A DNA stretch of 64,000 nucleotides, taken from the NCBI GenBank assembly GCA_947650915.1, contig CANSWY010000002.1, positions 1-64,000 of the forward strand. The letters run 5' to 3'. Below are positions 1-64,000 of the stretch, piece after piece (position 1 is the first letter of the stretch; each line of letters begins with the position of its first letter). The translations under genes were made by a program, and so were the position numbers. The stretch is from an uncultured Eggerthellaceae bacterium (GTDB taxonomy: Bacteria; Actinomycetota; Coriobacteriia; Coriobacteriales; Eggerthellaceae). Below the pieces are notes generated by a model, which did no database searches, was not told where the DNA came from, and saw nothing but the letters and a program-made list of their open reading frames with translations.

Positions 1-997
1 GCAGCCACTGCATGCCCATCAGCTGGTTCACCGTGGGCGGGTTGTTCATCCAGCACCAAGGATCGTTCGGCACTTCGTAGAAGTTGTTGTTCGCAATAGC
101 AGAGATGCCGGACCACGCCGCATCAGAGCCCACGGTGCCATAGATGCTGCCCTTCTGGAAGATGATCAGATCCGGGTTCCAAACAGCGATCTGCTCCAGG
201 CTGACCTCATTGCCGTTGCCCTTGCTGGAGGCATCTTCCACGACCACCACGTTGTTCGCCACCATGTCCACCACCTGCGCCTGCACCGACGTCTTGGCAA
301 TGGCGTTCAGGCCATTGTCCCCCAGAAGGTACGCCATGCTCACACGTTGATCCTCAGGGATGGCGGCCATGGCGTCCTTGACCTCGTTGTACACACGCGT
401 GCAGTAATCGGACAGCTCAGCGCCGCGCTCTTCCATGCCCAGCAGATCGCCCAGCATCTGGTAGGCCGCGCCGTAGTCATCCAAGTAGGCTTCCACGAAC
501 ACCACCGGGATGCCCAGCTGCTCCTGCAGCGCGTCCAGGCTCTCTTCGGTGTCCTTCTTCACTTCGCCGGTATCAATGATGACCTGCGGCTCAGCGGCAG
601 CAACGGCCTCGCGGTTGAAGTCATCCTTGGCACCCAGCACCGCGCCGAACACCGGGCGATCCTTGAATTTGTCGCCGAAGATGGCCAGCTGGTCATCGGT
701 CAGCGCTTGCGAAAGCCCCACCATCTTGTCCGGTGCCATGGTGAGCAGCACCTGTTGGGCCGTGTGGCCTGACGGGCAGATGCGGTCCAGCTGCGCCGGC
801 AGCTCCACTTCGCGGCCGAGTGAATCCGTGAACACCCGCGCGTCCGCCGTGGCCACCTGCGAAGACGCGGACGGATCCGCAGAGCCTCCGCCTCCGTTCG
901 ACGTGCAGCCCGTGAGCACGACCGCTCCCATGCAGAGCGCGCCCGCGCACAACGCCGCGGCTGCCCCCTTCGCCAACAGTTCCTTGGATGAACGCAT
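1..997 (-). CDS. ABC transporter substrate-binding lipoprotein (iron-siderophore/cobalamin/haem class), 3' end cut by window edge
   Basis: The protein should capture a chelated metal or corrinoid at the cell surface and pass it to the permease and ATPase encoded just upstream. It opens with basic residues and a hydrophobic stretch ending in a lipobox (LTGC, Cys31), followed by a Gly/Ser-rich linker. The next segment, with FTDSLGREVELP and later GEVKKDTEESLDALQ, is typical of the class III (FecB/BtuF-like) binding fold. The ATG at 997 overlaps the TGA of the ATPase gene (TGATG), so the two are translationally coupled. About 332 residues are visible and the C-terminus lies outside the window. 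The ligand cannot be told from sequence alone. Confidence 0.85.
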   Translation of the reverse strand, partial: MRSSKELLAKGAAAALCAGALCMGAVVLTGCTSNGGGGSADPSASSQVATADARVFTDSLGREVELPAQLDRICPSGHTAQQVLLTMAPDKMVGLSQALTDDQLAIFGDKFKDRPVFGAVLGAKDDFNREAVAAAEPQVIIDTGEVKKDTEESLDALQEQLGIPVVFVEAYLDDYGAAYQMLGDLLGMEERGAELSDYCTRVYNEVKDAMAAIPEDQRVSMAYLLGDNGLNAIAKTSVQAQVVDMVANNVVVVEDASSKGNGNEVSLEQIAVWNPDLIIFQKGSIYGTVGSDAAWSGISAIANNNFYEVPNDPWCWMNNPPTVNQLMGMQWL

Positions 998-1809
998 CAG
1001 TTGCCTTCCTTTCGATTCCCTTCCTGGATCTGTTCCACCTCGTGCACAGGCACGCACACGCGCACCTTGTCACCATAAAGAGAGTTGACCTCCACGTCCA
1101 CGCTGTATAGTCCGCTGATCAGCTCCGAAGTGATCACGTCGGCCGGCGCGCCATAGGCATCCACACGGCCGTCCCGCAGCACCAGCGTCTTGTCCGCGTA
1201 GAGGAACGCGTGATCCGGGTTGTGCGTAGACTGGATGATGGACAGACCTTCGCGCGCCAGCTGGCGAACGCAGGACAACACGCGCACGGTATTGCCGTAA
1301 TCCAGCGCGCTGGTGGGTTCGTCCATGACGATGGTGCGCGCGTTCTGCGCCAGCGCCCGGGCGATAAGCACCAGCTGCTGTTCGCCGCCTGAGATCTGCA
1401 TGTACGGACGGTGCGCGAACTCTTGGATGCCGATGTGCTTCAGCGCCGCATACGCACGCTTGCGCTGTTCGCATCCGGGATTCGTCAGCGGTTTCAGGTC
1501 AGAACCGGTGGCCATGAGCACCACGTCCAGCACCTCGTAGTCGTACACCGGCGCATGGGATTGCGGGATGTAGGACACTTCCTTCGCCCGTTCGCGGATG
1601 GACAGGCGCTTCAGATCCTTGCCGTTCACCAGCACCTCTCCCTGATGATCCCGGTTGAGTCCCAGGATGCAGCGAAACAACGTTGACTTCCCCACCCCGT
1701 TCGGCCCCAGCACGTTCACCAGCGTGCCGTCCGGGATATCGAACGTGAGATCATGCAGCACTTCGTGCAGACCGTAGGCGAACGTGAGGTTCTTGACGGA
1801 GATGCTCAT
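997..1809 (-). CDS. ABC transporter ATP-binding protein, FecE/BtuD type
   Basis: This 270-residue cytoplasmic ATPase powers the importer. It has a Walker A motif GPNGVGKST near residue 36, an ABC signature ISGGEQQ followed by LVLIARALAQ, a Walker B TIVMDEPTSALD and a switch histidine in QSTHNPDH. Those features and its length match the FecE/FhuC/BtuD subfamily. It lies three bases downstream of the FecCD permease stop and overlaps the start of the binding-protein gene, so the order permease-ATPase-binding protein forms one operon. The last 40 or so residues are a short hydrophilic tail after the canonical domain. Substrate class (iron chelate, haem or B12) is unresolved. Confidence 0.93.
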   Translation of the reverse strand: MSISVKNLTFAYGLHEVLHDLTFDIPDGTLVNVLGPNGVGKSTLFRCILGLNRDHQGEVLVNGKDLKRLSIRERAKEVSYIPQSHAPVYDYEVLDVVLMATGSDLKPLTNPGCEQRKRAYAALKHIGIQEFAHRPYMQISGGEQQLVLIARALAQNARTIVMDEPTSALDYGNTVRVLSCVRQLAREGLSIIQSTHNPDHAFLYADKTLVLRDGRVDAYGAPADVITSELISGLYSVDVEVNSLYGDKVRVCVPVHEVEQIQEGNRKEGN

Positions 1810-1812
1810 GGC

Positions 1813-2868
1813 TCACACCCGCTTCTTCCGCGTGATCAGATACAGGAAGAACGGCGCGCCCACGAACGCCGTGAGGATGCCGATGGGTATCTCCGCCGTG
1901 GTGGCCAGACGCGAAATATCGTCCACCAGCAGCAGGAAGCCCGCGCCCATCAGCATGGATGCCGGAATGAGCTTGCGATGATCCGCGCCCACCAACATGC
2001 GGCACAAGTGCGGGATGACCAGGCCCACCCAACCGATCATACCCGTGACGGACACGCAGGCGGCCGTGAGGAACGTGGCCACAACGATGACGATGATGCG
2101 CAGCCGGCGTGCGTCCACACCCATGGTGGAGGCTTCGTCGTCACCTATGGTCAGGATGTTGATGCGCCAGCGCAGAACGAACATCACCGCACAGCCCACC
2201 AGCAAGATGGGGAACACGGCTGCAACCTGGTCCATCTTCGCGCCGGTCAGGCTGCCCATGAGCCAATACGTGATGTCCGCCAGCTCGTCCGTGGGGTCCG
2301 CGATCAACTTCGTGTAGGACACGCCCGCCTGGAAGAGCGAGCTGACCATGACGCCCGCCAGCACCACGATCATCATGTGGTTGCCTTTCGCGCGCGAGCT
2401 GATGAGCAGCACCAGGAACACGGTGAGCAGCGCAAAGCAGAACGCGGAGACAGACACCATCACCGCAGTGAACCCAGCCAGGATGGCCACCGCCGCACCG
2501 AAGGCTGCGCCTTGGCTGGCACCCAGGATATCTGGAGAGACCAGCGGATTCTGGAACGTGCCCTGATACGCTGCGCCTGCAACGGAGAGGCCGCAGCCCA
2601 CCATGAGAGCCATCAGGATGCGCGGCAGGCGCACATTGAAAAAGAGCGTTTGCTGCTGATCCGTCCAAGTCTGTTCCAGCGGGATGACCTGGTTCACCAG
2701 CATGGCCAACGCTTGGTCCGGGCTGATGGGATAGCGGCCCAACATGAGGGAGATGGCCACCAGGATCACCGCGAACACGGCAAGCCCCGCAATGACCGCG
2801 TTGGCGCGCTCCGCCGCCCGCGACCGCGCTTCGCAGGGTGAGCAGATCTTTCGTTGGCTCAGGAGCAC
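1813..2868 (-). CDS. FecCD-family ABC transporter permease
   Basis: An integral membrane permease of 351 residues with about ten hydrophobic helices, typical of FecCD/BtuC. Recognisable family stretches include LPRILMALMVGCGLSVAGA, the GASQGAAFGAA region after SPDILG, and GMIGWVGLVIPHLCRM near the C-terminal coupling region. The chosen start is the GTG at 2868, preceded by GAGG at a suitable distance; an internal ATG would remove the short hydrophilic N-terminus. It is the first gene of the importer operon and faces the AT-rich palindrome at 2888-2927, which probably controls it. Family assignment is firm; the transported chelate is not known. Confidence 0.93.
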   Translation of the reverse strand: MLLSQRKICSPCEARSRAAERANAVIAGLAVFAVILVAISLMLGRYPISPDQALAMLVNQVIPLEQTWTDQQQTLFFNVRLPRILMALMVGCGLSVAGAAYQGTFQNPLVSPDILGASQGAAFGAAVAILAGFTAVMVSVSAFCFALLTVFLVLLISSRAKGNHMMIVVLAGVMVSSLFQAGVSYTKLIADPTDELADITYWLMGSLTGAKMDQVAAVFPILLVGCAVMFVLRWRINILTIGDDEASTMGVDARRLRIIVIVVATFLTAACVSVTGMIGWVGLVIPHLCRMLVGADHRKLIPASMLMGAGFLLLVDDISRLATTAEIPIGILTAFVGAPFFLYLITRKKRV

Positions 2869-2887
2869 ATTTTATCCTCAGGTAGAT

Positions 2888-2927
2888 ATCATTCCTATAT
2901 GAGTATTATACACATATAAGGATGAAT
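2888..2927. promoter_or_regulatory. Imperfect AT-rich palindrome upstream of the metal-chelate importer: candidate operator and promoter
   Basis: The arms ATCATTCCTATATG and CATATAAGGATGAAT form a dyad around an AT-rich centre containing TATTATA, in otherwise GC-rich DNA. The position, 20-60 bases before the permease start, is right for a metal-responsive repressor site (Fur- or DtxR-type), but no consensus match is claimed. The rest of the 2869-3129 gap shows no gene. Confidence 0.45.
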
Positions 2928-3129
2928 AGTGCTCGATTTTCCTCCTTCGAACAGAACCAAGGTCACAAGAAGATGGAGGGACGGGACCTCGTGCTTCGCA
3001 GAAGAAAAGCGCCCGAACGGAGAGAGCGGCCTTGAGCAAGGCGTTCGCAGCCACCCCAGCGGGCCGCGAAACGCTCCTCTGCCAGCGCAGCTCGTCGATC
3101 CGATCAGCGCCCGTGGGCAGAGGAAACTG

Positions 3130-3158
3130 CTCAACGGAACGCGACGGATTCCGTTGAG
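3130..3158 (-). terminator. Hairpin downstream of lysS
   Basis: A perfect 10-bp inverted repeat (CTCAACGGAA / TTCCGTTGAG) with a 9-base loop lies about 20 bases past the lysS stop. There is no clear U-tract on the lysS side, so it may be a weak terminator or an mRNA 3'-end stabiliser. Confidence 0.4.
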
Positions 3159-3177
3159 CGGAACAACCCTGCGAAAA

Positions 3178-5145
3178 TCAGTACAGCTTGGCGCCGGCAG
3201 GGATGGCGTCGTCCACCATGAGCACGTGCAGGCGCTCTTCAGGTTCGCCGTCAGCGCCCGGCACCTCATGCACGGCGCTGATGATCATGCCGCAGGAATC
3301 CACGCCCATCATCTTGCGCGGGGGCAGGTTCGTGATGGCGATGAGCGTCTTGCCCACCAGCTCTTCCGGTTCGTAATAGGCGTGGATGCCCGACAGGATG
3401 ACGCGGTCTTCGCCGGTTCCGTCATCCAGCGTGAACTGCAAGAGCTTCTTGGACTTCGGCACAGCTGAGCATTCCTTCACCTTCACGGCGCGGAAATCAG
3501 ACTTGCTGAACGTGTCGAAATCCACCTGGTCTTCGAAGAGCGGTTCGATCACGATGTCCTCGGATGTGCAAACGGGACGTCCCAAATTGCACATAGGATC
3601 AGTCTTTTCTGTGCGCACGTCTTCTTCTATGTGCAATTTGGAACGTCCCGTTTGCACATCTTCGTCCCTCATGTGCGGGAACAGCAGCACGTCACGGATG
3701 GTGGGGGCGTCCGTCAGCAGCATGACCAAACGATCGATGCCGATCCCCACGCCGCCTGCCGGCGGCATGCCGTACTCCAGTGCGCGGATGTAGTCAGCGT
3801 CGAAGCCCATGGCTTCGTCGTCTCCCATGTCCTTCGCCTTGACCTGGGCCATGAAGCGCTCCGCCTGGTCAACCGGATCGTTCAGTTCCGTGAAGGCATT
3901 CGCGTATTCATGGCCACAGATGAACAGTTCGAAGCGCTGGGTCAATTCCGGGTTTTCCGGGTGCTTCTTGGCCAGCGGGCTGACCTCCAAAGGATGGTCG
4001 ATCACGAACGTGGGTTGGACCAGCTTCTCTTCGGCTACCGCTTCGAAGATCTCAGCGATCAGCTTGCCGCGGCCCCAAGCGTCTTCAGCCTTGCCGCCGC
4101 ATCGTTCCAGGATGGCCACCAGCTCATCCCGTGAACGCGCGAACGAAACGTCCTCACCGGCACCTTCGGACGCCAGTTCGATCATGGATGCCACGCGCCA
4201 GTCCCCTGACAGATCCACCGCCTGGCCCTGGTATTCCACCTGCAACGTGCCAGAGGCCGCCTGGGCGGCCGCCTGGATGCAGCCTTGGGTGAGGCGGATC
4301 ATGGAATCAAGGTCACCGAACGCCTCGTAGGCTTCCATGGTGGTGAATTCCGGATTGTGGTACGGGTCCATGCCCTCATTGCGGAAGATGCGGCCCATCT
4401 CGAACACCTTCGGGAAACCGCCCACCAGCAGGCGCTTGAGCGGCAGCTCCGTGGCGATGCGCAGATAATAGTCCCGATCCAGCGCGTTGAAATGCGTGAC
4501 GAACGGCTTCGCGTTCGCGCCGCCGATGATGGGACTCAAAAACGGCGTTTCCACCTCGTAGTAACCCTGATCCTCCATGAACCGGCGTATGGCAGACACG
4601 ATCTTGAACCGCTTCTGGAACGTTTCGCGCACCTCAGGGTTCATGACCAGATCGACGTAGCGCTGACGGTAGCGCGTCTCTTTGTCCGTCAGGCCATGGA
4701 ACTTCTCCGGCAGCGGGCGCAGGCTCTTGGACATCAGCTCAAAGGAGGTGACGGCCACCGAGAGCTGGCCGCGCTTGGTGCGCATCATGGTGCCGTGCGC
4801 CGCGATCCAGTCGCCCACGTCCAGATCCTTGATGGCAGCGAACGCCTCTTCGCCCAGCGCGTTGATGCGGCAGAACAGCTGGATGGTGCCCGTGGCGTCC
4901 ATCAGCTCCAGGAACGCCACCTTGCCCTGCACGCGGCGCGCCATCACGCGCCCGGCGATGGCCACCGCATCTTCGGTGTCTTCGCCATCAGCCAGGCCGG
5001 CGTAGCGTTCATCCAGCTCAGCCACGGTGTGCGTTGGAGTGAACGCGTGACCGTAAGGATCCACCCCGGCATTGATGAGCGCCTCGCGCTTGGCGCGGCG
5101 CACCTGGATGGGATCGTCTTCGATGGCCTGGACCGTCTCTTCCAT
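3178..5145 (-). CDS. lysS: Lysine--tRNA ligase (class II) with C-terminal EMAPII/Trbp111-type tRNA-binding domain; a repeat element forms the linker
   Basis: LysRS charges tRNA-Lys. The protein has 655 residues, about 150 more than the usual bacterial enzyme. It begins with an OB-fold anticodon domain (roughly 60-165), followed by the class II core with motif 2 (FRNEGMDPYHNPEF) and motif 3 (GVGIGIDRLVML), ending near residue 493. Residues about 495-527 are encoded by a complete 98-bp inverted-repeat element (3563-3660) read in frame, giving DVQTGRSKLHI and MCNLGRPVCTS. The remaining 125 or so residues (FRAVKVKECSAVPKSKKLL, LSGIHAYY, NLPPRKMMG) are an EMAPII-like tRNA-binding domain, as in the C-terminus of many MetRS. 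It follows greA by 39 bases, probably in one operon. Confidence 0.95.
   Translation of the reverse strand: MEETVQAIEDDPIQVRRAKREALINAGVDPYGHAFTPTHTVAELDERYAGLADGEDTEDAVAIAGRVMARRVQGKVAFLELMDATGTIQLFCRINALGEEAFAAIKDLDVGDWIAAHGTMMRTKRGQLSVAVTSFELMSKSLRPLPEKFHGLTDKETRYRQRYVDLVMNPEVRETFQKRFKIVSAIRRFMEDQGYYEVETPFLSPIIGGANAKPFVTHFNALDRDYYLRIATELPLKRLLVGGFPKVFEMGRIFRNEGMDPYHNPEFTTMEAYEAFGDLDSMIRLTQGCIQAAAQAASGTLQVEYQGQAVDLSGDWRVASMIELASEGAGEDVSFARSRDELVAILERCGGKAEDAWGRGKLIAEIFEAVAEEKLVQPTFVIDHPLEVSPLAKKHPENPELTQRFELFICGHEYANAFTELNDPVDQAERFMAQVKAKDMGDDEAMGFDADYIRALEYGMPPAGGVGIGIDRLVMLLTDAPTIRDVLLFPHMRDEDVQTGRSKLHIEEDVRTEKTDPMCNLGRPVCTSEDIVIEPLFEDQVDFDTFSKSDFRAVKVKECSAVPKSKKLLQFTLDDGTGEDRVILSGIHAYYEPEELVGKTLIAITNLPPRKMMGVDSCGMIISAVHEVPGADGEPEERLHVLMVDDAIPAGAKLY
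3563..3660 (-). repeat. 98-bp inverted-repeat element (IR98) copy 1, inside lysS
   Basis: Two 34-base arms (GATGTGCAAACGGGACGTCC... and its complement) flank a 30-base loop. By the T-containing arm and the loop sequence this copy is oriented with lysS transcription. It carries an arm variant (AAACGGGACG instead of AAAAGGGACG), changed in both arms so that pairing is kept. It lies in frame and adds about 33 codons between the catalytic and tRNA-binding domains. Confidence 0.9.
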
Positions 5146-5184
5146 TTGCTGCCCTTTTCTCGTTTTTGGATGAGCGTAGAACCG

Positions 5185-5655
5185 TTAATGCTCGATCTTC
5201 AAGATTTCGATCTCAGTCTCACGACCAGTGGGGCCGGTGACCGTGAACACATCGCCCTTCTTATGGCCCAGAAGCGCCGCACCGATGGGCGATTCGTTGG
5301 AGATCTTGCCGTTGTGCGCATCGGATTCAGCAGCGCCCACGATGGAGAGCACGCGTTCCTTGCCGCCCATCTTCACCGTGACCGTGGCGCCGATGTTCAC
5401 CTTGGAAGAGCGCTTGGGCGTGCTGACCACCGTGGCCTCAGACAGGATGCGCGTGATCTCAGCGATGCGCGCCTCCATCATGCCCTGTTCGTTCTTCGCG
5501 TCGTCGTATTCGGAGTTCTCAGAGATGTCGCCGAATTCGCGCGCCACCTTGATGCGCTCACCTATTTCTGCGCGCTTCTCCGTTTCCAGGTAATGCAGCT
5601 CCTCCTCCAGCTTCTGGCGGCCTTCGGGAGTGAGGATGTAGTTGCTGTCTGCCAT
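5185..5655 (-). CDS. greA: Transcription elongation factor GreA
   Basis: GreA rescues backtracked RNA polymerase by stimulating transcript cleavage in the secondary channel. The 156-residue length is standard. The N-terminal coiled coil (LTPEGRQKLEEELHYLE, then ISENSEYDDAKNEQ with the tip acidic residues) and the C-terminal FKBP-like domain (SPIGAALLGHKKGDVFTV) are both intact. The ATG is preceded by AAAGGAG. The gene sits upstream of lysS with a 39-base gap, so the two are likely co-transcribed. A strong hairpin at 5683-5707 lies in its leader. Confidence 0.97.
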   Translation of the reverse strand: MADSNYILTPEGRQKLEEELHYLETEKRAEIGERIKVAREFGDISENSEYDDAKNEQGMMEARIAEITRILSEATVVSTPKRSSKVNIGATVTVKMGGKERVLSIVGAAESDAHNGKISNESPIGAALLGHKKGDVFTVTGPTGRETEIEILKIEH

Positions 5656-5682
5656 GGGTTTCCGCTCCTTTTCAACATTGAA

Positions 5683-5707
5683 GCACGCTTGGCGGATGCA
5701 AGCGTGC
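5683..5707. terminator. Perfect 9-bp hairpin between tatA and greA
   Basis: GCACGCTTG and CAAGCGTGC flank a 7-base loop. On the plus strand a T-rich stretch (CTCTTTTACTTT) follows; on the minus strand, the direction of tatA and greA, there is only a weak T-run. It could end tatA transcripts, act in the greA leader, or terminate antisense transcription. Confidence 0.4.
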
Positions 5708-5753
5708 CTCTTTTACTTTCATATGATGCGGCCGTGCGCCGCGCAGCTGAGGG

Positions 5754-6038
5754 CTATTCGGCCTTTTTGACGACGACCTTCTTCACCGTCTTCTTGGGCG
5801 CTTCAGCCTTAGGCTCTTCCTTGACGTGAACCTCCTCCACCACCTCTTCGATGACCTCCACGTCATCGTCTGTGGCGTCTTCGGCTTCCTTCTTGCCCGC
5901 GCCCATGCCGTCACGCAGGCCCTTCACCGTCTTGCCGAGCGCACTGCCCAGTTTCGGCAGGTTCTTCGGCCCGAAGATGAGGAGCACCACGACCAGGATG
6001 ATCAAGAGCTCGGGAACGCCCATTCCGAGGATCTTCAT
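5754..6038 (-). CDS. tatA: Sec-independent protein translocase subunit TatA
   Basis: TatA oligomers form the pore for export of folded proteins. The 94-residue product has the family layout: a short N-terminus, one membrane helix (VPELLIILVVVLLIF), the hallmark hinge FGPKNLPKLG, an amphipathic helix (LGKTVKGLRDGM) and a charged tail rich in Lys, Glu and Val. The start is the ATG at 6038, preceded by GGAGG at 6044-6048; a TTG four codons upstream would sit in front of that site and is unlikely. No tatC is nearby. It stands alone upstream of greA. Confidence 0.93.
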   Translation of the reverse strand: MKILGMGVPELLIILVVVLLIFGPKNLPKLGSALGKTVKGLRDGMGAGKKEAEDATDDDVEVIEEVVEEVHVKEEPKAEAPKKTVKKVVVKKAE

Positions 6039-6141
6039 GAATGCCTCCAAATGCCTTGGTTTTCAGTGCGCAAAAGGGTAACACAAACGCATTCGGCCTG
6101 CGCGGGGAGAACGGCCGCTCTGCGCCGTTTCCACGGGATGG

Positions 6142-7008
6142 TCACGCGGTGCGATGGCAGACGCAGGACCACTTCGCGCCCGTGCTCTGCGCGAAGTGAC
6201 ACCCCACGCCCGAAGCCCGTTCGCAGGCGGTGCTGGAAGCCATGCCCGCGAACAGGGACCCATCCGGCTGGCCGCCGGTCATGGCCGCCCAGCTGAGCTC
6301 TGCCAGCTGGCGCATGCCGCGGGCAGTGGGATGCGTGCCATCCGATGCTTCGTAGTCCAGCCCGAACGCGGCCACATCCGCCACATCACAGCCGTTCGCA
6401 GCCGCTGCGCACTTGATGGCGCGGTTGTAGTCCGCAACGGATATGCCGCGCAGCTGCGGGCAGAAGGTGGGCTGCGCGCTTCCCGCCACGCGCCCAGGCA
6501 GGAGCGTCATGCAGCGCACCGCGGCCTCTGGTGCCACCGCGCGGATGCCCTCCAGCATCTCATCGTAGGCACGCGCGAATTCCTGCAGCGCGCCCGCTGG
6601 TGCCAGCCCAGGTTCGAAGCCCGCTTCCTGTGCGCTGGAACCACCCGGCGCTGCTTCAGAGCCGCCGCGCGCTTGCGCATCAGCGCTGCCCCAACCGTAA
6701 TCGTTGATGCCGATGAAGACCAGCACTTCATCCGGCGTTTCGCCCGCCGCACCCAGGATCTGCCGCGCCCGTTCGGGCGTGCGGGCCGCCGGGAACCCCG
6801 CACCGGCCACCATGCCGCCTGAAAACGCCGCGTTGGCGAGCAGCGTGCCGCCCGCGCGTTCGATGACCTGCGCCCACCACGTGTCTGCCGGACGCGTCAC
6901 GCCGGTGCCGTTCGTGTCCGCCGCATCGTAATAGGTGCGGTTGCCAGCCACCGTGACGCCTTCGAAGGTTGAGATGGAATCACCCAACACGGAAATGAGT
7001 TTGCCCAT
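6142..7008 (-). CDS. SGNH/GDSL-family hydrolase
   Basis: A probable esterase or acyl hydrolase of 288 residues. The GDS nucleophile block is at the N-terminus (SVLGDSISTF, Ser11), the oxyanion Gly/Asn blocks appear as AFSGGMVAG and GINDYGWG, and the catalytic Asp/His pair is in DGTHPTARG. There is no signal peptide, so it is likely cytoplasmic. The C-terminal 40 residues, after the expected end of the fold, are unusual and contain several cysteines (STACERASGVGC, WSCVC). It is divergent from thrC, with 91 bases between the starts. The substrate is unknown. Confidence 0.85.
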   Translation of the reverse strand: MGKLISVLGDSISTFEGVTVAGNRTYYDAADTNGTGVTRPADTWWAQVIERAGGTLLANAAFSGGMVAGAGFPAARTPERARQILGAAGETPDEVLVFIGINDYGWGSADAQARGGSEAAPGGSSAQEAGFEPGLAPAGALQEFARAYDEMLEGIRAVAPEAAVRCMTLLPGRVAGSAQPTFCPQLRGISVADYNRAIKCAAAANGCDVADVAAFGLDYEASDGTHPTARGMRQLAELSWAAMTGGQPDGSLFAGMASSTACERASGVGCHFAQSTGAKWSCVCHRTA

Positions 7009-7053
7009 GGCAGAACCTCGCTGAAGATGGGATGCGGGCCTGTCCCGCTCTTG

Positions 7054-7059
7054 TATACT
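7054..7059 (+). promoter_or_regulatory. Probable -10 element of thrC
   Basis: TATACT lies about 40 bases before the thrC start in the short divergent gap with the SGNH hydrolase. No good -35 is visible at the standard distance. Confidence 0.4.
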
Positions 7060-7099
7060 TTAGCCCATTCCCACTCCCAACAGACATCGGGGGCATGCC

Positions 7100-8680
7100 T
7101 TGAACAGTCTTCTTGATCGCGCGGAAAACCTGGGCGCGAACCGCTATCTTGACACCCGCGGCACCATCAACGAACCCATCCCGTTCACTCAAGCAGTGAT
7201 CCAGGGGCTGGCTCCGGGCGGCGGCCTGTTCGTGCCGGAGGCGCTGCCGCAGTTCACACTGGATGAGATCACCTCCTTGGCTGAACTCCCCTACCCCGAA
7301 CGCGCCGCACGCATCTATGAAGCGTTCAACATAGACCTGGCTGATGAGGCCATCGCACGCCTCATGGACGCCTCCTACGGCGCGAACTTCGATGTGCCGG
7401 AAGTCTGCCCCATCACGCCTCTGGCCGACGGCATCCATCTGCTGGAGCTGTGGCATGGCCCCACCAGCGCTTTCAAGGACATGGCGCTGCAATGCCTGCC
7501 GAACTTCTTCGCCGCCAGCGCTGCCAAGCTGAAAGGCGAGGGCAAGCTGGACACGGATCTCTGCATCCTGGTGGCCACGTCAGGAGACACCGGCAAGGCG
7601 GCCTTGGAAGGCTTCAAAGGCGTTGACGGCGTCTGCGTGGGCGTGCTGTACCCGGATGGCGGCGTGAGCGACATCCAACGCAAGCAGATGGTCACCACCA
7701 CGGGCAACAACGTGCACGTCTGGGCCTTGCGCGGCAACTTCGACGACTGCCAGCGCATGGTGAAGCGCATCTTCGCAGACGATGCGTTCGCGTCAGAGCT
7801 TGCGGATGCGGGCTGGGCGCTCTCCAGCGCGAACTCCATCAACTGGGGACGCTTGCTGCCGCAGATCGTGTATTACATCTCCGGCTACGCCAGCATGATG
7901 GCATCGGGTGCCATCAGCGCGGGCCAAGCCCTGGACGTCTGCGTGCCCACCGGCAACTTCGGCAACATCCTGGCTGCGTGGTACGCGAAGCAGATGGGAA
8001 CGCCCATCGACCAGCTGTTCTGCGCCAGCAACGAGAATCGCGTGCTCACGGATTTCATCAACACGGGAACCTATGACATCTCCTCCCGTGAATTCGTGCT
8101 CACCCCCTCTCCTTCCATGGACATCCTGGTGTCTTCGAACCTCGAGCGCCAACTCTTCGAATTGACCGGCCGCGATGGCGGTGCCATCAGCCAGTGGATG
8201 GCCGACCTGAACGGATCGCGCCGCTTCCAGGTGGACAAGGACACGTTCGCGCGCCTGCGCGAAACGTTCCGCGCGGATGCCATCACGAACGCGGAATGCC
8301 TGGAGACCATCAAACGCGTGTTCGACGAACAGGGCTATCTGATGGATCCGCACACCGCGGTGGCCTTCGCTGCGGCAGAGAACCTGAAAGGCATCAATCC
8401 CGTGCTGGTGGCCAGCACAGCCCACTGGGCCAAGTTCGGAGACAACGTCTACCGCGCTCTGCACGGCATCGCGCCCGGAGAGGCCCTGCCTCCTGAGGCA
8501 GCGGGCCTCACGGGATGCCAGCTGAACCGCCTGATCGCAGAGGAGACCGGCAAGCATGACATCCCTGCCGGCTTGGCTGGCCTGGATGACGCGGAAGCGC
8601 GCTTCACCACCGTGCTGGATGCTGACGAACCTGCAACGGAGCAAGCTGTGGAAGCGTTCATCAGCACGCAGAATGGGTAA
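7100..8680 (+). CDS. thrC: Threonine synthase
   Basis: This PLP enzyme converts O-phosphohomoserine to threonine. The 526-residue length and features match the long (fungal/enterobacterial-type) class: an N-terminal YLDTRG and PGGGLFVPE region, the PLP lysine in GPTSAFKDMAL (Lys126), the SGDTGKAAL phosphate-binding stretch and the NSINWGRLLPQIVYY block. The start is a TTG at 7100 preceded by GGGGGC; there is no ATG in a plausible position. A divergent promoter lies between this gene and the SGNH hydrolase. A small ModE-like regulator follows 36 bases downstream, with no obvious functional link. Confidence 0.95.
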   Translation: MNSLLDRAENLGANRYLDTRGTINEPIPFTQAVIQGLAPGGGLFVPEALPQFTLDEITSLAELPYPERAARIYEAFNIDLADEAIARLMDASYGANFDVPEVCPITPLADGIHLLELWHGPTSAFKDMALQCLPNFFAASAAKLKGEGKLDTDLCILVATSGDTGKAALEGFKGVDGVCVGVLYPDGGVSDIQRKQMVTTTGNNVHVWALRGNFDDCQRMVKRIFADDAFASELADAGWALSSANSINWGRLLPQIVYYISGYASMMASGAISAGQALDVCVPTGNFGNILAAWYAKQMGTPIDQLFCASNENRVLTDFINTGTYDISSREFVLTPSPSMDILVSSNLERQLFELTGRDGGAISQWMADLNGSRRFQVDKDTFARLRETFRADAITNAECLETIKRVFDEQGYLMDPHTAVAFAAAENLKGINPVLVASTAHWAKFGDNVYRALHGIAPGEALPPEAAGLTGCQLNRLIAEETGKHDIPAGLAGLDDAEARFTTVLDADEPATEQAVEAFISTQNG

Positions 8681-8716
8681 ACTGTCCTCTGACCGGTCAC
8701 CTTTGAGGGAGGGTTC

Positions 8717-9061
8717 ATGAGCAAGCTGAGCAAGCTGGAGGCCACCGTCCGCCTCACCGTGGAGAATCCGAAACAGAAGGGCGGCTCGGTGTTCGGACCG
8801 GGCATCGCCGCGCTCTGCACGGGCGTACAGGAGCTGGGTTCCCTCAACGCTGCCGCGAAATCCATGGGCATGGCGTACAGCAAAGCTTGGCGCATCATCA
8901 AGGACACGGAGACCGCATTGGGCTTCCCCCTGCTCATCAGAGACGGCGCGCACGGCAGCACGCTCACGGAAGAGGGATCACAGCTGCTTGGCATCTATGC
9001 CTCTATCCAAGAGAAACTGACCAAGGAATCCGTGAAGCTCTACCAGAAGCTCGCTCAGTAA
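8717..9061 (+). CDS. Small ModE/LysR-type winged-helix DNA-binding protein
   Basis: The product is a 114-residue stand-alone DNA-binding domain of the ModE N-terminal type. A beta-strand start (ATVRLTVENP) leads into the helix-turn-helix LNAAAKSMGMAYSKAWRIIKD and a wing (LLIRDGAHGSTLTEEG). It lacks the molybdate-binding TOBE domain of full ModE, so the effector, if any, is unknown. The start has GGGAGG immediately upstream. It runs convergently with the zinc-ribbon gene and their 3' ends overlap by 84 bases. It may act as a molybdenum-related or general transcription regulator. Confidence 0.8.
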   Translation: MSKLSKLEATVRLTVENPKQKGGSVFGPGIAALCTGVQELGSLNAAAKSMGMAYSKAWRIIKDTETALGFPLLIRDGAHGSTLTEEGSQLLGIYASIQEKLTKESVKLYQKLAQ

Positions 9062-9436
9062 GCGCTCATCCGCGGCAACCGCACGCTCTTGCGCAGGAAG
9101 ATGTCCTCCGAAGGCGGGGGCTTTCGGAGGACGCACTCCGTCCAGGGCTTCTGATGGCTGCGACCCCTCTTCAGAAGAAGATCCTCCCGTGGCACCGCAC
9201 AGCGGCTGCGCCTGCGCGCGCTGAGCCGCTTTCGCTTCCAGCGCTGGATTGCTGCCGAAACGGTACATGCAGTTGAAGCACGTGTCCATGTCCGCGAACA
9301 GGCGCGCGCGGCAGACCGGGCACGTCTTCACATCTGTTTCCACCAGCCCTGAACTTCCAGCATCGGGCTGCAAAGCATCCTCGTCGCCTGTGATGGGTGC
9401 TTGCGCATCGGCCGCCAGCAGCATGGTCTCATTCAT
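8978..9436 (-). CDS. Zinc-ribbon protein at the distal end of the tad cluster
   Basis: A 152-residue protein with a clear four-cysteine zinc ribbon near the middle (CPVCRARL...TCFNC, about residues 39-56), followed by a low-complexity, Ala/Ser/Glu-rich region without a recognisable domain. Its ATG overlaps the stop of the DUF192 gene by eight bases, so it reads as the last gene of the pilus cluster. The final 28 codons overlap the convergent winged-helix gene, which suggests the C-terminus has drifted or been shortened; related proteins of this kind may carry an FHA domain after the ribbon, and none is seen here. Function unknown. Confidence 0.6.
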   Translation of the reverse strand: MNETMLLAADAQAPITGDEDALQPDAGSSGLVETDVKTCPVCRARLFADMDTCFNCMYRFGSNPALEAKAAQRAQAQPLCGATGGSSSEEGSQPSEALDGVRPPKAPAFGGHLPAQERAVAADERLLSELLVELHGFLGQFLLDRGIDAKQL

Positions 9437-9749
9437 GGGGCACCCCCAACCTGATCCGGTCCCCCGCCTTGAGCCAGTCCCCTTCTTGAGAGAAACGTTC
9501 TGCCACCATGGATGCCCCTTTCCGCTTGATGCGCCTGCGCGCGCTCACCTTGCGATGCACTTCCAACACATCACCCTCTTTCGATATGAACGCCACATCC
9601 AGCGGATGGCGCATGCCGAACGTATGGATGTCATGGCACGGCACCAGCAATCGCGTGATATCGTCCGGTTCACGGAAGAGCATGCCGCGCATGCGCTCTG
9701 AGACCGTGGATGCGATCTGGAACCGCTCCACCTTGCCCTGAAGGCTCAT
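9429..9749 (-). CDS. DUF192 domain protein
   Basis: A 106-residue protein made almost wholly of the DUF192 fold: RMRGMLFREP, then HDIHTFGMRHPLDVAFIS and GDVLEVHRKV. The family is of unknown function and often sits near envelope or export genes. The start is the ATG at 9749, which overlaps the TGA of the preceding gene (ATGA). A longer frame exists upstream, but its extra 38 residues would lie inside the neighbour. It belongs to the tad operon by overlap on both sides. Confidence 0.8.
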   Translation of the reverse strand: MSLQGKVERFQIASTVSERMRGMLFREPDDITRLLVPCHDIHTFGMRHPLDVAFISKEGDVLEVHRKVSARRRIKRKGASMVAERFSQEGDWLKAGDRIRLGVPHE

Positions 9750-10312
9750 GACCCATTTCCGATCCTTCGTGCCCCGTCCGTCTCGGACGAAATGGGCTGA
9801 ATATGCAAAACGGCCTCCCATCCGGTCGCGGTTTCCCGTGCGCTTGCCGTCATCCACCTGCACATCCCCTCGTCTTTCCTCAAACTGATCACTCCCTCGC
9901 CATCGTCAGCCACCACGCACCATCCGCGCTCCTCCAGCAGGTCGTTGATATCCCTTCCGGTCGCCTGCCCCGAAGCAGCGCTCAAGAACACCGCCTCGAA
10001 TCCTTCGGTGGCGTACCACTCATCGAACGCCGTCACATCCAGCACTTCCCGCGCGAACCAGGAAGGCACCGCTGATGCGTCAACCGTGAAGCCGACGTCT
10101 GTCATGGCCGTTTCCAACGATGCCCCTTCCATCACCGCCTGGAACACCGCTCGCGATGCCGCGTTCGCCGTGCCCCCGTCTCCGGAAGCACGCTCTGCCG
10201 CTCCCAACACTGCGCAGATGGCCATGCCGATGCAGCAGAGCGCGGAGCACGCCCGTGCGAAACGGCGCTTCTGGATGTCGCTGCCTGCTCGCGCTCTCAC
10301 GCCCCTATCCAT
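9746..10312 (-). CDS. Membrane-anchored hypothetical protein in the tad cluster
   Basis: The 188-residue product is not recognised. It has one hydrophobic segment near the N-terminus (ACSALCCIGMAICAVLGAA) and a mostly acidic remainder, so it is probably anchored with the bulk outside the membrane. The start overlaps the TadE-like gene by eight bases and the stop overlaps the DUF192 start (ATGA). Position and topology suggest an accessory pilus assembly protein, which is inference from context only. Confidence 0.65.
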   Translation of the reverse strand: MDRGVRARAGSDIQKRRFARACSALCCIGMAICAVLGAAERASGDGGTANAASRAVFQAVMEGASLETAMTDVGFTVDASAVPSWFAREVLDVTAFDEWYATEGFEAVFLSAASGQATGRDINDLLEERGWCVVADDGEGVISLRKDEGMCRWMTASARETATGWEAVLHIQPISSETDGARRIGNGS

Positions 10313-10796
10313 CAGGCATCACCTGCGCATCCGGTGCATACCTGTCCAGCGCCAATTCCGTTGCGTGTGAAAGCTTCGGCACCGGGACGCCCCAGATCTG
10401 CGTGCGCAACCCCATGCCAAAGAGCGTGGGCGCGAACGAATGCGTGATGCGGAAACGATCCACGCCGTCTTCCGCAGCCAGCGCCACGCATTCCACCGCC
10501 CCCGCATCCAGCTGCAGTTCGGCTTCCACCGTTGCCTCGATGCGTGCAGCCAAGTCAGCTGATGCCTCTTTCGTGGACGGGGAGGCGGCGATGGCGCGCA
10601 CCGCATTGCGCGCCGCGCGGTCGAATGACGCGCACTGGCCGAAGAACAGCAACGCGTTCACAGCGATGACTGCGATGACGATGGCCACCGGAAAGACGAT
10701 GCAGAGCTCCACGGTCATCTGGCCGCGCTCGTCCCGCTGATGCCAGCGCCTCTTCCAGCGTGGAATCGCAGCCGGTGCCGCTCCGGTCACTGCCAT
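10305..10796 (-). CDS. TadE-like pseudopilin / pilus assembly protein
   Basis: The 163-residue protein has a basic leader ending in RDERGQMTVELCIVFPVA. This matches the prepilin-like TadE pattern, with Gly before the cut and Glu at +5, followed by a single hydrophobic helix. TadE-type proteins assist Flp fibre assembly in the envelope. Start and stop overlap the flanking genes by about ten and eight bases. It is one of two TadE-like genes in the cluster, the other being at 12895-13407. Confidence 0.75.
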   Translation of the reverse strand: MAVTGAAPAAIPRWKRRWHQRDERGQMTVELCIVFPVAIVIAVIAVNALLFFGQCASFDRAARNAVRAIAASPSTKEASADLAARIEATVEAELQLDAGAVECVALAAEDGVDRFRITHSFAPTLFGMGLRTQIWGVPVPKLSHATELALDRYAPDAQVMPDG

Positions 10797-12898
10797 GACC
10801 GGTCACCCGTCACAGTGGAAGCGGCCGATCCCAACGCTGAGAGTGCTGATGCCAACAGGCTGCTGGAGCCGTCCACGCTTCCCGGCACCGCCCAGTTGAT
10901 GACGCGGCCACCGCCGAACGGAAGCTCTACCTGCGCGATCTGGATGCGGTCATCTGACAGTTCATCCAGCCCGTTCAAGGCACTGCCGAACACAGCCCCA
11001 GCGAAGCTGGTGCTGGTCGTCGATCCGGCCAGCGCAGCATCCTTCGCTTCGATGAACCGCACGCAGACCACATCGTCTCCCGCTTCCGCCACATGACGCG
11101 TGTTCAACACCTGCGGCTTGCGGCACGCGGTGTCCGCCGGCTCCAGGCCTGCAGCCGCGATGACCGTAGACAGCGCATCGGCCGCCCACGCCCCAATGCC
11201 GCCCGCGCTGTTCTGGGAGAACGAATCCAACCCGCGCTCCACCGCATCCTGGAGCGCCGCTTGTCCATCCTCATACGCCCGCAAGACCGCCATCCACGCG
11301 CCGACCGCTGCCGATGCAGCCGCACCGATGCCGCCCGTTCCCGGCACCAGGGAAGCGATGCTCTCCGTCACCAACGCACCCGCGCTCTCCGTGCCGTCTT
11401 CCACCAGCGCAGCAGCCGACACCGCTGCACGCGTGCCCAGCGTGGCGCCCCCAGAAACGAACGAGCTCTCGAACCCGGCATCTGCCGCGTTCTGCGCACT
11501 GTTCACCGCAAGCGCGATGGCCCCGAACCGCCCCGGCGGCTCCAGATGGATGCGGCACGCATCTGCGTTCGCCAGCACGAAGCCCAGCGCATCCAGCAAG
11601 GGCGATATCGCCGCCTTCACTTCCGCTGTCAGCGGATCCAACACCGCGCGTGCCCGCTGGTACTCCTCGCACGCCTGGCGCATCTGTTCATAGTGGTTCT
11701 CGAATCCGTTCTTGATGGAGGTTGATGCGGCAGCCACGGAACCCACGCTGGAGGGCACGAATTCGCAGGACGCGCACTTCATGAACGAACCGCGCGCGGA
11801 CTCCAATTCGCTCACGCTGCCCATCCGCCCTGCCCCTGCCGCACGAGGGCAGCCGCTCCATGCATGCATGGTCTGGCCTCCGTCCACAGATGTGATGGGA
11901 TAGATGGCCTCCGTGTACAGCGGCGTTGCACGCATCTCATCCGTATTGCGGAACAGATGCGGAATGTGCGCCGAGAAGCCTTCCGATTCGTCATGCACAT
12001 ACGCATCTGCCAGCTCTTCCAACGCATACTGATAGAACCGCTTGCGGATGACGGAATCCGCCTGCGCCTCCACGCTGTTCCCTTCCAGCTGCCAGCCGGC
12101 CAAGCGCGCCTGATAATAGGCGCGTGCCCGGTCCAGCGCCACCTGGAACGACCATGCGTCCACGCTGGCATATGCCGGATTGTCTGTCCCGGAAAGCCCC
12201 GCCAAGGAGGTTGCGCGTTCGCGCATGCAGTAAGCCGGTTCAGCACCGCAATCTTCTTGGAAGCCGCGCTCCTTGGCAGCATTCGCCGCTTCAGCCGCCT
12301 CTTCCGCCTCGCGCGCTTTATCCCGGATCCGCTGCGCTTCATCATCGATGCCATCTGAGGCATCCGCCAACCCATCATCCACCGGTGCGCCCAGCTCCGT
12401 GAACTGTTGCGGGACCAGCACAGCAGCAGCCACATGATCCGCTTCCATCGCGCCTTGCGCGTTCGCGCGCGCCACCTTCATGGCATTGCAGGTGGCCAAC
12501 AAAGGCAGCACGCGTTGAGCCGCATTCAGCCCCGCGCATGCACGCTGGTAGAACGCGTCCCGCGCCTCTGCCGTTTTCCGCCCCCATTCGATGAGTTTCA
12601 CGGAAACGCCTTCAGCCGGCGGCACGCATGCCGCCACCAAGCCCAGGCCATGCAGCGTCACAGACAAAAGCGTGAGCGAAAGGCACGCACCATCGCACGT
12701 GTTCGCCACCATCTCCAGGCCAGCCACCTCATTGTCCGCCGCCAACGCGCAGACGTCCGCCACTTCCTGGATGTCCGCCGCCGCAGACTGCACGCGATAC
12801 AGCTGCGCGCCGCTGAAAATGAGCGCGATGGACACGAACAAGGCCACGGCCATGGCAGGGGTGGTCACACCCCGTTCGTCACGCACGAAGCCCATCAT
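10787..12898 (-). CDS. Large TadG-like pilus-associated protein
   Basis: A 703-residue protein starting with MMGFVRDERGVTTPAMAV and one N-terminal membrane helix, then a long Ala-rich, cysteine-containing extracytoplasmic region (motifs such as ACAGLNAAQRVLPLLATC). The RGVTTPA stretch resembles a prepilin cleavage region but has Ala where Glu is expected at +5, as in TadG-type Flp-associated proteins. The start is set by the ATGA overlap with the TadE gene at 12895-12898. It probably forms a structural or assembly component on the cell surface. No vWA MIDAS, present in some TadG proteins, was seen. Confidence 0.65.
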   Translation of the reverse strand: MMGFVRDERGVTTPAMAVALFVSIALIFSGAQLYRVQSAAADIQEVADVCALAADNEVAGLEMVANTCDGACLSLTLLSVTLHGLGLVAACVPPAEGVSVKLIEWGRKTAEARDAFYQRACAGLNAAQRVLPLLATCNAMKVARANAQGAMEADHVAAAVLVPQQFTELGAPVDDGLADASDGIDDEAQRIRDKAREAEEAAEAANAAKERGFQEDCGAEPAYCMRERATSLAGLSGTDNPAYASVDAWSFQVALDRARAYYQARLAGWQLEGNSVEAQADSVIRKRFYQYALEELADAYVHDESEGFSAHIPHLFRNTDEMRATPLYTEAIYPITSVDGGQTMHAWSGCPRAAGAGRMGSVSELESARGSFMKCASCEFVPSSVGSVAAASTSIKNGFENHYEQMRQACEEYQRARAVLDPLTAEVKAAISPLLDALGFVLANADACRIHLEPPGRFGAIALAVNSAQNAADAGFESSFVSGGATLGTRAAVSAAALVEDGTESAGALVTESIASLVPGTGGIGAAASAAVGAWMAVLRAYEDGQAALQDAVERGLDSFSQNSAGGIGAWAADALSTVIAAAGLEPADTACRKPQVLNTRHVAEAGDDVVCVRFIEAKDAALAGSTTSTSFAGAVFGSALNGLDELSDDRIQIAQVELPFGGGRVINWAVPGSVDGSSSLLASALSALGSAASTVTGDRSWQ

Positions 12899-13407
12899 GG
12901 CGCCCACCCTGCCGGATCTGCGCCATCCGGGCTCTCCATCACCCACGCGTCTTTCACCTGCATCCGCTGCTCCACTTCCACTTCCCAGTTCCCTGCATCG
13001 TTCGCCATGCCGAACAACTGCGCCGCCGCGCCGATCAGTGGCAACGGCTTCACCTGTGTCTTGATGCGCACGCCCACTTCTTGGCAGCGCTCATCCCCAT
13101 CCAGCACGATCTCCCAGGTGCACCCCTGCGCATGCACGTGGAACAGATCCGCTTCCGGTACCGCCGAGAGCCGTCGGCGCACGTAGTCCTCTTCCACCTT
13201 TCCTGGATCCTGCGCCGTGGCCACCAAGCGACACCCTTCTGCTGCTGCCCCTTCCATGACGATCCGGTCATACAGAATGATGCCCGGCTGCAGCAACAAC
13301 AGGAACAAGAGCATCAGCACCGGCAGCGCGAACGCAGCCTCCACGGTGGACTGGCCGCGTTCCGCGCGCCTGCGTCGCCGCGACCGTCCACGCATGCGCA
13401 CCCGCAT
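12895..13407 (-). CDS. TadE-family pilus assembly protein
   Basis: A 170-residue protein with a very basic N-terminus (RGRSRRRRRAERG), a prepilin-type site GQSTVEAAFALPVL with Glu at +5, and one hydrophobic helix rich in Leu. The remainder is extracytoplasmic and carries two cysteines. This is the TadE pattern: a minor pilin-like protein processed by the prepilin peptidase. It sits directly after the small pilin gene (two-base gap) and overlaps the TadG-like gene. Confidence 0.8.
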   Translation of the reverse strand: MRVRMRGRSRRRRRAERGQSTVEAAFALPVLMLLFLLLLQPGIILYDRIVMEGAAAEGCRLVATAQDPGKVEEDYVRRRLSAVPEADLFHVHAQGCTWEIVLDGDERCQEVGVRIKTQVKPLPLIGAAAQLFGMANDAGNWEVEVEQRMQVKDAWVMESPDGADPAGWAP

Positions 13408-13408
13408 C

Positions 13409-13633
13409 CTAGAAACAGAAGACGTCCGTCAACGCTGCCACGCTAGAGGTGAGGCAGTGCGACGCGGACATCACCGCATGCTGGACGAACAGACCATCAC
13501 CCACGGCCCCCATGAGCGCTCCGACCCCAGCCACCACACCCAGGAATGCCGTGAACACCAGGGCGTATTCCACCGTGGACTGCCCATGCTCGTCCGCTAC
13601 AAGCTGTTGATGCCGCTTGAGATCGCGTTCCAC
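13409..13633 (-). CDS. Second Flp-like minor pilin
   Basis: This 74-residue product carries DEHGQSTVEYALVFTAFL, a full prepilin peptidase site with Glu-Tyr at +5/+6, then a hydrophobic helix and a short tail ending in CF. It is shorter and more hydrophobic than the TadE proteins and looks like an Flp pilin paralogue or minor pilin. The start is uncertain: no ATG is in frame close upstream, and the GTG at 13633, inside the end of the main Flp gene, gives a sensible leader. The overlap suggests translational coupling with Flp. Confidence 0.65.
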   Translation of the reverse strand: MERDLKRHQQLVADEHGQSTVEYALVFTAFLGVVAGVGALMGAVGDGLFVQHAVMSASHCLTSSVAALTDVFCF

Positions 13634-13857
13634 AATTCTTCGAGCTTGGGCCTGAAGACAGTGATCGCGATAATCGCAATCACCACAAGCACTCCGACCA
13701 AGATCGCATATTCGGTGGTTCCTTGGCCGCGTTCGTCTGATAGCTTCGCACACATCCGCATGCGGATCCGCTGCAACGCGCACTGCCCGCGCACGGCGGC
13801 GTCGCGTGCTCTGGCGCGCATCCTTGAAAGCGTCCCTTTCGCTGAAACCTGATCCAT
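13597..13857 (-). CDS. Flp-family type IVb pilin
   Basis: This is the probable major subunit of the tad pilus, 86 residues before processing. The leader is long and basic, ending in SDERGQGTTEYAILVGV; cleavage should fall after a Gly just before TTEY, leaving the Glu-Tyr pair typical of mature Flp. A strongly hydrophobic helix and a short tail ending in SGINSL follow. The start at 13857 has GAAAGG upstream. Its place between tadC and the tadE-like genes is unusual but consistent with actinobacterial tad loci. Confidence 0.8.
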   Translation of the reverse strand: MDQVSAKGTLSRMRARARDAAVRGQCALQRIRMRMCAKLSDERGQGTTEYAILVGVLVVIAIIAITVFRPKLEELWNAISSGINSL

Positions 13858-13969
13858 GCTGTGCACCTTTCTCTTCCATGAAGGACCTTCTTCCATCTCG
13901 ATCGATGCAGCTCTGATGAGCTGCGCTACGGGCATCCCGTCCAAGGGCGACTCTGACGCATCCGCGTGG

Positions 13970-14893
13970 TCAGAATCCGCCGTCCATCAGTTCCAGCAGC
14001 ACGGGTCCCATCACCAACACCAGCATGGCGGGCAAGATGAGCACGCCCGTGGGGACCATCATCTTCACCGGAGCCTTCGCGATGCGCTCTTCCCGCTCCG
14101 CCTTGTACGCCGCCCGCGCTTGCGCGCCTTCAGCCGTCAGACTCTCCACCATGGAGGTGCCGAACCTGAGCGAACGGATCCACGCCTCCGCCACCCGCAT
14201 GAGGGCAGGAGACCCATACGAAGCCGCGAACTTGCGAAGCGCCTCATCACGCCGCTCCAGTCCCGATGCCCACGCATGCTGGGCGCGCTCCAGATCATGC
14301 GCCGCCTCCACCGGAAAGTGCGCACAATACAGCCGCACGGCCGCGTCGAAGGACAACCCGCTGCCCATGCCCAGCGCCAGCACATCCAACATCTCCGGCA
14401 GATGCGCCTCTGCCCGGCGCGTGCGCGCTTCGCACTGTCGCTGCACGGCCCGAGCGGGCGACCGCCAACCCGCCACAGCTCCCACGCAAGCCAGCACGAA
14501 GGCAAGCTCAAGAGAGAACAGGCACCCCAGCAACGCGCCGCATGCCGCCAAGAGGGCCGCTGAGCGGAACCGCATCTCGCAGAACGCCTCCTCGGACACG
14601 GTGCCCGCCAGACCAGATCGCGGCAGACGCTCTGCGAACCACCCCGAACGCACCAGACGCGGAGGGCAGCGCATCTGCGCTTGGCCGTGCTCTAGCAAGG
14701 TGGAGAGGCGCGCCATCCGCGCCACCAGCGCATCGCGCGCGAGCGGCTGACCGTTTTCGGACATCGCTTCGTTGACGACGCGCGCCCGCATCCGTTGCGC
14801 ACGGGCACGCGCATCCCACGCCTGCCACCCGAAGAAACCTGCACATGCGCCCAAAGCCACGGCTGCCACCGCCGCTGCTTCCGGGCCGCTCAT
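13970..14893 (-). CDS. tadC: TadC-type pilus assembly membrane protein (T2SSF domain)
   Basis: One of the paired inner-membrane platform proteins of the tad secretion machine. It has 307 residues, with hydrophobic segments near the N-terminus, the middle (LLAACGALLGCLFSLELAF) and the C-terminus (PTGVLILPAMLVLVMGPVL), and the GspF-like region DVLALGMGSGLSFDAAV typical of T2SSF domains. The start overlaps the tadB stop (ATGA type), fixing the order tadB-tadC. It works with the CpaF ATPase to extrude the Flp fibre. A 112-base gap separates it from Flp. Confidence 0.87.
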   Translation of the reverse strand: MSGPEAAAVAAVALGACAGFFGWQAWDARARAQRMRARVVNEAMSENGQPLARDALVARMARLSTLLEHGQAQMRCPPRLVRSGWFAERLPRSGLAGTVSEEAFCEMRFRSAALLAACGALLGCLFSLELAFVLACVGAVAGWRSPARAVQRQCEARTRRAEAHLPEMLDVLALGMGSGLSFDAAVRLYCAHFPVEAAHDLERAQHAWASGLERRDEALRKFAASYGSPALMRVAEAWIRSLRFGTSMVESLTAEGAQARAAYKAEREERIAKAPVKMMVPTGVLILPAMLVLVMGPVLLELMDGGF

Positions 14894-15852
14894 CCGTCCG
14901 CCCTGCAGATGCGCCGCACGGCCAGCACCCCCGCCGCCTGCATGAGCAGCGCCCCTGTCAGCATCACCACTCCCAGCGCGCTCTCGAAGAAGGGAGCCAA
15001 GAAACCGGGGCTTGCCAGAGAGAAGAACGCCACCAGCACGAAGGGCATGATGGTCACGATGCTGGCAGAGAGCTTCGCCTGCGCTGTCTGCACCCGCAGC
15101 GTCCGCGCCAGCTCCAGCTCGCTTTCAACGGAAGCACGGGCGGACTCCAGAAGCGGCGCGATGCTGCCGCCGCTCTGGTGCTGCACGTCCAGCGCCACCG
15201 CCACGAACGCCAGTTCCGGCACACCCTGCAAGCGTCGCAGTTCAGCGAGCGCCTGAGCGCTGGCATCACCGGTCTCCAATCGACGCGCCACGCGGCCGAA
15301 CGACGCGCCCAAGCGTCCCTCCAGATCCGCTGATGCCTGCTGCATCGTCTGCAAAAGCGAATGGCCTGAGCGGAAACTGTCCGCAAGGGAACGCAATGCA
15401 TCGGGCACTTCATCGCGCATGCGCGCTGCAGCCTGCTCCGCCTGATGGCGCACATACAACCACGTTCCCACGAAACAGAGGCACGCTGCCGCCAGCGCGA
15501 AGGCCACGGAGAACGTCAGCGCGAACGAAAGCATCCCCACCAGGACCGATGCGCCCAGCAGCAGACTCAGGCATGTCTGCGCGTCCAAGCTCTCTTCTGC
15601 ATGCAGATATGCGATGGCGTCCTGCACCATGTCCTGCACAGCTGGCACCTTGAGCGCGCATGCAGCCGGGGCTCGGAACGGACGCGCCGCTGCGCGCATG
15701 AGCACAACCGCACGCTCCCGGGATGCCAGATCCAACTGCGCTGCACGAGCCATGCGCGCAGACCCTCGCCGCCACGCCCATGTGCCCAAACACGCACCAC
15801 CGCCAGCTGCGAACACTACTGCGAACACGCCCCAAGCTCCGCTGCCTCCCAT
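14890..15852 (-). CDS. tadB: TadB-type pilus assembly membrane protein (T2SSF domain)
   Basis: The second platform protein, 320 residues. It has N-terminal and C-terminal hydrophobic helices and a central T2SSF domain (ALRSLADSFRSGHSLLQTMQ; ELAFVAVALDVQHQSGGSI), the classic TadB signature. The ATG at 15852 has a strong AAAGGAGG seven bases upstream and lies inside the 3' end of cpaF (37-base overlap). With TadC it forms the membrane base on which CpaF acts. Confidence 0.9.
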   Translation of the reverse strand: MGGSGAWGVFAVVFAAGGGACLGTWAWRRGSARMARAAQLDLASRERAVVLMRAAARPFRAPAACALKVPAVQDMVQDAIAYLHAEESLDAQTCLSLLLGASVLVGMLSFALTFSVAFALAAACLCFVGTWLYVRHQAEQAAARMRDEVPDALRSLADSFRSGHSLLQTMQQASADLEGRLGASFGRVARRLETGDASAQALAELRRLQGVPELAFVAVALDVQHQSGGSIAPLLESARASVESELELARTLRVQTAQAKLSASIVTIMPFVLVAFFSLASPGFLAPFFESALGVVMLTGALLMQAAGVLAVRRICRADG

Positions 15853-17159
15853 TGCGCCACCTCCTTTCGCACGCTCTCATCCATCCTTGCCTGCTCTTCC
15901 AGTTCCGCCAGCACGCACGGACGTGCCGACCATGCGCCTTTTTCTTCGAAAGAATCTCGCTTGAAGATGCTCCGCACCGCACAACGCCGCTCCGTCCGAT
16001 CGAAGGACGTCTCCGCCACTTCAGAGACGAAGCGGTGGCCTTCACGGTCGCGCGCCACCTGCACGATGACGTCGAACGCGCTCCCGATCTGCGCCTCGAT
16101 GGCGTCCACCGGCAGATCCGCCGCATAACGCACCAGCGTGACCATGCGATCGATGACATCGATGGGCGCGTTTGCATGCAGCGTGGTGAGCGAACCGTCA
16201 TGGCCGGTGTTCATGGCCTGCAGCATGTCCCACGCTTCTCCACCGCGGCACTCGCCCACGATGATGCGGTCAGGACGCATGCGCAGCGCGTTCATCACCA
16301 ATTCGCGGATCGTCACCTCTCCTGTGCCCTCAGCGCTGGGTGGACGCGCTTCCATCCGCACCACGTGCGCGCTCTTCGCCAGCTTCAGCTCTGCGCTGTC
16401 TTCAATGGTGATAACGCGCTCACCAGGACTGATGAGGTACGAGAGCGCATTCAACATCGTGGTCTTGCCGCTGCCGGTCCCTCCTGACACCACCACGTTC
16501 TTGCGCAGGCGCACGAGCCACGTGAGGAAGCACGCCAACCCCGTTCCCACCGAACCGACCGCCGCCATCTCTCCCAGCGTGAGAGACCGCTTGCCGAAGG
16601 CACGGATGGTCAGGTGCGGGCCGTCGGGCGTGATAGGCGGGATGACGGCATTCACGCGATGCCCTTGCGGCAGGCGCGCGTTCACCATCGGCGAGGACTC
16701 GTCGATGCGCCGCCCCAACGGCCCGATGATCCGGTCGATCAGCACGCGCACTTGCTCGTCGCTCTCGAACATCGCTTCGCTCTTGAAGATCTTCCCGTTG
16801 CGTTCGTAATAGACGCTCTGCGCTCCGTTGACCATGACCTCGGTCACGCTCTCGTCTTCGATGAGCGCCTCCACGGGGCCCATGCCGAACACAACGTCCA
16901 TCAGCTCTTCGGTGAGATGCTGCTTCTCCGCCCCCGAGAGTGATTCCCATTTGCTGGCTGAGAGCGCCTTGCGACAGGCTGCCCGCAGTTCGCTGCGCGC
17001 TGCGTGGGGGCGATCCGCCATCATCCCGGCAATGGCGTCCATGGCTGAAGCGCGATTGAGGTCGTGCCTCAGCTCCGTGACCGAGAGCGATGATCCGGAC
17101 CTCATCAGGGCCGATGATGTTGAGGCTCCGACGTTCTTCACGCGCGCGGTCAGGCTCAT
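15816..17159 (-). CDS. cpaF: CpaF/TadA secretion ATPase
   Basis: This hexameric ATPase drives Flp pilus assembly. The 447-residue protein has the TadA/CpaF layout: an N-terminal region, then RLPQGHRVNAVIPP, Walker A GGTGSGKTT (226-234), the Asp box and Walker B region (PDRIIVGECRGGEAWDMLQAM) and the His box (MNTGHDGSLTTLHAN). The start at 17159 overlaps the cpaE stop (ATGA). All catalytic motifs are intact, so the machine should be active. The C-terminus runs 37 bases into tadB. Confidence 0.95.
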   Translation of the reverse strand: MSLTARVKNVGASTSSALMRSGSSLSVTELRHDLNRASAMDAIAGMMADRPHAARSELRAACRKALSASKWESLSGAEKQHLTEELMDVVFGMGPVEALIEDESVTEVMVNGAQSVYYERNGKIFKSEAMFESDEQVRVLIDRIIGPLGRRIDESSPMVNARLPQGHRVNAVIPPITPDGPHLTIRAFGKRSLTLGEMAAVGSVGTGLACFLTWLVRLRKNVVVSGGTGSGKTTMLNALSYLISPGERVITIEDSAELKLAKSAHVVRMEARPPSAEGTGEVTIRELVMNALRMRPDRIIVGECRGGEAWDMLQAMNTGHDGSLTTLHANAPIDVIDRMVTLVRYAADLPVDAIEAQIGSAFDVIVQVARDREGHRFVSEVAETSFDRTERRCAVRSIFKRDSFEEKGAWSARPCVLAELEEQARMDESVRKEVAQWEAAELGACSQ

Positions 17160-18622
17160 CGAAGCTGCTCCCACCTGTCGAGGGTGCTCTTGAAATCCGG
17201 ATGCGGCGTCCCTGTTTTGACGATGATCTCATTGCTCTGTCGCTGCCTCCTTCTCTGTCGTTGCCTGCGCTGCCCTAGATAGCGGAACAGCGACACGCCT
17301 TTCTCTGCGCCCTCTTCGCTCATGTCCTCGCCGAACAAGCTCGGGAGCACCAGATGCCCCACGCTCTCCACGCTCTTCACAAAGGCATTCCCTGAAGCTG
17401 TCAGCGCACAAGCCAGTCCTCCTCCGCAAAGCTCCTCCACTTCCAGCCCGCCCTCTTCCAGCTCATTGACGCGCACGCCGCCCAACGCGCACGACACGTC
17501 CGCAGAGGTGAACGGCGCGTCCTTCGCGCACCGGTTGAGCGCGAATGTGAAGCTCTTTGTGGGAAGACCGATCCGCTGGCAAAGCTCCAGAGCATGCTGG
17601 CATGCGCGAACGCTGCCCGCGCGCTGGTCGATGATGAAGAGCGTGGCTGTCGCCATCTCCATGAGAGCCGCGTGCGCATCAGACCAATTGGCACCGGTGT
17701 CCGCCACCACCACATCGAACAGCTCCGTTGCCGCAGCCGCCACTGTCACCACGGTCTCGGCCAGCGCTTCACTGTGCTCCAAACGATCCGGCGCCGCCAG
17801 GACCGCCGGCACATCGGGATGCACAGCGGCCGCCAGCCGCTCCAGCGCCTTCGGATCGACCGCCACGTCATCGAATGTGACTGGCTCTTGCGTCCCGAAC
17901 AGCCGATGCAGGCACCCGAACTGCAAGTCGCCATCCAACGCCAGCACCTTCGCACCCCGCGCCGCAGCCGATGCCGCCAAGCACGCGGCCACGGTGCTCC
18001 TGCCCACGCCGCCGCTGGCGCCCATGACAGCCACCAGCAGCCCGCTTCCTGACGTCTGCGCTTTCCGAGCGATCTGCGCGCTGGGCCGCGCTGCCGCCCG
18101 CGGATTTCCGCTCTTCCGCACAGGAGATCGTCCCTGCAATGCTCGCTGCCCTTGCGCAGGCTGCGGTTCTGCGCTGCGCACTTCAGGCAAGCGCGCTCGC
18201 AAAGGGACATCGGTCACGCTCTGCATCGTCATCCCCGCAGAGACCTCTTCCATCCGCCTGCGCCGACGCATCTCCACTGAGAACCGCTGCACGAACCGCT
18301 CTGGGCTGTACACCTCATCCACACCCGCCGCCGTCGCGCGCGAAAGAGCAGAACCGCTGGCCTCTCCGGTGACCATGCACACATTTCCAGTGAACCCGTC
18401 ATGCTTGAGCGCTGCTGCCAGATTGATGACCGACAGGTCCTCGGCCGACACGATCCATGCTTCATCGAACGCGGCGCCTGCGCTCATCGCCCGTCTGAGA
18501 GCTTGGCCTTCTGAGAATCCTTCTAACCAGGAAAGTCCCTCCAAGCTCACGTCGGGAAGCCCCAACAATTCCGGCTGCACCAAGCATTCCTGTTCAGCGC
18601 AGAGCGCAATGCGCCCGATCAT
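17156..18622 (-). CDS. cpaE: CpaE/TadZ-type pilus localisation ATPase
   Basis: An atypical MinD/ParA-family protein that places the tad machine in the cell. It has 488 residues: an N-terminal receiver-like domain (about 1-130), a basic linker and a C-terminal P-loop domain (AVMGASGGVGRSTVAACLA, then VLALDGDLQFG and VVADTGANW). The deviant Walker A reads GASGGVGRST: the first lysine is replaced by Ala/Ser and the usual GK(S/T) lysine by Arg, so ATP hydrolysis may be weak or absent, as suspected for some TadZ proteins. Start and stop overlap cpaB and cpaF as ATGA. Confidence 0.88.
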   Translation of the reverse strand: MIGRIALCAEQECLVQPELLGLPDVSLEGLSWLEGFSEGQALRRAMSAGAAFDEAWIVSAEDLSVINLAAALKHDGFTGNVCMVTGEASGSALSRATAAGVDEVYSPERFVQRFSVEMRRRRRMEEVSAGMTMQSVTDVPLRARLPEVRSAEPQPAQGQRALQGRSPVRKSGNPRAAARPSAQIARKAQTSGSGLLVAVMGASGGVGRSTVAACLAASAAARGAKVLALDGDLQFGCLHRLFGTQEPVTFDDVAVDPKALERLAAAVHPDVPAVLAAPDRLEHSEALAETVVTVAAAATELFDVVVADTGANWSDAHAALMEMATATLFIIDQRAGSVRACQHALELCQRIGLPTKSFTFALNRCAKDAPFTSADVSCALGGVRVNELEEGGLEVEELCGGGLACALTASGNAFVKSVESVGHLVLPSLFGEDMSEEGAEKGVSLFRYLGQRRQRQRRRQRQSNEIIVKTGTPHPDFKSTLDRWEQLR

Positions 18623-19281
18623 GAGGCGCCTTCCTTCGCTGGGAGGGCGAAATAGAGCGTCTGGCTCTCCGCCGCCTGCACCACTTGCTGCACCAGCGAC
18701 GGATCGATGGCCAGCGTGACCCACGCATCCGTGCCGGTGTTCCGGGAATCTTGCGCTGCGCTGGTGGCCAGCACCAATGCGGATGGCACGATGCGCACGG
18801 TGGAGCTTGCGCCGATGGCATACACGTCCACCTCAAGCCCCGGAGCCAGCGCGCCGCCCACTGCCTGCACTTCGCGCGCGGGCACGCTCACGGCGTACAT
18901 GCCGTTGGGGACGTCGATGGCGGAAGCATCGAAACCGAATCGAGCCGATGAGATGACCTCGCCCTCCAGGATGGTGGAACCCAACTGCTTGCCCACCGCG
19001 TCCGCACGCACGGTCACTGCATCTGCGGGCAGCAGCGAAGCCACCCAGGTGCGCTCCTCCACGTCGTTTTCCGCGATGGTCTCCCCTGCAGCTATGTCAT
19101 GGCGTGCCACACATACCTGCACTTGGTCTCCACCATATTTGGAGAGCATCTGCGCTTCCGCCGCCTTGGCATCCGCATCCACGGACATGACGTACAGGCC
19201 CACGCACACCGCGCACGCGATGCCGCACGCGCACCCTGCCACCAGATTCTTGTTCCGACTCCTTTTCCGCTGCCGCGCCAT
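18619..19281 (-). CDS. cpaB: CpaB/RcpC-type pilus assembly protein (SAF domain)
   Basis: A 220-residue envelope protein with a basic N-terminus, one membrane helix (CACGIACAVCVGLYVM) and a SAF domain (VCVARHDIAAGETIAENDVEE; GKQLGSTILEGEVI; VPNGMYAVSVPA). CpaB binds the secretin or peptidoglycan and guides the pilus. GGAGG lies six bases before the ATG at 19281. It is the first gene of the tad operon; upstream is a block of inverted repeats rather than another gene. Confidence 0.88.
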   Translation of the reverse strand: MARQRKRSRNKNLVAGCACGIACAVCVGLYVMSVDADAKAAEAQMLSKYGGDQVQVCVARHDIAAGETIAENDVEERTWVASLLPADAVTVRADAVGKQLGSTILEGEVISSARFGFDASAIDVPNGMYAVSVPAREVQAVGGALAPGLEVDVYAIGASSTVRIVPSALVLATSAAQDSRNTGTDAWVTLAIDPSLVQQVVQAAESQTLYFALPAKEGAS

Positions 19282-19452
19282 GAGCACCTCCTCTCCTATC
19301 GCTTGGCAACAGTGTGAGGTGCTCATCTGACAGGAACCTGCCAGATGCCTGACATGCGCCCGCCAGGCGCTGAGCTGGAATCTTCCAGAGATCCGCACGC
19401 GGACCATCACGATCCTGAACGGCTTCGCCCTCGTTTTGCCCCGTTCCTGCTC

Positions 19453-19642
19453 GATGTGCAGAAGGGACGTTCCAAATTGCATTCCGCAAGGTTGTCTGAT
19501 GTGCAGAAGGGACGTCCCAAATTGCACATAAGGATGTTCTATCAGCGCTCATTCTCTTTTTCTATGTGCAATTTGGAACGTCCCTTCTGCACATCAGCAG
19601 CGGGCAATCCTATGTGCAATTTGGAACGTCCCCTCTGCACAC
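19453..19642 (-). repeat. IR98 cluster: half-unit + full 98-bp copy (19498-19595) + half-unit
   Basis: The full copy has arms GATGTGCAGAAGGGACGTCC... and their complement; by arm and loop sequence it is oriented on the minus strand. A decayed half-unit (19453-19481) is joined by a GCAAGGTTGTCT-like spacer, and another half-unit (19613-19642) follows. The block fills the gap between the MFS gene and cpaB, so any promoter of the tad operon must lie between 19282 and 19453 or within the repeat. Confidence 0.88.
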
Positions 19643-19652
19643 GCTGGCGCAC

Positions 19653-19683
19653 AAAAAAGGGCCCGCCTTTCGGCGAGCCCTTT
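19653..19683 (-). terminator. Rho-independent terminator of the MFS gene
   Basis: On the minus strand, AAGGGCTCGCC and GGCGGGCCCTT form a GC-rich stem closed by a GAAA tetraloop, followed by a T-run (TTTTTTG). Confidence 0.85.
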
Positions 19684-19713
19684 CGTGGACCTGAAGAAGA
19701 TCCAGCAGAAGCG

Positions 19714-21471
19714 TTACTCCACGCCCGCTGCCTTCTCCTTCGTGCGGCCCTGGCCGCCGAAGATGAAGAAGTACACGAACGGAAGGAGCATGGCGATCAA
19801 CATGATGGGGAGCGCCATGTCCGTCTTGGAGAAGCCGGGGATGGTCAGCGGGCAGACGATGCAGCCGATGAAGTTGATGACCACCACGGCGATCATGATC
19901 CAGAAGCGCACGTTGCCGTCCGTCTCTGAAAGCGGGTTCTCTTCCATGGACCGCTGCAGTTCGTCCATGGTCTTGCCGCCGGTGTTCTTGACGAACAGGA
20001 GCGTGCAGACCAGGCCGAGCACGAACGGGATGAGGAGCACGAGAACGACCATGGACCAGTTGTTGGACATGGTGCCGTTCACGTCATGCTGGAACATGGC
20101 CAGGCCAGCCGCAGCACCCAGAACGATGGAAGAGCCAGAGCCACCGAAGCGAGCGAACGCCTGGCACCAAGAGGTACCGGTGTTGCGCAGCGTGGTGGGA
20201 TAGGACTCCGGCATCAGCGGCTGAACAGCGGTGATAGCGTAATTCAGGCAGAAGCCGAAGAGCAGCATCAGGATGATGCAGGGAATGAAGTTGCCAGCAG
20301 AAGCGCCAGCCAGAGCCGCGCCGTTCACCGGAGCCTCGCCCGGGAACATGGGCACGAACACGGAGCAGGCGATGATGGCCACGATGCAGGCCACCCAGCC
20401 GACCCACAGCGCGCGCTTGCGGCCGATAGCGTCAGAGATGAAGCCGACGCAGATGTTGGACGCGATAGCGGCAACGTTGTTCCACGTCTGCAGGGTCACA
20501 GACTCAGCAGCGGTGAAGCCATTGCCCTGGAACCAGGTGGGGATCCAGGCATTCATGCCGTACACGCAGAACTGACCCACGAAGTACGCAGACCAGATGG
20601 CGCAGGTAGCGACGATGAACTTGCTGGAGAACAGAACCGCCGGGCCGGACTTCGCAGGCTTCGGAGGAACGATCATCAGGCTGGCGTCGAACTCCACGTC
20701 AACGTGACGGGTGGCCTTGACGATCTGGGAGAGGCGCTCGCAGGCCTTCTCCTTCATGCCATGGTTGGCGTACCAGTGCGGCGTCTCATGCATCACGAAG
20801 ATGAGGATGATGCCGTACACCACCGGCAGAGCGCCGATGAGGTAGCACACGCGCCAGTTCTCGATGGCTTCCGTGCCGTTGGCCAGCGTGATGGCGCCAT
20901 CGGTGAGGCCCGGGATGATGGGCGTCATGCTGGAGCAGATGGGAGCCGCCACCAGACCAGCGATGACCCAGCCCATGACCATGAAGGCCATGCCGCAGGT
21001 CACGAAGATGCCGCGCTGCTTCGAAGGCATGCTCTCGGAGAACACCGTGGTGACCACCGGGATGCAGGAGCCCACGCCGAAGCCGGCGATCAGGCGGAAT
21101 GCGCAGAAGAAGCCGTAGTCAGGCGCGAATGCCTGCGGCAGCGTGAACAGACCATAGAAGATGACCGCGATGGTCAGCGTCTTCTTGCGGCCGATGGCGT
21201 CGGACATGATGCCACCGACAGCGCCGCCGAGCACCATGCCCAGCAGGCCCCACGTGGTCAGAGAGCCGGTGAGAGCCGCGATGGGCTGACCAGAAGCGAT
21301 CTGCTCTGCGAAGAACGTGGGTGCAACATACGTGTTGGTAGAATTGACGATCATGAAGTCATAGCCGTCGAAGATCATGGCGAACGCCAGGATGACGAAG
21401 ACGACCCACGTGTGGCTGGAAATGCCAGCGCGGTCGATGACCTCAGATACTGTGAACTCTTTGCCGTCCAT
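19714..21471 (-). CDS. MFS transporter with two extra C-terminal helices
   Basis: A 585-residue secondary transporter of the sugar/aromatic-acid MFS type: helix 1 with GYDFMIVN, the A-motif loop GGIMSDAIGRKKTL, the matching half-repeat loop GFISDAIGRKRAL, and about 12 core helices. After residue 500 it adds a charged loop and two more hydrophobic segments (FWIMIAVVVINFIGC; LPIMLIAMLLPFVYFFIF), giving about 14. The ATG at 21471 has GGGGG upstream; the TTG one codon before is less likely. It is a single-gene unit with its own terminator. The substrate is unknown. Confidence 0.88.
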   Translation of the reverse strand: MDGKEFTVSEVIDRAGISSHTWVVFVILAFAMIFDGYDFMIVNSTNTYVAPTFFAEQIASGQPIAALTGSLTTWGLLGMVLGGAVGGIMSDAIGRKKTLTIAVIFYGLFTLPQAFAPDYGFFCAFRLIAGFGVGSCIPVVTTVFSESMPSKQRGIFVTCGMAFMVMGWVIAGLVAAPICSSMTPIIPGLTDGAITLANGTEAIENWRVCYLIGALPVVYGIILIFVMHETPHWYANHGMKEKACERLSQIVKATRHVDVEFDASLMIVPPKPAKSGPAVLFSSKFIVATCAIWSAYFVGQFCVYGMNAWIPTWFQGNGFTAAESVTLQTWNNVAAIASNICVGFISDAIGRKRALWVGWVACIVAIIACSVFVPMFPGEAPVNGAALAGASAGNFIPCIILMLLFGFCLNYAITAVQPLMPESYPTTLRNTGTSWCQAFARFGGSGSSIVLGAAAGLAMFQHDVNGTMSNNWSMVVLVLLIPFVLGLVCTLLFVKNTGGKTMDELQRSMEENPLSETDGNVRFWIMIAVVVINFIGCIVCPLTIPGFSKTDMALPIMLIAMLLPFVYFFIFGGQGRTKEKAAGVE

Positions 21472-22010
21472 CAATACCCCCTAGATAAATGATTGGGCCT
21501 TGGATCCGTTTGATGGATAAGAAGCAGATCCATGGCTGCGAAATGGGACGTGACGTCCGTGCGCAATAGCAAGACTGTGAACGCGCCATCACCATGAATG
21601 GGATTACGAGCGCCTCAAAAATCTAGGGCTGTTGAGGTGCTAGTAATTGCACGAGACCTATAGGAATCAGCCTCGGCTCCCGCGATCAGGAGCGAACCAG
21701 AAGAAACGACTGCGCCGCTTTCCCCCTTCCTCGCTTCTCTTGTAGAACGTGGGCTTTCCCATCCTTCCGGCATGTATGGCTACCGGTGAAAATGAGACGG
21801 AGCACCATGGCGCTAAGAATATTCAAAGGGGGTTGACGGGTCAACGGAATCGCTGCTCAGGCATCATCCTTTTGGGTTGATTTGTGAGGTTGAGGCCGGG
21901 TTGAAAAGACCGAATTCGGCCAGTGGCGCCATTATGCGCTCTGCGCGGCAGTCGCTTTCCGGTGAACGGCAGAGACCGCCTGACGGTGCCTTGATATAAT
22001 GCTTGCACGT
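21472..22010. other. 539-base intergenic region between MFS gene and tRNA-Val
   Basis: No credible gene is seen. It holds the MFS leader on the left, a dyad near 21611-21641 (CGCCTCAA and TTGAGGTG, seven of eight matching) that could be an operator, and the tRNA promoter on the right (TATAAT at 21995-22000). Confidence 0.5.
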
Positions 22011-22085
22011 GGTCGCGTGGCGCAGCGGGAGCGCAGGTGCCTTACAAGCACAAGGTCGCAGGTTCAAATCCTGCCGCGACCACCA
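22011..22085 (+). tRNA. tRNA-Val (anticodon TAC)
   Basis: A full cloverleaf can be folded: acceptor GGTCGCG/CGCGACC, D arm GCGC/GCGC, anticodon loop CTTACAA (TAC), T arm GCAGG-TTCAAAT-CCTGC, and CCA encoded. The loop matches bacterial tRNA-Val(UAC). The first anticodon-stem pair (27-43) is G-A, a mismatch. TATAAT lies 11 bases upstream and a terminator follows. Confidence 0.93.
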
Positions 22086-22100
22086 TCTTCCCGAACAGAA

Positions 22101-22132
22101 AAGAGGCCTGCACTGCGCAAGCCTCTTTTTTT
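22101..22132 (+). terminator. Rho-independent terminator after tRNA-Val
   Basis: AAGAGGC and GCCTCTT pair around a small internal TGC/GCA helix and are followed by seven or eight T residues. Confidence 0.85.
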
Positions 22133-22230
22133 CACAGCCATCCATGAACCAGCGCAGTCCCGCTCCCCCTGGCCCACTTGGTTCCGAGAACGCGCCACCG
22201 CGTGCTCCTGCCGCCACGACAAAACGGCTT

Positions 22231-22953
22231 TCAGGCGGAGAGCTTGTGTTCGGCCAGGTCGAACACCTCATAGAGCACCACACCCATGACGGCCATGGCC
22301 ACGATGCCCGAAAACATCCGCGCGTATTCCAGCATGGACCAGGAATGCATGATGTAATACCCCAGCCCCGTGGACCCCGCCATGGATTCCGCGATGAACA
22401 AGATGGCCACCGCCGTGCCCGTGCTGACGCGCAGAGCGGAGAAGAGCGACGGCAGCGTGGCCGGCACGATGACATGAAAAAAAACGGTGCGACGATCGCC
22501 GCCCAAAGACAGCATGGCCTCCGTGAGGCCCTTCGGCACCGCCCGGGCGGCGTCGCGCATGGTGACCACCATCTGGAAGAACACCGCGATGGCGATGAGC
22601 GCCACCTTCGCCTGGCCGCCCAGCCCGAAGAAGACGAACAGCACCGGCAGAAAGACGATCTTCGGAACCGGATACAGGATGTAAGCCACCGGGGCGATGA
22701 ACCGGTCCACCTGAGGGATCATGCCGGAAAAGAGCCCTAAGGGAGCGCCCAGCACCGCTCCGATGGCAAGGCCGACCAAAAGGCGCTCCAAGCTGATGGC
22801 TGACTGCGGTGCCAGCGTGTCCGCATTCGCCATCAGCTCTGAAGCGGTCTGCACAGGGCCAGGGAGCGCGGGGGACGCGGCGGCCAGCGCCAGCAACCAC
22901 CATGCTGCCAGCACGAAGGCCGTGGCCCACACATAGCGCAGCGCTCGGCTCAT
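22231..22953 (-). CDS. ABC transporter permease, SsuC/TauC/NrtB type
   Basis: A 240-residue integral membrane protein with about six helices and the binding-protein-dependent transport signature around AMLSLGGDRRTVFFHVIVPATLP (EAA loop). It belongs to the nitrate/sulfonate/taurine/thiamine-precursor group. GGGGGAGG precedes the ATG at 22953. It lies 34 bases after the lipoprotein gene. No ATPase gene lies on either side, so the pair must borrow one from elsewhere or be incomplete. Confidence 0.92.
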   Translation of the reverse strand: MSRALRYVWATAFVLAAWWLLALAAASPALPGPVQTASELMANADTLAPQSAISLERLLVGLAIGAVLGAPLGLFSGMIPQVDRFIAPVAYILYPVPKIVFLPVLFVFFGLGGQAKVALIAIAVFFQMVVTMRDAARAVPKGLTEAMLSLGGDRRTVFFHVIVPATLPSLFSALRVSTGTAVAILFIAESMAGSTGLGYYIMHSWSMLEYARMFSGIVAMAVMGVVLYEVFDLAEHKLSA

Positions 22954-22987
22954 GCCGCCTCCCCCTCGTGCTCAGCCCTGCCCATCA

Positions 22988-24040
22988 TCAATTGACGGCG
23001 AACCTGCCCGTTGCAGCGTCATAGGTGACGCCGTCTCCGCCGTAGCCTTTCTCCTGCATCCAGGCCAGGACCGGCTCCACGATGGCGGATGCACGGCAGA
23101 GCACGTCATCCACCGTGGCCTGCGGGTAAGCGCTCACCGGATACTCATCCGCGATGGCGTCGTTGATGTTCGCCCTCTCTGCCAGCAGCCCACGGTACGC
23201 TTCCGGATCGGCCGTCAGGAGCGAGACCGCAACGTTCCACGCGTGCGCCACTGCCACCACTTCTTCCGGATGCTCATCCGCGAACGCCACGCGCGACACC
23301 ATCACGGACTGCGAGATGTTGTCCGCCTGCGTGTCGTCGGCCAGGAGCTTCATACCGGACGCTTCGCCCAGCTCCAGCAGGGATGCCGGCAGCGCCGCCG
23401 CTCCCAGACCGCCGCTCACCGTGAGGCTGTAGCGCTCAGGCAGGCTGGCCACTTCCACCGTAGGGATGGCGCCCGGCTCAAGCCCAGCCTCTTCGCACAG
23501 TCTGTCGAAGACGTATTCCGGCACCGTGTTCGCCGCCACGCCCACGCCGAAGCCCTCCGGCGCGTTGCCGCTGGCAGCGTAAGCTGCCATCTCTTGCAGC
23601 GTGGAATAGGGCGCATCAGCCGCCGCCAGCACGCCGAAGCGGCCCTGGTCGGCCACTTCGCCCAAGGTGACCCAGTCGATCTCAACGGGCGCGCCCGATT
23701 CGCAGAGCTTCACCGCGCGCATGATATCCGTCATGGCCATGTCGACGTCACCGGAGGTGATGGCTGCGGACAGGCTGGGCGCGGAATCGAACGTGACCAC
23801 CTCAGCTTGGATGTCCGCGTCAGCGAAGAGGTTCTCTTGCTCAGCCACCCACAAGGGCAGGATGTCTTCGGTGGGCATCGTGCCGATGCGCACCACCGCA
23901 GCGCCGTCAGCAGCAGGCTCCGCAGAACCGGCCTCCTGGCTGCCCTCCTGCGCAGGGGACGCGCAACCTGCAAGCGCAGCGCACGCCGCCAGCGCCAATG
24001 CGCCCACAAGCGCCCGGCGCATGACCTTGGACTTCTTCAT
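22988..24040 (-). CDS. ABC transporter substrate-binding lipoprotein, SsuA/THI5-like
   Basis: A 350-residue lipoprotein (lipobox LAGC, Cys26) with an SsuA/NMT1-like fold: VRIGTMPTEDILPLWVAEQ, LFADADIQAEVVTFDS and the SAAITSGDVDMAMTD motif that lines the binding cleft. Likely ligands of this class are sulfonates, nitrate, bicarbonate or pyrimidine precursors; none can be chosen. The start at 24040 follows AAAGGAG. It is transcribed with the permease and, by spacing (80 bases), possibly with the CDF exporter. Confidence 0.88.
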   Translation of the reverse strand: MKKSKVMRRALVGALALAACAALAGCASPAQEGSQEAGSAEPAADGAAVVRIGTMPTEDILPLWVAEQENLFADADIQAEVVTFDSAPSLSAAITSGDVDMAMTDIMRAVKLCESGAPVEIDWVTLGEVADQGRFGVLAAADAPYSTLQEMAAYAASGNAPEGFGVGVAANTVPEYVFDRLCEEAGLEPGAIPTVEVASLPERYSLTVSGGLGAAALPASLLELGEASGMKLLADDTQADNISQSVMVSRVAFADEHPEEVVAVAHAWNVAVSLLTADPEAYRGLLAERANINDAIADEYPVSAYPQATVDDVLCRASAIVEPVLAWMQEKGYGGDGVTYDAATGRFAVN

Positions 24041-24120
24041 GCATTCTCCTTTTGAAGGGCCTTCGCGCGCCCGCGGCGTCGGAAGGCTGTTGGCACAACG
24101 CGTCAGATTATAGGCATGGC

Positions 24121-25029
24121 TCAGGCCTCGCGGCGCTCCGCTTCCGTGTCCGGTTCGATATGCACGAGGACTTCCTGCACTTCCGGATGCGCCTGCTTGA
24201 CCGCCCGTTCGATCTCGTCCCCGATGCGGTGCGCGGCGACCACCGTCATGACCGGATCCACCAGCAGGTGCAAGTCCGCATACACCTCTGATTCCGTGCC
24301 GCGCGTGCGCACGCGATGCACCTGCTGAACGCCGTCCACCGCCTCTGCCACGCGCGTGAGGTCCTCCGCTGACAAGCGCGCATGGTCCGACAGCGTCCGC
24401 AGCGCCCGGCGGAACACACCCACCGCGGACGCCAGGATGAACACCGTCACCACCAGCGCCATCACCGGGTCTGCCATGGGGAACCCACACGCCACCAGCA
24501 CCAGGCCCGCGATGACCCCCACGGACACCAGCGCGTCCGAGAACGTATGCGCCGCATCCGCCTGCAGGATCTCGCTCCCCAGACGCTTGCCCACCCTGCG
24601 CTCTGCGAACGACACCGCCAGGTTCACTGTCAGCGTGCCCACCATCACCACAAAGGAAACGGGCGTGACCTGCGCCGTATATTCCCCGCTCACAAGCCGG
24701 CCGGCCGCGCCCGTGCCCACCTCCACGGCCGCCAGCAACAGCAGCACGCCGATGACCAACGAGCCGTAGGTCTCGAACTTCGCGTGGCCGTAAGGGTGGC
24801 TCTCATCAGCCGGACGCGCGGCCAGAGCGATGCCCACCAGCCCCACCACGTTGCCCAACGTGTCGAACACCGAATGGATGCCGTCCGCCTGCATGGAAGC
24901 CGAACCGGATGCCAGGCCGTAGAAGAACTTGGCCGCCGCGACGGCCAAGTTGAGCACCAGCACGATCCACAGCACGCGTTCGACGTGCCGCGTCCGAGCC
25001 TCTTTCGGTTGAGTGACCGAGGACGTCAA
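24121..25029 (-). CDS. Cation diffusion facilitator (CDF) family metal efflux transporter
   Basis: A 302-residue antiporter exporting divalent metals. Six helices are visible, with the metal-site motifs ADGIHSVFDTLGN in TM2 and ADAAHTFSDALVS in TM5, plus the ESHPYGHAKFE loop and the C-terminal cytoplasmic ferredoxin-like domain (VYADLHLLVDPVMTV). The D-x3-D pattern in TM2 (ADGIHSVFD) and the HxxxD of TM5 are complete. It begins five bases after the deformylase-like gene, so they share an operon. Confidence 0.92.
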   Translation of the reverse strand: MTSSVTQPKEARTRHVERVLWIVLVLNLAVAAAKFFYGLASGSASMQADGIHSVFDTLGNVVGLVGIALAARPADESHPYGHAKFETYGSLVIGVLLLLAAVEVGTGAAGRLVSGEYTAQVTPVSFVVMVGTLTVNLAVSFAERRVGKRLGSEILQADAAHTFSDALVSVGVIAGLVLVACGFPMADPVMALVVTVFILASAVGVFRRALRTLSDHARLSAEDLTRVAEAVDGVQQVHRVRTRGTESEVYADLHLLVDPVMTVVAAHRIGDEIERAVKQAHPEVQEVLVHIEPDTEAERREA

Positions 25030-25034
25030 GGAGG

Positions 25035-25454
25035 CTAGATGACCTTGCCCTTGCAGTGGTCGATCACGTGTTGGAGGATCTGCGATTCGCGTCCGTGGAA
25101 TTCACGCTTGCGCGGAACCAGCTTGCCGTCCACCGGCTCTTCGTAGGCGATGGTGGCGCACTCGAAGCGCGTGACCTTCGTGGAACCATCAACGGAGAAG
25201 CATTCTTCTTCCATTTTCACCGGGTAGAGCGCCTTCACCAGCTTCGGGTTGAAGATGGACTTGAATTCATCCTGGTCGTCCAGATAGATGGCGACGCATT
25301 TCGTCTCGCCGATCTGATTCGCCACCAGCCCCGCCACTTCTTCCATGGATTCCGCGGTGTCCAGCAGGTCTTGCACGATGGGCATGTCATCTATGGTTGC
25401 CTTTTCGCACGGCTGCGACAGGATCTTCTCGTCCTTGACTATCTCTTTGACCAT
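25035..25454 (-). CDS. Peptide-deformylase-like protein with altered catalytic motif
   Basis: A 139-residue member of the polypeptide deformylase fold. Motif 1 is AGLVANQIG (42-49, usually GxGLAAxQ), motif 2 is EECFS (Cys85, usually EGCLS), and motif 3 is QHVIDH (His129-His133), where the family has QHExDH. The three metal ligands (Cys, His, His) remain but the catalytic Glu is Val130. It is therefore probably not a working deformylase, unless another residue substitutes. A housekeeping def gene would be expected elsewhere. The first gene of the unit running into the CDF exporter. Confidence 0.82.
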   Translation of the reverse strand: MVKEIVKDEKILSQPCEKATIDDMPIVQDLLDTAESMEEVAGLVANQIGETKCVAIYLDDQDEFKSIFNPKLVKALYPVKMEEECFSVDGSTKVTRFECATIAYEEPVDGKLVPRKREFHGRESQILQHVIDHCKGKVI

Positions 25455-25700
25455 GGAGCGCTGCCTTCCGTTCCACTCTGCGCCTGTTCCGAATGCAAGA
25501 CACTATAGCACCTGGCGCGTCCAGCCAACCCGCAGGGGACGCCCGCCAGCCCTCAATAAACGCGGCAGCAACGTTTGCGGCTTCGCTCAGAAACGGGCGC
25601 GCCGCTGCGCGCACAACGGTGAAGAAGCGCGCGTAGGATGCCGGGAGACGACATTCCGATCCCGACCGCTTTCGCAGCCGCGTCCTTGAGGAGGTTTCCC

Positions 25701-26015
25701 ATGGAAGAAGTGCTGAACGATTCCGATTTCGACGCCAAGGTGCTGGCATCTGACGGCAAGGTGCTGGTGGAGTTCTTCGCCACCTGGTGCCCGCATTGCC
25801 AGCGCATGCAGCCCATTCTGGATGATGTGGCAGCGAAGGCGGCTGGCGCGTGCGCCGTTTACCAGGTTGACGTGGACAAGTCCCCTGATCTGGCCGCCGA
25901 ATACGCACCGAACGGGTTTCCCACCTATGTCCTGTTCGTGGACGGATCCAAGATGAAGACGCTCACCGGCGAACAGACGGAAGCCGCCCTCTTGGAACTG
26001 GCCCAGCAGGCATAA
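25701..26015 (+). CDS. Thioredoxin-family protein
   Basis: A 104-residue single-domain thioredoxin with the active site WCPHC (Cys30, Cys33), EFFATWC before it and the cis-proline region NGFPTYVLFVDG. WCPHC rather than WCGPC suggests a more oxidising, DsbA- or PDI-like redox potential. There is no signal peptide, so it is cytoplasmic. GAGGAGG lies in front of the ATG at 25701; a longer frame from 25638 lacks a ribosome site. A repeat block follows the stop by 23 bases. Confidence 0.92.
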   Translation: MEEVLNDSDFDAKVLASDGKVLVEFFATWCPHCQRMQPILDDVAAKAAGACAVYQVDVDKSPDLAAEYAPNGFPTYVLFVDGSKMKTLTGEQTEAALLELAQQA

Positions 26016-26038
26016 GGCACAGAGCAGAGGGGCATCCT

Positions 26039-26180
26039 GATGTGCAGAAGGGACGTTCCAAATTGCACATAGGAATAGAGCATGGGCACTGAAAGACTGA
26101 CCCTATGTGCAATTTGGGACGTCCCTTCTGCACATCAGGCGACCTCACGGGTGCAATTTGGGACGTCCCTTCTGCACATC
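26039..26180 (+). repeat. IR98 copy (26039-26136) plus one half-unit
   Basis: A full 98-bp inverted repeat with arms GATGTGCAGAAGGGACGTTCC... and complement, then a spacer AGGCGACCTCACGG and a half-unit ending CTTCTGCACATC. It sits between the convergent thioredoxin and B3/B4 genes, where it could serve as a bidirectional terminator. Confidence 0.9.
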
Positions 26181-26211
26181 AGGCGAGCGCTCTTATGTTT
26201 GGGTTCACGGA

Positions 26212-26937
26212 TCAGTCGCTGATGACCATCTCCGGGGAATCCTTGGTGATGATCTCTTTCGCGAAGACCGTGGCGCCCAGACGGCTGCTCACCAGATCAG
26301 CCAGGTCATCCACTGCCGCCTGCAGCGCATCCGCGCGTTCCGGATCGACGGATTCCACGATCAAGAACGCTTTCTGCGAATCGTCCGTGAGCGCCGTGCG
26401 CTGCCCGTCACGCCAATTCCAGCACCGGCAGATGGCGCCAGCATCATCCAGATAGCACAGCTCTCCAGGCAGCGTGGGCGCATCCTCTTCATCCCCCAGC
26501 GCGCGGAACGCGTCCCCACCCTCAGTGATGCACAGGCGGATGTCCCCTTCGAACGCGTCGATGTCTTCGCCGCCCACCGGCAGCGCGTGCTTCAGGGACA
26601 CCGCGTTGTACACATCCACCGAAGGCGTGATGGAGCCCACGGGGTTCCCCTTCAGCACGCGCTTGAGCAGGTTCTCGACGCTGCACCTGGCGCCCTTCTT
26701 CGTCTTGAATTTCGCATACGCATCACGCCAGACGCGCACCACCTGGTTCTCTGAGATGGTGTTGGATGTCAGATGCTGGTCAGCCGCCGCATTCGCGTCC
26801 GCCAATGCGCGCCGGATGGCCTTCGCGTCTTCCTCAGACACTTCGCTGGCAGGCTTCATGCCCTGGGCCACCACCACGCCGATCCGCGCATCCGGGAACA
26901 GCCCCCAGAACGAATCCTCCGCTACGAACTTCTTCAT
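26212..26937 (-). CDS. B3/B4 (PheT-like tRNA editing) domain protein
   Basis: A 241-residue protein resembling the B3/B4 domain of phenylalanyl-tRNA synthetase beta chain as a free-standing unit: an N-terminal strand (GLFPDARIGVVVAQG), then the fold core SVENLLKRVLKGNPVGSITPSVDVYNAVSL and the late FLIVESVDP segment. Such proteins may edit mischarged tRNA in trans or act on other substrates; activity has not been shown for most. AGGAGG precedes the ATG. It is flanked by repeat blocks on both sides. Confidence 0.8.
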   Translation of the reverse strand: MKKFVAEDSFWGLFPDARIGVVVAQGMKPASEVSEEDAKAIRRALADANAAADQHLTSNTISENQVVRVWRDAYAKFKTKKGARCSVENLLKRVLKGNPVGSITPSVDVYNAVSLKHALPVGGEDIDAFEGDIRLCITEGGDAFRALGDEEDAPTLPGELCYLDDAGAICRCWNWRDGQRTALTDDSQKAFLIVESVDPERADALQAAVDDLADLVSSRLGATVFAKEIITKDSPEMVISD

Positions 26938-27137
26938 CCATACCTCCTGAATGCACGAACGCCTCGCGGAGACCGTGTCTTCTCAGGCCTAATGACACGG
27001 GGCGAGGCGCTCTGGCGTGCTTACCCGGCGGCAAGCTATGTCTTGCGTGCATGATAGCGCAAATGCGAATGGGTTCGAAGCATCCGCGCGCAAAAGAGGC
27101 GTCCTAAATCGCCCAGGGCAAGAGGCGATGTGCGCCA

Positions 27138-27378
27138 GATGTGCAGAAGAGATGTGCAGAAGGGACGTTCCAAATTGCACATAGGAATAGAACGTGCGCA
27201 CAGAAAGAGCGATCCTATGTGCAATTTGGGACGTCCCTTCTGCACATCAGGCAACCTCACGGGTGCAATTTGGGACGTCCCTTCTGCACATCTATCAACC
27301 TCGCGGGTGTAATTTGGGACGTCCCTTCTGCACATCAGGCAACCTCACGGGTGCAATTTGGGACGTCCTTTTGCACAA
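27138..27378 (+). repeat. IR98 copy (27151-27248) followed by a 44-bp tandem array of half-units
   Basis: After a stray GATGTGCAGAAG fragment comes one full 98-bp element. Its right arm begins a regular series: GTGCAATTTGGGACGTCC units start at 27219, 27263, 27307 and 27351, exactly 44 bases apart, separated by near-identical spacers (AGGCAACCTCACGG, TATCAACCTCGCGG). The array runs to within 40 bases of the lhr start and occupies most of the 476-base gap. Confidence 0.92.
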
Positions 27379-27399
27379 GTAAGAAAACACGAACATTTG

Positions 27400-27408
27400 T
27401 GCTATCAT
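27400..27408 (+). promoter_or_regulatory. Extended -10 promoter giving a probable leaderless lhr mRNA
   Basis: TGC-TATCAT matches the extended -10 pattern TGnTAnnAT. Its end is six bases from the ATG at 27415, so transcription should start at or next to the A of the start codon. No Shine-Dalgarno sequence is present. Confidence 0.5.
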
Positions 27409-27414
27409 CCCGTC

Positions 27415-30400
27415 ATGGATACCGCTGCTGCGAACACCCACGCCTTCGCCTCATTCACGCCCGCCGTGCGCGAATGGTTCACCAGCGCCTTCCCTGCCCC
27501 CACGCCCATCCAGGAACAGGCCTGGTCCTCCATCGAAGAGGGTCAGAACACGCTGGTCATCGCGCCCACCGGCTCCGGCAAGACGTTGGCCGCGTTCCTG
27601 TCCGCCATCAACGCGCTGGCAACCGAAAAGGCGGATGCCAACACGCCTGCGCACAAAGGCGTGCGCATCCTTTACATATCTCCCTTGAAAGCCTTGGGCG
27701 CAGACGTGGAACGCAACCTGCAAGCGCCCTTGGCGGCCATCGCGCAGCGCCAGCAACGGACAGGCGCGAACAGCATCCCCCAGATCACCGTGGGCATCCG
27801 CACGGGGGACACGCCGCAGTCCGAACGCGCGCGGCTCGCGCGGACCCCGCCGGACATCCTCATCACCACGCCGGAATCGCTGTACCTCATGCTCACATCC
27901 CGCGTGCGGAGCACGCTGGCCACAGTGAGCACCGTCATCGTGGACGAGCTGCATTCGCTGGCAGGCACCAAGCGCGGTGCCCACTGTTCGCTTTCCCTGG
28001 AACGCCTTGACAGCCTGCTGCCGGAACCCGCACAGCGCATCGGCCTGTCCGCCACCATCAAGCCCGTTGGGACCGCTGCCGCTTTCTTGGGCGGCGTGCA
28101 TCCGGTGCACGTGGTTCAGGATGATTCACCACCGGCCTTCAGCCTGAAGGTGGACGTGCCCGTGGAAGACATGACGCACATCCAGCCGTACCAAGGCAGC
28201 CCACTGCCCTCTGGAGCGCCGGACACGCGCACCGGTTCGGCCACCATCTGGCCCTATATAGAAGCATCCGTGCTGGACCACGTGCTGGCCCATCGCTCCA
28301 CCATCGTCTTCGTCAATTCGCGCGGCATCTGCGAACGGCTCACCGCGCAACTGAACGCCGCCTATGACCGCCGCTGCGGGCGCACGCCCTCTGCCTCGCA
28401 AGGCACCGGCAGCGGTGGCGCCATCCGCTCCGAAGTGGGGTCCACCACGCTCCTGTCGGGCGGCTCCGCTGACCCCATCGCCAAGGCGCACCACGGCTCG
28501 GTCTCCAAGGATCTACGCCAAGAGATAGAACGCGACCTGAAGGCCGGCAAGCTCAAATGCGTGGTGGCCACTTCAAGCTTGGAACTGGGCATCGACATGG
28601 GAGAGGTTGACCTGGTCATCCAAGTGGCCGCGCCCTTGTCCGTATCCTCCGGCCTGCAGCGCATCGGCCGCGCCAACCACCACGTGCAAGGTGAATCAGC
28701 CGGCATCATCTATCCGCGCACCCGCCATGAAGTGCTGGATGCTGCGTTCACCGTTGAAGGAATGCTGGCAGGCGCCCTTGAGGAAACGGCGCTCATCGAA
28801 GACGCGCTGGACGTGCTGGCTCAGCACACTGCCGCAGAAGTGGCCATGCACCCCACAGGCCTCAAGCCTGAGAACTGGCTCGCCACCGTGCGCAAGTCGG
28901 CCTGCTACCAGCATCTTCCTGAAGCGGCGTTCCAGGCAGTGCTGGACATGTTGGCCGGCTCGTTCGCCGCGGAAGGATCCAACGATGTGCCGCCGCGGCT
29001 TGACTATGACCGCGCCGCTGGTCTTCTGCGACCGCTCCCCCGCACCCAGAAACTGGCCATAGGCTCTGCGGGCACCATCCCTGATAGAGGGCTGTATCCC
29101 GTCATGCTGAACACCGGCACGCAGCAGAACGGCCGCAAGCGCGTGGGAGAACTGGATGAGGAGATGGTGCATGAATCCCGTGTGGGAGATGTCATCATCC
29201 TGGGCACCAGCACCTGGCGCATCACCCAGATCACGAACGACCGCGTACTGGTGGCACCAGCGCCCGGGCGCACGGCACGCCTGCCGTTCTGGCACGGCGA
29301 AGGCATCGGCCGTTCGCTGGATGCAGGCATCCGGCGCGGCAAGCTGCAAGCGCGCTTGGCAGAGCACACGGAAACCAACGGCACCTTCACTGAGGCCGTG
29401 GATGCGGAACTGACCGTCAACGGCCTCAACGCGAACGGCATCAAGAACCTGGGCGCGCTCATGGCCGCCCAGCGCGCCAGCACGCATGCCATCCCCACCG
29501 ATGCGCTCATCGTGCTGGAAACCTGCCCGGACGATACAGGCGCGTGGTATCTGGTGGTGCATTCCCCGTTCGGCAAGCGCGTGAACGAACCGTGGGCGCT
29601 GGCCATCAGCTGCCGCATCCGCGAAACCTTCGGGTATGACCCGGAATGCGCTGCTCTGGATGAGGGCATCGTGATGCGCATCTCTTCCGAAGAAGAACAC
29701 GCCGTCACCCCGGATATGCTCACGTTCGCCCCGGATGACCTTGCTTCACTGGTCTCATCCGCCGTCACGGAAACCTCCCTCTTCGCCGCGCGCTTCCGCG
29801 AATGCTCCGCTCGCGCGCTCCTCATGCGCCCGTCAACCCCTGGCAAGCGCACGCCGCTCTGGCAGCAGCGCCTGCGCGGCGGGCAGTTGCTGGAAGCAGC
29901 GCGCACCATGCCTGATTTCCCCATCTACCTGGAAGCTGCGCGGGAGTGCTTGAATGACGTGTACGATCTGCACGGGGCTTGCTGGCTGATGGAACAGCTG
30001 GAAGCAGGGACAGTGCGCATGGCTTCTGTGCAGACCAGCCATCCTTCCCCCTTCGCGTCTCCCATGCTCTTCGGATATGTGGCAGAGCATCTGTATGAGG
30101 GAGACCTACCGCATGCTGAACGCAACCACGCGCTCCTTTCTGTGGACTCCGGCCTGCTGTCGGAGCTTCTGGGCATGTCGGACCAGCTTGCGCTCTTGGA
30201 CCCACGGGCCATCGCGCGCGTGCAGCTGGAAGCGCAGCGGCTCCTCCCTGATCGGAAGCTCAGCGGTGCAGAGGGCGCAGCAGAGCTGCTGCGCCAGATG
30301 GGTCCGCTCGCCGCACCTGAAGTAGACGAACGCTTGACCACGGGCGCGGATGCAGATGCGCTGTTGCACGAACTGGAAGCGCAGCACCGGGCGTGTCCCG

Positions 30401-32217
30401 CCACCATAGGCGGCCGCACGCTCTGGGCCACCCCTGAAGACGCCGTGATCTTGCACTCCGTGCTGGGTGCCAACATCCCAGATTGGACGGATGCTTGGGC
30501 GGATGCCGCTTTGGAACGCAGCCTTGAAGCAGCGGGCAGCACGGTGGCCGCCAAGATGCTGCGCACGAACGCATTGCTGGACACGTCCATCCTTGCAGCG
30601 CACCTGGGTTGCGGCGATGCGCTGGCTAGAACGCTGCTTGAGCATTTGACCTCCCTCGGCACCGCCGCCTCGCTCACGGTCAGCGCAGAAGCGCAAGCGC
30701 TTCTCGCTGAGGCGGATGCGCTCATCCAAGCCGCAGCACCTCATGCGCTTCACTTGCCCACCAGCGGCGCGGTGTGGGCAGCGAAGGATATGCTGCGACG
30801 CTTGCGATTGCGTTCGCGGGATGCCTACGAAGCGGATGTGCAGCCCGTGCATGGGGTCGCCCTCCAACAACTGGTACTGGCGCAACAGCATGTGGGCGGA
30901 AGCTCAGAAGATGCCGCCATGGATGACCTGGCTGAATGCATCGCGCTCTTCGAAGGCAGACGCTTCACAGCTTCCCTGTGGGAACACGTCATCTTCCCAG
31001 CGCGCGTGCCCGGCTTTCGCCCCGCCCTGTTGGATGAACTGCTTGAATCAGGAGAAATCATCTGGACAGCAACTTCAGAACAGGAAAGAACATCTGAAGC
31101 CGCGTTCTATCCATCTGATTCGCTCTTCGCTCCGCAACTCTTGGGCGCAGGCACCGAACCGCTGCCGAACGCCACCAGCGTGCCCACCGAAGGTGCCGCG
31201 TTCACGCATCCGCTGACAGCGGAAGTCTGCGCACTGCTGATGAAAGAAGGTCCGGTCACCTTCACCACGCTGGTGCGATTGCTGCAAGAGGCTTCAGCAG
31301 AGGAGGCCATCAGCACCCAAGCAGCCATCCGCGCACTGGAAGAAGCCGCAGCGAAAGGTCTGGCCACCTCCACCTCATTCGCGGCGCTCCGCCACCAGGG
31401 CGCCTCTTCTGCGCGCAAGCCGGCTCCTGCCGCCAACCAACGGCGCGTCACTTCGCGCCGGTCAGGGCGCACCCGGGCAACCGCTGCCGCACGGGCAGCA
31501 GCGCGCACAGCCGTGGCAACGGGCCAACGTGAACTGGAATCACTGGCTGGCCTCTGGTCCCTCATCGCCCCAACAGAAGCCAGCCCCACCGAACAAGCCA
31601 TCGCGCAAGTGGAATCATTGCTGGATCTGTACGGCATCATCTGCCCGAAGACCATCGATGCTGCAGGATGCAAGGGCGGCATGCAGGCCATCTATGCCGT
31701 CCTGCGTGGCATGGAAGACGCCGGTGAGGTGATCCGCGGCGAATTCGTGGAAGGTCTGGGGGCCTCTCAATTCGCTCGGCGCCACACCGTAGAGGCCCTG
31801 CGCGAACCTTCTGCTGGCAACAACGGCAGCATGATGGCCCTGAGCGCAATGGACCCGGCCATGCTGTACGGTTCCGTCTTCCCGTGGCCGGAACCAGAAG
31901 CCCAGCACGTCCCCGCCAATCGCACTGGCTGCATCGTCGTGCTGGATGAAGGCGCCCCGGTGCTGCTCGCCACGAAACGCCTGCAACACCTCATCACGTT
32001 CACCCAGTGCGAAAATGCGCTGGTCGCCGCCATCAAAGCACTGGCCGGCTTCGTGGAAGAGGCGCTCAAAGCGAAACGGATGGATGCGAAAGAGAAGCTG
32101 ATCGTCCAGAAGCTGAACGGACAGGACATCTACGGCACCTACCTGCAGGACATCCTCGCCGCAGAAGGCTTCATCCGGGACACGCACGGCATGCGCCTCT
32201 ATCGCTCACCATTCTGA
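27415..32217 (+). CDS. lhr: Lhr-family ATP-dependent DNA helicase
   Basis: A 1600-residue superfamily 2 helicase of the long Lhr type, implicated in DNA repair and found in many actinobacteria. The N-terminal RecA domains carry the Q-motif region, Walker A (APTGSGKT, about 48-55), DELH in place of DEAH, SATI (motif III) and motif VI QRIGRANHH. A winged-helix and Lhr-core region follow, then a long C-terminal half with several Ala-rich helical domains and a basic segment (RRSGRTRATAAARAAARTA). The ATG at 27415 is chosen over an upstream frame in the repeat array. The mRNA is probably leaderless. Confidence 0.94.
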   Translation: MDTAAANTHAFASFTPAVREWFTSAFPAPTPIQEQAWSSIEEGQNTLVIAPTGSGKTLAAFLSAINALATEKADANTPAHKGVRILYISPLKALGADVERNLQAPLAAIAQRQQRTGANSIPQITVGIRTGDTPQSERARLARTPPDILITTPESLYLMLTSRVRSTLATVSTVIVDELHSLAGTKRGAHCSLSLERLDSLLPEPAQRIGLSATIKPVGTAAAFLGGVHPVHVVQDDSPPAFSLKVDVPVEDMTHIQPYQGSPLPSGAPDTRTGSATIWPYIEASVLDHVLAHRSTIVFVNSRGICERLTAQLNAAYDRRCGRTPSASQGTGSGGAIRSEVGSTTLLSGGSADPIAKAHHGSVSKDLRQEIERDLKAGKLKCVVATSSLELGIDMGEVDLVIQVAAPLSVSSGLQRIGRANHHVQGESAGIIYPRTRHEVLDAAFTVEGMLAGALEETALIEDALDVLAQHTAAEVAMHPTGLKPENWLATVRKSACYQHLPEAAFQAVLDMLAGSFAAEGSNDVPPRLDYDRAAGLLRPLPRTQKLAIGSAGTIPDRGLYPVMLNTGTQQNGRKRVGELDEEMVHESRVGDVIILGTSTWRITQITNDRVLVAPAPGRTARLPFWHGEGIGRSLDAGIRRGKLQARLAEHTETNGTFTEAVDAELTVNGLNANGIKNLGALMAAQRASTHAIPTDALIVLETCPDDTGAWYLVVHSPFGKRVNEPWALAISCRIRETFGYDPECAALDEGIVMRISSEEEHAVTPDMLTFAPDDLASLVSSAVTETSLFAARFRECSARALLMRPSTPGKRTPLWQQRLRGGQLLEAARTMPDFPIYLEAARECLNDVYDLHGACWLMEQLEAGTVRMASVQTSHPSPFASPMLFGYVAEHLYEGDLPHAERNHALLSVDSGLLSELLGMSDQLALLDPRAIARVQLEAQRLLPDRKLSGAEGAAELLRQMGPLAAPEVDERLTTGADADALLHELEAQHRACPATIGGRTLWATPEDAVILHSVLGANIPDWTDAWADAALERSLEAAGSTVAAKMLRTNALLDTSILAAHLGCGDALARTLLEHLTSLGTAASLTVSAEAQALLAEADALIQAAAPHALHLPTSGAVWAAKDMLRRLRLRSRDAYEADVQPVHGVALQQLVLAQQHVGGSSEDAAMDDLAECIALFEGRRFTASLWEHVIFPARVPGFRPALLDELLESGEIIWTATSEQERTSEAAFYPSDSLFAPQLLGAGTEPLPNATSVPTEGAAFTHPLTAEVCALLMKEGPVTFTTLVRLLQEASAEEAISTQAAIRALEEAAAKGLATSTSFAALRHQGASSARKPAPAANQRRVTSRRSGRTRATAAARAAARTAVATGQRELESLAGLWSLIAPTEASPTEQAIAQVESLLDLYGIICPKTIDAAGCKGGMQAIYAVLRGMEDAGEVIRGEFVEGLGASQFARRHTVEALREPSAGNNGSMMALSAMDPAMLYGSVFPWPEPEAQHVPANRTGCIVVLDEGAPVLLATKRLQHLITFTQCENALVAAIKALAGFVEEALKAKRMDAKEKLIVQKLNGQDIYGTYLQDILAAEGFIRDTHGMRLYRSPF

Positions 32218-32347
32218 GGGCGAACAGCCAGAACGTTTTGAGGATGACGCTTGCGTTTCACTCGCATCATGCGAAATGCTTGCACAACGAAAAGGACTAC
32301 CATCAGCAGAAACGATCAATGCGCGCCTTGCGAGAGAGGAACCAGAC

Positions 32348-32908
32348 ATGAAAAGAGCCCTTGCCGCTATCGTGGCCTGCACGCTCTGCGCTGCAGCCTT
32401 CGTGACCCTTCCCAGTTGCGGGCCGGACAATGAAGAGCTCATTCGCGAAGCCGTCACGCAAAAGTACGATGCCTACAAGAATGCGGATGACGCCGTGCTT
32501 TCTCAGCTGGTGTCCTCATTGGAAAACAACGGCTTGACAGAGCTGGGCATCGATGAAACGGAATTCGCCACTGCAGTGGTGGACGGATTCGACTACGCCA
32601 TAGACAGCATTTCCGTCAATGGAGATTCCGCCGTGGTCACCGTCACATTCGCAGGCAAGAGCTACATGGATCTGCTCTCCAGCATCTCCGACACCACGGA
32701 AGCCTTGGCGAACGATCCGGCGTTCGCAGAGCTCTCCCAAGAAGATCGTCGTGCCGCTGCCGGCAAGATGGTGATGGATACGTTCACTGAACTGGAAGTG
32801 AGGAACGAAACGGTGAACCTTGACTATCAGCTCACTGACAACGCTTGGCAAGAAGCTGATGAACAGGCTGGCCTCGCCCAGATAGACAACATCCTCTTCG
32901 CCAAATAG
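32348..32908 (+). CDS. Lipoprotein of unknown function
   Basis: A 186-residue secreted lipoprotein (lipobox LPSC, Cys24) preceded by GAGAGGA. The mature part is acidic and mostly helical with a central beta segment (SISVNGDSAVVTVTFAG); it opens with a motif-like stretch EAVTQKYDAYKNADD. The layout resembles small DUF-type lipoproteins of Gram-positive anaerobes, but no family is claimed. The stop is 12 bases before a repeat block that separates it from rubrerythrin. Confidence 0.75.
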   Translation: MKRALAAIVACTLCAAAFVTLPSCGPDNEELIREAVTQKYDAYKNADDAVLSQLVSSLENNGLTELGIDETEFATAVVDGFDYAIDSISVNGDSAVVTVTFAGKSYMDLLSSISDTTEALANDPAFAELSQEDRRAAAGKMVMDTFTELEVRNETVNLDYQLTDNAWQEADEQAGLAQIDNILFAK

Positions 32909-32920
32909 CTCACCCCACCG

Positions 32921-33062
32921 GGTGTGCAAAAGGGACGTTCCGAATTGCACATAGAAAAAGAGAATGAGCGCTGAAAGAATATTCCTATGTGCAATTTGGG
33001 ACGTCCCTTTTGCACACCGATCAACCTTGCGGGTGCGATTCGGGACATCCCTTTTGCACATC
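32921..33062 (+). repeat. IR98 copy (32921-33018) plus a diverged half-unit
   Basis: The full element has outer ends GGTGTGC/GCACACC, a compensated pair change from GATGTGC/GCACATC. A half-unit with several substitutions (GGTGCGATTCGGGACATCCC) follows after GATCAACCTTGCG. It lies between convergent genes. Confidence 0.88.
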
Positions 33063-33082
33063 GTGAATGGCCAGCATCAAAC

Positions 33083-33107
33083 GAAAGGCCCGGGTCATCC
33101 CCGGGCC
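33083..33107 (-). terminator. Terminator of the rubrerythrin gene
   Basis: On the minus strand GGCCCGGG and CCCGGGCC flank a five-base loop and are followed by TTTCGTTT. Confidence 0.75.
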
Positions 33108-33126
33108 TGTTTCTCTGCACGCTGGA

Positions 33127-33666
33127 TCAGTAATTCGTGGCACGGATCTGGAAGTGGCTCCGCGGATGGGCGCACACAGGGCACACCTCCGGCGGCTCCG
33201 TCCCGATCTCCAGATGGCCGCACACCGTGCAATACCACACCTGCACATCAGAGCGGTGGAACACCTCATCGTCATTGATGCGGCTAATCAGCGTCTGGAA
33301 GCGCTCATAATGGCTCTTCTCGATGGCGGCCAACCCGTCGAACAGGTCCGCCACGTCATCGAACCCCTCTTCGCGCGCAACGGCTGCATAGGCCGGATAA
33401 TTTCCGTCCCACTCCTCGCGTTCGGATTCGCTGGCAAGCGCCAGGCACTCCAGCGTGGGCGGCACGCCGCCGTCATGCAAGCGCTTGAACAGCAGCTTGC
33501 CATGATGCAGTTCGTTGTCCGCCGTTTCCGCGAAGATGTTGGAGATCTGCACGTACCCATCCTTCTTCGCCTGCTGCGAATAGTAGGTGTACTCCACGTA
33601 CGCCAGCGCCTCCTGATTGAGCGCTGCCTCCATGTTCTTCCACGACTGGGAATCCTTGATGTCCAT
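33127..33666 (-). CDS. Rubrerythrin
   Basis: A 179-residue peroxide-detoxifying protein typical of anaerobes. The N-terminal four-helix ferritin-like domain supplies diiron ligands (EALAYVEYTYY, FAETADNELHHGKLL, AIEKSHYERF), and the C-terminal rubredoxin domain has two CxxC knuckles (CTVCGH and CPVCAHP). It reduces hydrogen peroxide using electrons from NAD(P)H via partner proteins. GAAGGAGGAG precedes the ATG. It is a single-gene unit with its own terminator. Confidence 0.95.
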   Translation of the reverse strand: MDIKDSQSWKNMEAALNQEALAYVEYTYYSQQAKKDGYVQISNIFAETADNELHHGKLLFKRLHDGGVPPTLECLALASESEREEWDGNYPAYAAVAREEGFDDVADLFDGLAAIEKSHYERFQTLISRINDDEVFHRSDVQVWYCTVCGHLEIGTEPPEVCPVCAHPRSHFQIRATNY

Positions 33667-33847
33667 GACTCCTCCTTCACCCGCATCCTTGCACTGCGCA
33701 TATGATTGACCAGTACGCTCATCATTTCCCCACCACGCCCCATCAGTGGAGAGAACGTTACTTTGACGTTCGGGCCACCTGCAGGAACGGGCCTGCGCGC
33801 GAAGCTAGAATCAACATGACAACGGCCGGGCTTGCGGAAGGAAGTCC

Positions 33848-34867
33848 ATGGCACGCGTGAACGAACCCAAAGGAGCGAAGGCCGCCAAGGCCATCGCTGG
33901 CATCTGTCTCGCCCTGCTGGTGCTCTTGTTGGTGGCTTTCGCGGGCGTGAACCTCTTCGTGCGCACCACCTACGCCGGCTTCTACCAAGACGCCACGCGC
34001 GAATTCGCCATCCCCGGCACGGACGACGGCTTCATCGTGCAAGACCTCGATGAGCTGGAGGACGGAACGTGGCTCTTCAGCGGCTATGCCACCAGCGGCC
34101 CTTCGCCTGTCTACGTGCGCCACACTGACGGCACCACGGCCAAGCTGGCCATCACGCGCGCGGATGGCTCAACCTACGACGGCCACGGCTCAGGCATCAC
34201 CTCAGACGACGAACACGTCTTCCTGACGGATGACGAAGGCTTCCTCGTGTTCAGCCTGACGGATTTCAAACAGGCTGAGGAGGACGCCACCATCCAGGCG
34301 CAGGGACGGCGCACCCTGGAATTCGCACCAGCGTTCATGAACATAGAGAATCAGACGCTGTTCTTGGGCACGTTCTACCACCCTGGTCCCTACGAAGCGC
34401 CGGATCACCACAAGATGGACACGCCCAGCGGAGACTGGAACGCGGCCATCATGTACGCTTACCCGGCTGATGCGAACGGCACCTTCGGCTACGCGGACCA
34501 GACCTCCTGCGCCTATTCGCTGCCCGCGCGCATCCAAGGCATGTGCATCACAGAAGCTGGCCAGCTGGTCCTGTCACAGTCCTACGGGCTGGCTTCGTCC
34601 CACCTGCTGGTGTATGACCTGGGGCTGGTGGCCGCCAACGAAGCGGTCACCGCTGAAACCGCTGCCACCTTCACTGCGGACGGCACGGACGTGCCGCTCC
34701 TCTTCCTGGATTCGGCTTCCCTGGCAGAGGACATCACCGCGCCGCCCATGAGCGAGGGCATCGAATGGCACGACGGCAAAGTGTGGATCTCCTGCGAAAG
34801 CGCTTCGGACAAATACCTCTTCGGCAAGCTCTACGGTGCCAATGCGGTGTATGCGCTCAGCATCTGA
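33848..34867 (+). CDS. Membrane-anchored protein, possible beta-propeller
   Basis: The 339-residue product has one N-terminal transmembrane helix (AGICLALLVLLLVAFAGVNLF), then a long extracytoplasmic domain with repeated beta-rich stretches (DGTWLFSGYA, DDEHVFLTDDEGFLVFSL, ENQTLFLGTFYH, EAGQLVLSQSYG, HDGKVWISCESAS), which looks like a propeller of weak repeats. The family is not recognised. GAAGGAAG lies before the ATG. Its neighbours are unrelated. Confidence 0.7.
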   Translation: MARVNEPKGAKAAKAIAGICLALLVLLLVAFAGVNLFVRTTYAGFYQDATREFAIPGTDDGFIVQDLDELEDGTWLFSGYATSGPSPVYVRHTDGTTAKLAITRADGSTYDGHGSGITSDDEHVFLTDDEGFLVFSLTDFKQAEEDATIQAQGRRTLEFAPAFMNIENQTLFLGTFYHPGPYEAPDHHKMDTPSGDWNAAIMYAYPADANGTFGYADQTSCAYSLPARIQGMCITEAGQLVLSQSYGLASSHLLVYDLGLVAANEAVTAETAATFTADGTDVPLLFLDSASLAEDITAPPMSEGIEWHDGKVWISCESASDKYLFGKLYGANAVYALSI

Positions 34868-34963
34868 TCATGACTCTGTCCTAAAGGAGGTACAGCTAGA
34901 ACAACCCCGCGCACTATCCTGCAATCATTGAAACGCACACAGAAACGCAGCAGGAGGCATCCC

Positions 34964-35170
34964 ATGAAGATCTGGGGCATGAGCACTGAAGAGTTCGCGG
35001 CATTGTTGGACGAATCATTCACGGCCATCAAGAAGGCCAGCCGCACCGCCGATGCGCAGCATTACGCGCGCACGCGCATCCTGGCCTCGAACCTGGAGAA
35101 CGCCCTGGAAAAGATCAGGGACGCTGCACGAACCTGCAGCACCCCTGCCGAAGATGCGGTCTGCGCGTGA
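34964..35170 (+). CDS. Small hypothetical helical protein
   Basis: A 68-residue, mostly helical protein (MSTEEFAALLDESFTAIKKA; ILASNLENALEKIRDAART) with no recognised domain. The ATG at 34964 has GCAGGAGG upstream, so it is probably expressed. Its stop is one base from the end of the convergent DUF4430 gene. Confidence 0.6.
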   Translation: MKIWGMSTEEFAALLDESFTAIKKASRTADAQHYARTRILASNLENALEKIRDAARTCSTPAEDAVCA

Positions 35171-35171
35171 G

Positions 35172-35618
35172 CTACTCGGACATGTCGATGTAGGACCACT
35201 CCACCACATCGCCGTCATTCAGATACGTCTGATCTGCGGAGACCTGCGGCTGTTCGCCGTTCACGGTGTACGTCCAACCCTTCATGCCCTCGTTCGCCAG
35301 ACTGTCCACGGCATTCACGAACATGCCGTATTCGCTCTGTTGGGCATCCAGTTCAAGGCCGGTCGCCTGCAGCACATCGAGCGCCGTAGCGCCTTCACCG
35401 ATGGTCACCGTCTCGTCATAGACCACCTGATCATCAGCGCCAGGGCTGGTCACCTTGACCGGAATCCCCATCTGCGGGATGGTCGATTCCGTGGAAAAGC
35501 CCGCGCTGGAATCTGCAGAGGACGCCTGCTGATTCCCCGACGCGCACCCGAACAGGCCAACCGCTGCCACCAACAGAGCAGCAGACGCGAATGCCGCAAT
35601 GCTCTTCGTCAACTTCAT
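35172..35618 (-). CDS. DUF4430-domain lipoprotein (transcobalamin C-terminal-like)
   Basis: A 148-residue secreted lipoprotein (LFGC, Cys25) with a DUF4430 core: GATALDVLQATGLELDAQ, MFVNAVDSLANEGMKGWTYTVNG and LNDGDVVEWSYI. The fold is shared with the C-terminal half of transcobalamin and often occurs on surface proteins that bind cobamides or other ligands. The ATG at 35618 is favoured over the GTG three codons upstream because AAAGG is too close to the GTG. Confidence 0.8.
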   Translation of the reverse strand: MKLTKSIAAFASAALLVAAVGLFGCASGNQQASSADSSAGFSTESTIPQMGIPVKVTSPGADDQVVYDETVTIGEGATALDVLQATGLELDAQQSEYGMFVNAVDSLANEGMKGWTYTVNGEQPQVSADQTYLNDGDVVEWSYIDMSE

Positions 35619-35752
35619 GACCGACACACCTTTCTCTTGGGAACGTGGTGGATTGTATCGGTTGTACGACCCTCAGCGGCACAGAAGCGCTATTCCCAAT
35701 CCGAATCGTTGCATGAAAGCGCTTCATGACCGTTCCACCCCCCGCCCAGCAC

Positions 35753-35761
35753 TGGTAAGCT
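35753..35761 (+). promoter_or_regulatory. Extended -10 promoter of the MFS gene
   Basis: TGG-TAAGCT fits TGnTAnnnT and ends six bases before the ATG at 35768, the same spacing as at lhr. There is no ribosome binding site, so the mRNA is probably leaderless. Confidence 0.4.
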
Positions 35762-35767
35762 GTTTCC

Positions 35768-37045
35768 ATGCATACGCGCTCGAAAGACGCCGAACGGCTC
35801 TGGTCACCCATATTCGTGACCATCATCGCGGCTACCCTGTTCGCCTTCATGGTGGGGCAGGGCGTGAATTCCGGCACCACGGTGTATCTGGAACGCACTG
35901 GTGGCACCGTGGCGCTGGCGGGAATCGGCGCGCTGTCCTTCTCTGCGGCTGCCGGGGTCATGCGCCTCATCTGCGGCCCCGTGGTGGACGGCCGCGGACG
36001 CCGCATCGTCATGGTGCTGGGCGCAGCGCTCATGCTCACGGGCACCGCAGGCCCGCTCATCTGCAACGAAGGAGCACCTTTCATACTCTGGCGTGCGTTG
36101 CAGGGCGTGGGCTTCTCGGCCTCCACCACCGCAGCCAGCACGGCCGCAGCCGACGTCCTGCCATTCTCGCGCCTGGGCGAAGGCATCGGATATGCAGGGC
36201 TGGGACAAGCCATCTCCATGGCCATAGGCCCCGCACTGGCGTTGTTCCTGGTCTCCACGAACCCGCCCGAGAACCTCTATCTAGGCTTAGCGGCATGCGC
36301 GGCGCTCTCGCTCATCTTGAGCCTGCTCTGCCGTTACGAAAAGGACCCCGCCCGCCTGCCTGCCACCTCCGCATACCGCATGCGTTGGGAACAGGCTGCT
36401 GCACCTCACGCGCACTGCGCCGCTCACGACCCCACCGCAGCGCCGATCCACATGAACCCCCTGCACCGCATGCTGGATTCCATCATGGAGCCCACCGCGC
36501 TGCGCGGCACAGCGATCATCTTCCTCATGGCCACCGTGTTCTCGTTCAACGTCTTCTTCATGGGCGCGTTCGGGAACGCCTTGCACGTGGCGAACGCAGG
36601 ACTGTACTACACCGTCATGGCATTGGTCATGATCGTGGTGCGCGTGACCGCTGGCCGTTTCATGGACACCACGCCGCCGCTGGCGTTGATGGGCGTGGCT
36701 GCTGGCTGCGGTGCCATTGCATTCGGCGTGGGCGCGGGTTGCTCGGCGGGAGCATTCGGCAACTTCACTGAACCCCTCTACTACGCCATGGGACTGCCGT
36801 TCGGGATCTGCATGGGGCTGGGCATTCCCGTGAACCAGACCATGGCCGTGAAGCTGACGCCCCCGGAGCGTTGGGGCGCTGCGAATGGACTGTTCTTGCT
36901 GGGTGTTGACTTGAGCAATGCTGCAGCCTCCGTGGCGTGGGGGTTCTTGATCCAGAACCTGGGCTACACCGTCGCGCTCATAGGCTGCATCATCATGCTG
37001 GCGCTGTCCTTCGCAGCCGCCGCAGTGCTCTATCCGCGCTCCTGA
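35768..37045 (+). CDS. MFS transporter
   Basis: A 425-residue, 12-helix MFS protein with the family A-motif (GPVVDGRGRRIVMVLG) after helix 2 and a matching GRFMDTTPPLALMG in the second half. A His/Ala/Pro-rich cytoplasmic loop (about residues 200-235) joins the halves. It looks like a drug- or metabolite-efflux carrier of the YfcJ/YnfM type, but the substrate is unknown. The ATG lacks a ribosome site; see the promoter entry. Confidence 0.87.
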   Translation: MHTRSKDAERLWSPIFVTIIAATLFAFMVGQGVNSGTTVYLERTGGTVALAGIGALSFSAAAGVMRLICGPVVDGRGRRIVMVLGAALMLTGTAGPLICNEGAPFILWRALQGVGFSASTTAASTAAADVLPFSRLGEGIGYAGLGQAISMAIGPALALFLVSTNPPENLYLGLAACAALSLILSLLCRYEKDPARLPATSAYRMRWEQAAAPHAHCAAHDPTAAPIHMNPLHRMLDSIMEPTALRGTAIIFLMATVFSFNVFFMGAFGNALHVANAGLYYTVMALVMIVVRVTAGRFMDTTPPLALMGVAAGCGAIAFGVGAGCSAGAFGNFTEPLYYAMGLPFGICMGLGIPVNQTMAVKLTPPERWGAANGLFLLGVDLSNAAASVAWGFLIQNLGYTVALIGCIIMLALSFAAAAVLYPRS

Positions 37046-37077
37046 CAGCCATCGCGCCCCCTCCGCGTCCAACCGTT

Positions 37078-37262
37078 CAACGTGCAAAAGGGATGTTCCA
37101 AATCGCACATAGGGGTCAACGTTCCGGAATGTGCAGAAGGGACGCTCCAAATTACACATAGGAAGAAAGATTGGGCACTGAAAGACTGCTCCTATGTGCA
37201 ATTTGGGACGTCCCTTCTGCACATCAGGCAACCTCACGGGTGCGATTTGAAACGTCCCTTCG
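37078..37262 (+). repeat. IR98 copy (37128-37225) flanked by diverged half-units
   Basis: A degraded half-unit (37079-37112), a full element and another half-unit (GGTGCGATTTGAAACGTCCC) after the usual CAGGCAACCTCACG spacer. It lies between the convergent MFS and cell-wall hydrolase genes. Confidence 0.87.
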
Positions 37263-37275
37263 TGACCTGCGCAGG

Positions 37276-38367
37276 TCAGATCTTCGCCATCTCCTGGGCG
37301 ACGCGGTCATACCAATGCTGCCAGTTGCCCGGGCAGTACTTCTGAGCGGCCGCCTCGGACACCGTGTACCCGTAGCCACGCGCCAGACCCATGGCATGCG
37401 CGGGGATGGCCTCTTCCCAGCTTCCCCAGGACACGGAACCCCAGCCCCATGCGTTGTACGGGCGGAAGCACGCCGCGCCCCGACTGCTCTCAACCTCTGA
37501 GATGGCCGCGGAGAACCGCGGGTCTATGCCAGCATCCCACGCAGCGGCCGCGAACGTCTTGCCCTGGCCCGAAAGCGGAGACCCGGCCAGATACCCGTCA
37601 AGCCTGCCTGCCCAACTGCTCACGAACGACGCCTTGCTGCCCGACCAGTCAGCATCGCCCACCGAAGGAGCCGATGCCGAAGGAGCCTCAGGCGCCTCTT
37701 CGCCCCTCTCTTGCGCCGCCTGTTCCGCAGCCTCCCGTTCGCGAGCCTCAAGCTGCGCCCGCTCCTCAGCGGCTTTCTGGGCCGCTTCGCGCTGGGCCAC
37801 CGCCAAGAGCATGGCCCGCTCCGCATCGGCCTGCACGTCCTCGGCATCCGCCTGCGCCTCCTCCAAGGCAGCCTGAGCGTCTTCACGCTCTTGCACGGAC
37901 CGCGCCAAGGTCTTCAGCCTTTCGTTCGCGGTATCGAAGATGCGGTTGAACTGATCATACGTGGTGAGGAACGAAGGGAAATCCTGCGAGTCCAGGATCA
38001 CCGCCAAGATGCCCATGCCGCCCCGCTGCAGCTTGTAGACGCCCACCATGCTGTCATTGCACGCTTCGCGGTAGACCGGGATCTGCTCATCCAGTTCCTG
38101 GATCTGTGCTTGGTTGTCTTCGATCTGCTGCTTGATCTCAGCCACGCGTTCGGTGGCCTCGTCGTACTTCGCAGCCGTGGATTCCACCGCCGCCTGCAAG
38201 CCGTTCGCCTCCGCGCTGATGTCCTCTGTTTCAGCGAACGCACGCGCAGGCACCGCGCAGAGCAAGAGCGTCAACGCCAGCACGCCCGCGCAAGCGCACC
38301 GCGCCGGACGCAGGACCCGCGCCTGCACCGAAAGCCCCAGCCTGCTGGCCGGCAGACGCGAAGCCAC
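37276..38367 (-). CDS. Secreted coiled-coil protein with C-terminal lysozyme-like domain (cell-wall hydrolase)
   Basis: A 363-residue exported protein. A signal peptide (ACAGVLALTLLLCAVPARAFAE) is followed by a long coiled coil as in the N-terminus of CwlO/RipA (NGLQAAVESTAAKYDEATERV; VQEREDAQAALEEAQADAE), then an Ala/Glu linker. The end is a lysozyme/glucosaminidase-like domain with a candidate catalytic Glu in AAISEVESSRGAACF and PYNAWGWGSVSWGSWEEA. It probably trims peptidoglycan during growth or division. The start is a GTG at 38367 with a weak ribosome site; a start further upstream is possible. Confidence 0.78.
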   Translation of the reverse strand: MASRLPASRLGLSVQARVLRPARCACAGVLALTLLLCAVPARAFAETEDISAEANGLQAAVESTAAKYDEATERVAEIKQQIEDNQAQIQELDEQIPVYREACNDSMVGVYKLQRGGMGILAVILDSQDFPSFLTTYDQFNRIFDTANERLKTLARSVQEREDAQAALEEAQADAEDVQADAERAMLLAVAQREAAQKAAEERAQLEAREREAAEQAAQERGEEAPEAPSASAPSVGDADWSGSKASFVSSWAGRLDGYLAGSPLSGQGKTFAAAAWDAGIDPRFSAAISEVESSRGAACFRPYNAWGWGSVSWGSWEEAIPAHAMGLARGYGYTVSEAAAQKYCPGNWQHWYDRVAQEMAKI

Positions 38368-38403
38368 GCTCTGCTCTTTCAGTTTGCTTGCCAGGCTGCG
38401 CCT

Positions 38404-39057
38404 CTACACGTTGTCCATGGGACGGCCTTGCGGCTTGATGACCTGCACCAGCGGAGACCCTTCACGCTCAAGCGCCTGGATCTGCTGGTAGGTGAGCCCC
38501 TTGTTTTCGAATACGCGGTCCTTCAGGCGTTCGAGCCAGGTATTGCCGCGCACATCCTCGCCTTCGGACAGGCCCTTCCACTCTTCCTTCAGCCCGATGG
38601 CCACCATGGCGATGACCGCGACGCGCAGCTTCGTCAGGTCCGGCACGTGGATCTCATAGCATTCGCCCTTGTCACGGAACAGACGCGTCTTCACGTGCAC
38701 GTCCTTCTTGTTGTACGACGTCTTCGTCTCCGTCACGAAATCGAACGGCGGATTGGAGAACGACCCGTACAGGTCCCACAACATCCCTTCGATGTAATAA
38801 TGCTTGTTGATGACGTAAGGATGCATGACGTATTCGTAGCGTTCGAACCGCAGGTAGTAGTTCAGACAGCGGTTGTCCGGCTTGATGGCGCCGTTCTCTC
38901 CGCCCAGCCGTCCGATGACAGAGATGTTCTGCTTCTCAGCCGTCCAGCCCTTCTTGTTCTCAAACCGGTAGAACAGCTCCCCGTCTTCGTACCACGTGTC
39001 GAAATCCTCGTGGCGCGCCAACGCGTCCCGCTGCAGGTACACCTTGTTGAACTTCAT
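38404..39057 (-). CDS. Hypothetical cytoplasmic protein
   Basis: The 217-residue product is not recognised. It is rich in aromatic residues and alternates beta-like stretches (WYEDGELFYRFEN; YLRFERYEYVMHPYVIN) with a C-terminal helical part (LTKLRVAVIAMVAIGLKEEWKGL). GGGAGGAG lies before the ATG at 39057. It is divergent from the trigger-factor-like gene. No signal peptide is seen; one moderately hydrophobic stretch near the C-terminus is probably buried rather than membrane-spanning. Confidence 0.65.
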   Translation of the reverse strand: MKFNKVYLQRDALARHEDFDTWYEDGELFYRFENKKGWTAEKQNISVIGRLGGENGAIKPDNRCLNYYLRFERYEYVMHPYVINKHYYIEGMLWDLYGSFSNPPFDFVTETKTSYNKKDVHVKTRLFRDKGECYEIHVPDLTKLRVAVIAMVAIGLKEEWKGLSEGEDVRGNTWLERLKDRVFENKGLTYQQIQALEREGSPLVQVIKPQGRPMDNV

Positions 39058-39154
39058 GCGGCTCCTCCCGTGTGGTTCGCACCATGATACCGAATACCGC
39101 AGGCGTCTCAGGTACAATGGCTCCCACGTTTGAAAACACGTTGAAAGGCGCAAC

Positions 39155-39931
39155 ATGCCGCAGCAGCACTACACCCTTACCTCCTATGATCCCATCTACG
39201 CCGTATGCCCGGAAGTGCGCATTCCCGAAGAGCTCATCCGCAAGCAGGCTGTCCGCTGGCTTGAGCTGAACTGCGCGAAGCCAGGTGAGCAGGCGAAACT
39301 GACGGACGCGTGGATCTCCAAGCATTCTGATGACTTCAACACCGCTGAAGAGGTGCTCATCTTCATCCGCTACAACATGTACAAGGACAACCGCGAAGCG
39401 CAAGAGCTGTCCGACCAGGATTACGTCTGCCGCGAACTGGCCACGCGCCTGGTGGAGGACCTGCCGGAAGATCTGGTGGAGGAATGCGTGTACGCGGCCA
39501 ACATGCGCCTGGAGGACATGGTCAGCCGCTCCGGCAAGAGCATGCAGGAGTTCTGCAAGGAACACGGCATGTCACTGGATGAAGTGTACGCCAACACCGA
39601 ACAGCGCGCCATCCAGTCGCTCAAAGAGGATTCCGCGCTGGCCGCCTGGGCGGATCACGCGAACTTCACACTGGAGCCGGAAGATTTCTACGCCGTCATC
39701 CCTGGCGAGAACATCCAAGACAAAGCCGAAAAGCGCCGCCAGATCGAACTGGACGGCCGTCTACCCCAGATGGAAGAATACGCGCTGAAGACGAAGGCCC
39801 TCAAGGACGTCATGGCCAACGCCATGATCAAGCGCAATGAAACGGACGCGGAATGGCTGCGCTATGGGGACACCAGCGCAGAGGTCACGAATGCGCTGAA
39901 CCAGTACCCGGACAACTTCATCGCACTGTAA
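39155..39931 (+). CDS. Trigger-factor C-terminal-domain-like protein without ribosome-binding or PPIase domains
   Basis: A 258-residue helical protein. Two regions match the pattern of the trigger factor chaperone domain: an early arm (LTDAWISKHSDDFNTAEEVL), then LPEDLVEECVYAANMRLEDM, EFCKEHGMSLDEVYAN and LPQMEEYALKTKALKDVMANA. It has neither the GFRKGK ribosome-docking motif nor an FKBP domain. The resemblance is by eye and inferred; a function as a soluble chaperone or assembly factor is possible. TACAAT at 39113-39118 and AAAGG near the start suggest normal expression. A terminator follows, and tig lies 740 bases downstream. Confidence 0.65.
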   Translation: MPQQHYTLTSYDPIYAVCPEVRIPEELIRKQAVRWLELNCAKPGEQAKLTDAWISKHSDDFNTAEEVLIFIRYNMYKDNREAQELSDQDYVCRELATRLVEDLPEDLVEECVYAANMRLEDMVSRSGKSMQEFCKEHGMSLDEVYANTEQRAIQSLKEDSALAAWADHANFTLEPEDFYAVIPGENIQDKAEKRRQIELDGRLPQMEEYALKTKALKDVMANAMIKRNETDAEWLRYGDTSAEVTNALNQYPDNFIAL

Positions 39932-39952
39932 CCACCGCACTCCCCCAGAACC

Positions 39953-39982
39953 AAGGCCCCGCAACGCGGGGCCTTTTCTTTT
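39953..39982 (+). terminator. Terminator of the trigger-factor-like gene
   Basis: AAGGCCCCG and CGGGGCCTT form a stem, followed by TTCTTTT. Confidence 0.88.
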
Positions 39983-40113
39983 AGAAGGAGAGCCCGTGCA
40001 TAAGATGCAAAAATGAGCACTCTCCTTCCGCGCAGGCATCTACGGGATTCACGAACTGCTCCAACGGGCAGCTCGTCTTCCGCTCAAGCACGCTGCATCA
40101 TGGCGCATCCACG

Positions 40114-40144
40114 AAAAAGGGCCGCGTGCGCGGCCCTTTTTCTT
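40114..40144 (-). terminator. Terminator of the FKBP/tig operon
   Basis: AAAAAGGGCCGCG TGC GCGGCCCTTTTT is nearly symmetric with A- and T-runs on both sides, so it can stop transcription from both directions. It overlaps the FKBP stop codon. Confidence 0.88.
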
Positions 40145-40661
40145 AGCGGAAACCGTCTGCTTGATCCCCGCCCAGAAGCTTCTGCTGCTCCTTCATGTGC
40201 TTCGCCTTCTCAGCGGCGGACACGAAGTTCTCCGGCGGCGCTTCGATGTCCAAGATCTCAACCTCGAAGGTGAGATCTTGGCCCGCCAGCGGGTGGTTCA
40301 TGTCGAACACAGCCATGCCGTCTTCGATGGCCGTCACCGTGACCGGCATGGGAACGCCGTCTTCTGAAGAGGACATCCACACGCGCTGGCCCACTTTCAC
40401 ATTGCCGCGCGGCACCTGCTCCATGGGGATCTTCTGCACGAAGTCATCCAGGTATTCACCGTAGGCCTTGTACTGGTCCACTACGAACGTCTTCTTCTCC
40501 CCCACCTCGTTCATCTTGAGGATCTCTTCCTCGAAGCCGTCGATGGCCATGTCCATGCCCGTCTGGAATTTCATCGGCTTCTCTTTGGTGGCATGCCCGA
40601 ATTCCTCACCGGTATCCAGCGTGCCCACATACGTCAGCGTGACGGTCGATCCAAGCTCCAT
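40143..40661 (-). CDS. FKBP-type peptidyl-prolyl isomerase, SlyD-like
   Basis: A 172-residue cytoplasmic isomerase and chaperone. The FKBP core begins at VTLTYVGTLDTGEEF and is interrupted by an insert-in-flap domain (EYLDDFVQKIPMEQVPRG to VTVTAIEDGMAVFDMNHPLAG), as in SlyD; NHPLAGQDLTFEVEIL closes the core. The metal-binding His-rich tail of E. coli SlyD is absent, replaced by a Lys/Glu helix. It follows tig by nine bases, so two folding factors share an operon. Confidence 0.92.
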   Translation of the reverse strand: MELGSTVTLTYVGTLDTGEEFGHATKEKPMKFQTGMDMAIDGFEEEILKMNEVGEKKTFVVDQYKAYGEYLDDFVQKIPMEQVPRGNVKVGQRVWMSSSEDGVPMPVTVTAIEDGMAVFDMNHPLAGQDLTFEVEILDIEAPPENFVSAAEKAKHMKEQQKLLGGDQADGFR

Positions 40662-40670
40662 GCGCTTCTC

Positions 40671-41972
40671 CTATTCCTCGGTCTCTACCACGGCGTTGTC
40701 CACCAACCACTGCGTGGCCTTGCGCTGACGCGCCATCTTGCGCAGGTTCGCCATCCGGTTCGCCTCCGCCCAGGATGCAAGCTTCTCTTCCGCGTCATCT
40801 TCGCCTTCGAAGAGCTGCTGGATGTCAGCGTCCGTGACCTCCATCTTCTCATGCGCGAACACCGCTTCCAACGCGCAATCGATGGCGGCGCGGCGCAGCG
40901 CCTCCCGGTTCACGTCCTCCTTCATCTGATCAGCCTGAATGCTGTTCTGCAGCATCCACTGTTGCAGGTTGGTGCCCTGCTCTTCCAGGTCATGGACCAA
41001 TTCCTGCCCCACATCCTGACGGATGAAGTCAACGTAGTATTCCGGCACGTCACCAGCCAGCCGTTCAGCGATGGCGTCAGCCGCACGGTCCACCTTCAGG
41101 CGCGGCAGCTGTTCGGCCTTCTGCATGCCGATGTTGCGGCGCACCTGCGAACGCATGTCATCAACGTCCATGCAGCCCACCTTGACGGCCAGTTCATCAT
41201 CCACCGCCGGCAGATTGAGCGCACGGAAGCCGCACACCTCCACCTTCGCGTGCAGTTCGCCGTCACCGTGTTCTGAATTGCCTTCGTCATCCTTGGCTTC
41301 GAAATCGAACTCCAGGATGTCGCCCACCTTCGCGCCCACGAGGTGCTCATCGAAGCTGGCCGGCATGGTGCCTGCGCCCAGACCCACCATGCGCGAGATG
41401 TTGTTCATGCCGCTGACCAGCTTGCCATGGTTGGTGACCGTGAGACGCGTGTCCACATAGTCCCCCATGGCGGCCACGTGATCAGCGTCTTCGATCTTGT
41501 CCAGCGTGTGGTAGTGATCCTGGATGTCCGCAATGCCCTGCTCCACTTCGGCATCCGTGGGATCCTCCGGCGGCATTTTGATCTGCACCGGCTCATAGGA
41601 GACCAGCGTCATCTCCGGTGCCACGGCCCCGGACACCGTGAAGGTGAACGGCTTGCCGTCTTCTGGCATGACATCAACGTTGAACTGCGGCTCTTCGATG
41701 AAGATCACGTCCGCCTCATCGATGGCCGCGAACGCGCCTTCATTGATGAGCTTCTCCGCTACACCGCCCATGGCGTTCTCGTGGCCACCCACGCCCTGCT
41801 CCAGTACCTCGCGCGGAGCCTTGCCCTTGCGGAAGCCGGGCACATCCCGCTGGCCCAGCTCCTTGAAGAACGCCTTGGCTGCCGCGTCCACCTCTTCCGC
41901 CGATGCGGTGATGGTGAGCACGGCCTCCCGCGTCTGTCCATCCTCTTCGAAGGACTTGTCTTTGACTTTCAC
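40671..41972 (-). CDS. tig: Trigger factor
   Basis: This ribosome-associated chaperone binds nascent chains at the exit tunnel. The 433-residue protein has the docking motif GFRKGKAPREVLE in the N-terminal domain, a diverged FKBP domain (HVAAMGDYVDTRLTV to VEVCGFRALNLP) and the helical C-terminal chaperone domain (PAVDDELAVKVG; VPEYYVDFIRQDVGQEL). The PPIase active-site residues are not well conserved. The start is the GTG at 41972, with GGGG just before it; the frame is open further upstream only through the repeat block. Confidence 0.93.
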   Translation of the reverse strand: MKVKDKSFEEDGQTREAVLTITASAEEVDAAAKAFFKELGQRDVPGFRKGKAPREVLEQGVGGHENAMGGVAEKLINEGAFAAIDEADVIFIEEPQFNVDVMPEDGKPFTFTVSGAVAPEMTLVSYEPVQIKMPPEDPTDAEVEQGIADIQDHYHTLDKIEDADHVAAMGDYVDTRLTVTNHGKLVSGMNNISRMVGLGAGTMPASFDEHLVGAKVGDILEFDFEAKDDEGNSEHGDGELHAKVEVCGFRALNLPAVDDELAVKVGCMDVDDMRSQVRRNIGMQKAEQLPRLKVDRAADAIAERLAGDVPEYYVDFIRQDVGQELVHDLEEQGTNLQQWMLQNSIQADQMKEDVNREALRRAAIDCALEAVFAHEKMEVTDADIQQLFEGEDDAEEKLASWAEANRMANLRKMARQRKATQWLVDNAVVETEE

Positions 41973-42055
41973 GTGACCCCTATCCCCTGGTTTCCAATGC
42001 CGCCCATTGTATCCCAGCAGCCCTCCATCCGCCCCCACGCCCCCTCGCCCAGGCA

Positions 42056-42241
42056 CAAAAGGGACGCTCCAGATTGCACCTGCGAGGTTGCCTGATGTGC
42101 AAAAGGGACGTTCCAAATTGCACATAGGAAAAGAGATTGAGCGATGGAAGTCTCTTCCTATATGCAATTTGGGACGTCCCTTTTGCACATCACCGGGGCG
42201 CTCATCCTATGTGCAATTTGGGACGTCCCTTTTGCACATCT
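42056..42241 (+). repeat. IR98 copy (42094-42191) with half-units on both sides
   Basis: A diverged half-unit on the left (AAAAGGGACGCTCCAGATTGCACC) joined by the reversed spacer TGCGAGGTTGCCT, then the full 98-bp element with one change in the right arm (CTATATGCAATT), then a half-unit ending at 42241. It lies between two genes transcribed leftwards and is oriented against them. Confidence 0.88.
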
Positions 42242-42273
42242 TGCACATGGGGAGCCTTTCACACATCCACGCC

Positions 42274-44610
42274 TCAGCGTTTGTGCACGTACATGCTGAC
42301 GGATTCGAACACAGCACCGCTGTCATCAGCCACCATGGGCACGTCATGGTCTGCTTTGAAGCCTTGGTCAGGGCGCACCTCGTACGAATCCATCACCTCA
42401 GGCTTGCCGAATCCGCACGCGGACAGCCACGCCAGGTTCTCTTCCTTGGTGCGCGCTGCCTGGATGCTGTTCCCGATGGCCCGCGCCTCTTCGATGACCG
42501 CCTCCGGCCTCTGGCAGCTGGCGAACACCGTCTCCATGATCAACAGGCCGCCCGGCTTCAACACGCGCGCGAACTCTTCCAGCGCTTGTTCTTGGCTGGC
42601 GAAGAGCGTCATCACGTTGTTCACATACACCACATCCATGGTGTTCGTGCCCAGGCCAGCAGCCATGAGATCTTCCGGATACGCCACATGGAACTCCATG
42701 TTGTTGCCCTTGAGGCCCGAATCGTGCCAGGCGCGCGTGATACCGTCTGTGGATTCCTGCACGTAGGCCGGGCTCCAATCCACGCCGATGGCACGCCCAT
42801 TGTTGCCCACCATGGAAGAGATCTTGTACACACCGCGCCCACGCCGGCTACAGATGTCCAGCACCGTCTTGCCCCTCAGGTCAGACGCTGGCAGCAGCAT
42901 CTTGCAAATGGACGCGAACCCGTATTCGAACTGCTTGCCCGCGTAATACTGCTCAAGGAAGGCCGCATCCAACCGCCCAGACGCACCGCTTTGCGTCGTT
43001 TCCGCTCTCACTGCATCCTCCTTCTCCGAGACCATGCGCGAAAGCCCCACCGCCTGGGCCATGTCCAGCCCCGCATCCTTGGACGTCACCGGCTCATCAG
43101 CGCCCAGCGCCAGCTCACGCGCCCGCGCCTCCAGGCCTTCGCGGGCCGAATCCACCTGCAAGCCGTCCGCATGGACGTAATATGCATCACTCCCGAAGTG
43201 CGCGATGAAGTCAGCGGTGGAGCGCCGTGTGGCCAGCTCTGCCGCGAACACCAGCATCTCACGCGCGGAGAAGCACTCCTCCACGAACGCGAACGCGTGG
43301 TCCAGGGCCGCGGACGCCGCATCAGCCGCAGGCTCCAGCTTCGCCACTTCTGCCCCGTAAGCCTGCTGGATGAGAGCGAAAGCCGCCTCTCCCACCGTCT
43401 CCTTCGCCAACGAACAGGCTGCTGCCAGGTCATGCAGCAGCGCCAGCGCCAGCTTCTCCCGGCGCACCTTCACTGCCGCGACCGCGCCGGTGGACACCAG
43501 GCGTGCCAGATGGGCTTCGCGCGCGGCTGTCTTGGGCACCAGCGCCACGTCCACGGATTCGCCTGCCAGCAGCTCCGGCTTCACTTCCCGCAGCACATCG
43601 CGCACGGCATAGGCCACCGCTTCTGCATCCAGCACCTGCGCGCATTCCTGCGCCAGCGCGTCCAACAGGATGCCGATGAGCGCCACCCGCTCATCGAACG
43701 GCGCCGCTGCTGCCCGTTCGCGGATCTGCACGGGCGCAGCGCCCGCCAAGATGGCATCCACCTGGTAGTCCGAACGATACTTCGCGAACAGCGCGTAGTA
43801 CACGGTGAACTGATCTGCCACGTCCGCGTCGCGCACGAACTGGCTGACCAGACCCCCATCCACCGGCTTGCCCAGCTGCTCGTACAGCGCGATGACGCGC
43901 GCCAGGTCCTCCCAGCCGCGCGCGGTCACGAACGCCTTGCCGCCGCCCGGCTTGCCATCCACGCGATAGAAGCAATCCTTCTTCGCTTCCAGGAACGTGG
44001 TGACCGCCGGATGCAGCCCGTGTTCAGCCGCGTACGCGCGCCAGGCAGCGTAATCCGGCTCCACGTCCAGTTCACGCAGGCGGTCCAGGGTGACGATGTC
44101 GAACTCATGCACGCTGCGGTTGTACTCCGGCGGGTTGCCCGCGCACGCCACCACCCAACCATCCGGCACCTTGAATTTCCCGAACGTCTTGAACTGCAGG
44201 AACTGCAACATAGAGGGATACAGCGTTTCCGACACGCAGTTGATCTCATCCAGGAACAGGATGCCGCTGCGCAAGCCCGTGCGCTCCATGTAGTCATAGA
44301 TGGCCGCGATGATCTCTGACATGGTGTATTCAGAGGTGTCGAACTCCAGGCCTTCGAACGCGCGCCGCTCGATCCGCGGCAAGCCCAAGGCGGATTGGCG
44401 CGTGTGATGCGTCATGGAATAGGACACGATGCCGATGCCCAGCTCCTCGGCCACTTGTTCCATGATGGCGGTCTTGCCGATGCCGGGCGCGCCCAGCAGG
44501 AACACCGGCCGCTGATGGGCCGGTGGAATGACGAACATGCCCGCATCGTCGCACTCCAAGTACGCCTCGACGGTGTCTTTGATCTGTTGTTTCGCCTGCG
44601 TGATGTTCAC
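42274..44610 (-). CDS. MoxR-type AAA+ ATPase fused to a SAM-dependent methyltransferase
   Basis: A 778-residue fusion. Residues 1 to about 330 are a MoxR-like AAA+ ATPase: Walker A GAPGIGKT (40-47), Walker B ILFLDE (117-122), SALGLPRIERRA and the sensor region NPPEYNRSVHEFD. A helical, Ala-rich middle (about 330-540) follows. From about 560 a class I methyltransferase begins: motif I VLDICSRRGRG (usually VLDLGCGxG, so degenerate), motif II GVDWSP, MDVVYVNNVMTLF and RVLKPGGLLIMETVF, closest by eye to arsenite/UbiE-type enzymes. The frame is continuous. GGAGG precedes the GTG start. MoxR proteins remodel partners through vWA proteins, and the neighbour at 44696-46270 is one. Confidence 0.87.
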   Translation of the reverse strand: MNITQAKQQIKDTVEAYLECDDAGMFVIPPAHQRPVFLLGAPGIGKTAIMEQVAEELGIGIVSYSMTHHTRQSALGLPRIERRAFEGLEFDTSEYTMSEIIAAIYDYMERTGLRSGILFLDEINCVSETLYPSMLQFLQFKTFGKFKVPDGWVVACAGNPPEYNRSVHEFDIVTLDRLRELDVEPDYAAWRAYAAEHGLHPAVTTFLEAKKDCFYRVDGKPGGGKAFVTARGWEDLARVIALYEQLGKPVDGGLVSQFVRDADVADQFTVYYALFAKYRSDYQVDAILAGAAPVQIRERAAAAPFDERVALIGILLDALAQECAQVLDAEAVAYAVRDVLREVKPELLAGESVDVALVPKTAAREAHLARLVSTGAVAAVKVRREKLALALLHDLAAACSLAKETVGEAAFALIQQAYGAEVAKLEPAADAASAALDHAFAFVEECFSAREMLVFAAELATRRSTADFIAHFGSDAYYVHADGLQVDSAREGLEARARELALGADEPVTSKDAGLDMAQAVGLSRMVSEKEDAVRAETTQSGASGRLDAAFLEQYYAGKQFEYGFASICKMLLPASDLRGKTVLDICSRRGRGVYKISSMVGNNGRAIGVDWSPAYVQESTDGITRAWHDSGLKGNNMEFHVAYPEDLMAAGLGTNTMDVVYVNNVMTLFASQEQALEEFARVLKPGGLLIMETVFASCQRPEAVIEEARAIGNSIQAARTKEENLAWLSACGFGKPEVMDSYEVRPDQGFKADHDVPMVADDSGAVFESVSMYVHKR

Positions 44611-44654
44611 TGGACCACCTCCGATTCCATGGCGGATGCCTGCTTGGCTGACCC

Positions 44655-44678
44655 GTAGGGCAGGGGCTTGCCCCTGCC
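44655..44678. repeat. Short palindrome GTAGGGCAGGGGC-TTGCCCCTGCC
   Basis: GGCAGGGGC-like arms form a compact hairpin in the 85-base gap between the vWA and AAA+ genes. It looks like a REP-type extragenic palindrome and may be an mRNA stabiliser or attenuator within the operon. Confidence 0.55.
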
Positions 44679-44695
44679 GTTCGCTCAGAACCCTC

Positions 44696-46270
44696 TCACT
44701 CCAATTCTTCCTCTTCTATGACCACCTTCATGGCCCAGGGCGGCACGGGCGGTAACGGCTCCCCCTCATCCAGGAACACGAACGCCGCATCGAAATCCGG
44801 CGCCTTCTCCGGGAACTGCCCCAGACCGTCCGTGAAATAGATCAACCCCTTCAGCTCCGGCAGCTTGCCCGCTTTCCGCAAGCCTCGCACGTAGTCGAAC
44901 GCAGGGCGGAAATCCGTCCCGCCGAATCCACGCACCGTGAAGCCCTCCATCATGGCGTCCACATCCCGCAGATCCGCGATGCGCGTGTCCGCCTGCACGC
45001 GCGAATCCGCCTGGATCACGTGCACGCATACCTTGGACGCGAACGTTTCCGCACTCTTCAAGATGGCGAACGTGTGCTCCACGAATCGACGCACCAGCGT
45101 CTCGCGCACGGATTCCGAAGTATCCAACACGATGACGAAATCGCGCACCTTTTTGGTGTCCTGGTATTCCAGCGGCTCCACCAGCGGCATGTTGCCGTAC
45201 AGGTCAAGCCCGTGGGCGTAGTACACGTAGTCGAATTCATCCATGTTGACCTTCAGGTCTTCGGAGGTCACCATGAAGCTCTTGAGGAAATCCGCATAAG
45301 CCAGCCGCCGCCGATTCGCTACCGCCAGCGCTGCCATCAAATCCCCTGCATCTTCGCCGAACTGGGAGGAGAACGTCTCCAGGTCCATTTGCACTTGCCG
45401 CGCGACGTCCTCCCACTCCTCCTCGGCTTGGCGCTCCTCCTCTGATGCGCCCGGCTCCTGGGTCATGCCGGCGTCTTGGGCGGCATCATCTTCCTGCGCC
45501 GTGTCGGACTCATCCGAATCGGCCGCAGATTCCTCCAGCTGCGGCACCGTCTCTTGCGGAGGCTGCTCTTGCACATCCGACGGGTCATCCGCATGGATGC
45601 GCTCAGCCGCCAACTCCTGCTCGCCGTCCGCCGCATCATCCGCCGTCTGCGCCGGAGCGCCTTCATCCCCCGGCTGCGCGCCTGCCATCCCCGGCCACGC
45701 CGTGTGGTCGTCCCGTTCGAACAGCGCGCGCCAGTCGTTCACCTTGCTGCGCGTGAATCCCAGATGCGCCGTGCCCTCCGGTGCGCTCATGATGGCATCC
45801 AGCAGCTTGTACACCTTGCTGGGCGCCAGTGTCCCCGCATGCATGCGCACTTCGCTCACGGCTTGCTTGCGCTCCGCATCGCCTTCGCTGGTGAACCGCT
45901 GGCCGCAGATGTCCATCACCGCATTTTCCACGATGATGTCCGCGGTGAGGCTCCACGCCTCCCGATCCTGATGCGTCTTGTCGAACGGATGCCGGAAGAT
46001 GCAATGCATGACCAGATGCAGATAGTCCCGCACCGCTTCGTCACCGGATTCCTGGAAGCGCGCGATCACGCGATCCGGCTCATACAGCACACGGACGCCG
46101 TCCGTGGCGATGGGGTACGCGAAACCGGCGCGCACCGGCTCCAGGCCCATCTTCCAGAGCGCCAGGTCAAGAAAGCGGAACTTCAGCATCAGCTGCACGC
46201 GCGCCTCCTCCAGGATGTCGCGCCCCAAAGCGTCCTCCGCCTGACGCCGCTGCATCTTCTGATCCTGCAT
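44696..46270 (-). CDS. vWA-domain protein with N-terminal metallopeptidase-like domain (DUF2201 type), MoxR partner
   Basis: A 524-residue cytoplasmic protein. The N-terminal part has a zincin-like motif HLVMHCIFRH (His85, His89, His94) like DUF2201 proteins, though the catalytic Glu after the first His is Leu, so it is likely inactive as a protease. An acidic, Glu/Asp/Gln-rich linker runs from about 190 to 305. The C-terminal vWA domain has an intact MIDAS motif DTSES near residue 381 and the later GFGGTDFRPAFDYV. MoxR-vWA pairs act as chaperone and adaptor. GGAGG lies before the ATG at 46270. Downstream is the ATPase. Confidence 0.88.
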   Translation of the reverse strand: MQDQKMQRRQAEDALGRDILEEARVQLMLKFRFLDLALWKMGLEPVRAGFAYPIATDGVRVLYEPDRVIARFQESGDEAVRDYLHLVMHCIFRHPFDKTHQDREAWSLTADIIVENAVMDICGQRFTSEGDAERKQAVSEVRMHAGTLAPSKVYKLLDAIMSAPEGTAHLGFTRSKVNDWRALFERDDHTAWPGMAGAQPGDEGAPAQTADDAADGEQELAAERIHADDPSDVQEQPPQETVPQLEESAADSDESDTAQEDDAAQDAGMTQEPGASEEERQAEEEWEDVARQVQMDLETFSSQFGEDAGDLMAALAVANRRRLAYADFLKSFMVTSEDLKVNMDEFDYVYYAHGLDLYGNMPLVEPLEYQDTKKVRDFVIVLDTSESVRETLVRRFVEHTFAILKSAETFASKVCVHVIQADSRVQADTRIADLRDVDAMMEGFTVRGFGGTDFRPAFDYVRGLRKAGKLPELKGLIYFTDGLGQFPEKAPDFDAAFVFLDEGEPLPPVPPWAMKVVIEEEELE

Positions 46271-46292
46271 CCTCACCTCCCGCCCAGTCTCC

Positions 46293-46341
46293 GTAGCAAA
46301 GGCTTCAGCCTTTGCCTTTCGCAGGCTGAAGCCTGCGCTAC
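46293..46341. repeat. Paired REP-like palindromes
   Basis: GTAGCAAAGGCTTCAGCCTTTGC is followed after a CTTTC spacer by GCAGGCTGAAGCCTGCGCTAC. Each half is a small hairpin around GGCTTCAGCC or GGCTGAAGCC, and the outer GTAGC/GCTAC ends also pair. It sits between the LRR and vWA genes. Confidence 0.7.
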
Positions 46342-46379
46342 AACCAACACGCCGCCCGGAACCCGCGCAACGCCCGCCT

Positions 46380-48635
46380 CTACAGGCTGAAATCGAACGA
46401 ACGGACGCCGAACCGCATCCGCTTCACCTCCAACAGGTATCCCGTCATGGATGCATCCTGCACCTGCTGAACAGCCGAAATCACCTCATCTATATTCTCA
46501 GCTGACAATATACCCAGGTCCGCCAAGCGCCGCAACGAATCCCGATCGTCATGGCGCGCCATCTCCAGACAGATCCCACAAAGGCCGTTCCGCAGCACGC
46601 GTCGCGCCATATCCTGGCTGACCGGACCCATGAACACCGGATCCTCCAACCGCTGGATCAAGCGCACAGCTTGTTCGTGCACGCCCAACCCACTCTCGCT
46701 CAGCGCATCGAAACTGGATGCGTTGATGATGGCGTTGTCGTAATGTTCGAACAGCGCCTCTATGCTCACGAACGTGGGGACCGTGAGCGCCAGCATCATC
46801 TGCTGTTCGCTGCGGTCCGTCCGCGGCGGGAAGATATCGAACGCCGCATGGCCTTCAACAGGATCCGCCAGATCCACATGGATGTGCTCCAGCGGCGCAT
46901 CCACTGCAAGGCCGCGCGGCCCCACCGTCGTGATGCGGTCTGACAGATGCAGCTCTTTCACCTGCGACGCGCCGTTGAACGCGTAGGCGCAGATCTCATC
47001 CACCGCCTCCGGCACATGCACCGCCGCATCCGGCCCCACATAGATGACCACGCGCTCTGCTCCGTCATCCTTGCGCTCCAGCAACATGCCCTCATGCATC
47101 CGGAAACGCGCAGATGCCCCCGTCAGCACGATGGAATGCAGAGACGGGCCGCCTTGCCCATGATGCGCGCCCAAGGTGACCAGCGCGCGTGGCCCCAAGT
47201 GCTCAAGCCCAGCGGACAACTGCACCGTTTCGATGCGCGTGTCCAAGAACGCATCCCCGCCGATCCATGCCACCGTGTCCGGCACGTTCACGCGCACCAA
47301 TTCCATGCAGCCACGGAACGCCGCGCCGCTGACCTTCCACAGCCCTTCCGGCAAGCGCACTTCCCGCAGCTTCCGTGCGCATTCGAATGCTTGGCGCCCC
47401 AATTCCACGGTGCCGGGCAGCACCTCATAGGACATCGCATCCGGATCCATCAGGCGCACGAACCGCAAGCCTGCGCCATCGTGCTCATACAAGCCGCCTT
47501 GGCCATCGAACACGAGCCTGCCGCCATCGCTCTCAATGCCGAACGTGGCCCCTTCGCCCGAAAAGCGCACGTTCGTGCCATCAGCCACATGTGCGCCCAT
47601 CTCTTGCACGGAAGCAGGGATGCGCAGTTCAGCTAGGCCGCAGTCCTCGAATGCGGAAGGCCCGATGGATTCCAGGCCTTCATCCAGCTGCACCTGCGCA
47701 AGCTGGCGGCACCCGTAGAATGCTTTCTCTTGGATGATGCGCAAAGCGCTGGGCGCATGGAAACTGCGCAGGGCCGTGCCCGCGAATGCGAACGGCCCGA
47801 TGGCCTCAAGCGTTGAGGGCAGATCAACGGCAGACAGGCCCGCGAAGGAACTGAACGCCTTCTTGCCCAGCGCACGGCACCCATCGCGCACAGCATACGC
47901 ATCTGACGGCACGGCCAGCGCCGCCATGATGGACCAGTCCTTGGAGTACAGCGCGCGCCCATCCGTGGCCATGAAAGGATTGCTCTCCGCCACCTGGATG
48001 GATTCCAGATGGCTGTTGATGAAAGCGCCCGGCTCCACGTTGCGCGTGCCCGGCCCCACGACGAGCGTCTTCAGGTGCCCATGGTCGAACACGCGCGGCG
48101 TGATGGCCTCCAGGGCACCAGGCAGTTCCAGATAGGACAGCTTGTTGCAATAGCGGAACCAGTCCGCAAGATAGACCGACACCCCGGCCGGGAGCACCAC
48201 GCGCTCCAGCTGGCTGCATCCGCGGAACGCACAATCCCCCACCACGATGACGCTGTCAGGCACCGTGGCCTCCACCACGGACAGCAGATTCGCGCACGCC
48301 TCAGGCGCAAGCTCCAACACCGGATGCCCTTCGATCTGCGCCGGGATATCCAAGATGCGCGCCTGGGTCCTGCACCCCTTGATGCGCACGCTGGCACCGT
48401 CCAAGAGCACGTGCTCCCAAACGGTGCCAGCTTCATCCACCCATTCCAGCAGCTCTGATTCGCGCGCCGCCTCCAACTCCTCCGCCCGGATGGCGGCATC
48501 CTTGCGCGCGGCCAAGCGCTGCTCCGCCTCTACGGCCACGTCCCAGGTGGCGGTCATGTCCCCCATGACCGTGGGCGTGAACCCGCCGAAGCAGACGTCC
48601 AGCCTGCTCATGTCGATGCCCAGACTGACGCCCAT
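46380..48635 (-). CDS. BspA-type leucine-rich-repeat protein without export signal
   Basis: A 751-residue protein built largely of LRR_5 repeats, each with the pattern IGxxAFxGCxxLxxVxLPxxLxxI (for example VGDCAFRGCSQLERVVLP; IGPFAFAGTALRSFHAP; GRQAFECARKLREVRLPEG). About 15 such units run from residue 95 to 600; a helical C-terminal domain (about 630-751) ends in FGVRSFDFSL. LRR_5 proteins are usually on the surface, but no signal peptide, lipobox or anchor is present here, so it is probably cytoplasmic. It precedes the vWA gene in the same direction and may serve as a recognition module. Confidence 0.85.
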   Translation of the reverse strand: MGVSLGIDMSRLDVCFGGFTPTVMGDMTATWDVAVEAEQRLAARKDAAIRAEELEAARESELLEWVDEAGTVWEHVLLDGASVRIKGCRTQARILDIPAQIEGHPVLELAPEACANLLSVVEATVPDSVIVVGDCAFRGCSQLERVVLPAGVSVYLADWFRYCNKLSYLELPGALEAITPRVFDHGHLKTLVVGPGTRNVEPGAFINSHLESIQVAESNPFMATDGRALYSKDWSIMAALAVPSDAYAVRDGCRALGKKAFSSFAGLSAVDLPSTLEAIGPFAFAGTALRSFHAPSALRIIQEKAFYGCRQLAQVQLDEGLESIGPSAFEDCGLAELRIPASVQEMGAHVADGTNVRFSGEGATFGIESDGGRLVFDGQGGLYEHDGAGLRFVRLMDPDAMSYEVLPGTVELGRQAFECARKLREVRLPEGLWKVSGAAFRGCMELVRVNVPDTVAWIGGDAFLDTRIETVQLSAGLEHLGPRALVTLGAHHGQGGPSLHSIVLTGASARFRMHEGMLLERKDDGAERVVIYVGPDAAVHVPEAVDEICAYAFNGASQVKELHLSDRITTVGPRGLAVDAPLEHIHVDLADPVEGHAAFDIFPPRTDRSEQQMMLALTVPTFVSIEALFEHYDNAIINASSFDALSESGLGVHEQAVRLIQRLEDPVFMGPVSQDMARRVLRNGLCGICLEMARHDDRDSLRRLADLGILSAENIDEVISAVQQVQDASMTGYLLEVKRMRFGVRSFDFSL

Positions 48636-48644
48636 GACAAATGT

Positions 48645-48992
48645 CTACAGCAGCGGACCGCAGGCTTCCCACGGAGCGCCCGCCGGATTCAACGAACGGC
48701 GCGGCGCGATCTCATCAGCATGCATGATGCAGTACCGCATGCCCTTGAGCGTGACATACAGGCATGCGATCTCATGGCCGCTGCCCTGGTTGAACACCTC
48801 ATACGTGAGCATCTCACGATCGATCATGGGCTGGAGCACCGGATCGCCGATGACCTTCTCCAGCAGCATGTTCGTTGACTGGCGGCCCAGCTCATCCTGC
48901 TTGAGGGTGATGTTGTACAGAACCAGCTCCTGCTCGTCGGTCAAGCGGCCCAGTTCGTCGATCTCTTTCTGGATCTCTTCCTCAGTTGCCAT
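48645..48992 (-). CDS. Small hypothetical protein heading the LRR/vWA/AAA+ operon
   Basis: A 115-residue protein: an N-terminal coiled coil (EEEIQKEIDELGRLTDEQELVL) followed by a mixed domain (LYVTLKGMRYCIMHADEIAP). It is not recognised. The ATG at 48992 has AGGAGGAG upstream. Its stop is nine bases before the LRR gene start, so it should be co-translated with it. Confidence 0.65.
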   Translation of the reverse strand: MATEEEIQKEIDELGRLTDEQELVLYNITLKQDELGRQSTNMLLEKVIGDPVLQPMIDREMLTYEVFNQGSGHEIACLYVTLKGMRYCIMHADEIAPRRSLNPAGAPWEACGPLL

Positions 48993-49086
48993 GGCTCCTC
49001 CTGTTCTTTCGGATTCATTTTCCCCAGAACCCATGCAGCGGATGGGCTTTGGGGAAGATGGACCATCAAATCAGGGAACGGTATAC

Positions 49087-49119
49087 AAAAAGAGCCCGCT
49101 CGTTCAGAGCGAGCTCTTT
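49087..49119 (-). terminator. Terminator of the molybdopterin-enzyme operon
   Basis: On the minus strand AAAGAGCTCGCTC and GAGCGGGCTCTTT pair around a short loop and are followed by TTTGTATAC. It separates the molybdenum operon from the LRR/vWA/AAA+ unit. Confidence 0.75.
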
Positions 49120-49140
49120 CAAGCAAGCTGGTCAGCGGAT

Positions 49141-49416
49141 CTACACGCCAACGTAGCCCTTCGAAGGATCGCTGTCACCAACGCCGATGCCGGTGTCCCC
49201 AGCCTCGTTGCCCGTGCGCTTCGTGGAGGTATACCCACCCCAAGCGCGAGCGATGAACTTGTCCTTCACCCAGAAGATCTGAGCCTTCATCAGGTCAGCC
49301 TGAGCAACGCCGCACTCTGCCATGGCTTCATCCTTGGACTTGCCAGCTGCGATCAGCTCATTCAGCTTGTCAGCAGCTTCGTTTGCGGGCATCGCCAAAA
49401 ACTCTTCTTTGGTCAT
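49141..49416 (-). CDS. Small hypothetical protein of the molybdopterin-enzyme operon
   Basis: A 91-residue protein, helical in its first half (KEEFLAMPANEAADKLNELIAAG; SKDEAMAECGVAQADLMKA) and Gly/Asp-rich with little predicted structure in the last 30 residues. AAGGAGG precedes the ATG. It is the third gene after the catalytic and partner subunits and is closed by a terminator, so it probably belongs with them, perhaps as a maturation or assembly factor. The family is not recognised. Confidence 0.7.
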   Translation of the reverse strand: MTKEEFLAMPANEAADKLNELIAAGKSKDEAMAECGVAQADLMKAQIFWVKDKFIARAWGGYTSTKRTGNEAGDTGIGVGDSDPSKGYVGV

Positions 49417-49443
49417 CTTCGACCTCCTTGGTCTTCAACGCGC

Positions 49444-49489
49444 GGTACCTTCGGCTGGATATTATATTTCAATACCAGCCGAAGGTTCC
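49444..49489 (-). promoter_or_regulatory. Strong hairpin with AT-rich loop between the partner subunit and the 91-residue gene
   Basis: ACCTTCGGCTGG (447-458) and its complement (475-486) form a 12-bp stem with two further outer pairs and a 16-base AT-rich loop that contains TATAAT on the minus strand. It may be a processing or attenuation site setting subunit ratios, or it may hide a promoter for the last gene. Confidence 0.6.
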
Positions 49490-49504
49490 GTCAATGCCTA
49501 CGGT

Positions 49505-49921
49505 TTAGAGCTGGAAGAGCACCATCGGACGATCGAACTTCTTCATCTTTTCGATCATCTCGTCCAGAGTGCCGTAGTAGAGAGTGCCGGACTCTTCAAC
49601 CTGGCACGCGAGCGGACGCTGGCCGGCCTTGTCACCCTCGGGCCCGTAGTGCTTGGAGAAGATCTCCGTGGGGCACGGGATGTAGAACCATTCCCAGTTC
49701 TCGCCGCAGGTCTCGTCGCCGCCCTTGAAGAACGGGCCGACCTCGACCTCTTTGATGCCGAACTGGTCGATCGGAAGCTCAAACTCTTCCTTGCAGGCGA
49801 TTTCCGCGGCATGGTTGCCGGAGAAATACCGGTAGTCGCAAAGAAGGGCGTAGCGGGTACCGTCGTAACGCGGATCCTTGATAGCGGATTCGTACTGCGC
49901 TTCGATTGCGGGGTTAGCCAT
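49505..49921 (-). CDS. Dicluster-ferredoxin-like partner subunit that has lost most cluster cysteines
   Basis: A 138-residue protein following the catalytic subunit by 20 bases. By eye it aligns with the small electron-transfer subunit (4Fe-4S dicluster type) of DMSO-reductase-family enzymes: YALLCDYRYFSGNHAAEIACKE fits the usual CSGCHxCExACxxE block with Phe33, Asn36 and Ala39 in place of three ligands, leaving only Cys43. The second block, normally PTELCDLC, reads PTEIFSKH. The GTLDEMIEKMKKFDRPMVLF tail is conserved. It can hardly hold a standard cluster, and may now be a structural partner. GGAAG lies upstream of the ATG at 49921. Confidence 0.72.
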   Translation of the reverse strand: MANPAIEAQYESAIKDPRYDGTRYALLCDYRYFSGNHAAEIACKEEFELPIDQFGIKEVEVGPFFKGGDETCGENWEWFYIPCPTEIFSKHYGPEGDKAGQRPLACQVEESGTLYYGTLDEMIEKMKKFDRPMVLFQL

Positions 49922-49941
49922 TGATTTCACTTCCTTTCGAA

Positions 49942-52263
49942 TTAATCAGCATCGAGGCTGCGGACGCGACGAGCGTTGCACATAACGCCCTTGTAGGGTG
50001 CGCCGAATCCGAGCTTGCCGATGTTCATGTGCGGAACGAGGCTGTTGAAGTTGGACTTCCACACGCCGAACAGGTTGGGCTCTTCGCCGTCCTGCTCGGG
50101 GAACCACCAGCCGTGAGCGCAGTTCAGGATGCCCGGCTTCATGACCGGCGTGATCTCTGCCTTGAAGCGAGCCTCGCCGAACATGTTGTAAACCTCGACC
50201 CAGTCGCCCTCGGTGATGCCGTACTCAGCAGCGGTCTCCGGATTGATCTGGACCCACGGCCACGGATCGATCTGGCGCAGCGACGGCACATGACGGTGCT
50301 CAGAGTGGAAGGAGCTGTAACGACGAGAACCAGACGTCGTGATCAGCGGGTACTTCTCCTTCTCTTCGTCCGTACGGAGCTCGGAGAACGGAGAGTAGTT
50401 GGGCTCCTCGTAGTAAGGCAGCGGATCCTCGCCCCAGGATTCGTAGAGGATGGAGTACGCCTCGATCTGGCCCGTGATGGTGTTGAAGCCAGGCTGGCCG
50501 TCGAAGCGGAGCAGGCCCTTATCATACTTCTCATACTCGAAGCCATGAGCACCAGGCTGGTAGATGCCGAGCTCCTGGAAGCTGTTCCAGTCGTAGCCCA
50601 GCTCCTTCAGCTGGTCAGAGTAGAAGTCCTGCGTAGCCTGCTCGAGCAGATCCCAATCCAGCTTGTGCTCGTCAGCCGGCTTGTACCACGGATACCACTC
50701 CGGGTTCAGGCGCTGGCCGAACACGAGGCAGATCTGCACGTCAGACATGCACTCGCCAACCGTGAGAGCCTTGTTCATGGGGCCCATGAACACGGTGTTG
50801 CGGCCGTAGTGCGTGAGCACGATGCCCGTGTGCTCAGCCCAGGTGGCCATCGGGAGGAAGTAATCGCCCACGGCCATGGCCGTGGGGGTCATGGTGATGT
50901 CCTGGATGACCACGAACTCCAGCTTCTGCAGAGCCTTGTGCCAACGCTTCGGCTGCGCAGAGCAGGTGGGGGTCAGGAAGTTGGAGCTGTTGAACCAACC
51001 CATCTTCAGAGCATAGGGCTCGTCAGATTCCATGGTGTTCAGCGTCTCGTCGGGCTGGGTGGTGGCCATGCCCGTGGACAGTCCCGGCCAAGCAGCAGCG
51101 CCGATGCGCTTCTCCCACACTTCGTCAGACATAGCGCCGCGCTGGTTCATGCGCCACTTGCCCAGCAGTGCAGACGGCGGGCCGAGGGTCAGGCCGCCCG
51201 GACGGTCGATGGAGCCGGACAGACCAGCCAGGATGATCATGGCCTGGGACAGCTGCACACCGTTCTTGTTCTGGTCGAACGCGAGGCCCCACGCCCAGCC
51301 GATCGGGCGCTCCGTGCCGATGATGTGGGCAGCGCGCTTGATGGCCTCGACCGGAACGGTGGTGATCTCAGAGACCTTCTCCACCGGGTACTCAGCCGCG
51401 CGAGCCTTGACCTCGTCCAGACCGTAGATCCAGTTCTCAGCGAACTCGTGATCGTACTCGTCGTTCTGGAACATGAGGTTCATGATGCCCAGCGCCATGG
51501 CGGTGTCGGTCTGAGGACGGACCTGCAGCAGGATGTTGCCGCGGTGCGCACCCACCCAGGTGACGCGGGGATCGATGTCGATGATGTGCGTGCCCAAACG
51601 CATCATGTCCACCAGGCAGTGGCCGAAGAAGCCGTCGCCGTTGGAGGGCAGGGGCTCCTTGCCCCAGAGCACGACCCACTTGGAGAGGGTGTACTGCGGG
51701 TCGATGTAGGAGCCGGGCAGGTGGCCTGCGTAGTCCAGCTCAGGGTAGCCGGCGCCCAGCACGTAGTCAGAGATGGAGCAGCGCGGGCCGTAGCAGGACC
51801 AGCCGGACTGGGTGTAGCAGCAGTTAGGGGACTGCAGCACGGAGAACGTCAGAGCGTAGTAGAAGATGCAAGCCTCACGGCCGGTGCCACCGAAGCAGAC
51901 GATGGATTCAGGGCCGTAGGTGTTTTGGAAGTAACGCACCTTCTCGCAAATGGTGTCGATAGCCTCGTCCCAAGTGGTGCGCTCCCACTTGTCCTTGCCA
52001 CGATCCTCGAACGCGCGCTTCATCGGGTAGATGATGCGGCTCGGCGCGTAGGTGTACTCGCGCAGAGCAAGGTTCATGGCGTTGACGCGGCCCGTGGTGA
52101 TCGGGTTGTCGTCGTCACCCTCGATGCGGATGAGCTCGCCATCCTTGGTGATGACCTTGACGCCATACCCAACGGGGTGAGATCCCGGAGGAGACCACGT
52201 GTTGGAGCGTGTAGCGACGGTGCCGTCTTCGCGCTCGACTCGCCACTCTTTGCTGTAAGCCAT
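49942..52263 (-). CDS. Molybdopterin oxidoreductase (DMSO reductase family) without the N-terminal 4Fe-4S ligands
   Basis: A 773-residue catalytic subunit of the Mo/W-bisPGD family: the N-terminal domain, the YPMKRAFEDRG and WDEAIDTICEKVRY region, the molybdenum-pocket segment QSGWSCYGPRCSIS, IDIDPRVTWV and the C-terminal cofactor domain (INPETAAEYGITEGDWVEVYN). The N-terminus reads SNTWSPPGSHPVGYGV, where related enzymes have Cys at the positions of Asn21, Ser28 and Tyr33, and the fourth ligand (usually GRLC) is GRVN (Asn61). So the FS0 cluster should be absent, as in pyrogallol transhydroxylase alpha. There is no Tat signal, so it acts in the cytoplasm. The start at 52263 has AAGGA. The substrate is unknown. 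Confidence 0.88.
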   Translation of the reverse strand: MAYSKEWRVEREDGTVATRSNTWSPPGSHPVGYGVKVITKDGELIRIEGDDDNPITTGRVNAMNLALREYTYAPSRIIYPMKRAFEDRGKDKWERTTWDEAIDTICEKVRYFQNTYGPESIVCFGGTGREACIFYYALTFSVLQSPNCCYTQSGWSCYGPRCSISDYVLGAGYPELDYAGHLPGSYIDPQYTLSKWVVLWGKEPLPSNGDGFFGHCLVDMMRLGTHIIDIDPRVTWVGAHRGNILLQVRPQTDTAMALGIMNLMFQNDEYDHEFAENWIYGLDEVKARAAEYPVEKVSEITTVPVEAIKRAAHIIGTERPIGWAWGLAFDQNKNGVQLSQAMIILAGLSGSIDRPGGLTLGPPSALLGKWRMNQRGAMSDEVWEKRIGAAAWPGLSTGMATTQPDETLNTMESDEPYALKMGWFNSSNFLTPTCSAQPKRWHKALQKLEFVVIQDITMTPTAMAVGDYFLPMATWAEHTGIVLTHYGRNTVFMGPMNKALTVGECMSDVQICLVFGQRLNPEWYPWYKPADEHKLDWDLLEQATQDFYSDQLKELGYDWNSFQELGIYQPGAHGFEYEKYDKGLLRFDGQPGFNTITGQIEAYSILYESWGEDPLPYYEEPNYSPFSELRTDEEKEKYPLITTSGSRRYSSFHSEHRHVPSLRQIDPWPWVQINPETAAEYGITEGDWVEVYNMFGEARFKAEITPVMKPGILNCAHGWWFPEQDGEEPNLFGVWKSNFNSLVPHMNIGKLGFGAPYKGVMCNARRVRSLDAD

Positions 52264-52284
52264 ACTTTTCCTTCTTTCTCGCGT

Positions 52285-52300
52285 TTCCATACTTATGGAA
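52285..52300. promoter_or_regulatory. Perfect palindrome TTCCATA-CT-TATGGAA in the molybdoenzyme leader
   Basis: A seven-base dyad 22-37 bases upstream of the molybdoenzyme start. It could be an operator overlapping the initiation region or a leader hairpin. Confidence 0.45.
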
Positions 52301-52305
52301 CCTAT

Positions 52306-52327
52306 TCCGCGTGCGCGAACACGCGGA
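52306..52327. promoter_or_regulatory. Second inverted repeat in the molybdoenzyme leader
   Basis: TCCGCGTG and CACGCGGA form an eight-base perfect stem with a six-base loop immediately beyond the palindrome at 52285. Together they make two stacked dyads before the gene. Confidence 0.45.
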
Positions 52328-52421
52328 CTTACAAGCATGCCTCCTGGCGCATATATATGAGCCATTCGGCACCCCTCTGCTATCCCTAGCTAACAGAAAG
52401 GCTGCTTGGAAGCCGAAATCG

Positions 52422-52442
52422 GTTGCGACAGTCCGTCACAAC
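52422..52442. promoter_or_regulatory. Candidate LuxR-type operator in the divergent region
   Basis: GTTGCGAC and GTCACAAC are inverted around AGTCC with one mismatch. It is near the middle of the 305-base gap between the molybdoenzyme and the LuxR regulator, a natural site for a regulator controlling both. Confidence 0.4.
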
Positions 52443-52547
52443 GTGGTCAAAATATAAGGATGACCCCCTCCTTGCGGTCGTATCAGCAGATTGTAATTAG
52501 GCGTTCCTCCGTCATACCTGCAGGTTGATTTTTGAGAGGCCGATTTC

Positions 52548-52553
52548 TATAAT
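52548..52553 (+). promoter_or_regulatory. -10 element of the LuxR regulator gene
   Basis: TATAAT, 15 bases before the ATG at 52569. No convincing -35 hexamer was found at 17 bases. Confidence 0.45.
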
Positions 52554-52568
52554 GCCTGCTCAGGCGTC

Positions 52569-54461
52569 ATGAATGCTGCTCATACCGAAGGGGGACGGGT
52601 GAGTGCTCCAGAACCGCGCATCACGGTGAGCATCAAGCGGAGCGCAGATGGCTCTCGCGCTACCGGTGAACTGAATTCGCTCTCATTGGGCTTCGGAATC
52701 TTCCAGGTCTGGCTCTTCATGGCCGTATACAACTCGGCCAAGATGTTCGACGCCTCAGCCTTGACCCCCTCTTTCCCTTATCTGCCGCCCGCGCTGTCAG
52801 ACATCGTGCTCATATCGTTTCTGCTGGTGGGAGGATTGTGCCTCATCATCATCGCGGCCACCAATCAGCTCTTCCTCAAGTTCTACGTCAGCAAACGCGC
52901 GCTCTTCGCGGCCACGGTCATCTGCTGTGTGGGAACAGCGCTCCTCTATGGAGGGTGCCTTGAAGGAGCTGGCACGGCGTTCGCCATCCTTTCCGGTGCC
53001 GTGATGGGCTTCGGTTCCAGCTTGCTGCTGGTCATCTGGGGCACCACGTTCGCCCGCTTCCAGTTCGCCACCATCGTGTTGAACACGGCCATCTCCTACG
53101 TGGTGGGCATCGGCATCTCCGTCATCTGCGCGAACTGGGTCCCCTCGCCCATCAGCGGCCTGATCACCGTGCTGCTGCCGTTGGCATCCATGCCCATCCT
53201 GCTCAAGCTGATCCCGCGTCCGTATTATCAACGTCACGAAGAGCCCATCTTCCAGCCGCTGGCTGCCGACAGCGTGAACGAATCATCATTCCTCATCCGC
53301 TTCGGCTTTCCGGTGGTCATCGTGGGCATCACGCTGGGGGCCTTGCGCAGCATCTGCATCGGACAGGTGCTCCCCGACGGCAGCCTGACCGTGCAGCTGG
53401 TCTTCGGGCTATCCTGCATCTGTTCGCTGGTCATTTACATCATGGCCATCGCGCTCACCAAGCGGGATCTGTTCTGGGACACGCTGTTCCGCGTGGTCAT
53501 GCCGGTCACCATGGCAGGCATCGCCAGCATCGCGCTGCTCACCAGCTCCTACGACGTGCTGGCCGCCTTCTGCATCTCCATGGGCTATGTCTGTCTTGAG
53601 ATCATGTTCTGGGTGTTCTTCGCGGGCATCGCGCAACAGTTCCGCATCTCCCCCATTTTCGTGTTCGGCATCGGGCGCGGCTTGCTGGAGTTCGGCAGCA
53701 TTTTCGGGTCCATAATGATCACCGCCATCGTGCAATCGAACATGAGCGAGATGGGGCTTTCGCGCTCTGCTCTGGTCTTGGCCGTGACGCTGGCAATGGG
53801 ATACGCGTTCCTGCCGCGCTACCGTGAGATCATGGCCATGGTGAAGAAAGCGCACCAGCCTCATGAGCGCACTGAAGCTGCCGTGCAGATGTGGGACACC
53901 ACAGGCCAGCAGCATGACCAGGCGAATCTAGTAGGACGCCCGCTCATGCCAGAGGCCGCCGCGCTCTCAACCGGCCCGCTGGGTGCCCATGGAGGGAACG
54001 CCATGCACATTGCTGCAGCGGCCATACCTCCTGCACCCCCTGCCGCCTCCGCTCCCGTTGCGCCCGCAGCTCCTGCTCCTGCTGCAACTGAGGCAGCGCC
54101 TGCCGCAGAAGCCGATGAGACAGAAGATGAGAAGGGCAGCTTCCGGCTTCGCTGCGAAGAGTTATCAGAACAGTACCTGCTCTCAGCGCGCGAACGCGAA
54201 GTGCTGGTGATCCTGGCGAAGGGGCACAACGCCACATTCATCCAAGAGCAGCTCTGCGTCTCCAAAAGCACCGCGAAGACGCATATCAACCACATCTACA
54301 AGAAGATGGACATCCACACCCAGCAAGAGCTGCTGAACATGGTGGAAGATCGTCCGCGCCTCTCCAAACGCAAGGCCAACAAAACGAAAGCGGCCGCCAA
54401 AGCAGCCGCCCCTGCCGCGCCGAAAGCCAAGGGCATCCGGGCGGATATCTTCAAAGACTGA
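52569..54461 (+). CDS. LuxR-family regulator on a 12-helix membrane domain
   Basis: A 630-residue membrane-bound transcription regulator of the type common in Eggerthellaceae. About 12 hydrophobic segments fill residues 40-420 in an MFS-like domain, followed by an Ala/Pro-rich linker (about 470-515). A LuxR helix-turn-helix (538-589: LSAREREVLVILAKGHN, VSKSTAKTHINHIYKKM) follows, and then a Lys/Ala-rich tail resembling histone H1 tails. It probably senses a small molecule in or across the membrane and controls the divergent molybdoenzyme operon. The start may be the ATG at 52569 or a GTG at 52599, which has AAGGGGG before it. Confidence 0.88.
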   Translation: MNAAHTEGGRVSAPEPRITVSIKRSADGSRATGELNSLSLGFGIFQVWLFMAVYNSAKMFDASALTPSFPYLPPALSDIVLISFLLVGGLCLIIIAATNQLFLKFYVSKRALFAATVICCVGTALLYGGCLEGAGTAFAILSGAVMGFGSSLLLVIWGTTFARFQFATIVLNTAISYVVGIGISVICANWVPSPISGLITVLLPLASMPILLKLIPRPYYQRHEEPIFQPLAADSVNESSFLIRFGFPVVIVGITLGALRSICIGQVLPDGSLTVQLVFGLSCICSLVIYIMAIALTKRDLFWDTLFRVVMPVTMAGIASIALLTSSYDVLAAFCISMGYVCLEIMFWVFFAGIAQQFRISPIFVFGIGRGLLEFGSIFGSIMITAIVQSNMSEMGLSRSALVLAVTLAMGYAFLPRYREIMAMVKKAHQPHERTEAAVQMWDTTGQQHDQANLVGRPLMPEAAALSTGPLGAHGGNAMHIAAAAIPPAPPAASAPVAPAAPAPAATEAAPAAEADETEDEKGSFRLRCEELSEQYLLSAREREVLVILAKGHNATFIQEQLCVSKSTAKTHINHIYKKMDIHTQQELLNMVEDRPRLSKRKANKTKAAAKAAAPAAPKAKGIRADIFKD

Positions 54462-54571
54462 AAACACCCCCGCTCACACCGAAAGCCGCCGCTTCCTACG
54501 AACGTCTTCCTCCACAAAGACCGTTCGCAGAAGAAGACGTCTGGACGAAGCCTGGCAGCTTTCGGAAGCGG

Positions 54572-55489
54572 TCACAGGTTCACACAGTGGTTCTTGGTGC
54601 CGTCAGCCAGGTAGTCCATCACTTCGTTCACCGCCATCACCGCGCAATTGTCCTCAGCCTCTGAGGTCGAAGCGCCCAGGTGCGGGATGACGATGGCGCG
54701 ATCCATCTTGACCACCGCCGGGTTCGCGAAATCCGTCACATACCGGGACACCTTGCCGTTCTCAAGCGCAGCAGCCATAGCCGCATCATCCACCAGCGAG
54801 TCACGGGAGAAGTTCAGGAACACCGCGCCATCCTTCATCTGCGCGATGGCTTCGGCATTGACCATGCCTTTCGTGGCATCCGTTGCCGGCACATGGATGG
54901 TGATGAAGTCCGCCGCCGGATACAGGCTGGCCAGATCCGTGACGAACGTCATGTCCTTCGAAATGGACGCCGCGCGCTCGGCGTCCATGAACGGATCGTA
55001 GCCCACCACGCTCATGCCCAGCGCCTCAGCGGCGTTCACCACCAGTTTGCCGATGGCGCCTAGGCCGATGACGCCCAGCGTCTTGCCGGATATCTCGCCG
55101 CCCGCGAAGGCTTTCTTCGCCTTCTCAGCGGACTTGCCCACGTTCTCATCGTCCGCGTTGTCGGCCACCCACTGGATGCCGCCCACGATGTCGCGCGACG
55201 CCAACAGCATGCCGGCCAGCACCAGTTCCTTCACGGCGTTCGCATTGGCGCCCGGCGTGTTGAACACGGCCACGCCCGCCTCAGCCAGCGCGTCCAGCGG
55301 GATGTTGTTCACGCCCGCGCCTGCGCGCGCAACAGCCTTCAAGTTCGCGGGGATGTCCATGTCGTGCATGTTCGCGGAGCGGACCAGGATGACGTCCGCT
55401 TCCTCCACGTTGTCCGTTAGCTCATATTCATCCGTCAGCAGGTCAAGGCCCTTGGAAGAGATGTTGTTCAGGCAATGCACTTTGTACAT
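54572..55489 (-). CDS. serA: D-3-phosphoglycerate dehydrogenase-like 2-hydroxyacid dehydrogenase (short form)
   Basis: A 305-residue NAD-dependent enzyme for the first step of serine synthesis, in the short form without an ACT domain. The Rossmann motif is GVIGLGAIGKLV, with substrate loop RAGAGVNNIP and the catalytic region around FANPAVVKMDRAIVIPHLGAST (His in IPHLG). Such short enzymes can also act on other 2-hydroxyacids, so the assignment rests on overall resemblance. GAAAGGA lies before the ATG at 55489. No serC or serB is adjacent. Confidence 0.8.
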   Translation of the reverse strand: MYKVHCLNNISSKGLDLLTDEYELTDNVEEADVILVRSANMHDMDIPANLKAVARAGAGVNNIPLDALAEAGVAVFNTPGANANAVKELVLAGMLLASRDIVGGIQWVADNADDENVGKSAEKAKKAFAGGEISGKTLGVIGLGAIGKLVVNAAEALGMSVVGYDPFMDAERAASISKDMTFVTDLASLYPAADFITIHVPATDATKGMVNAEAIAQMKDGAVFLNFSRDSLVDDAAMAAALENGKVSRYVTDFANPAVVKMDRAIVIPHLGASTSEAEDNCAVMAVNEVMDYLADGTKNHCVNL

Positions 55490-55569
55490 GGGGATTCCTT
55501 TCAGCGGTTGCATGCCTGCGAGTGTAGCATGCGCGCCCGACACCACACTCAACGAATGCGCGAAAGGAA

Positions 55570-55708
55570 AATGTGCAAAAGGGACGTTCCAAATTGCACA
55601 TAGAAATAAAGAGCCTGCAAAGATAGACCTTTCCTATGTGCAATTTGGGACGTCCCTTTTGCACATCCTTCACGTAAAGCGTGACTTGGAATATCCCTTT
55701 TGCACATT
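55570..55708 (+). repeat. IR98 copy (55570-55667) plus a decayed half-unit
   Basis: The 95 bases from 55573 to 55667, loop included, are identical to 55857-55951. A weakly matching half-unit (TGACTTGGAATATCCCTTTTGCACA) follows. The surrounding 55490-56013 region holds no gene that can be supported. Confidence 0.92.
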
Positions 55709-55853
55709 CAAGACAAGAACGCAATGCATTGAAGTCTGCTCTTGGAAACAGAGGCTCAGAGAATCGCAATGAATGCATGGCTACGAGCTGGGCATTCGAT
55801 ACTTGTCACGCACAAAAGATCCCAGCACGGACCCTCCTTCGGCAAAGTGTCCC

Positions 55854-55992
55854 CAGGTGCAAAAGGGACGTTCCAAATTGCACATAGAAATAAAGAGCCT
55901 GCAAAGATAGACCTTTCCTATGTGCAATTTGGGACGTCCCTTTTGCACATCTGGCAACCTCGCGGGTGCGATTTGGGGCGTTCCTTTTGCAC
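55854..55992 (+). repeat. IR98 copy (55854-55951) plus a diverged half-unit
   Basis: Identical over 95 bases to the copy 284 bases upstream. A half-unit (GGTGCGATTTGGGGCGTTCC) joined by CTGGCAACCTCGCG follows and ends at TTTTGCACC. Confidence 0.92.
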
Positions 55993-56013
55993 CTGGAGCT
56001 GAGGGAGCATGGC

Positions 56014-56655
56014 TCACGAGGCGGGAGGGATGCGGAAGAGGGTCTGGAGGAAATCCTTGTCGCGAGCGATGACCTCGCGCAAGCTGTAGCCCATCTGATT
56101 GTCATAGCTGCCTTTGTCCGCAGCCACGCCTTCGGCTTGCATGCCCAGGCCGTGTGCGATGGCCAGCGCTCGATACAGGTGGTACGCCTGGGTGACCACG
56201 AACACGCTTTCCATGCCGTATTCGTATTTCGCCCGGTACACGGATGCATATGTGTCATAGCCAGCACCATCCACGATGAGCGCATCAGCCGGAACGCCCA
56301 GCTTGATGCAGTAGTCCTTCATGGCATCCGATTCGTTGTAGTGCGCGTCCCCGTTGTCGCCGCTTGCGATGATGCGGTCCGCCGCCCCCGACAGGTACAG
56401 ATCAACCGCCACCTCCAAACGATCAGCCAGGATGTCAGACGGCGTGCCATCTGCGAACACCGAAGCGCCCAACACCAACACGGCCTGTGCGCGGGTGCCC
56501 TGTTCCTCTATCTGCGCGATGGTGTGCACATCATTGCGCGTGCTGAACAGCACATAAGCAGTGACCGCGCCGGAGAACACCGCGAACGCCGCCACCACGC
56601 ACACAACAGCTGCGATGAGACGCTTGAGGAGGCTTGGCTTCTTCCCGTGCGTCAA
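56014..56655 (-). CDS. SanA/YdcF-family (DUF218) membrane protein
   Basis: A 213-residue protein with one N-terminal membrane helix (AAVVCVVAAFAVFSGAVTAYVLF) and a DUF218 domain outside: QAVLVLGASVFADGTPS, ADRIIASGDNGDAHYNESDAMKDY and VFVVTQAYHLYRALAIAHGLG. SanA-type proteins affect envelope permeability and vancomycin tolerance in enterobacteria. It begins with TTG directly after the leuS stop (TAG-TTG), so it depends on leuS translation. Confidence 0.88.
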   Translation of the reverse strand: MTHGKKPSLLKRLIAAVVCVVAAFAVFSGAVTAYVLFSTRNDVHTIAQIEEQGTRAQAVLVLGASVFADGTPSDILADRLEVAVDLYLSGAADRIIASGDNGDAHYNESDAMKDYCIKLGVPADALIVDGAGYDTYASVYRAKYEYGMESVFVVTQAYHLYRALAIAHGLGMQAEGVAADKGSYDNQMGYSLREVIARDKDFLQTLFRIPPAS

Positions 56656-59217
56656 CTACTTGACCACCAAGTTGACCAGGCGCTTGGGCACCACGACCTC
56701 CTTGATGACCGCCTTGCCCTCCAGCGCGTTCGAGACTGCCTCCCGTGCCGCTGCCAAAATGTCCGCCTCAGCCGAATCGGCCGCCACGGTGATGCGCGAT
56801 TTCACCTTGCCGTTCACCTGCACGGCCAGCTCCACCTCATCCGCCGCAGCCAGCGCCGGGTCATATTCCGGCCACGGCTGCGTGTGCACGGACTGCCCTG
56901 CGTGGCCCAGCGCCGTCTGCCACAGTTCATCCGCGAAATGCGGCGCGATGGGCGCCATCAGCTTCACGATGGCATCCGCCACATCCTGACAGAGCGGACC
57001 CCCTGTTTGGCAGTTCATGCGATGTTCTGCCGGACGAACGCGCAGGAACGTAGCCGTAGCGTTCACCAATTCCATGATGGCGGCCAGCGCCGTGTTGAAG
57101 TTGTTGCGTTCGATGTCCTCCGTGACCTTGCCCACCACGCGATGACGTTCGCGCTTCATCTGCATGGCAAGCTTGTGCGCGTTCGCGTCGTCAGCCTCCG
57201 GATCATAGAGCGTTTCGTCCCCGGCCCGGCCCACCAGGTCATGCACGATGCGCCACACGCGATTCAGGAACTTGGACATGCCCGCCAGGCCGTCTTCGTT
57301 CCAGAGCTTCTCCTTGTCCGGAGGCCCCATGAACAGCATGGCCGCGCGCACCGCATCGGCCCCATAGGTCTTGATCATCTCTTCGGGCGACACCACATTG
57401 CCCTTGGACTTGCTCATCACTTCCCCGTGCGCGTCCAGCACCATGCCCTGGCAGAGCAGGTTCGTGAACGGCTCACCGAAACCGAGCAGGCCCATGTCCC
57501 GCAGGACCTTCGTGAAGAATCGGCTGTACAGAAGGTGCAGGATGGCATGTTCGATGCCGCCGATGTACTGGTCCACCGGCATCCAGTAGTTCGCCTTTTT
57601 CGGATCGAACGGGGCATCGTCGTTGTGCGGATCGGTGTAGCGCATGTAGTACCAGCTGGAGCACGTGAACGTGTCCATGGTGTCCGTCTCGCGCTTTGCC
57701 GCGCCGCCGCAGACCGGGCAGGTGCAGCGCACGAAGCCCTCATGCGTGGCCAGCGTCTCGCCCGCAGCCAGGTCTATGTCCTCTGGCAGGCGCACCGGCA
57801 GATCTTCCTCCGGCACCGGCACCACGCCGCACTGCGAACAGTGGATAGCCGGGATGGGATTGCCCCAATAGCGCTGGCGGCTGATGAGCCAGTCGCGCAG
57901 GCGGAACTCCACCGTGCGCTTGCCCTTGCCCGCCTCTTCCAGCGCAGCCACGATGGCCGCTTCACCTTCAGAACCCTTGCCGCCGCGCAAGCCCGTGTAC
58001 GGGCCGGACTGCACCAGAACGCCTTCGGCAGCGAATGCTTCCGGCCATTCAACGCTGGTGACCTGGCGGTCTTGCATGTCCTTCAGCTGCTGGTACTGCG
58101 GGTCATCTTCCGGCAGGATGATGGGAATGATGGGCAGGCTGTACTTGCGCGCGAATTCGAAGTCACGCTGGTCGCCGCAGGGCACCGCCATGACCGCGCC
58201 CGTGCCGTAATCCGCCACCACGTAATCGGCCACCCAGATGGGCACCTGTTCGCCGTTCGCGGGGTTGATGACGTAGCGGCCGGTGAACTGGCCGTGCTTT
58301 TCGTGGTCTCCCTGGGCGCGCTGGACGGAGCTGACCTTCTTGGAGGCCTCCACCAAGTCCATGACCGGGCCTTCGTATTCTGTGCCCTTGACCAGATCAG
58401 CCAGACCCGCGTACTCCGGTGCAAGCACGAAGAAGGAGCAGCCGAACAGCGTGTCCGCCCGCGTGGTGAACACGGTGATCATCTCACCGGTGGGCTGGCC
58501 GTCCGTGCCCACCAGTTCGAAATCCACGTTGGCACCTTCGGAACGTCCGATCCAGTTCGCTTGCTGCTGCTTCACGCGCTCAGGCCAACCGTCCAGCTGG
58601 TCCAAGTCATCCAGCAGCTCTTGAGCATATTCAGTGATCTTGAAGTACCACTGCGTCAGATCGCGACGCTCCACTTCACTGTCGCAGCGCCAGCAGCGGC
58701 CTTGGATGACCTGCTCGTTCGCCAGCACGGTCTCGCAGCCGGGGCACCAATTCACCGGGTTGTTCTTGCGCTCCACCAGACCGCGTTCCCAGAACTTCAG
58801 GAAGATCCACTGGCCCCAGTGGTAGTACTCCGGATCGCACGCGCTGATGGTGCGGTCCCAGTCGTAGCTGAAGCCCATGCGTTTGAAGCTGTCCCGCTGG
58901 GTGTCTATGTTGTCATATGTCCAGCGCGCGGGATGGCTGTGGTGCTTGATGGCCGCGTTCTCCGCCGGCAGGCCGAAGGCATCCCAGCCCATGGGGTGCA
59001 GCACGTTGAAGCCGCGCATGCGCGAATAGCGCGCCACCACGTCTCCGTAGGTGTAGTTGCTGACGTGGCCCATGTGGATGTCACCTGACGGGTACGGCAG
59101 CATCTCCAGCACGTACTTTTTCGGCTTGTCAGAATGCTCATCCACCGCGTTCAACCCAGCCTCTTCCCACTGAAGCTGTATGCGCGGTTCTATCTCATGC
59201 GGGTTGTACTCGTTCAT
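56656..59217 (-). CDS. leuS: Leucine--tRNA ligase
   Basis: LeuRS charges tRNA-Leu. The 853-residue protein has the class I HIGH motif as HMGH ([11 protein letters not shown]), a zinc-binding insert ([13 protein letters not shown] with CWRC), the CP1 editing domain ([30 protein letters not shown]), KMSKS as VMSKSKGN and the C-terminal anticodon-binding and tail regions. The start is the ATG at 59217 with GGAAGG upstream; a longer frame upstream runs through degenerate repeat DNA and is rejected. Confidence 0.97.
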
Positions 59218-59309
59218 GGAGCGCCTTCCGTTTTTCTGCGAAGCGTTGTGCCTGACATGATAGAACACGCAGCGGACCCGCGCGAACGAGAAGCCATGCA
59301 TGCGGAGAG

Positions 59310-59377
59310 ATGCGCGAAGGGACGTCCTCGATTTGGGACGTCCCTTTTGCACATCGCGCGGGACGTCCCTTTTGCGA
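59310..59377. repeat. Degenerate IR98 remnant
   Basis: Three pieces of the half-unit (GAAGGGACGTCC, ATTTGGGACGTCCCTTTTGCACATC, GGGACGTCCCTTTTGC) are packed into 70 bases between leuS and srtB, without a complete 98-bp element. It looks like a decayed or rearranged copy. Confidence 0.75.
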
Positions 59378-59384
59378 CAGAGGA

Positions 59385-60311
59385 TCAGGCTTTGGTGATG
59401 GTGCTGATGGTCTCGTAATTGTGTTCCCCCACCATGACGCCGTTCACCAGAAAGCGCTTTTCGGACACAGATGGCCGCGTGCAGGTGGACAGCTGCACCA
59501 AGAACGCCTTCCCTGCTTCCAATTCCTTGATGGCACCCACGTTCGCATCCGCATCGCTGGGATTCACCACCAGATCCAGGTAGTCCTGAAGCACCGCTTG
59601 GTCAGAGAAGTCATGCGTGTTCAGAATGTGGCTGTTGTCCGTTTCATGCGCCGACACCACTTGATACGTGAACATCGTGGTGGGCGTGTATATATAGAAG
59701 TACGGGTGCTCATCCAGGAACGCTTGATCCTCGTAGTTGTGCAAGGTGCCGAACGCCTCATTGGCCCGTTCATCATCCGTCTGGAACGTATGGCCATAGA
59801 CCACGGTGACCGGATCAGTGAAGCTGCGGTTGTTCCGCGACTGCGTGTACGGAGCACCCACCGGGTCATCCTGGCGATCCATGTTGTGATACAGGTAGTA
59901 GTTGTCTGCTATATCGCTCTGCAGGATGGGCACGCTCACTTCGGTGCCCGGCACGTACAGCCATGCATACACATCTGGATTCCGGCGCCTGAGCTCATCG
60001 AAATCGATGGGGTTCTCTGGCTGTTCCTGATCGGTGCTGGGCGCTTGGCTGACGTCTGAGACCTTCAGGGTCTCTGGCTCCACCGGCACTTTGCCTTGCG
60101 GCAGCGCGACGAAGACGCCCACGCACACGGCCACCACCACAGCCGCCGCCACAGCCATCGCTGCGCCTCTATGGCGCTTTTTCGGCACATCAACCGTCTT
60201 CCGGGCGCTCTGGCGCACATGCGCACCCGGGTGTTCCTTCCCTTTTTCTGGCTCCTTTTCTGACTTCTTCTCGCGTTCCTGTTCCGCTATGGTCTTTTCT
60301 TCATTCGGCAT
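59385..60311 (-). CDS. srtB: Class B sortase
   Basis: A 308-residue membrane transpeptidase that attaches surface proteins to the wall. It has a charged cytoplasmic head rich in Glu/Lys, one membrane helix ([21 protein letters not shown]), and a sortase B domain with VVYGHTF (catalytic His), LSTCTR (Cys) and SEKRFLVNG (Arg). GGAGGAGG lies upstream of the ATG. The neighbouring surface protein is transcribed in the same direction just before it and is a plausible substrate. Confidence 0.92.
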
Positions 60312-60374
60312 CAGGGTGCCCTCCTCCGTGGTATCTTGATGCGCTGGTGGCGCTGCGATCTGCTTGAGAATGGA

Positions 60375-60402
60375 GAAGGGAGCGGTTGCGCCCGCTCCCT
60401 TC
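60375..60402 (-). terminator. Hairpin between the surface protein gene and srtB
   Basis: GAAGGGAGCGG and CCGCTCCCTTC form an 11-bp stem with a six-base loop. No T-run follows on the minus strand, so it may reduce rather than stop read-through into srtB. Confidence 0.5.
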
Positions 60403-60462
60403 CCTGGGTATAGCGTGTATGTTCGCTATGAGTTGTATATTCGCGCTGGTACCCGTTGGTGC

Positions 60463-61890
60463 TCAAGCGAAGATGCCGGTCTTGGGAGAGACTGCACCCT
60501 TATCAGATGCCGCAGCGCCACCATTCGCGGCGCCATCACCCTTATCGGTGCCCGCACCAGAGCCGTCCACGTCAGAGCCCGGGTTGTTCGGGATGATGGG
60601 CGTGTTCGGCTGATCCGGGTTCACCGGCTGATCCGGGATGACCGGGATGTCCGGCGTGCTGGGATCAGAGGGAGCCTCGCCCGCAGGAGCCACAGCCAGA
60701 GTGTAGACCGTGCCCGGCGCAACGCCATCAACGGTGATGTTGCCATTGGCGTCAGAGACCAGATCACGGTATTTGCCCAGCGGCGTGCCGTCGACATCCT
60801 CAACCCAGAACACGCGCACAGTACGGTTGGCAGCGCCCACGTTCGCGGTGATCTTGGCATTCGACACGTCATCCGCAACGGCAGATGCAACCTTCAGATT
60901 GATGACCTTGGCGTAATCAAAGTGCGTCTCCTCAAGGCCCTGCTGCTTATCATATGCTTCGCTCGTCTTCGCCGACTCTTCGATGGAAAGGTTGGCAACG
61001 TTCGCAGTCGGGTCATCCTGATGCACATCAGCGCTTGCAGATGCAGACCAGTTGAGCTTGCCATTGCCCATCAGTGCCTGAACGGTAGCCGTGGTATACG
61101 TCCAGTCGTAGCCATCCGCAGTGCTGCCAGTGATCTTACCGCTGGTTTCACCTTCCTCCACAACGCTGGTCTCGCTGTTCGTCAGCACGAAGGTGACCTG
61201 CGCCGCTTGACCATCAAGCTCGAGAGTATACTTCCCGTCTGCACCAACGGTGATCTTCTTCACCACGTTCGTGGTGGTATTGCCCTTCCGCACCGTATAG
61301 TACGCATAGCATTCCACGTTTTGAGCATTCTCGTCGGGCGCATAGACCACAGTCACCTTCGTCGTGGTATCGCTCTGACCGGCGGGGCTGATCTCAAAAG
61401 TGTTGGCAGAGATATAGTTGTCAGGGCTTGCGATGAGATCAGCAGCCTTATCGACATCAACGCCATCCGCCTCAACCCGAGACGGATCCTTCGTGATCAG
61501 ATCAAAAGCGTCAGACGGAGTGGTGACCTGCTCGATCACCGGACCGTTCTCTTCAACGGCAGCATTCAGCTCATCCTGCGTGGTGATCTCATCGCTCACG
61601 ATGTAGTCCACCGTGACCTCGAGGTTATCCGTGACTTCAACGTTCTCATCCTTGGGCGGCTGTACGGACAGGCCGCTGTCATCAGGATTGATGACCGTGG
61701 TAGCCGTCTTGTTGTCCTCGTTGAGCGTGGTGTTGGAAGCCGCCTCATCGGCCACAGCTTGTGCCAACGCCTGCTGGTCGGTCACCGGCTCCTGCTCGCC
61801 AGTGCCGAACGCCAGCACCGGCATGGAAAGAGCCAGCGTGAGCGCGCACGCGCCCGAGACTGCCCTCTTTCCGAGACTGCTTTTCTTCAT
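60463..61890 (-). CDS. Secreted Ig-like surface protein with truncated sorting signal
   Basis: A 475-residue exported protein. A signal peptide (AVSGACALTLALSMPVLAFG) is followed by beta-rich, Thr/Val/Asp-rich domains (TTTKVTVVYAPDENA; GKYTLELDGQAAQVTFVL; GNITVDGVAPGTVYTLAV), a Pro/Asp-rich wall-spanning stretch (PDIPVIPDQPVNPDQP) and the C-terminus SPKTGIFA. SPKTG resembles an LPxTG-type sortase motif, but translation stops three residues later, without the usual hydrophobic helix and basic tail. None of the three frames beyond the stop encodes such a tail. GGAAGGAAAG precedes the ATG at 61890. Confidence 0.82.
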   Translation of the reverse strand: MKKSSLGKRAVSGACALTLALSMPVLAFGTGEQEPVTDQQALAQAVADEAASNTTLNEDNKTATTVINPDDSGLSVQPPKDENVEVTDNLEVTVDYIVSDEITTQDELNAAVEENGPVIEQVTTPSDAFDLITKDPSRVEADGVDVDKAADLIASPDNYISANTFEISPAGQSDTTTKVTVVYAPDENAQNVECYAYYTVRKGNTTTNVVKKITVGADGKYTLELDGQAAQVTFVLTNSETSVVEEGETSGKITGSTADGYDWTYTTATVQALMGNGKLNWSASASADVHQDDPTANVANLSIEESAKTSEAYDKQQGLEETHFDYAKVINLKVASAVADDVSNAKITANVGAANRTVRVFWVEDVDGTPLGKYRDLVSDANGNITVDGVAPGTVYTLAVAPAGEAPSDPSTPDIPVIPDQPVNPDQPNTPIIPNNPGSDVDGSGAGTDKGDGAANGGAAASDKGAVSPKTGIFA

Positions 61891-61943
61891 AGCTTTCCTT
61901 CCTTCCAGTTTCACTGCAGTAAGACTGCGAACATACGAGGACC

Positions 61944-61976
61944 ACTTTAGCGAGGAGGGGGGGGGTCAAGTTTTTT
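61944..61976 (-). promoter_or_regulatory. Promoter with a C9 homopolymer in the spacer (possible phase variation)
   Basis: On the minus strand an A6 tract precedes TTGACC (61969-61964), then the rest of a nine-base C run (61957-61965) and TAAAGT (61949-61944). The spacer is 14 bases; gain of about three C would bring it to 17. Confidence 0.45.
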
Positions 61977-62096
61977 CGGGAGCAGCTCAGCCAACGGTGT
62001 TATTTCATCGGCGAACGGTATATGCTTGACAAATCACTAATTTAATACTATCAGCCATGTAGTGTGATTCGAAGCGTGGCAACCGATCATCCCCTT

Positions 62097-62102
62097 TATA
62101 AT
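62097..62102 (+). promoter_or_regulatory. -10 element of engB
   Basis: TATAAT, 40 bases before the chosen engB start at 62143. A second TAATACT sequence at 62043-62049 is further upstream. Confidence 0.5.
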
Positions 62103-62142
62103 CGCAAAAGCACACATGGCCACGCATTCCCAGGGAGCGCGC

Positions 62143-62724
62143 ATGAACTTCCACAAGGCGGCATTCAAGGCGGCATACGGCACTGAAGCGCAGCTTCCTG
62201 AGAGCGTGCGCGCCGAAGTGGCGTTCGCGGGACGATCCAACGTGGGGAAGTCTTCGCTTCTGAACAAGCTGATGTTCCGCAAGGGCTTGGCGAAGGTGTC
62301 ATCCACCCCGGGCAAAACAGCCACCGTGAACTTTTACGACGTGGATGGCGTTGACCTGGTGGATCTCCCGGGATACGGATACGCGAAGGTATCCAAATCA
62401 GAACTGGGGCGCTGGTCCAGCCTGATCGAAGGGTATTTCAACCAGGATCGTCAGTTCGCTCTGGTGGTCAGCCTGGTGGACATCCGGCATGATCCGTCAG
62501 CGCTGGACCGGAACATGGTGGAGTTCTTGGCAGAGGCAGAGCTGCCGTTCGCCGTGGCGTTGACCAAGGCGGACAAGCTGTCCAAGCAGAAGGCGAACAC
62601 CCAGAAACAGCGCATCATGCGCACGCTGGACCTGCCGGAAGGCACGCCGGTGATCCTGACCTCTGCCGAAAGCGGCACCGGTATAGACGACCTGCGCCGC
62701 TTGATAACCCAGTGCACCGCCTGA
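62143..62724 (+). CDS. engB: Ribosome biogenesis GTPase EngB/YsxC
   Basis: A 193-residue GTPase for assembly of the large ribosomal subunit. The N-terminus (MNFHKAAFKAAYG) and G-motifs are typical: G1 AGRSNVGKSS, G3 DLPGYGYAK, G4 TKADKLSK and G5 TSAESGTG. The ATG at 62143 has AGGGAG upstream; an in-frame ATG at 62116 is close to the predicted transcription start. The TGA stop overlaps the first bases of the following repeat element. Confidence 0.93.
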   Translation: MNFHKAAFKAAYGTEAQLPESVRAEVAFAGRSNVGKSSLLNKLMFRKGLAKVSSTPGKTATVNFYDVDGVDLVDLPGYGYAKVSKSELGRWSSLIEGYFNQDRQFALVVSLVDIRHDPSALDRNMVEFLAEAELPFAVALTKADKLSKQKANTQKQRIMRTLDLPEGTPVILTSAESGTGIDDLRRLITQCTA

Positions 62725-62868
62725 TGTGCAAAAGGGACGTTCCAAATTGCACATAGGGTCAGACGATGAGCACTGAATGACTTTTTCTATGTGCAATTTG
62801 GGACGTCCCTTTTGCACATCAGCATCACCTCGTGCTACGTGCAATTTGGGACGTCCCTTTTGCACATC
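62723..62868 (+). repeat. IR98 copy (62723-62820) plus one half-unit, abutting engB
   Basis: The element begins within the engB stop codon (TGA-TGTGC). A full 98-bp inverted repeat is followed by a half-unit at 62839-62868. It lies between the convergent engB and guaB genes, the fourth case of such a location. Confidence 0.92.
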
Positions 62869-62878
62869 TTGAGGCAGG

Positions 62879-64000
62879 CTAGTTGTTGCCGTAGGAGTTC
62901 TTGTCCTTGAGGACCACGTCGTGGGCGCCGCCTTCGATGATGGAAGTGCTGGACACCACGGTGAGTTTCGCCTTCTCCTGCAGTTCCGGAATGGTGAGCG
63001 CACCGCAATTGCACATGGTGCTCTTCACCTTGGAAAGCGTGAGGTCCACATTGTCCTTCAAGGGGCCAGCATAGGGCACATAGGAGTCAACGCCCTCTTC
63101 GAAGGTCATGCCCTTTTTGTCTCCGCCCAGATCGTAGCGCTGCCAATTGCGTGCACGGGCACTGCCTTCGCCCCAGTACTCCTTCATGTAGGAGCCATTC
63201 ACCATCACCTTGTTCGACGGGCTTTCGTCGAACCGCGCGAAGTAACGGCCCAGCATGACGAAATCAGAGCCCATGGCCAGCGCCAGAGAGATGTGATGGT
63301 CGTACACGATGCCGCCATCAGAGCAGATGGGAATGTACACGCCCGTTTCGCGGAACCATTCGTCACGCGCCTTCGCCACTTCGATGACCGCCGTGGCCTG
63401 ACCGCGCCCGATGCCCTTCGTTTCACGCGTGATGCAGATGGAGCCGCCGCCGATGCCGATCTTGATGAAGTCAGCGCCGCAGTTCGCCAGGAAGCGGAAG
63501 CCCTCCTCATCCACCACGTTGCCTGCGCCCACCTTGACGGCATCCCCGTAGTGTTCGCGGATCCACTCCAGCGTATGGCGCTGCCAATCAGAGTAGCCTT
63601 CGGAAGAGTCAATGCAGAGCACGTCCACGCCCGCTTCCACCAGAGCTGGCACGCGTTCGGCATAATCGCGCGTGTTGATGCCCGCGCCCACCATGTAACG
63701 CTTGTGGGCATCCAGCATCTCGTCCGGATTGGACTTGTGGGAGTCGTAATCCTTGCGGAACACCAGCGCCACCAGGTTGTCAGCCTCATCCACGATGGGC
63801 AGGCAATTCAGCTTGTGTTCCCAGATGATGTCGTTCGCATCCTTCAGCGTGGTGTCAGAAGGCGCCACCACCAGCTTTTCACGCGGCGTCATGAAATCAC
63901 GCACCACTTCGTTGGGATCCATGCGGGACACGCGATAATCCCGGGACGTCACGATGCCCAGCAGCTTGCCGTGGCTGGTGCCGTCATCCGTCACCGGCAT
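62879..64000 (-). CDS. guaB: IMP dehydrogenase, N-terminus outside the window
   Basis: IMPDH makes XMP, the committed step to GTP. The 373 visible residues include the second CBS domain ([30 protein letters not shown]), [23 protein letters not shown], the catalytic-cysteine loop [10 protein letters not shown] and the flap region [15 protein letters not shown]. The loop [10 protein letters not shown], with Ile rather than Thr after Cys, and the C-terminal length fit the longer variant found in some anaerobes and protists. The coding start lies beyond position 64000. Confidence 0.93.

Follow-up and report, generated by a model that had tools for sequence, protein, structure and literature searches.

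How does a molybdenum enzyme of the DMSO reductase family obtain electrons if both it and its ferredoxin-like partner have lost the residues expected to hold iron-sulfur clusters? The question is raised by two adjacent genes in the stretch of DNA analysed here (the window, 64,000 nucleotides on contig C2 of a 1.98 Mb, Eggerthellales-type genome), where an open reading frame check placed both genes exactly as first described:

49942..52263, minus strand: catalytic subunit, 773 aa, Mo-bisPGD family, very probable orthologue of Gp Hcdh / Unk-9A (Pfam, orthologues, fold model)
49505..49921, minus strand: small subunit, 138 aa, dicluster-ferredoxin homologue, very probable orthologue of Unk-9B (1 of 8 cluster cysteines kept)

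The small-subunit gene starts 20 bases after the end of the catalytic gene on the same strand, likely at the ATG at 49921 (MANPAIEAQYE...) and not at the upstream GTG at 49930, and a purine-rich, ribosome-binding-like stretch lies upstream of each start codon. The catalytic subunit belongs to the DMSO reductase family by its molybdopterin and dinucleotide-binding domains (Pfam Molybdopterin, 6e-22; Molydop_binding, 2e-19) and by a retained metal-ligand residue, the putative Mo ligand C157, which is invariant in 103/103 alignment rows and lines up with the Cys that binds the metal in acetylene hydratase. The family is much expanded in this genome (G000, 2 Mb), which encodes 22 molybdopterin-dinucleotide-binding proteins.

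Re-reading of the sequence agrees with the preliminary description that the four FS0 positions of the catalytic subunit, cysteines in relatives, are N21, S28, Y33 and N61, and that the context around them is retained (TRSNTWSPPGSHPVGYGV...TTGRVNAMN). Two further changes were absent from that account: a fifth Cys position is also lost (N64; Cys in 60/69 other family members), and M63 replaces the basic relay residue two positions after the last FS0 Cys, where the cluster-less clade has Met or Leu and 68/68 scorable other family members have R or K. None of the five FS0-region positions of the catalytic subunit is a Cys, so that an acetylene-hydratase-type [4Fe-4S] site is missing, and the proposal that the electron wire is gone is borne out by a loss more complete than was claimed. 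It is important to note that the 'FS0' of relatives is itself a non-canonical motif of 3-5 Cys, and its status as a cluster site is uncertain, because a review describes Gordonibacter-type enzymes as having no Fe-S motif in the catalytic subunit (PMC11574389). Other cysteines (C148-C149, C132, C216, C434, C512) are invariant or near-invariant in the cluster-less clade while rare elsewhere; the vicinal C148-C149 sits near the putative Mo ligand C157 in primary sequence, and a thiol redox role for such clade-specific cysteines is possible.

Unlike the FS0 case, the loss of cluster ligands from the small subunit reads unambiguously from its sequence. The substitutions reported at the outset are present, with FSGNHAAEIAC for CSGCHxCExAC and FSKH for CDLC, and a third motif is gone as well (LACQVEES where CVxHCxA is expected); all three Cys motifs are lost and 1/8 ligands is left. 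The two [4Fe-4S] cysteine sets (8 Cys) of a Gordonibacter-type small subunit are likewise down to 1/8 across the clade. The dicluster ferredoxin framework proposed for this protein nonetheless holds: BLAST gives ~35-42% identity to dicluster ferredoxins (E down to 1e-20), the AlphaFold model (mean pLDDT 85) has the Fe-S subunits of polysulfide reductase and formate dehydrogenase-N as its top folds in the PDB (probability 1.00 and 0.99, with weak E-values of 0.005 and 0.04), and the BLAST and fold matches rule out that the protein is unrelated to dicluster ferredoxins. Pfam and NCBIfam returned nothing usable for it.

The double loss is neither chance nor decay, because the same replacement recurs in pairs from many genomes. 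In a protein search over 100 relatives, complemented by a scan of named species genomes, 33/96 adjacent catalytic/small pairs combine the FS0 pattern 'NSYN' with 1/8 small-subunit Cys, and the small subunits of the remaining 63 all have 8/8. Cluster-less pairs occur in Gordonibacter pamelaeae, Gordonibacter sp. 28C, Paraeggerthella hongkongensis, Ellagibacter isourolithinifaciens, Raoultibacter timonensis, several Adlercreutzia, a Slackia and many uncultured lineages, with catalytic orthologues 80-97% identical to the window's enzyme; one further member (L277) has 0/8 small-subunit Cys. With dN/dS at 0.04-0.09 for the large and 0.005-0.23 for the small subunit, the double Fe-S loss is kept under purifying selection across many Eggerthellales genera, and gene decay or assembly error is ruled out by these low ratios and by conservation in 33+ pairs.

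In a tree computed without the FS0 region the NSYN rows form a single clade (SH-aLRT 100), whose neighbours are Sporomusa-type pairs (C-D-C-C) and then S-D-C-C and C-E-W-N rows. Since the small subunits of the eroded-FS0 neighbours (S-D-C-C and C-E-W-N) are intact, the loss began at FS0 and reached the partner's clusters last; the double loss had a single origin, after stepwise FS0 erosion. An N-D-A-P enzyme from Raoultibacter (L113) lost FS0 separately, its placement within the NSYN clade being ruled out by an AU test (p = 1.6e-6). It is part of a separate FS0-less family of pairs (L113:9971-12265, L271, L274, L276, L286, L287; N-D-A-P or similar) with an intact dicluster small subunit and an O3-like gene (see below) downstream.

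Among solved structures, acetylene hydratase is closest to the catalytic subunit both by sequence (PDB 2e7z, E 1.7e-64) and by fold (TM 0.83/0.88 for an AlphaFold model of pLDDT 91; all fold models are of single chains), and it shares with the window's enzyme the aligned Cys metal ligand. Acetylene hydratase itself is a tungsten enzyme that has a [4Fe-4S] cluster but lacks a small subunit. Pyrogallol-phloroglucinol transhydroxylase (PDB 4v4c), which had been put forward as precedent, does combine an FS0-less catalytic subunit with a ferredoxin-like partner, as in the window's pair, and to that extent the parallel stands. Kinship does not: the transhydroxylase is distant in sequence and not among the phmmer matches of the catalytic subunit at 1e-3, and sequence, fold and tree all place the window's enzyme alongside acetylene hydratase and the catechol dehydroxylases. 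The small subunit of the transhydroxylase retains its clusters, whereas that of the window has lost 7/8 of its cluster ligands.

The pair most resembles a characterized catechol dehydroxylase. As characterized by Bae et al. 2024 (PMC11585353), Unk-9, or Gp Hcdh, pairs a 770-aa catalytic subunit with an 'accessory subunit'. Its genes are found in Gordonibacter, P. hongkongensis RC2/2 A, E. isourolithinifaciens DSM 104140 and R. massiliensis, beside a gene for a LuxR regulator that shares 44% identity with the regulator of E. lenta Hcdh, a TAT-bearing protein of 1193 aa. We matched the window's family to it by exclusion and synteny, not via an accession. Among the best 30 matches in G. pamelaeae 7-10-1-b, the NSYN enzyme alone combines a length of 770 aa (L067/L168; L067:10001-12310, with the small subunit adjacent at L067:12334-12690) with near relatives in two species, an orthologue of 95% identity in P. 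hongkongensis and one of 90% in E. isourolithinifaciens. The runners-up have a match in one or the other but not both. The species distribution agrees with that published, the Raoultibacter examined here being R. timonensis and the published one R. massiliensis. Compared full-length, the LuxR encoded near the G. pamelaeae enzyme shares 44.5% identity with a LuxR from an Eggerthella genome, and ~7 kb from the latter lies a TAT molybdopterin ORF that encodes exactly 1193 aa from its second ATG; these agree with the published Unk-9R, HcdR and El Hcdh and support the Gp Hcdh identity. By length, species distribution and LuxR synteny, the window's family is very probably Unk-9/Gp Hcdh. The catalytic subunits of the window and of G. 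pamelaeae are 87-88% identical, and the two pairs have in common a two-subunit family, species distribution, LuxR neighbour and 770-aa size class, with no structural difference between them.

Purified Gp Hcdh from G. pamelaeae dehydroxylates hydrocaffeic acid with methyl viologen/dithionite (kcat 28.3 per min, Km 0.24 mM) and contains Mo at about 1:1; its deletion abolishes hydrocaffeic acid dehydroxylation and hydrocaffeic-acid-induced ATP production (PMC11585353). The same study reports it as the catechol dehydroxylase with the highest transcription in human gut metatranscriptomes. Methyl viologen and dithionite are in vitro donors and no guide to the electron route in vivo. We found no statement in main texts that Gp Hcdh is without Fe-S ligands, and the word 'iron' is absent from the main text of PMC11585353.

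Several neighbouring genes may bear on the function of the pair:

52569..54461, plus strand: membrane LuxR-type regulator with C-terminal GerE domain, divergent from the pair (Pfam GerE 4.5e-11)
49141..49416, minus strand: O3, 91-aa orphan protein directly downstream of the pair (locus comparison)
48645..48992, minus strand: O4, 115-aa orphan protein (co-occurrence among 100 relatives)
46380-48635, minus strand: LRR protein (within the block 42274..48635)
44696-46276, minus strand: VWA/DUF2201 protein (within the same block)
42274-44610, minus strand: AAA+ (MoxR-like) - ArsM-like methyltransferase fusion (within the same block)
19723..21471, minus strand: MFS transporter, aromatic-acid/H+ symporter type (homology, locus comparison)

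The LuxR-type regulator is a probable substrate sensor. The transporter is nearest to the aromatic-acid/H+ symport family, with matches to the PcaK and MhpT models too, and is the only such homologue in the window's genome; it is the probable substrate importer because about 14 other loci carry its orthologue next to the pair. Hydrocaffeic acid, a coffee-derived compound, would by orthology be the substrate in the window's organism as well. The substrate could nevertheless differ, because the regulator shares only 40% identity with its LuxR counterpart next to the G. pamelaeae orthologue, the transporter lies 28 kb from the pair, and a small zinc-ribbon or rubredoxin-like protein (MCFRPA...CPxCGK...CPFCK), encoded beside cluster-less and Sporomusa-type pairs (L056:9593-9841, L086:14614-14745 and others), was not found in the 64-kb window.

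Nearly every orthologous locus of sufficient length has O3 3' of the pair, and the gene also adjoins the pairs of FS0-eroded relatives, among them the independent N-D-A-P lineage; it was not found beside the Sporomusa pairs or the examined paralogues of the window's own genome. Strict uniqueness to FS0-less enzymes is ruled out, since O3 adjoins (S/T/C)DCC pairs and, weakly, one CDCC pair (G011). It has no Pfam or NCBIfam match, and against the PDB matches only repeat, effector or designed proteins. A divergent O3 subfamily occurs elsewhere; in two Raoultibacter loci (L280, L282) a divergent O3-like gene lies downstream of MFS, LuxR and pyrogallol-transhydroxylase-like genes. O4, for which Pfam and NCBIfam gave nothing usable, is present in 23/23 relatives whose small subunit is cluster-less and in just 2 more of the 100 (Fisher p about 1e-20, relatedness ignored). 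The LRR/VWA/AAA+ block often adjoins the pair (21-23/34 loci), and its AAA+ and ArsM-like parts occur in 21/23 cluster-less-pair genomes and 3 others among the 100 relatives. An obligate partnership is ruled out, P. hongkongensis and Raoultibacter being without the fusion, though AAA homologues are widespread; that the block, part of which is MoxR/VWA-like in layout, serves maturation is a guess.

Comparison with other known systems places the wiring loss in context. The Gordonibacter-type catechol dehydroxylases (Dodh, Cldh, Eadh1/2) have, like the window's pair, two cytoplasmic subunits without a TAT signal and belong to the same DMSO reductase clade, but are described as having an Fe-S small subunit that transfers electrons (PMC11887054), while the window's small subunit is without 7/8 of the ligands. 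The Sporomusa/Selenomonadales pairs (L084-L090, L115), whose catalytic subunits are 54-57% identical to the window's, often share with cluster-less loci the same aromatic-acid transporter type and the zinc-ribbon neighbour, but have 8/8 small-subunit Cys, FS0 as C-D-C-C, and no O3. The catalytic protein of Rhodobacter-type DMSO/TMAO reductases (DorA, TorA, BisC) is without Fe-S, as is predicted for the window's enzyme; these reductases have no ferredoxin-type partner, and their metal ligand is Ser, not Cys.

We consider it probable that the pair is a Gp Hcdh/Unk-9 orthologue acting as a two-electron reductase without an Fe-S chain, its Mo fed directly by a soluble donor. In the proposed mechanism the pair would be induced via the LuxR-type regulator and the substrate supplied by the aromatic-acid transporter, whose role, like those of O3 and O4, we infer. 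The cytoplasmic Mo-bisPGD enzyme would then use two electrons to remove a hydroxyl from hydrocaffeic acid, presumably the para one as in catechol dehydroxylases. With FS0 ligands, basic relay residue and both small-subunit clusters lost, no Fe-S chain would remain; the protein itself is predicted to be free of clusters, and the small subunit would most likely be a cluster-free scaffold for structure or docking. The Mo may be reduced directly by the soluble donor, or by a donor that docks on the small subunit, O3 or O4. Direct donation to Mo is suggested by analogy with the Fe-S-free Rhodobacter-type DMSO reductases.

Of the two readings offered by the preliminary description, direct electron uptake from a soluble donor agrees with this proposal; the other was redox-neutral chemistry, in which a hydratase, isomerase or hydroxyl-shifting enzyme would draw on no external electrons and have lost its wire as needless. 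The completeness and conservation of the loss, and the non-redox acetylene hydratase as closest solved relative, fit such an enzyme, but the family matches Gp Hcdh, a net two-electron reductase that works with methyl viologen/dithionite and supports ATP production. Because hydrocaffeic acid dehydroxylation consumes two electrons, redox-neutral chemistry is not the family's answer, and we regard it as most improbable here. A transhydroxylase-like reductase would still achieve net reduction of hydrocaffeic acid, with a phenolic or other organic co-substrate re-reducing Mo in the active site in place of a protein donor. Pyrogallol transhydroxylase functions without FS0 by just such means, and in Raoultibacter transhydroxylase-like genes have some divergent O3-like genes nearby; we nevertheless think this unlikely, as no co-substrate is known and the growth and ATP effects look like respiration with an external donor (PMC11585353).

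Two further explanations concern the proteins themselves. Clusters might be retained on other residues, for instance the clade-new catalytic-subunit cysteines C106, C123, C148 and C216, and the clade has indeed gained several invariant or near-invariant Cys; these form no recognisable motif, several fall in predicted strands or helices, and the small subunit has a single conserved Cys (none in L277), which makes retention distinctly improbable. That the small subunit is a decaying relic beside a catalytic subunit active alone might be read from the loss of 7/8 ligands, but is scarcely credible for a protein 69-96% identical in most genera (dN/dS 0.005-0.23), whose replacement residues are themselves almost invariant and whose gene lies next to that of the catalytic subunit wherever the orthologous locus is complete. 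Direct supply of the Mo by a soluble donor therefore remains our preferred reading. Somewhat more tentatively, at a little under even chances, these pairs may represent a respiratory-type Mo reductase whose ferredoxin subunit has turned into a cluster-free partner, with Fe-S-free electron entry, with O3 and O4 as donor-docking or maturation partners, and with FS0 erosion plus an O3-type gene having arisen at least twice.

The pair would accordingly be a local version of a known gut hydrocaffeic acid dehydroxylase, and its apparent lack of Fe-S wiring is what is new. Current accounts of Gordonibacter-type dehydroxylases assume electron delivery through an Fe-S small subunit (PMC11887054), which, to judge from its sequence, the window's member cannot provide; where a gut respiratory enzyme of such high expression gets its electrons therefore becomes a direct, testable question. 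Heterologous expression may also require accessory parts, for which O3 and O4 are new candidates. The relatives also form a natural evolutionary series, from 4 Cys through 3 Cys plus Asp and 1 Cys to 0 Cys, and then to the disappearance of the partner's clusters, in which it may be studied how a redox enzyme sheds its wiring.
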